DNA of 35,615 nucleotides from an uncultured Bacteroidota bacterium (GTDB lineage: Bacteria > Bacteroidota > Bacteroidia > Bacteroidales > UBA12481): the NCBI GenBank assembly GCA_903919065.1, contig CAIXHD010000580.1, positions 1 through 35,615 on the forward strand, written 5' to 3'. The position numbers were made by a program, and so were the translations under genes. The notes beneath the pieces are model-generated. The model did not search any database and was not told the origin of the DNA. It worked only from the letters and a program-made list of their open reading frames with translations. Below, in pieces: positions 1 through 35,615 of the stretch (positions within the stretch are counted from its first letter, which is position 1; each line of letters begins with the position of its first letter).

Positions 1-715
1 GAGTCGACATACTATAAAATCGGTACGATTGTTCGTCAGAACGAGCTAACAGCATATCACTTAGCGCTCTTGAGATTCTTCCGTTTCCATCTTCAAAAGG
101 GTGAATGGTTACAAACCACAAATGTGCAACGGCTGCTTTCATCACCAGGTCAGTATTTTGCTCCAAATTAAACCAATCCAGGAAAATCCGCATTTCATTT
201 TCAATCTGCGCCGCTGGTGGTGCCTGATAATGAACTTTTTCTTTTCCCAATGGTCCTGATACAACCTGCATGGGCCCGGTTGAATCGTCACGCCAGCGTC
301 CTGTAGTGATTTTATACATTCCACTTTGTCCAGTTGGGAAAAGTGATGCATGCCAGGAAAAAAGTCGATCTCTATTCAATTCTTTGTTGAAGTTCTTTGT
401 TGCATCAATCATCAAATCAACTATTCCGTCAACATTGCGTTCAGAGAAAACTAAACCTGATATTTCTAATCCTAACCTTCTTGCGATTGACGACCTTACT
501 TGTTCTCTGTCAAGAAATTCACCCTCGATTTCTGTTGATTTAATAATCTCCTGGGTTAAAATTTCAAGATTCGCTTCGTTGCGAAGTTCAAATCCCAAAG
601 CACCCATTTTTCCAATTAGCTTGCCTTGGCTGTTACTTACCCAAGAAAGCAAAGGCAAAAGTTTCTCGCTATTCCATTTAAAGATGGGCCAATTTTGATC
701 ATTGTATAAATACAT
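1..715 (-). CDS. Fic family AMP-transferase with DUF4172 N-terminus (3' end cut by window edge)
   Basis: About 238 residues are visible; the C-terminus lies beyond base 1. The Fic core motif HPFEDGNGR begins at residue 205. It is the catalytic His and phosphate-binding loop of enzymes that transfer AMP (or another NMP) from a nucleotide to target hydroxyl groups. The N-terminal part, opening MYLYNDQNWP, matches the DUF4172 domain that often precedes Fic in Bacteroidota. Residues 60-65 read STEIEG, which fits the (S/T)xxxE(G/N) inhibitory-helix motif, so the enzyme is probably auto-inhibited by its own N-terminus. The ATG at 715 was chosen because a -7-like element lies 27 nt upstream. Four copies of a GCGGAGA-type repeat surround that promoter, which suggests autoregulation. 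Family call is firm; the target is unknown. Confidence 0.9.
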   Translation of the reverse strand, partial: MYLYNDQNWPIFKWNSEKLLPLLSWVSNSQGKLIGKMGALGFELRNEANLEILTQEIIKSTEIEGEFLDREQVRSSIARRLGLEISGLVFSERNVDGIVDLMIDATKNFNKELNRDRLFSWHASLFPTGQSGMYKITTGRWRDDSTGPMQVVSGPLGKEKVHYQAPPAAQIENEMRIFLDWFNLEQNTDLVMKAAVAHLWFVTIHPFEDGNGRISRALSDMLLARSDEQSYRFYSMST

Positions 716-719
716 ACTT

Positions 720-825
720 TTATTCTCCGCTAATTGTGCGTTAAAAATAGTGTTTATTCTCCGCATGACCAATTAATCTCCGCATAAAGTGCAATCAAAA
801 TTCTGTTTATTCTCCGCATTTTCGC
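720..825. repeat. Two tandem 53-bp units with four TTATTCTCCGC boxes upstream of the Fic gene
   Basis: The box TTATTCTCCGC occurs at 720-730, 754-764, 773-783 (TTAATCTCCGC) and 807-817, with spacings of 34, 19 and 34 bp. The first two and last two boxes form two imperfect 53-bp units, 720-772 and 773-825. The second box lies between the inferred -33 and -7 elements of the Fic promoter and the first lies in its 5' leader. This is the arrangement expected of an operator array. The binding factor is unknown; the Fic protein or the neighbouring RHH protein are candidates by position. Confidence 0.8.
742..773 (-). promoter_or_regulatory. Probable promoter of the Fic gene
   Basis: On the minus strand, TATTTTTA (749-742) differs at one base from the Bacteroidota -7 consensus TAnnTTTG. 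It follows ATTG by 20 nt, close to the usual -33 TTTG. It lies 27 nt from the chosen ATG. Prediction rests on these matches only. Confidence 0.5.
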
Positions 826-899
826 TTTTCTCACCCTTGTTAGAAAAAGCCCCATCACCAATGATGTATTGTTGGTCAAGGGATTTCGACGGTCAGTAT

Positions 900-949
900 A
901 GTTAGTAAACAAATTTTGCAAAAAATGTATAAAGTATGTATGTTTGGTG
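900..949 (+). promoter_or_regulatory. Promoter of the RHH gene; copy A of a 50-bp promoter repeat
   Basis: TTTG at 915-918, a 20-nt spacer and TATGTTTG at 939-946 form a textbook Bacteroidota promoter, 29 nt before the RHH start codon. The whole 50-bp block recurs at 12049-12098 in front of the second Fic gene, with 45 of 50 bases identical by eye. Similarity stops outside the block. Confidence 0.8.
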
Positions 950-975
950 GGTGAATAACGGAGAGATAAAAAACA

Positions 976-1182
976 ATGTCCGAGAAAATCATTAAAACCC
1001 TGCGCTTCGATCTTCACCTGATCCGTCAAGCTGAGCAGGCTGCCAAAGAGGATAACAGAAGTTTCAATAACTGGCTGGAAACACTGATGATGTATGAGCT
1101 GAGAAATAATCCGCGATGGCAGCACCTGTTTACCGAAGAGATGGAAAAAGATCCCCATAACCCTGAATATAGGGGAAGATAA
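976..1182 (+). CDS. Small ribbon-helix-helix (Arc/CopG-like) DNA-binding protein
   Basis: This protein has 68 residues. Residues 6-40 fit a ribbon-helix-helix fold: a short strand (IKTLRFDLHL), then helix 1 (RQAEQAAKEDN), a turn with Ser and Asn (RSFNNW), and helix 2 (LETLMMYEL). Such proteins bind DNA as dimers and often act as antitoxins or autorepressors. The C-terminal 25 residues are polar and may bind a partner. It has its own canonical promoter (939-946 -7 box) and is divergent from the Fic gene. No toxin gene follows directly. Immediately downstream lie three 57-bp repeats that could be its binding sites. The RHH call is by pattern only. Confidence 0.65.
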   Translation: MSEKIIKTLRFDLHLIRQAEQAAKEDNRSFNNWLETLMMYELRNNPRWQHLFTEEMEKDPHNPEYRGR

Positions 1183-1195
1183 TCAGCTTTTAAAT

Positions 1196-1365
1196 TTTGC
1201 AATTTTTACGTGCAATTGTTTGTAATTGTCAGATATACAGTTTGTTGATGTCTTTGCATATCTTTCGTGCAATATGTGGTAACTATCAGATATTTAGCTT
1301 GTTAATATTTTGCATTTATTGCATGCAATTTTCTGTAATCCTCAGATACATAGCTTATAAAAGGC
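1196..1365. repeat. Three imperfect 57-bp units, each with a TTGCA-N9-TGCAA inverted repeat
   Basis: Units start at 1196, 1253 and 1309 (periods 57 and 56). Each contains TTGCA-N9-TGCAA exactly: 1197-1215, 1254-1272 and 1310-1328. A TGTAA-like segment, TCAGATA and an AG-TTG/TTA tail then follow in the same order. The array fills most of the gene-less stretch 1183-1539, between the RHH gene and the promoter of ATPase 1. The rest of the stretch, 1366-1480, shows only a TTGTCG...CGACA inverted repeat (1454-1485). Iterated inverted repeats of this sort usually bind a dimeric regulator or segregation protein. Confidence 0.8.
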
Positions 1366-1480
1366 CTTCACCCCATTGGCCTCTCCCTTTGCAAAGGTAT
1401 TATCCATTTTCCTGTCATTGTTTTATGCAGTAAAACTAAGTTGTAGGAATGCCTTGTCGTGCCGTTTTTATATTCGGCAA

Positions 1481-1514
1481 CGACAGATTATGGCGTTGCT
1501 CGGACATATGTTTG
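1481..1514 (+). promoter_or_regulatory. Shared promoter module, site 1 (ATPase 1)
   Basis: CGACA (1481-1485), 5 nt, TGGCG (1491-1495), 11 nt, then TATGTTTG (1507-1514), which fits the TAnnTTTG -7 consensus. The ATG of ATPase 1 is 26 nt further on. No TTTG stands at the -33 position; the half-site occupies it. The same module, with identical spacing, occurs at 5011, 8044 (minus), 18613 and 31612 (minus). Confidence 0.75.
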
Positions 1515-1539
1515 TCGCATAAACAATACCCTCGGAAAT

Positions 1540-3204
1540 ATGGACAAAAGAAGAAAGAACCGGATTGTTGGTTGTATTGAATCAATTTATGAAAGATCAA
1601 GGAACTCTTTCCCCGAGGGGAAGACTATGTCCGACCTGAAAACTGAGTTGCGGACTTTTTCTGAATACGCAGGAACCAATCAAAAGGAATCCTTCTTTCT
1701 GGCCCTCGTTATTGCTTTCAACATTAAAGGTGAAGCGGCCAGTTTCAGGGACCTGGGTGAGCATTTTAATTGCAATACCATGAAAGTCCTTCAGTTTTAT
1801 GAAATTCTGGAGAAGCTGTGCCAAAAGGGGATGCTGTCAAAGAGTAAATCTCAAGCCCGGTATTCACCGGAAGTCCCCCGAACATTGTACGTAGTTAATG
1901 ACCTGATCATGGAATCTATACTTACGAGCCAGGCGATGCCGACCCTGGACTGGAAGAAGCTTGAAGACATTTTTGAAATCCTCGGTTACCTTAACCGGTT
2001 AATTGAACAGCGGGATAACGATGAGATCACCACCATCGATCTTTTCGACAAATCGGAAACATTTCTGACGCATTATAAACGGTTGCCCTTGATCGCTAAA
2101 ATTCTGAATCTGAATCTTCCGGTGGCCCAGAGAATATTGTTTCTGAACCTGATCTGGAACACCCTGAGCGGGCGTCAGTCTGTGGATGCCGGACGGGCTA
2201 TGGCGGCTATCTATGATCATCCCACCCAGATCATCAAAAATACCCAGGCTCTGATCAGGGAGGAGACCGAATTATCCATTCAGGAACTCGTAGAGCTGGA
2301 GGAAGCTTCTTTTTTCGAGGATACCCGTTTGCGGTTATCAGGCAAGTCAGTACTGATGATCCAGAACCTTGGAATTAAACTGTTCGGGAAGAAAATAAAA
2401 TCGGATAACATTATTGAGCCGGGTTCTATAATCCATAAAGAGCTTGTTTTTAACAGTCAGGACGAGCTTCAGGTTAAAACCCTGGTCAGCCTGCTTGAGG
2501 AGAAGAACCTCCAGAAGACAAGGAAGCAGCTTGAGTTGAGGAAACTTCCCGTAGGGGTCATTGTCCTCTTGTACGGATCGCCCGGAACCGGAAAAACTGA
2601 ATTGGTACTTCAGGCTGCCCGGGAAACCAACCGTACCATTTTTAAAGTGGATATCAGTGAGTCAAAATCCATGTGGTTTGGCGAAAGCCAGAAGCTGGTC
2701 AAAAAGATTTTCACCGACTACCGGGCTTTAGTGAAAGAATCAGCACAAATGCCAATACTACTGTTTAATGAAGCAGATGGACTTATTGCCAGGCGGGGGC
2801 CGGGTGCAGCGTGTGTTGACCAGACTGAGAACGCGATCCAGAATATCATTCTCGATGAACTGGAAAGCTTCAGCGGGATTTTTATTGCAACCACCAATCT
2901 CCCTTCCAACATGGATTCTGCCTTTGAGAGGAGGTTTTTATTCAAGATCGAACTCAAAAAACCTGATCCTTCCGTTAAGGTGCGAATCTGGAAATTAAAG
3001 ATTCCATCTATCCCGGTTGATCAATGTGAGGTTCTTGCCAATCGGTTTGATTTCTCAGGCGGGCAGATTGACAACATCGCCCGCAAAGCTGAGATTGATG
3101 AAATTCTTAATGGCAGCAAACCAGACCTGAAACGGTTGATCGGTTTTTGTGAAGCAGAGGTAATTACCGGTAAAGACCGGCAAATAATTGGTTTTGGAAG
3201 ATAG
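1540..3204 (+). CDS. Winged-helix/AAA+ ATPase 1
   Basis: The protein has 554 residues. The C-terminal half is a classical AAA+ domain of the SpoVK/spastin-like group: Walker A GSPGTGKT at 346-353, a Walker B stretch ILLFNEAD with Asn410-Glu411, a sensor segment FIATTNLP and an arginine pair in FERRFLF. The N-terminal ~300 residues are helical. They include a likely winged helix (SFRDLGEHFNCNTMKVLQFYEILEKL is the region, roughly 65-100). An upstream in-frame start at 1459 was rejected because it lies before the promoter. Starting at 1540 also puts Walker A at residue 346, exactly as in the paralogue at 6308-7987. Walker B has Asn where Asp is usual, in both copies. It is followed by WYL regulator 1. 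Substrate is unknown; remodelling of a protein or DNA complex is inferred. Confidence 0.85.
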   Translation: MDKRRKNRIVGCIESIYERSRNSFPEGKTMSDLKTELRTFSEYAGTNQKESFFLALVIAFNIKGEAASFRDLGEHFNCNTMKVLQFYEILEKLCQKGMLSKSKSQARYSPEVPRTLYVVNDLIMESILTSQAMPTLDWKKLEDIFEILGYLNRLIEQRDNDEITTIDLFDKSETFLTHYKRLPLIAKILNLNLPVAQRILFLNLIWNTLSGRQSVDAGRAMAAIYDHPTQIIKNTQALIREETELSIQELVELEEASFFEDTRLRLSGKSVLMIQNLGIKLFGKKIKSDNIIEPGSIIHKELVFNSQDELQVKTLVSLLEEKNLQKTRKQLELRKLPVGVIVLLYGSPGTGKTELVLQAARETNRTIFKVDISESKSMWFGESQKLVKKIFTDYRALVKESAQMPILLFNEADGLIARRGPGAACVDQTENAIQNIILDELESFSGIFIATTNLPSNMDSAFERRFLFKIELKKPDPSVKVRIWKLKIPSIPVDQCEVLANRFDFSGGQIDNIARKAEIDEILNGSKPDLKRLIGFCEAEVITGKDRQIIGFGR

Positions 3205-3291
3205 ATTGAGGCAAATCCATGAAAGATCTTCGCTGCCACTCTTGGCCGGGAATTATATTAAATAACTTTAGAAAGCTATAAAACTCCTTAT

Positions 3292-4212
3292 ATGAAAGAC
3301 AACCTTAATTTACAGAGACTTGCGAGAGTCATGGCCCTGATCACTTACCAATCATTGAGCAAGGAGGCGGTAATGGATCAGCTTAGTGAAGCTGAACTAC
3401 GGATATCAGACAGAACCTTTGCACGAATTATTAAGCAGATCAGGGATCTTGGTTTTGAGGTGGAATATATTCCTGATATTGGTTATCGGATTGTTGATCA
3501 GGTTCGTATAAATGAGGATTATGCGACTATGCTTTCAATAAATACGCTTTGGACCCGCCAAAGCCGCCTGGAAAGGCTCAAAACAGGGGATTCCGATGAC
3601 CTTATTCGCACTGATTTGTACTCCAGAGGGTTAAGAATGTTGCCAGTGGTTCTTCAGGCAATGAACAATAGCCAGAAGATTTCCATTGTTTATCAGGAAT
3701 ATGGGAGTCTGGATACCTTCGAGGGAACCGTCAGCCCTTTAAAACTGGCTGAAGCAGATTATCGCTGGTATGTATACGCTTATGATGAAGGTTCATCCAG
3801 CCTGAAATTATTTGGTCTCGACCGGATCCTAAATCTAAGTCTGGGGAAAAGATATAACTCAGATGAGATCCCACGTGGCGTTAAGGAGGCACTGAATCTC
3901 AATCAATTTAAGCTTGGGGTTAAATCCTCAATCTTTCCGAATTACCCAGGGCAGGTAATGGACGTTACACTCGCTGTTTCCGATTATTCGCTGCCATTCC
4001 TGATCGATCGTCCATTTATCCATACTCAGGAAATAACCAATAAGAAAATCGGGGCGTACAACGAAGTAAAGCTCCGTATTATCCCCACACGTGACCTGAT
4101 TAAAAAGGTGGCAGCAACGCTGGGAGATATAAAGATTGCCGGGCCTCAGGAGTTAACGGATTATGTCCGGAAAGAGTATCCGGCATTTGCTGATGCGATT
4201 TTATCGATTTAA
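3292..4212 (+). CDS. WYL-domain transcriptional regulator 1
   Basis: This is a 306-residue regulator. An N-terminal helix-turn-helix-like region (residues ~1-65, with SDRTFARIIKQIRDLGF) precedes a WYL domain marked by YRWYVYAYDEG and LKLFGLDRI near residues 158-182, and a C-terminal WCX-like extension. WYL proteins sense ligands, often nucleic acid or nucleotides, and control phage-defence and repair genes. It lies 87 bp after ATPase 1, with a weak -7-like TAACTTTA at 3263-3270 of its own. The next gene starts 20 bp later behind a good ribosome site. Its promoter lacks the shared CGACA module. Confidence 0.85.
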   Translation: MKDNLNLQRLARVMALITYQSLSKEAVMDQLSEAELRISDRTFARIIKQIRDLGFEVEYIPDIGYRIVDQVRINEDYATMLSINTLWTRQSRLERLKTGDSDDLIRTDLYSRGLRMLPVVLQAMNNSQKISIVYQEYGSLDTFEGTVSPLKLAEADYRWYVYAYDEGSSSLKLFGLDRILNLSLGKRYNSDEIPRGVKEALNLNQFKLGVKSSIFPNYPGQVMDVTLAVSDYSLPFLIDRPFIHTQEITNKKIGAYNEVKLRIIPTRDLIKKVAATLGDIKIAGPQELTDYVRKEYPAFADAILSI

Positions 4213-4232
4213 CCAAAAGGAGAAAACATAAT

Positions 4233-4964
4233 ATGCTGGATTTCGATCGACTCACTAAAGATCAGATAGAACACGGAACTTTTCCGGTTTATGACCTGTT
4301 GTTGAATTCCTTGTTTTATCCGGCATCCGGTTTAGATGGGGGAGTGGTCAGGGATTGCAATACTCTGGGTAGGTCTCTCGGTATCCGGAGCTTTGTGTAT
4401 TGTGATTATGCCACCGGTGAGCAGGCTTTTGAAAATGAGCAAGCATCTTTCAGAGGTTATCATGTTTTCGCCACCCGGCGGCTTGTTCAATCCGATTTGG
4501 CGCCTCAGGGATGGAACCCGATATTGCCTCCAGATTTGTCGATGGCCGAGTATATGAAGTATCAGTCCAGCCTGAAAAGTCCATTCAGCACCTGGACCAT
4601 CTATGAAAGGGATTCAGATAAAGATGAAGAACACGGCCCATTCAGATTTAGCTTGTTATATATTGGTGGTGAGGGCATTGCAACCTATGAGGCATTATAC
4701 TGGACTCAAAAAATTTCCCCGGGTGCATTGGCCATCATTCAGCCGGGCACGGGTTTTGGATTAAACTATACCAATTTCAGTGATCCCAATAGTCATTTGG
4801 CCTGGGTAATCAACAATAATCCGGCGGGCATTCCTGATTATATTTACTACGGAGGCTATGGTTCCGGGTATTCGAATTTTAAATGGCCCGGTTACCGGGA
4901 GCAAAGAACCATTGATAAGTATTACGGACAGGAGGGGGAGGTGAGGCTTTACCGAAAGATTTAG
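4233..4964 (+). CDS. Conserved-looking protein of unknown function
   Basis: I do not recognise this 243-residue protein. It starts behind a clear AAAGGAG ribosome site 20 bp after WYL regulator 1, so the two are probably co-transcribed. It is soluble, with no signal peptide or membrane segment. Distinct stretches are FYPASGLDGGVVRDC near the N-terminus, FVYCDYATGEQAFENE, and a Gly/Tyr/Asn-rich C-terminal third (YYGGYGSGYSNFKWPGY). The short conserved-looking acidic and glycine motifs suggest an enzyme or nucleotide-binding fold, but nothing firm can be said. Confidence 0.75.
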   Translation: MLDFDRLTKDQIEHGTFPVYDLLLNSLFYPASGLDGGVVRDCNTLGRSLGIRSFVYCDYATGEQAFENEQASFRGYHVFATRRLVQSDLAPQGWNPILPPDLSMAEYMKYQSSLKSPFSTWTIYERDSDKDEEHGPFRFSLLYIGGEGIATYEALYWTQKISPGALAIIQPGTGFGLNYTNFSDPNSHLAWVINNNPAGIPDYIYYGGYGSGYSNFKWPGYREQRTIDKYYGQEGEVRLYRKI

Positions 4965-5010
4965 CCTACCCAGACATAATTTCACTTTCCCGGTCTTTTT
5001 TATTCCCCTA

Positions 5011-5044
5011 CGACAAATTATGGCGAAGTCAGGTCTTACGTTTG
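5011..5044 (+). promoter_or_regulatory. Shared promoter module, site 2 (119-residue gene)
   Basis: CGACA (5011-5015), 5 nt, TGGCG (5021-5025), 11 nt, TACGTTTG (5037-5044). The ATG at 5076 is 32 nt downstream. Site 1 and this site share more than the core: both have TATTC 10 bp upstream of CGACA and the run CGACA-(G/A)-ATTATGGCG. Confidence 0.75.
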
Positions 5045-5075
5045 TTCCATCACCAGCAATTAAAAACGTAAAGAC

Positions 5076-5435
5076 ATGGAAAGCACTATTCTTAGAGAGG
5101 AATTGGGAAAGGTATTTATGTTGCGCAATTTGTTCACTGATGAAAAGCATTTTGAGGATTGGAAGAAAGAAGTGTTGAAAGAGAGGTTGAGCCGGTTTTA
5201 TAAAGGGTTGCCTTCGGAGAGAAGGATTGTGGTGGTACGGTGGTATATGGAGCCTGGAAAATATCGGGATTCTATCATCAGGCTGGATAATCTGAAAAAG
5301 GATTTACCGAAGGCATCGCTGAAGGGTGAAAACCTGTGGAAAATGATGTATGACGGCATGTACAGGAAAGAGTTCAAGAAAGTAGAAGTAAGGATCTGTC
5401 GGGAAGGCGGATCCGAAAACCGGCTGGTCACTTAG
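5076..5435 (+). CDS. Small charged protein of unknown function
   Basis: The protein has 119 residues, many of them charged, with no membrane segment. It includes RRIVVVRWYMEPGKYRD and a predicted helical N-terminus. It is not recognised. Its interest comes from its promoter, which carries the same module as the AAA+ ATPase genes, so it is probably expressed together with them and could be a partner or effector. Confidence 0.7.
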   Translation: MESTILREELGKVFMLRNLFTDEKHFEDWKKEVLKERLSRFYKGLPSERRIVVVRWYMEPGKYRDSIIRLDNLKKDLPKASLKGENLWKMMYDGMYRKEFKKVEVRICREGGSENRLVT

Positions 5436-5569
5436 CCGGGACTTTCGTATAGATCGTAAATAGGGGGGCTTCAAAAAAAAGTGTATAATTAGAATTGAAT
5501 CCCAGCTTTATACCTAACGTCCTGTTTTGGGAACTCCAGTTTAAGACCTGTAATTTAAAATTCGAAATT

Positions 5570-6250
5570 ATGATAGAAGAGTATTTGCTTTTTCTGCAGC
5601 AATGTCCAGCCCTACCTCAAGGCATGGTTGGTTATTCTGCTAACAAATGGGCAACCCAGGTTCTTGGAGACAATCCTGCCTGTAACGATGTGCCTGAACA
5701 GCGATTTGACAGGAGGCAACTGTTGAATTTTTGCGATGACCGGGCCAATTCAACCGTGTCAGCCTGCGCTTGTATTTTTGCGTGGGGCGGAATGAATCGG
5801 GACTATGGAAGGGATTTTTTCAAGAAAATGAGTGCATGGATGACAACCGTAGATAAGCTTAGAGATGGGGCTTTTGCAAACAGGGCACTTGCTTATAAGG
5901 CTCTTTCAGATCTAAAGAAAAATGGGTCCATGCCGGGAGTAGGCCCGGCCTATTTCACAAAGCTTTTATTCTTTTTGTCCCCTAAGCACAATGGTTATAT
6001 CATGGACCAGTGGACATCGAAATCTGTCAACCTCCTGACTGGTAATCGAACTGTTGATATTAATACGGCAGGAATCGTGACGATGGCTAATACTGAACCT
6101 AACTACGAGAACTTTTGCGAGACCATTGATAGCTTGTCAGAGTTATTGGGTGTCACCCCTATGGAAGCAGAAGAAAAGATTTTCTCCAAGGGTGGTCGGA
6201 ATAAGGGTTTATGGAGACAATTCGTGATCAATAATTGGTCTCTGATCTAA
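5570..6250 (+). CDS. 8-oxoguanine-DNA-glycosylase (OGG) fold protein
   Basis: Length is 226 residues from the ATG at 5570. A longer in-frame start at 5495 is unlikely because the extra segment is AT-rich leader sequence. The core MPGVGPAYFTKLLFFL (121-136) fits a helix-hairpin-helix of base-excision glycosylases, and YIMDQWTSKS follows with Asp146 as the candidate catalytic acid. This resembles the bacterial OGG-fold family rather than MutM or Nth. There is no Cys cluster like that of Nth. Such proteins remove modified bases or may act in anti-phage defence; the substrate cannot be told. The gene stands between the 119-residue gene and the convergent ATPase 2. Confidence 0.7.
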   Translation: MIEEYLLFLQQCPALPQGMVGYSANKWATQVLGDNPACNDVPEQRFDRRQLLNFCDDRANSTVSACACIFAWGGMNRDYGRDFFKKMSAWMTTVDKLRDGAFANRALAYKALSDLKKNGSMPGVGPAYFTKLLFFLSPKHNGYIMDQWTSKSVNLLTGNRTVDINTAGIVTMANTEPNYENFCETIDSLSELLGVTPMEAEEKIFSKGGRNKGLWRQFVINNWSLI

Positions 6251-6307
6251 TAATCAAAATTGCTCAGTTTGTTAGGCCCGGAAATTCATTCAAGGAATTT
6301 TCTTCCG

Positions 6308-7987
6308 TTAACTATTTGTACGCTTGAATCCGACCACCGGCCGCAGATCTCCCTGAACAAGAATCTCTGTATCGCATAACTCGATCAATTGAGGAAGTTT
6401 AACTCTGCAGCCGGTGAGGATTTCGTTGATTTCAGCTTTTCGGATGATGTTGTCAATCTGGCCTCCTGAAAAATCATAAAGATTTGCCAGTTTTTCACAA
6501 GCCTCTTCGGTAAGAAAAGGGAGTTTCAACTTCCAGATCAAAGCTTTCGCAAATGCTTCCGGTTTCTTAATCTCGATCTTGAAAAGAAAACGCCGATCGA
6601 ATGCCGGGTCAAGGTTCATAATAAGGTTGGTTGTTGCAAAGAAAATTCCATCAAACCGTTCCAATTCCTCCAGAATGATGTTCTGTATGGCATTTTCGGT
6701 TTGCGCCACATTGGACTGGGTAACCTTTTTCCTTCTGGAGATAATGCCGTCCGCCTCATTAAAGAACAGAATCGGTAAACGGTCGCTTTCACCCGCATAT
6801 TCCCGGTAATCCGTGAATATTTTTTTGACGATCTTTTCACTTTCCCCGAACCACATTGATTTTGATTCACTGATGTCAATTTTGATAATCTCCCGGTTTA
6901 CTTCCCTGGCTATTTGAAACACGGATTCTGTTTTCCCGGTGCCGGGTGCGCCATGCAGTAAAATGGCAATCCCTTTCGTCAGGTTTCTGTCGGCAAGTCG
7001 CAGCCGGGTTTCATTGAGATTTTCTTTGTCGAGCAGATTCCGGACCATCTCCAGTTGCCGATCTTCATCAGGATTAAATACAAGCTTTTTGGGGATGATA
7101 TCCGCAGGACTGATGATATTCTTTTTATTCCGTTTCCTGACGAAAAGGCTTATTCCTGACTCTTTTAGTATATCCAGCGATTTATCAGACAAAGAAAATT
7201 CCGTATCATTAAAGAAATCAGTTTCTTTCAAAACAACCAGGTCAGACTTTGATAAGTCACTGTCCAGCATCATGATTCTTTGCATAATCCTGATTCGGTC
7301 AGGAGGATTGTCAATAATGCCGGTGATGATTCTGCTGATGTCAACCGAAGTGCAGCCATTAAGAGTTTTCCAGATCAGATACAGGTAAAGAAATTTATCA
7401 GTTGGCTCCATATTCATTGCCGAAACTTTCTGGACCAAAGGAAAATCCATATGATCAGCCAGTGCACTATCCATGTCTTCGAAAGCTCGCTGGGTAGTGA
7501 TATCTTTCTCATGACATTGATCCCTAAGTGAGGAAATCATGTGCAGGAGGTCGAAGATATCCTTGTAATGGTCGGTGACCTTTTCCGGTGCTGACTGATT
7601 GGCCATGATGGCATCTATTACCTCGTTACTCATCTTGTAATTCTCAGCCAGCTTTGAATCGCTGTTGGAAAGCAAGGATTTCTCCCTGATGAGGATGCCC
7701 CGTTTGCGAAGCGCTTCGAATTCATTGGATAGTTTGAGAAGCGTAAACGGACTGCAATCGATATAATCGCTCAATTCCTTAATATTTACCGTGTCGCCCT
7801 GACAATTTGCAGCTACCGTCATTGCCACTATTAAGGCCTGGTTTCGGTTGACCTTCAGATAATCCGAGATTTTCATCAGATGATCCTCCAGTCGTAAAAA
7901 CAATTCGGGTTCGAGCTTACTGTCTTTAGCAGCAATATAAACGGCCTCGAAACTCTCGAGGAGCATGCTTTTTATATCTGGTTCCAT
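6308..7987 (-). CDS. Winged-helix/AAA+ ATPase 2, paralogue of ATPase 1
   Basis: This protein has 559 residues and is collinear with ATPase 1. Walker A GAPGTGKT begins at residue 346 in both. Walker B is ILFFNEAD, again with Asn before Glu, then FFATTNLIMN and the pair FDRRFLF. The block DISESKSMWFGES is identical in the two. The N-terminal half keeps the winged-helix-like segment (VNIKELSDYIDCSPFTLLK). Two intact, clearly diverged copies with convergent orientation suggest two subunits of one hetero-oligomeric machine, or two machines with different partners. Its promoter carries the shared module (8011-8044). No WYL gene lies beside this copy. Confidence 0.85.
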   Translation of the reverse strand: MEPDIKSMLLESFEAVYIAAKDSKLEPELFLRLEDHLMKISDYLKVNRNQALIVAMTVAANCQGDTVNIKELSDYIDCSPFTLLKLSNEFEALRKRGILIREKSLLSNSDSKLAENYKMSNEVIDAIMANQSAPEKVTDHYKDIFDLLHMISSLRDQCHEKDITTQRAFEDMDSALADHMDFPLVQKVSAMNMEPTDKFLYLYLIWKTLNGCTSVDISRIITGIIDNPPDRIRIMQRIMMLDSDLSKSDLVVLKETDFFNDTEFSLSDKSLDILKESGISLFVRKRNKKNIISPADIIPKKLVFNPDEDRQLEMVRNLLDKENLNETRLRLADRNLTKGIAILLHGAPGTGKTESVFQIAREVNREIIKIDISESKSMWFGESEKIVKKIFTDYREYAGESDRLPILFFNEADGIISRRKKVTQSNVAQTENAIQNIILEELERFDGIFFATTNLIMNLDPAFDRRFLFKIEIKKPEAFAKALIWKLKLPFLTEEACEKLANLYDFSGGQIDNIIRKAEINEILTGCRVKLPQLIELCDTEILVQGDLRPVVGFKRTNS

Positions 7988-8010
7988 AATTATAACAATG
8001 CAGTTGAATG

Positions 8011-8044
8011 CAAGGTTATACTATAGGAGTGCCAAAATATGTCG
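8011..8044 (-). promoter_or_regulatory. Shared promoter module, site 3 (ATPase 2)
   Basis: Read on the minus strand: CGACA (8044-8040), 5 nt, TGGCA (8034-8030), 11 nt, TAACCTTG (8018-8011), one mismatch to TAnnTTTG. The ATG at 7987 lies 23 nt beyond. The spacing equals that at the other sites. The remainder of the gap 7988-8205 shows nothing else. Confidence 0.7.
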
Positions 8045-8205
8045 CACAGAACAGATCAGCCTCTGAAATGATTGAAAAGATGTCTCTCCAATATCGTTAA
8101 GGTAATACCAAACGATTCGCTGCATCAATCATTCCATTCCAGTTAAAACATAAGACTTAGAATGCCAGAATATTTACCAAGGTTGCTGAACGGACTTATG
8201 CAAGA

Positions 8206-8919
8206 TTAAAATCCTGTATTTGCATCCAATGGTCGATTATTTTGCATCCATTGCCAGATGATGTGGTCCAAGGTTCGAGGAGTTAAATTAACCCTTTTTG
8301 CTAGCTCAATAATAATCTGTGTAGCTTCTTGGGTATTTGGCTGAAGATGGATTGCATGATTTATATACCTCAAAATCATACGATCAGGTTTAATTAATTC
8401 ATCATCACCGCTTAGCATTAGCAGATAGGACAAAGAAATACCACTTCCTTGACCCTGTATTGCTTTAAAATCATGTTCAAATTCCGGAATATTATTTATG
8501 CTTTCAACATCTTGCAGGTATTGAATATGATGTTTACTTAAAACCTCACAAACATTCAATACAGCTTCGGATTTTAATATGCCGTTTTTTGCTGAGGTTC
8601 GATTTCGATTTTTCAGAATCTCATAAGCAAACCGTTCATGCCCAATGGCCTTAATTTTATCAATCAACATATCAATACTTTCCTGACTAATTATTTCAGG
8701 AAACCTCCCAATAGTTTCGCGATGCTTGGTAACTTTGTAGTATTGGCAATATGACTCAATGACTTTCAGTACTGTAGCGTAACGTATGCCGATAGAATAA
8801 ATTGAATCCAGTACACAAAGCGTAAGGCTATTGTATGAATAGGAATCGCTTAATTTAAGCAATAGGTCTAAATTCCGTCTTGAAAACGCTTCCAAAGAAT
8901 CTAATTCATGTGCATTCAT
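8206..8919 (-). CDS. Possible helix-hairpin-helix (HhH-GPD-like) protein
   Basis: The protein is 237 residues long and mostly helical. The segment GQGSGISLSYLLMLSGD followed by IKPDRMILRYI resembles the hairpin and following acidic residue of HhH base-excision enzymes. The match is partial and there is no Fe-S cysteine set. It ends with a helical region (LTPRTLDHIIWQWMQ). It could alternatively be an unrelated all-helical nucleic-acid-binding protein. It sits upstream of ATPase 2 on the same strand with ~218 bp between them, so separate transcription is likely. Confidence 0.45.
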   Translation of the reverse strand: MNAHELDSLEAFSRRNLDLLLKLSDSYSYNSLTLCVLDSIYSIGIRYATVLKVIESYCQYYKVTKHRETIGRFPEIISQESIDMLIDKIKAIGHERFAYEILKNRNRTSAKNGILKSEAVLNVCEVLSKHHIQYLQDVESINNIPEFEHDFKAIQGQGSGISLSYLLMLSGDDELIKPDRMILRYINHAIHLQPNTQEATQIIIELAKRVNLTPRTLDHIIWQWMQNNRPLDANTGF

Positions 8920-9130
8920 GGGTTATCTAACATTATGTAAATGAGTGTGATAATTCAACGAAAAATTAAGATTTCGGAGGTGGTTTTTATTATTTTAATT
9001 CCTTTTCGAGGTCTGGTCCAAGTTATAATTTTCAAGAACAAGGATGGTCAATCATTTGCTTTTAATAATGTTTTCGCTTAAATCATCCAGTTATACCTAT
9101 GTATAGTCAAGGTGTCCCAGTCTTGCTTTA

Positions 9131-10093
9131 TTAAAACGGGTCCTTCACTGATCCTGCCGGTGGATATTGAATTATTTCCTTCTGATTTCGATGCGACCTG
9201 CCTGCGGCGGTTTCCTTCAGGTCATCCCACCAGTTTTGGAGCTCGGGGGTGATAACCGGATCATTCGGGTCCATCTCGGTGTAAAACAGGTTGCCCGTGG
9301 GTTTATCCCAGTGGCCGACTCCCCTGAGCAGTAGTTGTGGCTCCCTGAAATGCTCCGTTAATATAGTGCAGAGTTCTTTCTCAATCGGGTCCCATGCATC
9401 ATCAATATACTCCTGAAGCCTTCTGCCTAATGCGCCTTCACCTATTATTTCATCAGACCAGGCATAGCGGACATCTCCTTCAAAATCCGGTTTTGTATTA
9501 AACCGGAAGAGATCAGCCTCGTGTTCAACAGTAATCATTTTTGTCAGCGTGCTTCCCGGTTCAAAGATGGAAGTAAGAAAGATACATTGTTTTTGAAATT
9601 CACTCTCATCTTCCGAGATTTCGAAAACAGGTCCGCAGCTATTGTTTTGATTTTTGTTGATTGCTGCGGTCAAGGCCTGTGTCATTCGGTATATGACCAG
9701 CTCGCCAACGATCACCCAGGTTCCACGGTTCGGTTCGCCATCCTCAGGAACGGTTGACCGTACAAACTCCCTGAGCATATCGCCATAATCAAAGTCGTTA
9801 TTCCGATAATATTTTTTCAGGAAGAACCGTCCGAAAGCGTATGGGGTTTCCTGCCATATAGCCCTGATGATTTTCAGCACGGATTCCCAGCCTTGCTTTC
9901 CCTGATTCAGATGCTCTTTTTGCGCCATGACAGATAAAGCTTCCAGCAATTCCATTCTGGGGTTCATGGGAACATTAGCCATGCTCAGGTTTGCTGTAAA
10001 TGTCTTCATCCAGCTCGATTCGGATTCCGGGAAGTCTTTCCAGGTCAGGTACCAGAGCAGGGAGTTGTATGTCGTCTGGTGCGGATGTTTCAT
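9131..10093 (-). CDS. Unknown 320-residue protein, last gene of a five-gene operon
   Basis: It is not recognised. The protein is soluble and rich in Trp and acidic residues (for example WDPIEKELCTILTEHF, NWWDDLKE). It starts 29 bp after the M41-like protease gene and ends the operon that begins at 12008. No signal peptide, membrane helix or nucleotide-binding motif is visible. Its position suggests a partner or substrate of the protease, which is inference only. Confidence 0.75.
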   Translation of the reverse strand: MKHPHQTTYNSLLWYLTWKDFPESESSWMKTFTANLSMANVPMNPRMELLEALSVMAQKEHLNQGKQGWESVLKIIRAIWQETPYAFGRFFLKKYYRNNDFDYGDMLREFVRSTVPEDGEPNRGTWVIVGELVIYRMTQALTAAINKNQNNSCGPVFEISEDESEFQKQCIFLTSIFEPGSTLTKMITVEHEADLFRFNTKPDFEGDVRYAWSDEIIGEGALGRRLQEYIDDAWDPIEKELCTILTEHFREPQLLLRGVGHWDKPTGNLFYTEMDPNDPVITPELQNWWDDLKETAAGRSHRNQKEIIQYPPAGSVKDPF

Positions 10094-10122
10094 TTTCTTT
10101 CTTTTTGTGTGATTGGCAAAAT

Positions 10123-10671
10123 TCAGGAAGGTGTAGACCGGCTTTTCCTGAGGATATAGTAATTTGAGTTTTCGATAATCTCCAGTATTTCCATTCCTGT
10201 GAGTGTCTTTCTTTCCAGGAGGCTTGCAACAATAATCCTTACCAGTTCCCAGGGCCGCTCCTCGTTAAAAATGTCCCGAAGAAAATATTCTGCGTTTGCC
10301 ATCATGGAGTCGCGGAGGCTGGATGTGATATGGAAAGACTTAAGAAGATCCAGGGTCCTGGCATAGTCACCAAAATCAACAAAAAGCTGCCCCTTTCCCG
10401 TAACCTTCCGGACACAAAAATATCCTGCCATGTTAACTACGATAGAATTGAAAATCAATTCGTAATCCTTAATATGGTAGAGACGGAACCCCTCATAAAA
10501 GTAATTCTCAAACTCTTTCGACTTAACCTGTCCGTTACTATCCCCATCAGGTATAATGCTGGCATATTCAATTTCAAATCCCACCAGATAGCATCCTATC
10601 ACATGCCCTGCTTCATGGTAAGCAGTCTTCTCAATGGCGCTCAATCGAATCTTTGGTTTCTTAAGGTTCAT
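10123..10671 (-). CDS. Stand-alone M41-like zinc metalloprotease
   Basis: The protein has 182 residues. The motif HEAGH at 19-23 (TAYHEAGHVIGCYLVG) and a later Gly-Asp segment (VDFGDYARTLDLL), which would give the third zinc ligand, fit the peptidase domain of FtsH (family M41). There is no AAA+ module and no membrane anchor, so this is a free protease domain. It may depend on another ATPase, or be a toxin-like effector held inactive by a neighbour. It lies between the DUF2442 protein and the 320-residue unknown in one operon. Confidence 0.7.
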   Translation of the reverse strand: MNLKKPKIRLSAIEKTAYHEAGHVIGCYLVGFEIEYASIIPDGDSNGQVKSKEFENYFYEGFRLYHIKDYELIFNSIVVNMAGYFCVRKVTGKGQLFVDFGDYARTLDLLKSFHITSSLRDSMMANAEYFLRDIFNEERPWELVRIIVASLLERKTLTGMEILEIIENSNYYILRKSRSTPS

Positions 10672-10706
10672 GTTTTGGAGTCTTTTATTTATCGAAACCG
10701 ATCACA

Positions 10707-11363
10707 TTAATCTTCGTAATTCTCCAGGACTTCTAAAATGCGATAGAATTTATCGTAATCGTCGGCGGAGTAACCGGTGACTTTCCAATAAGTAAAACCG
10801 TCAGTTCCAGACGATATCTCAATTTTATAACCTTCATCCGCTCTTTCGATTACTTCCATAAGCGTGAGTTTTGGAAAATGCCCAATTTTGTATACGTCAG
10901 CAAATACGCAATATCCCAACCCCCTTAGCCTGGCAATTTTTAAAGTCAGCTTTGAATTTGCCGCATCCTGATAATGCAATTCCAGTATGCCGATTTTCTT
11001 CTGGATCTTTTCCAGCGCTTCCATCAGTATAGGACGGTCCTCTTCTTTGGTTTCCTCTCTTCGCTCCCATACCTCAAGCCATCGTTTAAGTTCATTGAGG
11101 TACTTCAATTCCTTGGTTTCCGAATGAACAAATTCTCTGTCATATATACTTTCGGCTGAGAAGTCCATTTCACCGTTTTCCCAGGTGAGGTCACCATGAT
11201 CGATTCTGACCTTTTTAAACCTCTTAATATCCATGAATTGGTTAGACATTGGATTGCGCGCATGTATCAGAAAGTCACTGAAATCAGTAACCTTAACCTT
11301 ACCGTCATCGAAGGACACTTCTAACAGGTAGTCTTTGATGTGTTTAACTCTCACAATTCTCAT
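10707..11363 (-). CDS. DUF2442 domain protein with C-terminal extension
   Basis: Length is 218 residues from the ATG at 11363; a TTG six bases earlier is less likely. Residues 1-75 fit DUF2442: IVRVKHIKDYLLEVSFDDGK, then RFKKVRIDHGDLTWENGEMD. This small domain is common beside DUF4160 proteins in toxin-antitoxin-like pairs. A helical linker with many Glu/Lys follows, then a C-terminal alpha/beta region of unknown type. The gaps to the genes on both sides are 35 bp, consistent with one operon. Confidence 0.7.
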   Translation of the reverse strand: MRIVRVKHIKDYLLEVSFDDGKVKVTDFSDFLIHARNPMSNQFMDIKRFKKVRIDHGDLTWENGEMDFSAESIYDREFVHSETKELKYLNELKRWLEVWERREETKEEDRPILMEALEKIQKKIGILELHYQDAANSKLTLKIARLRGLGYCVFADVYKIGHFPKLTLMEVIERADEGYKIEISSGTDGFTYWKVTGYSADDYDKFYRILEVLENYED

Positions 11364-11398
11364 AATCAATAATTTTAAATCACCTGGTTATAGTTGTA

Positions 11399-11683
11399 CT
11401 AAAGCAAGCTGTCATCATAAGGCTCATCCGGAATACATTCCTTGATTACCATTGAACTGACGCCGTTTCTGTATCGAACCAAAATATTCTCCTCATCCTC
11501 ACCAATCTCGTCCGGTTCAAATGGATTATCAAACTCACCGTTAGTGCGGGAAATCCGCTTATTGATTGCATCAACCATTTTAAGCAGGTTTTCCACTGCC
11601 ATTTCTAATGTATGGTATACCCCTGTGATTGTTGACGATTCCACATCGTTACACCTGATAGTATAAATCTTATCGCTATTCAT
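11399..11683 (-). CDS. Small unknown protein, paralogue of the gene upstream
   Basis: The protein has 94 residues. It aligns along its length with the product of 11706-12008: YTIRCNDVESSTITGVYHT matches YLIRCFDMGCSNIEGIYDS, and NILVRYRNGVSSM matches DILVQYRNRVRVM. The family is not recognised. Both start with an ATG that has an in-frame GTG two codons earlier. It is small, acidic and probably soluble. A tandem pair in front of a protease gene could be an immunity or adaptor pair; this is inference. Confidence 0.75.
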   Translation of the reverse strand: MNSDKIYTIRCNDVESSTITGVYHTLEMAVENLLKMVDAINKRISRTNGEFDNPFEPDEIGEDEENILVRYRNGVSSMVIKECIPDEPYDDSLL

Positions 11684-11705
11684 ATTCACTGAGTTAGTTA
11701 TGTCA

Positions 11706-12008
11706 TTACTCCGGAAAATAGTCGTACCAGTCGATCACATCGTTATAAGGTTTGTTTACTTCGACCTGTCTGATTTCCATGACTCGAACCCGGTTTCTGT
11801 ATTGAACCAAGATGTCAGGCTCATCTTCATTTCTCGTATTCTGTACAAATGGGGTGTGATACTCATCGTTCCTTCTCCTCAGCCGTTCATTTACGACCCC
11901 AACGATTTTCAGCAAATCAACTTCTGCTTTTTCGTAGGAATCATATATGCCCTCAATATTTGAACAACCCATGTCAAAACACCTTATTAAATAGACCTTC
12001 TTTTTCAT
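11706..12008 (-). CDS. Small unknown protein, first gene of the five-gene operon
   Basis: Length is 100 residues from the ATG at 12008, preceded by AAAAGGAG at a spacing that favours this start over the GTG at 12014. It is paralogous to the next gene. The promoter at 12046-12053 gives a leader of about 30 nt. Five genes follow on the minus strand with gaps of 22-35 bp, so one transcript is likely. Function unknown. Confidence 0.75.
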   Translation of the reverse strand: MKKKVYLIRCFDMGCSNIEGIYDSYEKAEVDLLKIVGVVNERLRRRNDEYHTPFVQNTRNEDEPDILVQYRNRVRVMEIRQVEVNKPYNDVIDWYDYFPE

Positions 12009-12045
12009 AATCACTCCTTTTAGTCGTTTTCCAAAATCTTCTTCA

Positions 12046-12053
12046 CAAAGTTA
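12046..12053 (-). promoter_or_regulatory. -7 element of the five-gene minus-strand operon
   Basis: The minus strand reads TAACTTTG, a match to TAnnTTTG, 37 nt before the ATG at 12008. It overlaps the left end of the plus-strand promoter of the second Fic gene, so the two divergent transcription units share regulatory DNA and may compete. A clear -33 TTTG at the usual distance was not found. Confidence 0.55.
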
Positions 12054-12098
12054 GTAAACAAATTTTGCAAATGATGTATAAAGAATGTATATTTGATG
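12049..12098 (+). promoter_or_regulatory. Promoter of the second Fic gene; copy B of the 50-bp promoter repeat
   Basis: TTTG (12064-12067), 20 nt, TATATTTG (12088-12095). The block matches 900-949 at 45 of 50 positions, differing within the spacer and around the -7 box. The Fic ATG lies 20 nt downstream at 12116. Upstream in-frame starts at 12065 and 12071 fall inside the promoter and are rejected. Confidence 0.8.
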
Positions 12099-12115
12099 TT
12101 CGAAATCGAAATCTT

Positions 12116-13024
12116 ATGAAGACACAACTTATTCCGGCTGGGTATCTTGACTTATATCTTGAGCAGCAGCCGATTAACATTGAAAGGCAACTCGAAAAGT
12201 TCAGGAAGCAATCTGCGAATGAGGCGAATCTGGAGATTTCCGTCGCTAAGGCTGCGGTTTATTCCTCCATGATTGATGGCAATCCGATCGATTTTAACAA
12301 ATACAAGAAGTTCAAATCGACAGGTATCAAAAAGGAATCCCTCCTATACAGAGAAACCTTTACCATTTCGATTGCAAAGTCTGCATTCTATTCCTGGGCA
12401 ATGGAGAATAACTCTCTTACGTTGGATGAGTACCTGAAGTATCAATTCCCCTGGATGAAGACCAACACCCGCTACTTTAGTGAAATTCTGGAACTCATGG
12501 CTGCATACGAATTTGCAATATCCAACCGCCTTGATATTGTGACGTTGCTTAAAACCCATGAAATATTATCCCAAACACTGCTATCAAAACCGGTATATCG
12601 GGGAAAATTCCGGAAGGTAGAAGCTGGATTATACAAAGGCAAGAAAAAGACCTATTCTCCAACACCCGCTTCCCAGGTTGAATCAGAAATGAACAAGCTA
12701 TTCGGCGATATAGAAATTCTCATAAACAGTGAACTTTCCACCTCCGGGATATTCTATTTTGCCTCCATGATTCATCTGGTCTTTGGTCACATCCATCCTT
12801 TTGCCGATGGAAATGGAAGAGCAGCAAGATTATTGGAAAAATGGTTTCTCGCTGAAAAGCTCGGCGCCGCTGCCTGGCATATTCCCTCCGAAAGGCTATA
12901 TTTTGAAAGTATCATGGCCTATTATCAAAACATAAATATCGGCATCGATTACGAGCACGCTGATTACGATTTATGCTTGCCTTTCCTGTTGATGCTTCCA
13001 ATGGCTCTCCGGCTTAAAAAATAA
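12116..13024 (+). CDS. Fic family AMP-transferase 2
   Basis: The protein has 302 residues. The catalytic loop HPFADGNGR starts at residue 227, preceded by the helix with MIHLVFGHI. An N-terminal helix carries SSMIDGN (50-56), which takes the place of the usual (S/T)xxxE(G/N) inhibitory motif but has Asp54 where Glu is expected. Glu normally blocks ATP gamma-phosphate binding by pairing with the Fic arginine, so inhibition may be weaker. It differs from the first Fic protein by lacking DUF4172. It may be co-transcribed with the DUF3267 gene 18 bp downstream. Target unknown. Confidence 0.9.
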   Translation: MKTQLIPAGYLDLYLEQQPINIERQLEKFRKQSANEANLEISVAKAAVYSSMIDGNPIDFNKYKKFKSTGIKKESLLYRETFTISIAKSAFYSWAMENNSLTLDEYLKYQFPWMKTNTRYFSEILELMAAYEFAISNRLDIVTLLKTHEILSQTLLSKPVYRGKFRKVEAGLYKGKKKTYSPTPASQVESEMNKLFGDIEILINSELSTSGIFYFASMIHLVFGHIHPFADGNGRAARLLEKWFLAEKLGAAAWHIPSERLYFESIMAYYQNINIGIDYEHADYDLCLPFLLMLPMALRLKK

Positions 13025-13042
13025 CCATGTAACCAAAGAAAA

Positions 13043-13669
13043 ATGAAAATTCAACCAGATGATTTGAACGATATGGGTTACCAGCTAATGGATTCCATGG
13101 ACCAACATAATCTTACTCCCTTTATAATAAGGCATCTGAAAAAGAGGACGGCGAGTTCTGCAATCTGGGAGTATAGCCACCTCATTGCTTTAATTGCCAT
13201 CTATTATATGTTCTTGCATGGAATCCATGGAGGTGAGATATCATTTGGCAAAGCGTTCCTCTCGCTCCTGGCAGGTTACATATTTTCTATTATAATTGCC
13301 CCGATTCACGAACTCATACATTACCTGGCCTTCAAACTAATGGGCGCCAAAAAGGTGACGTTTAAAGTGAATTTTAAAAAGTTCTACATTCTATGTAACG
13401 CCGATAACTTCGTCGCCAGCAGTAAGGAAATCAGATTCGTGGGGCTGGCGCCTTTTGTCCTGATCTCAGCAATGCTGATTCTGTTAATATTGATCTCGGG
13501 TCCGCAATTGTCATTCTTCTTTATGGGGATTTTATTCGCCCATACAACTTGCTGCATGGGGGACTTTGGTATTCTGAGTTATTTGGATTTTCATGGTGAT
13601 AACGAGGTTGTATCTTTTGATGACCAGGTGAACGGAATCACAAGTTTCTACCGGAAGAGAGTTAGGTGA
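13043..13669 (+). CDS. DUF3267 putative membrane zinc metalloprotease
   Basis: This protein has 208 residues. Four hydrophobic segments are visible, about 44-60, 70-88, 132-152 and 153-170. The motif HELIH at 89-93 in PIHELIHYLAFKLMG is the zinc site typical of DUF3267, a site-2-protease-like family. It follows the Fic gene by 18 bp. A role in cleaving membrane-bound regulators is known for related families; here it is inferred. The 3' end faces the decayed peptidase copy. Confidence 0.75.
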   Translation: MKIQPDDLNDMGYQLMDSMDQHNLTPFIIRHLKKRTASSAIWEYSHLIALIAIYYMFLHGIHGGEISFGKAFLSLLAGYIFSIIIAPIHELIHYLAFKLMGAKKVTFKVNFKKFYILCNADNFVASSKEIRFVGLAPFVLISAMLILLILISGPQLSFFFMGILFAHTTCCMGDFGILSYLDFHGDNEVVSFDDQVNGITSFYRKRVR

Positions 13670-13740
13670 GAGGTTTCAAACGCTCTGACAGGTAGTCCTG
13701 GGTTTTGTCCATTTTGCGAATAACCCGTTTTGCAATTTTT

Positions 13741-13902
13741 GAAATTCCTCCGCCCGCTGAAATAGGCTTGCATCACCGCATGAACGCCGACAAAATTATC
13801 CAGATGGCCGGTAATGAGCTCTTCACCATTCCGTGAAAGCCGGTGGTTGTGAATCCCTGTATCTGCGTGACAGGAGATCACAAAAGAAGGTTTTGGTTCC
13901 AT
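13741..13902 (-). pseudogene. Internally deleted copy of the M42-like peptidase gene
   Basis: Residues 1-50 (MEPKPSFVISCHADTG onward through HLDNFVGVHAVMQAYFSGR) match the intact gene at 26707-27276. The reading then jumps at TCCGCC (13749-13754) to the last codons of that gene, in a different frame. About 370 bp of the intact gene, including the Glu-Glu and Asp ligand region, is missing. The junction lies at a 6-bp identity between the two ends, as in a slippage or microhomology deletion. Upstream sequence, with the 30-bp palindrome, is also shared. Confidence 0.8.
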
Positions 13903-13947
13903 GGTGCTATATGGTTTATTTGGTATGGATATTTGAACTATGAAGAA

Positions 13948-13977
13948 AATATTTGCAATTCGCGAATCGCAAATATT
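13948..13977. promoter_or_regulatory. 30-bp palindrome, copy 1
   Basis: The centre is CGCG; arms AATATTTGC and GCAAATATT pair with one mismatched position out of 15. It starts 46 bp upstream of the pseudogene ATG, the same distance as at the intact copy. Likely an operator. Confidence 0.75.
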
Positions 13978-13993
13978 GTGAACATTCTGATGA

Positions 13994-14029
13994 TTTTCTC
14001 CGAAGTTTTCTCCGAAGCTTTCTCCGAAG
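13994..14029. repeat. Three tandem copies of a 12-bp unit
   Basis: The units (T/C)TTTCTCCGAAG lie at 13994, 14006 and 14018, differing at one base. Nothing like it is present next to the intact copy at 27352, so it arose after the duplication. No function is evident. Confidence 0.8.
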
Positions 14030-14333
14030 CTTTAGCTAACTGAAATCCTTTGCGAGATCCCCTGATGACCTCCATGATAAATACAAACTAATCCTTATCG
14101 GCCAAAAACGCTGATAGCCCGGATCTCGAACTGTTGCAGAAAGTGCAACACTTGGTTCCAATAAACGCCCTGAAAATTTTGCTACAAAATTCGATTCATA
14201 TCTGTCTTTGTTGTTTCAACTTTAATTACATTTATACCGGAAATGCATCCAGATCCCGAGTACGGGAACCAACCGAGTGGCACACCACGGTGGTAAAATG
14301 ATGCGGATCGTAAACGATTAAAAATGTGTTCCC

Positions 14334-15185
14334 ATGAAACAAAATAGTTTTTCTGTTTCCTGTGAGGAGCCTCACGGACGTGCTAAGCTATTCCTTAAAT
14401 CCTCCATTGAGAAGCTGCTGAAAATTATTCTTCCACCGGCGTCCGCCACAAATTATCCTGTAAACCTGAAACCTGCCAATCCTAATGATTCGCATGTTAA
14501 TCGCGATTTGGCAGGTGAATATTGTACCAGCGGCCTGAAACTGTGGGACCTTGAGAATTATGAAGGAGCGATAATTGATTTCTCAAAGGCTTTGGAAATT
14601 GATCCGGAGTTTTCACAGGCTTATTTGCTCAGAGGTAAGGTAAAGCAAATTGCAAAAGACTATAACGGGGCAATTGCCGATTTTAACAGATCCATGAATA
14701 TTAAACCTGTGGCGGAAGCTTTTATTCTGCGAGGCCTGGCACGTTTTCACATCAAGGCCTACAAAGGAGTAATTGCCGATTTTGCCAAAGCTCTGGACCT
14801 TGATCCGCAGTGGACAACCACCTACCAAAAATCTACAGTGGAACTCATCTATCATAGGAGAGCTTTTTCCAAGGATTGCCTCGGTGATTTTAAAGGAGCG
14901 GTAAAAGATTACACTAAGGCGATACAAACAAATCCAAAGGAGGCTAAAGCTTTTGAAAATCGAGGTTTCTCAAAACATAGTCTCAAAGATTTTAAAGGTG
15001 CCATAGAAGACTTTAATAAGGCCATTGAGATTGAGCCTGGATTGGGTCATGCGTATTATGGAAGAGGAATGACCAGAATTGCCATGAGACTAAAAAATGA
15101 TGCACGTCTGGATTTATTAAAGGCTATAGAATTAGGATCAGTTAAGGCTAAAGAAGCCTTGAAAAACTTGAATTCAAAATCATGA
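14334..15185 (+). CDS. Tetratricopeptide-repeat protein
   Basis: The protein has 283 residues. Roughly six TPR units run from residue 60 to the end; typical cores are YEGAIIDFSKALEIDPEFSQ, YNGAIADFNRSMNIKP, and FKGAIEDFNKAIEIEPG. TPR arrays form protein-binding superhelices. The first 55 residues are not TPR and have no clear signal peptide. The stop overlaps the start of the next gene (ATGA), so the two are translationally coupled. Confidence 0.85.
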   Translation: MKQNSFSVSCEEPHGRAKLFLKSSIEKLLKIILPPASATNYPVNLKPANPNDSHVNRDLAGEYCTSGLKLWDLENYEGAIIDFSKALEIDPEFSQAYLLRGKVKQIAKDYNGAIADFNRSMNIKPVAEAFILRGLARFHIKAYKGVIADFAKALDLDPQWTTTYQKSTVELIYHRRAFSKDCLGDFKGAVKDYTKAIQTNPKEAKAFENRGFSKHSLKDFKGAIEDFNKAIEIEPGLGHAYYGRGMTRIAMRLKNDARLDLLKAIELGSVKAKEALKNLNSKS

Positions 15186-15577
15186 AAAAAGACCAGATTT
15201 TCCGGCATCTGCCGTACAAGAAAAAGTTCGTTAAGAATTTACTGAAAACGTTCAGCGAGGATCAATCTCAACAAATTCTCGACCACCTTAAAGATTCGAA
15301 ATCCCAGTTGGATGTCGATCTGAAGGATGATTTCGATCAATGGTTCAGCGAATATTTCCAGGACAATGCCAGAGAAATACTGACGATAGGCTGGGACTGT
15401 TACTCGGGTGGCAGTCCAATGTCCAGCGACTATTTTTCTACCGAAGAGTTGATTTCGTTTATGGAAGGACTTATTGATTGGGAAAACGAATGCACCAGCG
15501 ATGCCGACATTAACGATGTGCGCTATGCTGTTGATTATGAGAGTCAAAAAGTCTTCCTTCTGACTACTGACCTATGA
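15182..15577 (+). CDS. Small acidic protein of unknown function
   Basis: The protein has 131 residues. It is acidic, with a helical N-terminal half and motifs GWDCYSGGSPMSSDYF and VRYAVDYESQKVFLL. It overlaps the TPR gene by 4 bp and is followed closely by another small gene, which suggests a three-gene cassette. Not recognised. Confidence 0.7.
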   Translation: MKKDQIFRHLPYKKKFVKNLLKTFSEDQSQQILDHLKDSKSQLDVDLKDDFDQWFSEYFQDNAREILTIGWDCYSGGSPMSSDYFSTEELISFMEGLIDWENECTSDADINDVRYAVDYESQKVFLLTTDL

Positions 15578-15618
15578 AAAGTTGTCTTAGTTATAATAAT
15601 TCTTTAATACTTAAAATC

Positions 15619-15915
15619 ATGACCGTCATTTTAGATCGTGGAAAATTGGTGGTTCATATCTTCGGGTTAGACGAACCTGATGAAAACCGCTATGGTTACA
15701 CAGAGGAACTAAAGGCTTGCTCCGATGCTGAATTAGTTGAAAGCATCAACAAAGAAGTTGGCATCCCTCATTGGGGTTATGGTCGGGGCGATTACCTGGG
15801 GCACTTATACATCGAGTTCCGCTCCCGTGACCTTGATTGTTCTTCCTTCATCAAGGACAACACCATGTGTATTGCGAAACCCTTCAGACTGGAGGGGAAA
15901 AAGATCCTGATTTAA
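15619..15915 (+). CDS. Small protein of unknown function
   Basis: Length is 98 residues from the ATG at 15619. An ATG at 15574 overlapping the previous stop (ATGA) would add 15 residues, but that segment is AT-rich and looks like leader sequence. The start is undecided. Motifs: ILDRGKLVVHIFGLDEPD and HWGYGRGDYLGHLYIEF. It ends 26 bp before metK. Confidence 0.6.
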   Translation: MTVILDRGKLVVHIFGLDEPDENRYGYTEELKACSDAELVESINKEVGIPHWGYGRGDYLGHLYIEFRSRDLDCSSFIKDNTMCIAKPFRLEGKKILI

Positions 15916-15941
15916 TCATAACATCTCAAATTTTAAACATT

Positions 15942-17261
15942 ATGAGTTATCTGTTTACAAGTGAATCCGTCAGTGAGGGTCATCCGGATAAAGTGGCCGA
16001 CCAGATATCTGATGCGATTCTTGATCGTCTGATTGCCTTTGATCCAAGTTCAAGAGTAGCAATCGAAACCCTGGTCACCACCGGACTGGTAGTGGTTGCC
16101 GGGGAAGTAACAACCAAAACCTATATTGATCTGCAGGAAACGGCGAGAGAAGTTATTAACCGGATCGGATACAACAAAGGGGAATATCGCTTTGATGGAG
16201 ATTCCTGCGGTATATTATCAACCATCCATCAGCAAACACAGGATATCAGCAGGGGTCTTGAGCAGGAAAATCCGGAATTGCAGGGTGCCGGTGACCAGGG
16301 AATGATGTTTGGTTACGCTACCAGCGAAACCGAAAACTACATGCCCATTTCATTGGAATTATCTCATAAACTCCTGATGGTTCTTGCAGAGATTCGCAGG
16401 GAAGGAAAGGGGATGGTCTATCTTCGCCCGGATGCAAAATCCCAGGTCACGGTAGAATACAGTGACGCAAACCAACCGCTCAGAATTCATACGATTGTGA
16501 TTTCAACCCAGCACGACGATTTTGGACCGACGGATGAAGATATGGCTGCAAAGATTCGGCAGGATGTTATTGGCATTCTTTTACCGAGGGTGCTATCCAG
16601 CATAGGTGGAAATATGCATGCCATGCTCCAACCCTTTCTTTCGAATCTCGGTTCGCGATCTTCTTCTTCGTCCACCGATTCCGTCACGCTTCACGTCAAT
16701 CCTACGGGAAAATTCGTGGTCGGCGGTCCGCACGGCGATTCTGGCCTCACCGGCCGCAAGATTATCGTAGATACTTATGGTGGTAGGGGTGCGCATGGTG
16801 GCGGAGCCTTTTCAGGAAAAGATCCCTCGAAAGTGGATAGGTCAGCAGCCTATGCGGCTCGTCATATTGCCAAGAATCTGGTCGCAGCCGGTGTATCTGA
16901 CGAGATTCTGGTGCAGCTTGCCTATGCAATCGGGGTGGCTGATCCGATCAGCATCTTTGTGAATACCTGCGGGAAGTCGAAAGTTTCACTGTCTGATGGC
17001 CAGATTGCCGAAAAGATTGGTGGCTTTTATAATTTCCGTCCAAAGGCCATCGAGAAGCGTCTGAAACTGTGCAATCCGATATACTCCGAAACTGCTGCTT
17101 ACGGGCACATGGGACGTCAGCCGAAAGTGATTACCAAGACAATCAATTCAATCAGTGAAGGCTCCAGGGAGTTCACAGTCGAATTATTTACGTGGGAGAA
17201 ACTGGATTTGGTGGATGACCTGAAGAGGATTTTCGGAACACAAATGGGTGTTGCCGGATGA
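15942..17261 (+). CDS. metK: S-adenosylmethionine synthetase
   Basis: The enzyme makes S-adenosylmethionine from ATP and methionine in the cytosol. The protein has 439 residues, a little longer than many homologues. Signature segments are all present: GHPDKVADQISDAILD near the start with the catalytic His, GAGDQGMMFGYA, RPDAKSQVTVEY, HVNPTGKFVVGGPHGDSG and YGGRGAHGGGAFSGKDPSKV. A Ser-rich stretch (SRSSSSSTDS) precedes the HVNPTG block. The longer open frame from 15837 overlaps the previous gene and is rejected. A strong terminator follows. It is a housekeeping gene inside an accessory region; whether it is the only copy cannot be seen here. Confidence 0.97.
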   Translation: MSYLFTSESVSEGHPDKVADQISDAILDRLIAFDPSSRVAIETLVTTGLVVVAGEVTTKTYIDLQETAREVINRIGYNKGEYRFDGDSCGILSTIHQQTQDISRGLEQENPELQGAGDQGMMFGYATSETENYMPISLELSHKLLMVLAEIRREGKGMVYLRPDAKSQVTVEYSDANQPLRIHTIVISTQHDDFGPTDEDMAAKIRQDVIGILLPRVLSSIGGNMHAMLQPFLSNLGSRSSSSSTDSVTLHVNPTGKFVVGGPHGDSGLTGRKIIVDTYGGRGAHGGGAFSGKDPSKVDRSAAYAARHIAKNLVAAGVSDEILVQLAYAIGVADPISIFVNTCGKSKVSLSDGQIAEKIGGFYNFRPKAIEKRLKLCNPIYSETAAYGHMGRQPKVITKTINSISEGSREFTVELFTWEKLDLVDDLKRIFGTQMGVAG

Positions 17262-17278
17262 GAGATCGAATTTGGGGA

Positions 17279-17332
17279 CCAGCCTCCGCTGATTGATGTA
17301 AATCAACATTGTTTGGCGGAGACTGGTTTTTT
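17279..17332 (+). terminator. Rho-independent terminator after metK
   Basis: An 11-bp stem CCAGCCTCCGC / GCGGAGACTGG with one mismatch, 17279-17289 and 17316-17326, is followed by six T (17327-17332). It lies 18 bp after the metK stop. Confidence 0.85.
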
Positions 17333-17380
17333 AGCAGCATATCTAACCAATTTGTATATGCTTTGTTTAAAGATGCGTAG

Positions 17381-17414
17381 CGTCACCCTCTGGCGTTAAT
17401 CGCTAAGATCTTCG
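17381..17414 (+). promoter_or_regulatory. Degenerate shared promoter module, site 6 (BCS1-like ATPase)
   Basis: CGTCA (17381-17385), 5 nt, TGGCG (17391-17395), 11 nt, then GATCTTCG (17407-17414), which has two mismatches to TAnnTTTG. The spacing is the same as at the strong sites, and an ATG follows 23 nt later at 17437. Weak on its own; supported by the neighbouring context. Confidence 0.4.
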
Positions 17415-17436
17415 CAAAAGAAATTAAATCTTTTGT

Positions 17437-17478
17437 ATGAAAAATCTTGATGATGTATTAATCCGGCTTCAGAAGTAG
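17437..17478 (+). other. 13-codon open frame ending in TAG, in frame with the BCS1-like ATPase
   Basis: ATG at 17437 encodes MKNLDDVLIRLQK and stops at TAG (17476-17478). The next codon, GTG at 17479, continues the same frame into the ATPase gene. Either the true N-terminus is split by a nonsense mutation, or this is a short leader coupled to a GTG restart. The promoter-to-ATG distance fits the first view. Confidence 0.55.
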
Positions 17479-18552
17479 GTGGCGCAATTGGGCAGGGAGC
17501 CCGGCTTGGAGAGCCTGAATGCGCTGAGTCGAAACGATTATCCATATTCAGTTGAAGTGGATAAGCTCTTTCCATCCTATTTTAAAACGCTTCCAAATCA
17601 TTTAGGTATCAGGGATGTCAATATTGAAAATGCACATGAATGGTTTTTAGAGAAGTATGAGGATCAAATCTGGAATTTTCATGTGTCGGGCTGGTCTACG
17701 GAGGAATCCGAATCTAAGTTCAATGATGTGTATTATTGCCTTTTCGACGACCTTATCATCCATTTTGGTTTCCTGCGGGATTACATTTCGCTTTATTTTC
17801 GGGCCACCGGACTGGAATCAATCTTTGGCATCAGGAATGATATCAGGAACCTGTTTAAATCAGATTCTGGTAACTCATCTTTTTTTATCATTGAAAATAT
17901 GGGCGCCGGAATCGATATCCAGCATGTGAAGATTAACGCTGTTGAACCTGGGATTGCCGAGAATTATAATGATGATTTTCAGGAAGTAAGCAATACCATC
18001 CTCAGGCGACTTTCCACACTTAACGACAAGGGCATCGTTCTTCTGCACGGCAAGCCGGGAACCGGGAAAACCACTTATATCCGGTACCTGATCGGAATGG
18101 TTAAGAAAAGGGTAATTTTTCTTCCTCCGAATCTTGCTGAATCACTTACAGATCCGACCTTATTGTCGATGATCGTTGCTTATCCTAATTCAATCCTGGT
18201 GATCGAGGATGCCGAAAATATTGTCATCGACCGGGAGAATAGCAAATTTTCGGCAGTCTCTTCATTGCTGAATCTATCCGACGGGCTTCTTTCGGATTGC
18301 CTGAATATTCAGATTATCTGCTCATTTAACACCGATGTTTCACGTATCGATAAGGCCTTGATGCGCAAGGGTCGACTTATTGCCAAGTATGAGTTTCAGG
18401 AGCTTGAACCTGTCAAGGCAACCCGCCTGTCAGCCAGATTGGGAAAGGGAAAGATATACGATGTACCTGTACTATTGACAGATATATACAATCCTGAGGA
18501 GAGGGAATACGGGCATTCCATGCAGAAGCCACGGGTCGGGTTCAGGATTTAA
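17479..18552 (+). CDS. BCS1-like AAA+ ATPase
   Basis: Length is 357 residues from the GTG at 17479. Walker A GKPGTGKTT is followed by a Walker B stretch SILVIEDAEN, then NLSDGLLSD and SFNTDVSRIDKALMRKGRL, the order and wording typical of the BCS1 group of AAA+ proteins. The N-terminal ~170 residues are unlike the mitochondrial BCS1 domain and are unassigned. The gene is not a member of the winged-helix pair described at 1540 and 6308. The start is doubtful: an in-frame TAG directly precedes this GTG and no ribosome site is visible. WYL regulator 2 follows. Substrate unknown. Confidence 0.75.
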   Translation: MAQLGREPGLESLNALSRNDYPYSVEVDKLFPSYFKTLPNHLGIRDVNIENAHEWFLEKYEDQIWNFHVSGWSTEESESKFNDVYYCLFDDLIIHFGFLRDYISLYFRATGLESIFGIRNDIRNLFKSDSGNSSFFIIENMGAGIDIQHVKINAVEPGIAENYNDDFQEVSNTILRRLSTLNDKGIVLLHGKPGTGKTTYIRYLIGMVKKRVIFLPPNLAESLTDPTLLSMIVAYPNSILVIEDAENIVIDRENSKFSAVSSLLNLSDGLLSDCLNIQIICSFNTDVSRIDKALMRKGRLIAKYEFQELEPVKATRLSARLGKGKIYDVPVLLTDIYNPEEREYGHSMQKPRVGFRI

Positions 18553-18611
18553 CCCTGAATAATAATATACGGATATTCGATTTTACCACAATAGTGGATT
18601 AACACTTTAAC

Positions 18612-18646
18612 GCGACACGGTTTGTCGCTTTACGGAGTTACATTTG
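18612..18646 (+). promoter_or_regulatory. Shared promoter module, site 4 (WYL regulator 2), most symmetric copy
   Basis: GCGACA (18612-18617), 5 nt, TGTCGC (18623-18628) is a perfect inverted repeat. After 10 nt comes TACATTTG (18639-18646). Measured from CGACA, the distance to the -7 box is the same 26 bp as at the other sites. The WYL ATG lies 18 nt downstream. A second dyad, CCAC-AATA-GTGG, lies at 18586-18597. The layout fits autoregulation by the WYL protein. Confidence 0.8.
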
Positions 18647-18663
18647 AAATAAACGATATAACA

Positions 18664-19590
18664 ATGTCAAAACGAGGCTACATATCAAGATATATGCTCA
18701 TTGTAAAAAAACTGAAAGCAAAGCCTTTCAGTTCATATGAGGAGCTGAAATCTTTCATAGAGAACCAGGTGGAATATCTGCAGATGCAGGATGATACACT
18801 TGAAATCGGATTCTCTAAACGGACATTACAGCGGGATATCCGGGAGATCCGGAATAATTTCGGTATCGATATTGAATTCTCCAAAGGCCAGAAAGGATAC
18901 TTCATCGGAAACGATGAAAACGAGAACATGAATTTTCAGCGGATGATGGAGGCGTTCGATATGTTCAATTCGCTAAACCAGGCGCAGGACATGACGCCTT
19001 ATATTCACCTGGAGAATCGCCGGCCGCAGGGCACGGGAAACCTTTACGGACTGCTGCATGCCATTAAAAACAGACTGCAGATCAGTTTCTCCTATCAGAA
19101 GTTCTGGGAGGATGAGATCAGTCACCGGCAAGTTGAGCCTTTTGCACTAAAGGAGTTTAAGAACCGATGGTATATGCTTGCTAAAGATTTGAACGATGAT
19201 TCGATCAAGACCTTTGGACTGGACCTTCTGACTGATCTTGAATTTAGCCGGAAAACATTCAGAGCACCGGCCAGCTTCAATATAGAGGAACATTACCGCT
19301 ATTGCTTCGGAATCATCAGTCCCAATGGTAATGAGCCTCAGGACATCATCCTTTCGTTCGATCCCATCCAGGGTAAGTACATCAAAACCCTGCCACTCCA
19401 TAAAACCCAGCAGGTGATCATTGATAACGAAAAGGAATTGCAGGTAAACCTGAAGCTGTGTCTCTCGCACGATCTGATCATGGAACTGCTCTCCTTTGGC
19501 GACAGCCTGAAAGTTTTACAGCCTCAGTTTTTGATTGATGAAATTAAATCCGCCCATCAGAATGCTTACAAACAGTATGAGAATATCTAA
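18664..19590 (+). CDS. WYL-domain transcriptional regulator 2
   Basis: Length is 308 residues from the ATG at 18664. An earlier TTG start lies inside the operator and is rejected. The N-terminal winged helix (FSKRTLQRDIREIRNNFG) is of the DeoR/YafY kind. The WYL domain reads PFALKEFKNRWYMLAKDL and IKTFGLDLLTDLEF, near residues 158-195, and a C-terminal WCX region follows. It is close in architecture to WYL regulator 3. It is a good candidate for the factor that reads the CGACA-N5-TGTCG sites, because its own promoter has the most perfect one. Likely co-transcribed with the Cas4-like gene 44 bp downstream. Confidence 0.85.
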   Translation: MSKRGYISRYMLIVKKLKAKPFSSYEELKSFIENQVEYLQMQDDTLEIGFSKRTLQRDIREIRNNFGIDIEFSKGQKGYFIGNDENENMNFQRMMEAFDMFNSLNQAQDMTPYIHLENRRPQGTGNLYGLLHAIKNRLQISFSYQKFWEDEISHRQVEPFALKEFKNRWYMLAKDLNDDSIKTFGLDLLTDLEFSRKTFRAPASFNIEEHYRYCFGIISPNGNEPQDIILSFDPIQGKYIKTLPLHKTQQVIIDNEKELQVNLKLCLSHDLIMELLSFGDSLKVLQPQFLIDEIKSAHQNAYKQYENI

Positions 19591-19634
19591 GCCGATACCT
19601 TTTACCGGTCTTGGTGGCAATAAAAACCTGAATC

Positions 19635-20291
19635 ATGCTATCAAAATCTAAATTCATCAGGGGAGAAAAGTGCCGGAAATCATTATGGCTGTATGTACAT
19701 CAGCCCGACCTGGCGTTTGTGCCCGCCTCACAGCAGGCAATAATGAACAGGGGAACCAATATCGGAGTAGTGGCAAGAGATTATTTTCCTGGGGGTATAA
19801 TGGCCGTGGAAGGCGATTACCCGACTGCCGAATCAGCCCGACGCACCCTGGAATTAATTGAGCAGGGCGTGGAGACCATTTACGAAGCCACCTTTATTTT
19901 TGATGATACCCTTGTTGCGGTTGATATCCTGGCAAAAATCGATGGAAACTGGCAGCTTTTTGAATGTAAGGGGAGTGCAACTGTTAAGCCTTATCATATC
20001 CGGGACATTGCTGTCCAGGTATATGTCGTTACCGGAGCCGGAATACCATTGATAGATGCCTTTGTGATGCATCTTAACAGCGGGTATGTCAGACGGGGAG
20101 ACCTCAACCTTCAGCAATTGTTCATCTGCCGGAGTGTTTTCCCGAAGGTGCAGTTAATGCAGCCTGATATTCCGCTGAGATTAGCGGAATTGAAGGAAAT
20201 GCTGAATCAAGCGGAGCCAGTTATTGAGATGGGCAAATATTGTGAGTCGCCCTATCCATGCGATTTCAAGGAGTATTGCAAAACACTTTAA
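19635..20291 (+). CDS. Cas4/DUF2779-like Fe-S nuclease
   Basis: The protein has 218 residues. A PD-(D/E)XK core is visible: Asp97 in VAVDILAKID and Glu110-x-Lys112 in LFECKGS. Four cysteines, Cys13 and Cys203, Cys209, Cys215 (CESPYPCDFKEYC), are placed as in the 4Fe-4S cluster of Cas4 and of DUF2779 proteins. No CRISPR array or other cas gene is seen. It lacks the long C-terminal domain of full DUF2779 proteins, so it is a stand-alone nuclease domain. It follows WYL regulator 2 in the same direction and precedes mcrBC. A role in DNA end processing or defence is inferred. Confidence 0.75.
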   Translation: MLSKSKFIRGEKCRKSLWLYVHQPDLAFVPASQQAIMNRGTNIGVVARDYFPGGIMAVEGDYPTAESARRTLELIEQGVETIYEATFIFDDTLVAVDILAKIDGNWQLFECKGSATVKPYHIRDIAVQVYVVTGAGIPLIDAFVMHLNSGYVRRGDLNLQQLFICRSVFPKVQLMQPDIPLRLAELKEMLNQAEPVIEMGKYCESPYPCDFKEYCKTL

Positions 20292-20473
20292 CCAGATCCG
20301 GCTCCGCTAACGGTAATTGAAATTGAGAATACTGCCATCTGGATAAATTGGCGATGGTAAGGATTTTGGGGGAGCTGGAGGAAAGTATGGACTATCAGTA
20401 ATCCATAAAAAAAGCTTAACTTAATGCCCCCATGCAGTTTAGAGCCCAATGTAAATCAATAAGTCACAAAAAC

Positions 20474-23326
20474 ATGAACGGTTCGCGCAGAAATCGGATA
20501 ATGGAATTACTCTCAGCTCAATTGAGCGATGATGATATCCTTGCTATCCTTGATAATGAGTTCCCTTCCGGAGAATTGAAATCATCCAATAAACAGGCCC
20601 TATACGGCACTAAAAGGGACGTTTCTATTTTGAATTCCCAACAACTTCCTCAAAAATCAAATGTCCCCAAAGTTGGTTTTGGGGACAAAAGTTCGATTTT
20701 GGAATCCGCAATTGAGGCTTATAAGAATTTCATCAAAGAAACCGGTCTAAAGGGTGAGATATACAAATGGAAGGCAATCAAGCACTTTCAGGATACATGG
20801 AATCCCAATGCTGATAATTTCGGTGAAATGTTTGAACTGGCTATTAAACAGCAGTTTAATCTGATGAGCTATTGGTCGTCAAACATGCTTCGCTATTTCT
20901 GCCGTGATTATCCAATGGAATTTAAAGAAGCTATACTGATGTTGTATGATGAAAGTATTGAGCTTCAGGTAAGGATCAATCGCTTTCAAACCTTAGCAAA
21001 AGAATTGTCTAAGCGAGTCGGAAGTGATTTTAATGATTTTCAGGATGAGAGGGCAATATCTGTATACCTGACTTTTCGATTCCCTGATCGCTATGTCCAT
21101 TACAAAAACTCTTTCTATTCGCACTATTGCAAATTGATGGATATCAAAAAAGCCAAAACGGGGGAAAAATTCATACATTTTCAAACGCTTGCGCAAGAGT
21201 TCAAAGAGAAATATATATCGCCGGATCCCGATTTAGCGGATCTTATCAGGTCCTTTTTGGGCCCGGATGATTATACCGATTCCAATCTGAACTTGCTTAC
21301 ACAGGATTTTTTCTTTTTCCTTGAAACTGGCTCTCGAAGTGGAAGCGACATTAATTATTGGATCATTGGCGCTGGAGAAAAGGCCAGGTTCTGGGCACAA
21401 TTTCAAAGCCAGGGTATCGCAGCCATTGGAGAACCTCCAATTGGGGACCTCAACCAATATGAAACAAAGGAAGAGATTGAAGCTGCAATTCAATCCTATG
21501 AAAAAACGGACAAAAGGCGTTATAATGATGCTCTTGCAGGTTATGAGATTTGCCAGGTAATGAAACCGGGTGACATTATTTTTGTCAAAAGGGGCAATTC
21601 CGAATTTCTGGGTTATGGCGAAGTTACGTCAGGATATTTCTTTGATGAAAGCTTAGACTATCAGCATTATAGAAATGTTTTATGGAAGAAAACAGGAGTT
21701 TGGAAGGAGGATATGGGTAAAATTGTCCAAAAAACCCTGACCAATATTACGGATTATCCAAGCGAGCATCCTGATTATGATAAATACTATCAGAGAATTT
21801 TGGCACTTATCAATGGGACCTATACATCACTTCCCAACAAACCAAGAGCCATGACAACAAGATTTCCGTTAAATCAAATTTTTTATGGCCCCCCAGGTAC
21901 CGGAAAAACATACAACACTATATCTGAGGCCATTAAAATAATTGATCCTGAATTCTTTGCTGAGAATAATCACAATAGGCAAGAAATGCAGAATAAATTT
22001 AACGACCTTCTGATAACGGATTGGGAAAGGATAGATGGCAGAAAAATAGCTTTTTGCACTTTTCACCAAAGCATGAGCTATGAGGATTTTATTGAAGGAA
22101 TCAAACCGAAGGAACCGGAAAAGGAAGGTGATCCCGTCGTTTACAGCATTGAAGAGGGATTGTTTCACAAATTGTCCACGGAAGCAACCTTTTCAATCGC
22201 CTTGAAAAAAGAGTCCGCAGATCAAGCTCAGATTCTTGATTTTTCCTTGGCCTACGATCAATTTGCTCAGGAATTGGAAGAAAAACTTTCATCGGATGAA
22301 GTTGTGGAGCTCGATACCAGAAATGGAGGCAAGGTTTTAGTGGACAGTGTATCACGACTGGGTAACTTCATCATTAAACATCATGGAGGAACCAGGATTT
22401 ATACTGTCTCCAAAAACCGGATATCGAAGCTGGCAAAAGCCATCGATGATTTGGACGACGTTAGTAATATTAATGAGCTGTTTCGGGAAATAATCGGAGG
22501 AAGCAACTCATCTGCCTATTGGGCGGTTCTGAATGGAATTCGTCAGAAAAAGTACCATGGCATCAAACCTGAACAGGACAGAAAATACTCATGGGACGAG
22601 AAAAAGGAATTGATCCATACTCTTACCAATCAGGATTATAAAGACCTTGATGGAGAACCGTATGTTCTGATTATTGATGAAATCAACAGAGGGAACGTAT
22701 CTCAGATATTCGGTGAACTGATCACCCTCATCGAGGATAACAAAAGGCTCGGGAATCCGGATGCACTTCAAACCGTTTTGCCTTACTCGAAAACCAATTA
22801 TGGAATACCACCTAATTTGTACATCATCGGCACTATGAATACGGCTGACAGAAGTGTTGAAGCATTAGATACTGCCCTTCGCAGAAGATTCACATTCAGG
22901 GAATTCATGCCGGATCCGGAACTCATCAAAGAAATCCTGGGCCCAATAGCTTCGTGGAAGGGCATTCATCTCTCGGAGGTCCTGACAAGCATAAACAAGC
23001 GTATAGAAATCCTTTTGGACAGGGATCATCAAATCGGTCATTCTGATTTTTTGGCATTGAAACAATCACTTGATATTGACTCTGATTTGAAAAGGATATT
23101 TACAAAGAAGATCATTCCTCTTCTTCAGGAGTATTTTTACAATGATTACGTCAAAGTAGGAATGGTCCTCGGTGAGGGCTTTGTATCAGCACAAAAGCGG
23201 GATACCGTAAAGTTTGCACATATTGAGGAATCTCTGGATGCCGATTATGCTGATGGATACCTTTATCGGCTGATATCAGAAGATCAAATAGATATGGAAA
23301 ATGCGCTGAATCAACTTATGAATTAG
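20474..23326 (+). CDS. mcrB: McrB-like GTPase with an EVE-like DNA-reading module
   Basis: Length is 950 residues from the ATG at 20474; an ATG at 20432 would add 14. The motor is at the C-terminus: Walker A GPPGTGKT at 472-479, Walker B YVLIIDEINRGNV, and the McrB signature GTMNTADRSVEALDTALRRR. Residues ~295-435 (YWIIGAGEKARFWAQF, GDIIFVKRGNSEFLGYGEV) resemble the EVE/PUA-like domains that bind modified bases. The first ~290 residues form another domain of unknown type. With McrC it should form a GTP-driven restriction machine cutting modified DNA. The EVE-like unit replaces the E. coli N-terminal domain, so specificity probably differs. Confidence 0.9.
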   Translation: MNGSRRNRIMELLSAQLSDDDILAILDNEFPSGELKSSNKQALYGTKRDVSILNSQQLPQKSNVPKVGFGDKSSILESAIEAYKNFIKETGLKGEIYKWKAIKHFQDTWNPNADNFGEMFELAIKQQFNLMSYWSSNMLRYFCRDYPMEFKEAILMLYDESIELQVRINRFQTLAKELSKRVGSDFNDFQDERAISVYLTFRFPDRYVHYKNSFYSHYCKLMDIKKAKTGEKFIHFQTLAQEFKEKYISPDPDLADLIRSFLGPDDYTDSNLNLLTQDFFFFLETGSRSGSDINYWIIGAGEKARFWAQFQSQGIAAIGEPPIGDLNQYETKEEIEAAIQSYEKTDKRRYNDALAGYEICQVMKPGDIIFVKRGNSEFLGYGEVTSGYFFDESLDYQHYRNVLWKKTGVWKEDMGKIVQKTLTNITDYPSEHPDYDKYYQRILALINGTYTSLPNKPRAMTTRFPLNQIFYGPPGTGKTYNTISEAIKIIDPEFFAENNHNRQEMQNKFNDLLITDWERIDGRKIAFCTFHQSMSYEDFIEGIKPKEPEKEGDPVVYSIEEGLFHKLSTEATFSIALKKESADQAQILDFSLAYDQFAQELEEKLSSDEVVELDTRNGGKVLVDSVSRLGNFIIKHHGGTRIYTVSKNRISKLAKAIDDLDDVSNINELFREIIGGSNSSAYWAVLNGIRQKKYHGIKPEQDRKYSWDEKKELIHTLTNQDYKDLDGEPYVLIIDEINRGNVSQIFGELITLIEDNKRLGNPDALQTVLPYSKTNYGIPPNLYIIGTMNTADRSVEALDTALRRRFTFREFMPDPELIKEILGPIASWKGIHLSEVLTSINKRIEILLDRDHQIGHSDFLALKQSLDIDSDLKRIFTKKIIPLLQEYFYNDYVKVGMVLGEGFVSAQKRDTVKFAHIEESLDADYADGYLYRLISEDQIDMENALNQLMN

Positions 23327-23333
23327 GGGGAGA

Positions 23334-24584
23334 ATGCCCAAATTTAGAAAACATAGGGTAATTCAGGTTTTTGAACATTCATCCATTGCATACAAAGGGA
23401 AGCACAGGCATGAACAATTCACTGAATCATTACATACAGCTTTTGAAAAGTACTTCAACAACAATGAGACAACTCCGTTTTTCAGCATGATTCCATACGG
23501 GGTCCGTTTTAATCAATATGTTGGGGCTATTCATTTAGGGTCAACAACAATCGAGGTTTTGCCAAAAGCAGGCAGAGAAAATGATCCAAAAATTTGGCAG
23601 GCGGTATTATTGCAAATGCTCAAAACTTGTCATTTGTTAACAGCAAAAACCACAGGTTCAGCGCCATTAAGGCTACGCTCAAACGACATTCTGGATTTGT
23701 ATTTTGAATGGTACTTGAACGAGCTGGATTATCTGATGCGCAGAGGATTAATAAAAAGATATCGTCAAACGCAGGGCCAGCAAAATGCGTTGAAAGGAAC
23801 AATAGACTTTCCAAAGCATGTCACAAAAAATCTGATTCATCAGGAAAGATTCTATACAAGATACACTTCGTATGATCAGGATCATCTTATTCATCAGATT
23901 CTGTTTCAAGGGCTTTTGCTGATTGAAAGGATCTCAGCTTCTCCAATCCTGTTTGATCAGATTGGTCGACAAAAACTATCCTTTCCAGAGGTCAACTCAC
24001 TTCAGGTGACAAATCATCATTTCGGAAAAATCCGGATGGATCGTAAAAATCAGCCTTACCAAAAGGCTCTGGAAATAGCCAAATTGCTGCTTTTGAACAC
24101 TCGTCCGGATATTAGCCATGGTAAAGAAGATCTTCTTGCTATCATGTTTGATATGAATTCTTTGTGGGAAGAATATGTTTACCGGATCCTGCGCAAGACC
24201 ACTGATAACGAATGGACCATTTATCCCCAGGTCAGAGATAGATTTTGGGAACAGAAAAGCATCCGCCCTGATATTGTCCTAAAACCAAAAGACAATCTCC
24301 GAAGCTCGATCATTATAGACACCAAATGGAAAACCGTTGAAGATGGACAACCCAATGATGCGGATTTGAAGCAAATGTTTGTTTATAACCACCATTGGAA
24401 ATGTCATCAGAGTATTTTGTTGTATCCCAGAACCAAAGGGCAAAATGACCTAAAAGGCAGCTATCACCTTACTATGGGTGACAAAACCCATTCCTGCAAG
24501 CTTGCTTTTGTTGATGTTTTGTGTGGCAACCGGCTAAATCAACAGCTTGCAGCTGAAATTCTCAATAAAATCGATGCAGAATAA
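23334..24584 (+). CDS. mcrC: McrC-like endonuclease subunit
   Basis: The protein has 416 residues. It starts 8 bp after mcrB behind a purine-rich site. The N-terminal beta-rich part (IQVFEHSSIAYKGK, GAIHLGSTTIEVLPKAG) fits McrC. The C-terminal PD-(D/E)XK nuclease core is IRPDIVL ... IIIDTKWKTVE, about residues 313-334, followed by DLKQMFVYNHHW. McrC also stimulates the GTPase of McrB. All catalytic residues appear intact. Confidence 0.9.
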   Translation: MPKFRKHRVIQVFEHSSIAYKGKHRHEQFTESLHTAFEKYFNNNETTPFFSMIPYGVRFNQYVGAIHLGSTTIEVLPKAGRENDPKIWQAVLLQMLKTCHLLTAKTTGSAPLRLRSNDILDLYFEWYLNELDYLMRRGLIKRYRQTQGQQNALKGTIDFPKHVTKNLIHQERFYTRYTSYDQDHLIHQILFQGLLLIERISASPILFDQIGRQKLSFPEVNSLQVTNHHFGKIRMDRKNQPYQKALEIAKLLLLNTRPDISHGKEDLLAIMFDMNSLWEEYVYRILRKTTDNEWTIYPQVRDRFWEQKSIRPDIVLKPKDNLRSSIIIDTKWKTVEDGQPNDADLKQMFVYNHHWKCHQSILLYPRTKGQNDLKGSYHLTMGDKTHSCKLAFVDVLCGNRLNQQLAAEILNKIDAE

Positions 24585-24595
24585 ATAAACAGATA

Positions 24596-24997
24596 ATGGA
24601 AACAGTTATTATAGAAGAGGTTAAACACAGTCTGGTCCAGGTGTTTGACAGAACAGGGATGGCAAAAGAAACTATCATTATGTTGCATAAGTTTCTCGAT
24701 GCAATCAATACAAAACTTCGGGAAAATGGATATCAGCCTTTGTTACGAACTCATCAAATAGGAGTAAGATGTTTCTGCAATGAAAGAAAAGCATTTGCCT
24801 CTATCAGCTTTGGGGATAGCTATTTCTCAATCAAATTTTGGACTGGCAATAAGTCAATCATCGGTCTTGAAAAAGCAAACTGGTCAAAAAGCGGTGACAA
24901 TCAAGGGAGTGAAACTTTTAGAGTGGATGATTCTGATACAGCAGAACAAGCGCTGGAATATGCCTTTCACGCTTTCCTGATCGCTTTGGAAAGTTAG
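24596..24997 (+). CDS. Small unknown protein in the mcrBC operon
   Basis: The protein has 133 residues and starts 12 bp after mcrC, so it is probably co-expressed. It has a mixed alpha/beta pattern with a hydrophobic core (FASISFGDSYFSIKFWTG). No known motif. It could be an accessory subunit of the restriction system. Confidence 0.7.
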   Translation: METVIIEEVKHSLVQVFDRTGMAKETIIMLHKFLDAINTKLRENGYQPLLRTHQIGVRCFCNERKAFASISFGDSYFSIKFWTGNKSIIGLEKANWSKSGDNQGSETFRVDDSDTAEQALEYAFHAFLIALES

Positions 24998-25062
24998 ACT
25001 GTTCACCAAAAACTTTACTAATTGTTTCAAATACTGCATCAATAAACGAAAATACTACCCAA

Positions 25063-25833
25063 ATGAATCATCCCAGCTATAATTCTGAAAAAAGTATTCA
25101 GGCATATCAAAAGCGGTGCTTTGCTGACTACAAAGCAACAATTGGATATCCACCTTCCTACACCTACTTGCACGGTCAATCTATAAACCCTCTCGTCCCA
25201 ATTGAAACCCCTATTAACGGAATTATGGTAGTTGGTGCATATCCATCAGCAAAGTTTTACAATGTTAGAAGTGATACAGGTAAAGTTGTTTCCGATGTAC
25301 CGGTTTGTGACAACGATTCTCCATTTTCAAACGAGTCCTATTTTGATGGTTCCAGAGTGAGAACCATTCCTTCAGGGAAGGAGCTCAATGAAGTAATTCT
25401 GGCTGAACTTGGTATATCCAGACTGGATTGTTGGATCACTGATTTAGTCAAAGTATTTCTTTTCAAACCTGGCCATGTCGTACGGTATATAAAACTTGGG
25501 AAAACAGATATCATCTCTAATAGAAAAGATTTTCTTGCCTACGCTAAGAATAGTATGCAGTTCTTGGATCAAGAAATTTCTATCGCTTCACCAAAGGCAA
25601 TTCTGCTGCTTGGGTCCGAAGTTACACATGCTGTTTTTCAAACGGGGATGGATAAAGCAAAGGATTTGATGAATGGAGAAGTTTTGTATAAGAGTTTTGG
25701 CAGTCAGAGCTATCCGGTCTTTTGTCTGCCACATCCTGGTATTTTGATGAAAAAATTTGATGATAATCCATGGCCTGAAAAGTTTGCAAAAGAGATTGCC
25801 CCAAAAGTTAAAATACTACTTAGAAGTTTTTAA
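25063..25833 (+). CDS. Uracil-DNA-glycosylase superfamily protein
   Basis: The protein has 256 residues. The superfamily motifs are in order: GIMVVGAYPSAKFY (residues 53-66, the nucleotide-flipping loop region), CWITDLVKVF, SPKAILLLGSEV and LPHPGI near the C-terminus. There is no four-cysteine cluster as in family 4 enzymes. The Pro-His-Pro-Gly ending is like motif 3. It follows the mcrBC genes on the same strand with a 65-bp gap. It may remove a modified base, perhaps one that McrB also reads; the substrate cannot be inferred. Its last 18 bp overlap the convergent deiminase gene. Confidence 0.75.
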   Translation: MNHPSYNSEKSIQAYQKRCFADYKATIGYPPSYTYLHGQSINPLVPIETPINGIMVVGAYPSAKFYNVRSDTGKVVSDVPVCDNDSPFSNESYFDGSRVRTIPSGKELNEVILAELGISRLDCWITDLVKVFLFKPGHVVRYIKLGKTDIISNRKDFLAYAKNSMQFLDQEISIASPKAILLLGSEVTHAVFQTGMDKAKDLMNGEVLYKSFGSQSYPVFCLPHPGILMKKFDDNPWPEKFAKEIAPKVKILLRSF

Positions 25834-26691
25834 TCCATTGTTTGGGCTTTTGATATTCCAGCTAATGCAATTCAGCAATCCGCCTTCCTCGGCTATATCA
25901 TTGATGTTCACCTGTTCGATGGTCTTCCCCGGATAGAGCTCTATGAACTTTTTCAGGGCGTCCTCATCCCGGTTACCCTCGATTTCAAATTTCGGCAGCA
26001 GAATCAGGTTTCCAACTTCAAGAAAGTTGATATAGATACCGAGTGCGGACAAAGGGTTTTTCTTTTTCTTTGGGGTGAACCATGGTATCTCTACAAATTT
26101 AAAACCGTATCGATCCCTGAGTTGGTTCATTCCTTTAACCCAGTATTTGTATTCGTTGGCGAGTTCATTCACCAGGATGGTTTTGTCATCAAGGAACCTG
26201 ACGTATCCGTCAGCATGATCAATTTCATCACCCCGATGTTCGGGAATAATGATCACTTCGGCATGGAGATCTTTACTGATCTGGTCCCTGATTTCCGCCT
26301 CGGTTAAGCCGGTGTCCCGATTTTCCTTATAAACTCTGGCTGTGATCATAGCTTTGTTCTGGTATCGGACAATATTCCCGCCATCCAGATTGATGAGTGA
26401 ATTTTCCACATGGATTCCATTAGCTTCATTAACCAGTTTCGGATCCGACCGACTTAATAATTCTTTCTCGGTTTTGAGATAAGAGGGTTCATATCTGAAT
26501 TGTACGAATTCCTTTTTAGATAACTGGACGGGCATGTAATCACGGCACCAGATATCTTTTGTTTCCTTCAGGAAATCAAAATTAATATGGTGTCTGGTTA
26601 GAATTTCAATGATCCTGCCGAACTCGGCCGAGTATTTTTCTTTTAGCAATGCGGAGAACCATACGAAGTTGGTTTGATTGTCAGTAATCAT
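25816..26691 (-). CDS. Agmatine deiminase / peptidylarginine deiminase family protein
   Basis: The protein has 291 residues. Motifs of the PAD_porph/agmatine deiminase family are clear: KDIWCRDYMPV at 45-55, SLINLDGGNIV, EHRGDEIDHADGYVRF with the catalytic His, and GGLLNCISWNI with Cys275 as the nucleophile. The usual His or Gly next to the Cys is replaced (LLNC). It is shorter than typical agmatine deiminases (~340-370 residues). The biological substrate could be agmatine or another guanidino compound. It stands upstream of the same-strand peptidase gene. Confidence 0.8.
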   Translation of the reverse strand: MITDNQTNFVWFSALLKEKYSAEFGRIIEILTRHHINFDFLKETKDIWCRDYMPVQLSKKEFVQFRYEPSYLKTEKELLSRSDPKLVNEANGIHVENSLINLDGGNIVRYQNKAMITARVYKENRDTGLTEAEIRDQISKDLHAEVIIIPEHRGDEIDHADGYVRFLDDKTILVNELANEYKYWVKGMNQLRDRYGFKFVEIPWFTPKKKKNPLSALGIYINFLEVGNLILLPKFEIEGNRDEDALKKFIELYPGKTIEQVNINDIAEEGGLLNCISWNIKSPNNGLKTSK

Positions 26692-26706
26692 GATTTTTTG
26701 TTTTAA

Positions 26707-27276
26707 TTAAAGTTTTTGAAACTCCTCCGCCAGTCTGATCAGTGCCTCAGAAACTGCCCTGACCGATGATTCCCGGCAGCTGACCATTCCCATGTTATAA
26801 TCGCCTCCGGTGCAGGGAACGCCCAGAAAAAACACATTCTCCAGCTTCTCCCGGTATACATCGCTTTCATCCATCCATGCAATCGGGTCGGGGCACCCTT
26901 CATATAGGTCGAACGACATACCCTTTAAAGCGTTCTGAACGAATTCCTGCATCCTTGGGGATTCGCATTTTTCGATAACCAGATCTCCATCCGTAGGGGT
27001 ACCCGTCACGTCAACGACCACAACCAGGTCATCCGGACCCAGGGTTTCCAGTACCTCATAGGCTCCTGCCATGTTCACTTCCTCTCCGTATGTCAGCTCA
27101 ATCCGGATGTTCGGGTAGTTCATCCGCCCGCTGAAATACGCCTGCATCACGGCATGAACGCCGACAAAATTGTCCAGATGACCGGTAATGAGCTCATCAC
27201 CATTCCGTGATAACTGGTGGTTGCGAAATCCGGTGTCTGCATGACAGGAGATCACAAAGGCTGGTTTTGGTTCCAT
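26707..27276 (-). CDS. M42-like zinc exopeptidase, short form
   Basis: This protein has 189 residues, roughly half the length of M42 glutamyl aminopeptidases. Zinc-ligand motifs are present: ISCHADTG (His-x-Asp), GHLDNFVGVHAV, ELTYGEEVNMAGA (Glu-Glu) and VVVDVTGTP. The dimerisation/lid domain is missing. A decayed copy lies at 13741-13902, and both share a 30-bp palindrome upstream. The stop lies 15 bp from the deiminase start, so the two are probably co-transcribed. Confidence 0.7.
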   Translation of the reverse strand: MEPKPAFVISCHADTGFRNHQLSRNGDELITGHLDNFVGVHAVMQAYFSGRMNYPNIRIELTYGEEVNMAGAYEVLETLGPDDLVVVVDVTGTPTDGDLVIEKCESPRMQEFVQNALKGMSFDLYEGCPDPIAWMDESDVYREKLENVFFLGVPCTGGDYNMGMVSCRESSVRAVSEALIRLAEEFQKL

Positions 27277-27321
27277 AGCACTAAATGGTTTATTTGGTCT
27301 TGATATTTAACCTTCGAAGGA

Positions 27322-27351
27322 AATATTTGCAATTCGCGAATCGCAAATATT
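27322..27351. promoter_or_regulatory. 30-bp palindrome, copy 2
   Basis: Identical in core to 13948-13977: arms AATATTTGC and GCAAATATT around CGCG. It starts 46 bp before the M42-like ATG. The stretch 27277-27452 holds nothing else clear. Confidence 0.75.
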
Positions 27352-27452
27352 CGATTAGAATAGTTCTTTCAAGTGTAATGTTCATTATTCATAAATGTTC
27401 AAGTTACGTGAACAAACAAATAGTGTGAGCATTACTAAAAGCACCTAATTTC

Positions 27453-28598
27453 CTACCCCATAAAACACCCATCCCCGAACTGGCTCAACCGGCTGAAATT
27501 TCTGCTGTAATTATCTTCGGAATTGAAAAGCCAAACAATGCGGGTATGCAGGTTGATATTTTTAGGTGGAGTGGGGGCCACACCGTCTGTGATGATGATC
27601 AGGCCGTCATAAGTACCGTCGTCTGCCATAAAATCCATGACGCACTTGAAGTCAGTACCGCCACGACCCCTGACAAGCATCTCTTTCATTGCCTTCTTCA
27701 GGGACAGCTTTCTGCCCTGAATTTTGGCATCAAACTGTATCACATCGCAGCTTTCAATCCCATAACTGAACAGCCGGTTGATGATGGACAGGGCTTTTCG
27801 CAAATCCTCATCGCTCACAGAGCCACTGGTATCCATGGCTACCAGCAGTTTTGTCGTAAAGCGGTAGCGGCTGCCCATATTCTCAAAATCATAGCGCCTG
27901 TTGGGCCGGGTGCGGGTCAGGTCGCGCTTCTCTGAAATGATGGAATGTCTGAATCGCCGTAGCACCTTCCGGTAATCTACCTTAACTTTCATCGAACCAG
28001 TGATCATGCCAATCAGGTTGCCGGGAATGCTGCCCCACTTACCGGCAAGCTCAGCGTTACTGATGGCTGAATTGATCTCTTCCGCCACCAGGTCGTCCTG
28101 TTCCCATAAATCTGCATTGATGATCTTATCCAGATCAGGTAGACCTGATTCCGGCTCTGCTTCCATCGATGATGAGTCGGTTGCGGAGAGGTCATAAAGT
28201 TTCACCATTTCCCGATAGTATATCTCGAATGAACTTTGCAGAAAAAGCTTATGCTTCCAGAAATCCCGGTATCGGAACAACTTGCAGGCGGTCGTAAAAA
28301 CTTCCGTAATGGCAATGTCGCTGGCAATATACCCGATTGGCCTGATGGGTGGCTGCCTTTGGTACGGATGCTTCAGGAGGATACGGATGATCTCGATCTT
28401 CAGGTATTCTTCGAACAGGGGAATATCCAGCCGCTTCACAAATTCACGGTTGTACTCAATTCTTCTTAGCCCAGACCGTATCGTGACTATCCCGTTGTTC
28501 TCCTGCAGCTTATGGGTGATAAGTACATTAAAGAACAAAGGTTCCGTCAGGAACCATTTGTCGTATATGGCTGATATTTTGGCTTGAACCGGATCCAT
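27453..28598 (-). CDS. VWA-like (DUF2201-type) protein
   Basis: The protein has 381 residues. The C-terminal half holds a von Willebrand factor A-like domain with a complete metal site: DTSGS starting at Asp256, GRGGTDF and IIITDGVAP. The N-terminal ~180 residues fit the metallopeptidase-like region of DUF2201 proteins, but no HExxH is visible. It starts directly after the MoxR stop, as is usual for MoxR-VWA pairs. In those pairs the VWA protein couples ATPase action to a target complex. Target unknown; last gene of the operon. Confidence 0.85.
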   Translation of the reverse strand: MDPVQAKISAIYDKWFLTEPLFFNVLITHKLQENNGIVTIRSGLRRIEYNREFVKRLDIPLFEEYLKIEIIRILLKHPYQRQPPIRPIGYIASDIAITEVFTTACKLFRYRDFWKHKLFLQSSFEIYYREMVKLYDLSATDSSSMEAEPESGLPDLDKIINADLWEQDDLVAEEINSAISNAELAGKWGSIPGNLIGMITGSMKVKVDYRKVLRRFRHSIISEKRDLTRTRPNRRYDFENMGSRYRFTTKLLVAMDTSGSVSDEDLRKALSIINRLFSYGIESCDVIQFDAKIQGRKLSLKKAMKEMLVRGRGGTDFKCVMDFMADDGTYDGLIIITDGVAPTPPKNINLHTRIVWLFNSEDNYSRNFSRLSQFGDGCFMG

Positions 28599-29669
28599 TT
28601 ACAGGTTGTCGATAAAATCGTTGACCAGGGTGAGAAGCCGTGTATTATGATTCAGTATCGTCAGGTTCGCTTTTTCATACCGGGCCGATTCAAGAATATT
28701 GATCCAGTGGGCAACTGCCTCCTTCCAGCTGTTGTCCATCAGCCAGTTGAGGTAGTTCATCAGGTTTTCCGTCTGAACCAGACTGGTTTCAGCGGTCAGA
28801 CCGGCGGTCTGCAGGTAATTGAAAATGTTTTCGTTGAGGATCGCAAACTGCTGAACCTGGTATTCTTTGAGTTTCGGTTTAGATCTTTTGAAACTATTCA
28901 GCAGTTCACTGGCCGGGATCACGCCGCCATGGTTCGACTCTTCGAAAAATGCCACAGCCGCCTTAACACCCACAATCCCGGCAATCATTTTTTTGTCGGT
29001 CTCATTTAATGTTTCCTTGCCGGTGATAATTTTTGAAACCCGCTCCCAGGCACGCCTGTCAGGGTGCTTGTCAAGCGTGGCATCGGAATATTCTCCCACG
29101 CTGGTCGCCAGAAACTCAGGATGAATCTGGATAAAGGTTATCACTCTTTTGTCCAGACCTGCCGATGCTGCCCATCCTAACCACTCAGATACCGAGGGTT
29201 CAAAATGGTAGATATTGAATCTTGATACCAGCGCCGGATCCAGGTCGGTAAGCTGGTAGATATCCCCCTCATTAACGGCTGATATGATGCGGCTTCCATC
29301 GGGCAGTGACTTACCTGCGAGTGTCCGGTTCAGCGCCAGGTCCATGATCGACTGGAGAATTTCCGGCCGGGCCCGGTTAAGCTCATCCAGGAAAAGTACC
29401 ACCGGCCGGCCATCAGTCGGGAACCAGTAGGGTGGCATGAAAACTGACTTCCCCGACTCACTGTCCTTATTCAATAGGCCGATAAGATCCCCGGGATCAC
29501 TCATCTGGCCAAGAAAAAGGGTGACCACCTTTTCTCCAAGGCGGGTGAAATAATCAGTGATGATCCTTGATTTTCCAATTCCATGACTGCCAACCAGCAT
29601 GATGTTTTGCTCGGCAGGGGTGTCGTTCAGGATATAATTGAGTTCGGCGATATTGATATTAACAGGCAT
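28599..29669 (-). CDS. MoxR-type AAA+ ATPase
   Basis: The protein has 356 residues. Walker A GSHGIGKS is at 27-34, Walker B VVLFLDELNRARPE, and a sensor region SAVNEGDIYQ followed by DPALVSRFNIYHF. This is typical of MoxR/RavA-like chaperone ATPases. A strong AAGGAGG ribosome site precedes the ATG. It overlaps the previous gene by 11 bp, and the VWA gene begins immediately after its stop, so MoxR and VWA are translated as a unit. Confidence 0.9.
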   Translation of the reverse strand: MPVNINIAELNYILNDTPAEQNIMLVGSHGIGKSRIITDYFTRLGEKVVTLFLGQMSDPGDLIGLLNKDSESGKSVFMPPYWFPTDGRPVVLFLDELNRARPEILQSIMDLALNRTLAGKSLPDGSRIISAVNEGDIYQLTDLDPALVSRFNIYHFEPSVSEWLGWAASAGLDKRVITFIQIHPEFLATSVGEYSDATLDKHPDRRAWERVSKIITGKETLNETDKKMIAGIVGVKAAVAFFEESNHGGVIPASELLNSFKRSKPKLKEYQVQQFAILNENIFNYLQTAGLTAETSLVQTENLMNYLNWLMDNSWKEAVAHWINILESARYEKANLTILNHNTRLLTLVNDFIDNL

Positions 29670-30339
29670 GTTTTCCTCCTTCTGTCCAGGTGATGTTGTT
29701 TCCGTGAGTTTTTATCTGAATTTTGAAGCCGGTCTGGTTAAGCAGTTCAAGTGCCTTTTCAATTGTTCCGGCTAACCTGGGTATCTCAATAATGAAATTC
29801 CTGTGGCTGATGGGGATTTCGATCTTCATCCTGCCCGGGATTCTGATATTCAGGAGAACTCTCGACTCATTCCTGACCATTTGATATTCATAGTTTTGGT
29901 CCTTCATGAATTCCTCCACCATGATCACGATATTTTTTTCCGCTATAGATTTTCTTTTTTTTCTTTTAAAATCCCTCAGCTTCAATATTTCAAATTCCTT
30001 ATTCCATTCCTCAAGTGATGAAAAAAATGCAACAGCAAAACGGACAAAGCTTTCCGGCTCAATGAGTTCGAGACTATAGGAATAGCTGTAATCTAATTCC
30101 CTGGTGAACCCACAACTCAGCCGGTTTCGCGAATCTTTCCTGAGCGTAAATCCCTGTCCCCCGGCATTGGTGTAGGTGATTTCCCCTGCATTCCCGACAT
30201 CAAACCTTACATGATCCGGCAATGCCGGGTTCAGCAAATCAGAGAAGACAGCCGGTTCAATGTTTTTTACTGTTGATGTGTTTGTTGCGGACCAGATCTT
30301 GCTGACCCGCTTTCGGTAAAATCCTCCTGTCGTTAACAT
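29659..30339 (-). CDS. Unknown 226-residue protein of the MoxR/VWA operon
   Basis: It has no recognised domain. There is a Lys/Arg-rich stretch in the middle (KRKKRKS). The C-terminal part has beta-strand-like segments (VLLNIRIPGRMKIEIPI). It ends with GGKHAC and overlaps the MoxR start by 11 bp. It could be the VMAP-like third partner known for MoxR-VWA systems, but only position supports this. Confidence 0.75.
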   Translation of the reverse strand: MLTTGGFYRKRVSKIWSATNTSTVKNIEPAVFSDLLNPALPDHVRFDVGNAGEITYTNAGGQGFTLRKDSRNRLSCGFTRELDYSYSYSLELIEPESFVRFAVAFFSSLEEWNKEFEILKLRDFKRKKRKSIAEKNIVIMVEEFMKDQNYEYQMVRNESRVLLNIRIPGRMKIEIPISHRNFIIEIPRLAGTIEKALELLNQTGFKIQIKTHGNNITWTEGGKHAC

Positions 30340-30340
30340 C

Positions 30341-30763
30341 TTAATTCATCAAGTGTTCAGGGAAAAAGTCTTTTATTACGAAGTCACAATCAGAAACAGA
30401 AAGCGAGCCGTCCGGTCGAAATTGTACATCGATATGGTTCTTATGCTTGCTGGCTAAAATTAGTCCCCGGGTGAAATAATTTTCATCCGGGTCAAGGAGC
30501 ACAATGCAGGGCATTGCCTGATATCCGTCGTCATGACTGATTAGCACATATTCCGAAAGGTGACGAACCTTGTTTTCCTTAAGGGTAAAATCGCTGATGG
30601 ACTGGCGTAAAATCAATGATCCTATGGAGAGGGTTGGGTCAACGGCATAAATTTTAGCTGACTGGCACTTGAGCTTTCTTAATGTTTCGCCGAATTTCTG
30701 CCAGCTGATTGGTTCAACTTCTTCAGGGGAATTTCGGCAAATAGCAAGCGAGTAATTTTCCAT
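30341..30763 (-). CDS. Unknown 140-residue protein of the MoxR/VWA operon
   Basis: It is not recognised. It is acidic and soluble, with beta-strand-like segments (VLISHDDGYQAMPCIVLLDP, then FTRGLILASK). One base separates it from the next gene, so coupling is likely. Confidence 0.7.
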   Translation of the reverse strand: MENYSLAICRNSPEEVEPISWQKFGETLRKLKCQSAKIYAVDPTLSIGSLILRQSISDFTLKENKVRHLSEYVLISHDDGYQAMPCIVLLDPDENYFTRGLILASKHKNHIDVQFRPDGSLSVSDCDFVIKDFFPEHLMN

Positions 30764-30822
30764 TTTGAGTCTGTTAATGGTTAGAATTTGTTGAATTCAA
30801 TTGAACCAGTCAGCAAGAAAAT

Positions 30823-31314
30823 CTATAGTTGTCTACTGTTATCATCCATCAGATTTTCCTGTTCATACGCATCCCTGTTCTGATCCGGATTATCAAGGAT
30901 ATCCTGAATAGCCGATTCTCTGATGATGTTGGTGCAGTTAAGCATGGAATTGTCATCGAAATCGTTTAGCAACAATTTTGCATTGAACTGGACCGGAACC
31001 TCAGGATCGAAAAAACGCATGAATTCGTCACCACAGATAAACCCGAGATCTGTACGCTCAGTCCGATAATCAATTTGCGATTTGCGCCGAACGGAATCAG
31101 TATCGGCAAAATTATCAGCTTTCAGTTCAAGAGTTTTTTCGGTTACCTCAAGGAAACAGGCGTTGTCCGTCTGGTACATCCGGATCGAAACAATTTCCGG
31201 TTTCAGCTGATCGGGATAGCGCTTTTGCAGGGACGACAGTATCTGGATGGCTGAGTAGTCTTCACCCAGTTCATTGATCCCTTTCACAGGAACAAGATTC
31301 AACTCTCTTTTCAT
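30823..31314 (-). CDS. Unknown 163-residue protein of the MoxR/VWA operon
   Basis: It is not recognised. The protein is soluble and acidic, with an Asn/Asp-rich C-terminal tail (DNPDQNRDAYEQENLMDD). It starts 10 bp after the membrane protein gene. The 59-bp gap to the next gene holds no clear terminator or promoter. Confidence 0.7.
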   Translation of the reverse strand: MKRELNLVPVKGINELGEDYSAIQILSSLQKRYPDQLKPEIVSIRMYQTDNACFLEVTEKTLELKADNFADTDSVRRKSQIDYRTERTDLGFICGDEFMRFFDPEVPVQFNAKLLLNDFDDNSMLNCTNIIRESAIQDILDNPDQNRDAYEQENLMDDNSRQL

Positions 31315-31324
31315 TTGTCCTCCA

Positions 31325-31558
31325 TTATTTTATCATGAACAAGTTATGGCCTTTAAGCTGAAATTCGATGGAAAGCCCTGTAAAATGGATAAGGGCATAA
31401 GTGACCGAAACTATCAGCGCTATCCGGAATATCGTTCTGATTGGGTACTTGTAACGGCCGAAAAAGTATGCAATGGCGCAGAGCACGGTCAGGATAACCG
31501 AATCATGTTTCCAGGGACGTTTTTCAAGGTTAATTTCAATTCCTAAAGAGTTTTTCAT
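31325..31558 (-). CDS. Small two-helix membrane protein, first gene of the MoxR/VWA operon
   Basis: Length is 77 residues from the ATG at 31558. A longer frame from 31639 runs through the promoter and is rejected. Two hydrophobic segments are seen, SVILTVLCAIAYFFG and TIFRIALIVSVTYALIHF. The short loop between them is basic (RYKYPIRT). It may anchor the operon's complex to the membrane. Confidence 0.65.
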   Translation of the reverse strand: MKNSLGIEINLEKRPWKHDSVILTVLCAIAYFFGRYKYPIRTIFRIALIVSVTYALIHFTGLSIEFQLKGHNLFMIK

Positions 31559-31578
31559 AGCGTTTGATTTTGATGGTA

Positions 31579-31612
31579 CAAAAAAACCTGCTTGATGCGA
31601 CAAAATGAGTCG
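31579..31612 (-). promoter_or_regulatory. Shared promoter module, site 5 (MoxR/VWA operon)
   Basis: Minus strand: CGACT (31612-31608), 5 nt, TGTCG (31602-31598), 11 nt, TTTTTTTG (31586-31579), one mismatch to TAnnTTTG. The ATG at 31558 is 20 nt beyond. GCGAC and GTCGC form a symmetric pair, as at site 4. The same bases also look like a terminator, so this site is less certain than sites 1-4. Confidence 0.55.
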
Positions 31613-31624
31613 CTCAACCAGGTT
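31580..31624 (-). terminator. Hairpin plus T-tract after the M28 peptidase gene
   Basis: Read on the minus strand, arms at 31624-31609 and 31601-31585 pair over about 16 bp with one bulge and one mismatch, and seven T follow (31586-31580). It lies about 56 bp after the M28 stop. This is a good intrinsic terminator, and it overlaps site 5. It may serve both roles. Confidence 0.65.
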
Positions 31625-31679
31625 TTCCGGAAACTCCACGAAAATTTCTTAGTTGCCTTCTATATTGCCAGTTGTTCCT

Positions 31680-32576
31680 TTAGTAATCCTTCTTAACAAT
31701 GCCGATAATTTTAGCCTGATTACAGATCGCATTCCAACAGCCATCAACCACATCTGCCATCTTTTCGAAATTCAGGGTGTCGATGGTATCTGTTCGCTGA
31801 TGGTAGTTCGGGTTCCTCAGAAAGGCAGTATCGGTGATCATGACTGCCGGATAGCCAAATTGCCAGTAACTCCAGTGGTCTGATAATCCGGCAAGTCCCT
31901 GTTGAGTCGGGAAATCGATGGACTGAACATCCATTTGGCAGCCCTCCTTCATACATTTAGCGATCTGTCTGGAAAAACCCGAATGCTGCTGAATTCCGAC
32001 AACCGCAATATAATTGGCAGTTTCCGGGTAAAGAGCGGCCAGCTCAGGGATAGGGTAGGACTGCGATCCCGGCCGGTCAGAGAAATAGCCGATCATCTCA
32101 AGGCAGATCATTCCGATGACATCCGCTTTACTTTCATGCAGTGACAGGGCATGAACATAACTTCCCATGGACTTAGTATAAGAAAATGGTGGTTCCTCCA
32201 GCGAAAAGGCCACAAAATCGACACCGTATTCCAGATCAGGACGGTTGCTGAAGGTTAGCCTGGCGCATTCCAGCAAGCCTGCCACAGCACTTGCATTGTC
32301 GTCGGCGCCGGGCTGGTTGCCGCAAACATCGTAATGTGCACCAACAATCAACCTGGCTGGCTTATCAGGATTATAAGAGGTAATGATATTCCTGAACTTC
32401 CTCCCATTAGCTATCCATAACTGTTCACTGCTTTGACCACCGGCCATTTCAAATTCCCTTTTGATATATTCACCGGCTTCATGCAAGGATTTCTCATTTT
32501 CCCAATTCCTTGGAGGATCCAGGGAGGTCAGGAAAAGTACATCGTTAAAGAGACTATTAACCTGCGATTCAACCAT
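31680..32576 (-). CDS. M28 family zinc aminopeptidase-like protein
   Basis: Length is 298 residues from the ATG at 32576, eight bases after the WYL stop; a longer frame from 32633 overlaps the WYL gene. Zinc ligands: VGAHYDVCG (His, Asp), GADDNASA (Asp), SLEEPPF (Glu-Glu catalytic pair) and the late His in PNYHQRTDT. No clear signal peptide is seen, so it may be cytosolic, unlike many M28 enzymes. It appears co-transcribed with WYL regulator 3. Confidence 0.85.
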   Translation of the reverse strand: MVESQVNSLFNDVLFLTSLDPPRNWENEKSLHEAGEYIKREFEMAGGQSSEQLWIANGRKFRNIITSYNPDKPARLIVGAHYDVCGNQPGADDNASAVAGLLECARLTFSNRPDLEYGVDFVAFSLEEPPFSYTKSMGSYVHALSLHESKADVIGMICLEMIGYFSDRPGSQSYPIPELAALYPETANYIAVVGIQQHSGFSRQIAKCMKEGCQMDVQSIDFPTQQGLAGLSDHWSYWQFGYPAVMITDTAFLRNPNYHQRTDTIDTLNFEKMADVVDGCWNAICNQAKIIGIVKKDY

Positions 32577-32583
32577 CGTCGTA

Positions 32584-33477
32584 TTAGGCTTTATTCTCCT
32601 CGGTGTTCGGCTGTATTTTGCGCCGCAGGGCAACCGGGCTTACGATCTTAACATCCGAGCCGTAGGAACGCAGCACACCGATCAGTTCATTGGTAATAAA
32701 AAGTTCTAAACTGATCCTCAGGAGTTTGTCGGTTTCCTCAAGCACTTTCTGGGAAGGATGGAGTGGGCAGGTTTTTATGTATTTACCGGTAAACTCAGAG
32801 AATTCCAGGACAATTATTTCCGGCGTCTTGCTCGCATCCGGCCGGGTAACGCCAAAACAGTACCTGAAATATTCGGAAAGATTAAATTCTTTTGGAAAAG
32901 TAAAACGCTCTGGTGTGATACGGAACGATCCTATGCGATCCAGTCCGAATACCTTAATTTTCTTGTCGCTATCCATGCCCACCAGATACCATCGGTTATT
33001 GTATTCCTTTATGCCATAAGGATCTAAATCCCTTTCTGTAAAAGAGTTATCGACAAATTTCTGATAGGTGAACTTAACTTTGAGGTTTTCCCGCAGCGCC
33101 TTGATAATCTCCGGAATCATCTCTTTTCCTTTCAGTGGGCGTTCATCAAGCTGGATACGGCCGTTTAGCGATCCATCAATAGCGGGCAGGCTATACAGAT
33201 GGATAGCTTCCAGCAGCCTGATGCTGAGTTTCTGTTCTGAGCTCTCCTGCTCAATTACATAGTAACCCAAACCGTTGCAGGCTATCTGTATTCCAAAGGA
33301 ATCTTTGATGTTATGGATATATCGCTGAAAAGTGCGCTGGGATATATTGTCCTCCGGATCCTGAGTACCTGAATTTCTGAAAACATAATCCTGAATTTCT
33401 TCGAATCTGGCACCCTGTTCGCCGTACCGGCGCAATACCTGAATGATCAGAACATAGCGGTTTAACTTTTCTGCCAT
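32584..33477 (-). CDS. WYL-domain transcriptional regulator 3
   Basis: Length is 297 residues from the ATG at 33477, which follows a -7-like TATATTTA (33505-33498) by 20 nt. The N-terminal winged helix ends with SQRTFQRYIHNIKDSFG. The WYL domain reads DPYGIKEYNNRWYLVGMD and IKVFGLDRIGSF. It is similar in order and length to WYL regulator 2. The CGACA module is absent from its promoter. Ligand and targets unknown; its partner in the operon is the M28 peptidase. Confidence 0.85.
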   Translation of the reverse strand: MAEKLNRYVLIIQVLRRYGEQGARFEEIQDYVFRNSGTQDPEDNISQRTFQRYIHNIKDSFGIQIACNGLGYYVIEQESSEQKLSIRLLEAIHLYSLPAIDGSLNGRIQLDERPLKGKEMIPEIIKALRENLKVKFTYQKFVDNSFTERDLDPYGIKEYNNRWYLVGMDSDKKIKVFGLDRIGSFRITPERFTFPKEFNLSEYFRYCFGVTRPDASKTPEIIVLEFSEFTGKYIKTCPLHPSQKVLEETDKLLRISLELFITNELIGVLRSYGSDVKIVSPVALRRKIQPNTEENKA

Positions 33478-33597
33478 ATATTCAATTGTTAATGATCTAA
33501 ATATACTCAAAAGCGTGATAACCAGAAACCCAGTAATCGCTGCACTACGTTTCGAAAAGGATGCAGGTTTGCAAACTGGAGTTTTGTGTAATCATCC

Positions 33598-35481
33598 TCA
33601 TATTTTTATCCGAGGGTTAAGACCGATAAAAACCTTATTGTTTTCATCTCTGACTTTCGTGAAGTAAAGTTCATCTTTCATGAGTTTATAAAGTATGGGT
33701 ACTTTAACTCTTGGATCAGCGTAAGTGATTCTTCGAATAATCTCATTTGATCTGATTGAATCTTGACCGCAATTTGAAATAATGCTGATTATTTTGTTCC
33801 TGAGTATGGTATGGTGTTCGGGCACGTGGGTATGAATACGCTTTTTCTTTGTCTCGATCGTCAAACCAGGAAACCGATTGATCCACATCGGTAGTATGAA
33901 TTTATCCTGGTCAACACGGATGCAAATTCTTCCGACCGTCGCATTAATTGAATTTGTTTTAACCTGTGGCCTCAGTTTGTGAATTTCAACCACAATTTCG
34001 GCCAAAGTGCACGGTCTGTTCAGAATATGCATGGCCTTCATTACAAGGGTGTCTATCTTATCCCTGTTTAATTTCCACTCTGTAAGTGCCCAATAGGTTG
34101 TCCTTCCCTGTGGTTTGAACCTTGAGTCTGTAGATAATGCAAGGCTGTTGCGCTCATAAAGTTTGTTGTTGAAATTGGATGAAAGCCTCCCATTGATGGC
34201 TGAAACGATTTGATCCAAAGTCATTGCCTGACCATTCTCGAATAAAATGCGGTAAGTGAGATCCCTTGCATTACCCAGCATATCGAATTTTATCTGGTAC
34301 TTGATTGTTTCGTCCGTTAGAATCGATTCGATTTCGGGTAAAGCGAAAAGAGCATCACTGATATGCTTTGCCGGAGCCTTTTTTACTGTGTTACGCACCT
34401 TTATTATTATGTCGGGCTCAGTCATGCTAACAACGCTATCCATCAAAATATCCTTCACCGTTTGAGCAATAGTCAGGAGGTCGTCTTTATTTTCTACATC
34501 AGTTACATACAGTTTGGATTTTGTAAAATAGTTTTCACGTACTCCGCACTCAATTATTCCGAGAACATCGAGGAATAGGTTCAGAATGCCTTCTGTTTCA
34601 TCTGTAAACTGTTCATTGAATTCAATTGATAAAAGGGTTTTGAGACTATTAATTGAATGAATGCTTTTGCTGTAAAGCAGGTTTATAGCTTTGTTGAGTA
34701 ATTCTTTAGCCTCTGGCCGTAATTCTGATCTGGGTTCATCAATTCTGCCTCCCTTCAAAAGAGTACCAAGTCGTTCAAGAATGATTACCTGAACTTGTCT
34801 GATCCTTTCTCTATTCAACAAAAAGAGGTTGGCAATTTCATCCCTTGTATGCATTCTGCTTCCTATGCCATATCCAAGAAAAATAAACTCCTTACGCAAT
34901 GGACTTTCAAGGAGATTAAGAAAGTCCATTACAACATCGCTGAAGAGTATGAGTGGAGATTGGAGCGAAATATTATTCTGGTTTGCCGGCAATTGAACAA
35001 ATCCGGTTTTTCTTTCCGCCAGAGTTAAAAAGACATCCGGCTCACTAATCAGACGTTGTTTTAGGTCTGTGAACAGCCTGACGGATCTTTCGCCAGTACC
35101 CTGTAGCTTTCGAAACATCACCTCCGGACATTCATGGATATCTCCAAGGGTGATTAAATTCAATTTGTCAATTTTTGATTGGAGAATACCTGGAATCAAT
35201 TCCGATACTATTGCGATTCTGATATTATGCAACTCATCGCTTAATTGTATTGATGTATGTCCCATGTTTCTGCCAGCCAATTGAATAAAAGATTCTGGTT
35301 CATCGACTAACCTTCGTTTCAGATCGTTAAAAACTTCTGCGGATTTATTACCGGTACTGTAAAGTTTTCGAAAATCCTCCTCGGTACAGTTGGTAATATC
35401 TCCCAGAGTACGGAGATTCAACTTACGCATCTTAACCTGCAATAATCTGGGAATCAAATCAAGAACTAGCTCTATATAATA
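33598..35481 (-). CDS. Alpha-CTD/sigma-4-like multidomain DNA-binding protein, 5' end lost to an IS
   Basis: About 628 codons are open; no ATG is found at the 5' end. Two repeats (KLNLRTLGDI... and KLNLITLGDI...) each resemble the helix-hairpin-helix of the RNA polymerase alpha C-terminal domain, near 35430-35330 and 35180-35070. SRMHTRDEIANLFLLNRERI (~34865-34800) resembles sigma region 4 with its helix-turn-helix. A HARE-HTH-like segment (LTYRILFENGQAMTLDQIV) follows near 34260, then two winged-helix-like segments. The frame continues upstream as IELVLDLIP, matching repeat 2, to a stop at 35482, close to an IS. The N-terminus was therefore probably truncated by insertion. Confidence 0.7.
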   Translation of the reverse strand, partial: YYIELVLDLIPRLLQVKMRKLNLRTLGDITNCTEEDFRKLYSTGNKSAEVFNDLKRRLVDEPESFIQLAGRNMGHTSIQLSDELHNIRIAIVSELIPGILQSKIDKLNLITLGDIHECPEVMFRKLQGTGERSVRLFTDLKQRLISEPDVFLTLAERKTGFVQLPANQNNISLQSPLILFSDVVMDFLNLLESPLRKEFIFLGYGIGSRMHTRDEIANLFLLNRERIRQVQVIILERLGTLLKGGRIDEPRSELRPEAKELLNKAINLLYSKSIHSINSLKTLLSIEFNEQFTDETEGILNLFLDVLGIIECGVRENYFTKSKLYVTDVENKDDLLTIAQTVKDILMDSVVSMTEPDIIIKVRNTVKKAPAKHISDALFALPEIESILTDETIKYQIKFDMLGNARDLTYRILFENGQAMTLDQIVSAINGRLSSNFNNKLYERNSLALSTDSRFKPQGRTTYWALTEWKLNRDKIDTLVMKAMHILNRPCTLAEIVVEIHKLRPQVKTNSINATVGRICIRVDQDKFILPMWINRFPGLTIETKKKRIHTHVPEHHTILRNKIISIISNCGQDSIRSNEIIRRITYADPRVKVPILYKLMKDELYFTKVRDENNKVFIGLNPRIKI

Positions 35482-35498
35482 CTACCCAATAATAGGAC

Positions 35499-35535
35499 CA
35501 CTGGTTAAGTTGAAAAATTTAACTTTAAACCAGTG
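35499..35535. other. Hairpin in the IS leader
   Basis: CACTGGTT-AAGTT pairs with AACTTTAAACCAGTG around a 9-nt AT loop, just before the OrfA start. It could be a terminal-end structure or protect the transposase from outside transcription. Confidence 0.55.
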
Positions 35536-35538
35536 AAA

Positions 35539-35615
35539 ATGAAAGCAAAAAGACAACATCATTCGGCAGCCTTCAAGGCCAAGGTTGCGATTGAAGCGCT
35601 CCAGGAGCGAGAGAC
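35539..35615 (+). CDS. IS3 family transposase OrfA, N-terminal fragment
   Basis: 25 codons are visible: MKAKRQHHSAAFKAKVAIEA and a few more. The pattern (basic start, SAAFKAKVAIEAL) is that of the OrfA helix-turn-helix of IS3-family elements. The rest lies to the right of the window. Confidence 0.8.
   Translation, partial: MKAKRQHHSAAFKAKVAIEALQERE

Follow-up and report, generated by a model that had tools for sequence, protein, structure and literature searches.

A chain of alpha-CTD-like, sigma region 4-like and winged-helix modules, probably the DNA-binding sensor core in a modular Bacteroidota protein family with links to defence

Introduction

What would a bacterium do with a protein that strings together relatives of parts of RNA polymerase alpha, a sigma factor and RNA polymerase delta, and how much of that protein is left where an insertion sequence has cut into its gene? 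Both questions are raised by a minus-strand open frame (33,598–35,481; 627 codons plus a stop codon, no internal stops) from an uncultured Bacteroidota bacterium. The window, by which we mean the whole stretch of DNA analysed, is 35,615 nucleotides long and is an entire contig (C580), one of the 621 in the genome.

Results

The chain opens with two alpha-CTD-like HhH modules, encoded, like all the modules described here, on the minus strand. The first (residues 4–61; 35,299–35,472) was delimited by AlphaFold2, self-comparison and profile-profile alignment, its RNA_pol_A_CTD match (35,335–35,430) being weak; the second (residues 87–148; 35,038–35,223) is the equivalent of the single module of homologues. 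The two are 56% identical across 66 residues at an offset of 86 residues, and their self-alignment score is 188, against 24 ± 4.5 (maximum 47) across 1000 shuffles. When an alignment of both window modules and nine homologous modules was compared by hhalign with the RpoA CTDs of the same order, the probability was 86% (E 5e-6), as against 0.1–7.5% for 20 column-shuffled controls. In one distant relative (L038) the score for Pfam RNA_pol_A_CTD attains the cut-off, and the VR, RN and G-R-K-S residues typical of true alpha-CTDs are retained. In E. coli, alpha-CTD residues R265 and N268 make the main contacts with DNA (the UP element). By alignment, equivalents of both are absent from the two window modules and have likewise been lost in the close family, where UP-element reading by the HhH modules therefore appears unlikely; R265-, G296-, K298- and S299-like residues are retained in L038 and a second distant relative, L040.

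The HhH modules are followed by a sigma-70 region 4-like helix-turn-helix (residues 176–246; 34,744–34,956), recognised by profiles and by structure. Although the signal from the window protein alone is weak (Pfam E 0.16; NCBIfam RpoD E 7e-4), a five-sequence profile matched sigma factors in the PDB with an E-value of 1.7e-6, and the segment occurs at the equivalent place in nearly every homologue. The structural match to sigma-70 region 4 has a Z-score of 8.3 over 80 residues (rmsd 4.7), and the model of a homologue (L023) fits sigma-A region 4 to 1.6–1.7 Å over about 60 residues. The helix that corresponds to the -35 recognition helix carries RERIRQ in the window protein, and its ER.RQ motif (residues 225–229; 34,795–34,809) is found in 14 of 16 homologues. 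The equivalent residues of E. coli sigma-70 read the -35 element, and since they are kept, some promoter-like recognition by this module is plausible. Pfam, NCBIfam and PDB profiles matched the region 4 segment only, with no match to sigma regions 2 and 3.

The remainder of the chain is a row of winged helices. A helical region that is winged-helix-like in the L023 model (residues 252–325; 34,507–34,728; predicted models) leads into a winged helix seen by AlphaFold2 (residues 326–400; 34,282–34,506). Next comes a HARE-HTH-like winged helix (residues 404–470; 34,072–34,272; profile and model), related to RNA polymerase delta by profile (E 2e-5); Pfam HARE-HTH matches for single sequences are below the cut-off, and the NCBIfam delta model matches one homologue (L026) with an E-value of 1.5e-7. 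Two more winged helices close the chain, one weakly DUF7669-like (residues 474–532; 33,886–34,062; Pfam and AlphaFold2) and one at the C-terminus (residues 553–623; 33,613–33,825; AlphaFold2 and structure matches with Z up to 9.8).

For the window protein, AlphaFold2 returned HhH, HhH, sigma-4 and then at least four winged helices, and not unrelated folds. Confidence over the whole chain is modest (pLDDT 72.8, pTM 0.34); the L023 model, with five winged helices, is better over its first 540 residues. From these models the individual predicted domains are credible, their relative arrangement is not. Whole-chain Foldseek matches to TFIIIC, RPC62, Dcc1 and ScpB had low TM-scores and were set aside as reflecting tandem winged helices and no specific kinship. 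Family profiles, profile-profile alignment and AlphaFold2 are concordant on module content, and they bear out the original prediction, made from the letters of the window, that alpha-CTD-like repeats and a sigma-4-like helix-turn-helix lie in one chain. The HARE-HTH-like modules of that prediction come down to one, identified by the delta profile, among about five winged helices.

At its 5' end the gene runs into an IS3-family element, of which the left end and the start of OrfA are present on the plus strand (35,475–35,615) before the contig stops within it. The two frames of homologous elements, OrfA with HTH_Tnp_1 and OrfB with rve, are those of the IS3 family. A search of 295 genomes of the order turned up related elements in 37, and the copies aligned at this boundary start with ATAATACT[AC]CCC, mostly preceded by T, which places the end of the element at 35,475/35,476. 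It follows that the TAG at 35,484–35,482 belongs to the IS, as do the two or three codons with which the frame opens (about 35,475–35,481). No second copy was found in the assembled contigs of the same genome. The disruption that had been predicted is thus real, with its boundary there and not at 35,482.

What the gene lost is probably small. In full-length homologues the HhH module occurs once at most, and they start 15–20 residues ahead of its conserved motif; in one of them (L002) stops abound in the stretch before the start codon. The nearer part of this lead-in is still present in the window frame as host sequence, and measured against homologues the frame has probably lost about 8–10 residues and the start codon. 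The idea that an N-terminal effector or a longer run of repeats is missing was rejected: homologues begin at one HhH module, hence at nearly the same point as the interrupted frame, none has an N-terminal effector, and no further HhH module was found on any other contig of the genome. One more upstream copy is conceivable, because the window protein, unusually, carries two copies of the module. The insertion, at about codon 8–10, took away the start codon together with the former upstream sequence, and the gene in the sequenced genome is therefore probably silent, or limited to re-initiation at a possible internal TTG codon (35,457). Intact copies are present in other genomes.

Members of the family are thinly scattered in Bacteroidota. 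Among 393 genomes of the order, five have one, counting the genome of the window, and none of seven congeners does; in another family of the phylum, nine of 397 genomes have a member, five of these strong, and Flavobacteriaceae bacterium GF1 carries one as well. In a contig collection the window protein as query found no matches and an alignment-based scan found four, and scans of plasmids, phages and viral contigs yielded no relatives. This patchy spread, over about 1–2% of genomes, is the pattern of an accessory gene.

Apart from having a single HhH module, homologues share the core of the window protein, and it is the C-terminus that is swapped. A member from Bacteroidales UBA6267 carries a fused TIR_2/SEFIR domain (E 4e-8 and 5e-8), and a 381-residue member (genome G749) has two hydrophobic, transmembrane helices within its C-terminal residues 308–374. 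Five Flavobacteriaceae-type members (the L023 group) share a helical C-terminal domain of about 200 residues with an invariant R-x4-H (R-N-x-D-T-H), which resembles HEPN RNases by motif only; Pfam gave no HEPN match for it, the PDB gave designed coiled coils only, and its AlphaFold2 pLDDT is below 50. Other chains end after the last winged helix, namely those of the window, of L002 and of the first two members in genome G328. No fused effector was recognised in the window protein, which counts against a role in defence. The G328 members are three tandem paralogues (L010, 645–5,007), two of them without ER.RQ and one truncated, which suggests decay or specialisation following duplication.

Several relatives have defence genes as neighbours. 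In G749 the member stands in an island that reads tyrosine integrase, NACHT, an HNH-like gene (by eye), the family member, type IIG restriction-modification and SIR2 (L017, 210–12,043). At L036 the adjoining gene encodes a CAP12/Pycsar TIR effector (E 1e-41), and the distant relatives of L038 and L040 lie directly upstream of DndD/PbeC-like and DndE-HerA genes. At these two loci (L038, 8,086–14,134; L040, 3,935–10,891) a 737-residue protein combines alpha-CTD, sigma-4, winged-helix and helicase-associated domains, and the whole may be an unlisted Dnd-like system. The flanks read at L023, L035, L037, L010, L039 and L041 contain no clear defence neighbour. At L011, a gene (403–1,242) just upstream of the TIR/SEFIR-fused member looks nucleoside-deoxyribosyltransferase- or TIR-like by eye, with no support from Pfam.

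These observations bear on the strongest alternative, that the family consists of ordinary transcription regulators or sigma-like accessory factors whose sigma-4 module and winged helices bind promoters and have no part in defence. Such a role would account for the widely kept -35-reading motif, for the several members that lack an effector, the window's among them, and for the two relatives (L039 and L041) that sit among housekeeping genes. It fits poorly with the absence of sigma regions 2 and 3, with C-termini made of TIR/SEFIR domains, transmembrane helices or R-x4-H domains, and with the combination of patchy spread and defence-island neighbours, and we consider it unlikely, though a serious contender.

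Within the window, the gene is followed directly on the same strand by a WYL/WCX regulator (32,584–33,510, minus strand; Pfam). A perfect palindrome, GTTTGCAAAC, lies between the two (33,567–33,576) and is a possible operator; near-matches to it with one mismatch allowed are no commoner than chance. The 35-kb contig has three WYL regulators (3,292–4,212, 18,622–19,590 and 32,584–33,510), each by a different cluster, and the second and third are 34% identical. WYL proteins have been described as regulating CBASS and BREX operons (PMC9122588, PMC9122589).

The nearest recognised defence system is 9 kb from the studied gene, a distance that speaks against the defence reading, whereas its presence in the window along with three WYL regulators speaks for it. 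This system consists of McrB-like AAA and McrC genes (20,432–24,584; McrC E 4e-62) and is a type IV restriction cassette. Upstream of it are the second WYL regulator and an unassigned gene, and downstream is a uracil-DNA-glycosylase-like gene (25,063–25,833). A tight minus-strand operon (27,453–30,763) encodes a MoxR-type AAA_5 ATPase, a DUF2201 metallopeptidase/VWA-like protein and small unassigned genes. The MoxR gene is itself patchy, being present in two of 31 related genomes, and the other of the two (G027) has a member of the present family as well. A Fic/DOC-family protein is encoded at 12,065–13,024.

Discussion

Some of its intact relatives carry effectors, and they often adjoin anti-phage genes; on these grounds the protein probably represents the DNA-sensing half of a defence family that has been little described. 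We favour, with some reserve, its identification as the DNA-binding core, with a sensor role, of a modular Bacteroidota family that is linked to defence. The effector fusions and defence neighbours of relatives also support the general direction of the original prediction, which had offered a defence regulator as one possible role.

From the module content and the anatomy of homologues we infer DNA binding, sensing, control of an effector and phage defence, in the following way. An extended DNA reader would be built from the alpha-CTD-like HhH modules (one or two), the sigma-4 module and the row of winged helices, one of them HARE-like. This reader may dock at promoter-like or otherwise marked sites, where it would detect invading or altered DNA, or transcription, and detection would switch on the effector. 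In relatives the effector would be the C-terminal fusion, be it TIR/SEFIR, the pair of transmembrane helices or the R-x4-H domain, or perhaps the product of a neighbouring gene. The window core ends before the point at which effectors are attached, and therefore any effector would act in trans.

The presence of alpha-CTD, sigma region 4 and delta relatives in one chain, with RERIRQ intact, could also be read as mimicry of RNA polymerase, with the protein occupying promoters and monitoring or blocking transcription, for example by binding the beta flap or -35 elements when phage takes over. We hold this to be improbable: the window HhH modules have lost the equivalents of R265 and N268, and the folds in question are common DNA-binding modules that have been recruited elsewhere in defence proteins, as described for several systems (PMC12839542, PMC10853773). 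It is very improbable that the protein serves a separate restriction-like machine as its DNA-recognition subunit instead of switching an effector, as the position of the L038 and L040 relatives upstream of the DndD/PbeC and DndE-HerA genes might suggest, given that the Dnd linkage was seen only in a distant group with the HA domain and that close relatives have fused effectors.

A sensor core of this kind has partial parallels in known systems. PglW of type 2 BREX likewise has an alpha-CTD-like helical domain followed by several (three) winged helices, but these are described as flanked by a kinase part on the N-terminal side and an inactive STAND domain on the C-terminal side (PMC12839542), whereas the family studied here has a sigma-4 module and relatives with swapped C-termini; no kinase or STAND match was found in any member examined. 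MzaA of the MZA anti-phage system (NCBIfam NF041931) also has a sigma-70 region 4 domain, and hits of its model fall on that segment (E 7e-7 in L023), but on that segment only, at 13.9 bits in the window protein and 28.4 bits in L023 against a cut-off of 800. With RNA polymerase delta and HARE-HTH proteins the protein shares one winged helix, which here is one of about five and is chained with HhH and sigma-4 modules; fusions of HARE-HTH to restriction enzymes have been reported (PMC10853773). With RNA polymerase alpha it shares the HhH fold of the CTD but has no alpha N-terminal domain.

Sigma-type helix-turn-helix modules have also been recruited in DndH variants (PMC10853773), in BrxL (PMC12839542) and in a fusion of DUF4145-type HEPN to SIGMA-HTH (PMC3710099), but the core proteins differ, and the sections of these sources that treat them do not describe the present module order. 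For the module combination with C-terminal swapping, the papers searched offered partial parallels only (PglW, DndH, BrxL, HEPN-SIGMA-HTH and MzaA). The combination appears to be new, while its grammar, in which a reader with several HTHs forms part of a modular protein linked to defence, would be that known from PglW, DndH and MzaA.

PADLOC has no model that covers proteins of this family, and Pfam and NCBIfam recognise fragments only, so the family would escape current defence finders. If these proteins are indeed sensor cores with swappable effectors, a receptor architecture would be added to the known set. A more specific version, to which we give little credence, is an immune receptor built from alpha-CTD-, sigma-4- and delta-like parts that would read promoters or transcription complexes and fire interchangeable effectors when phage alters host transcription. 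Should the sensor-core reading hold, it would make a question testable, namely whether bacteria detect the takeover of transcription by phage via promoter-reading modules.
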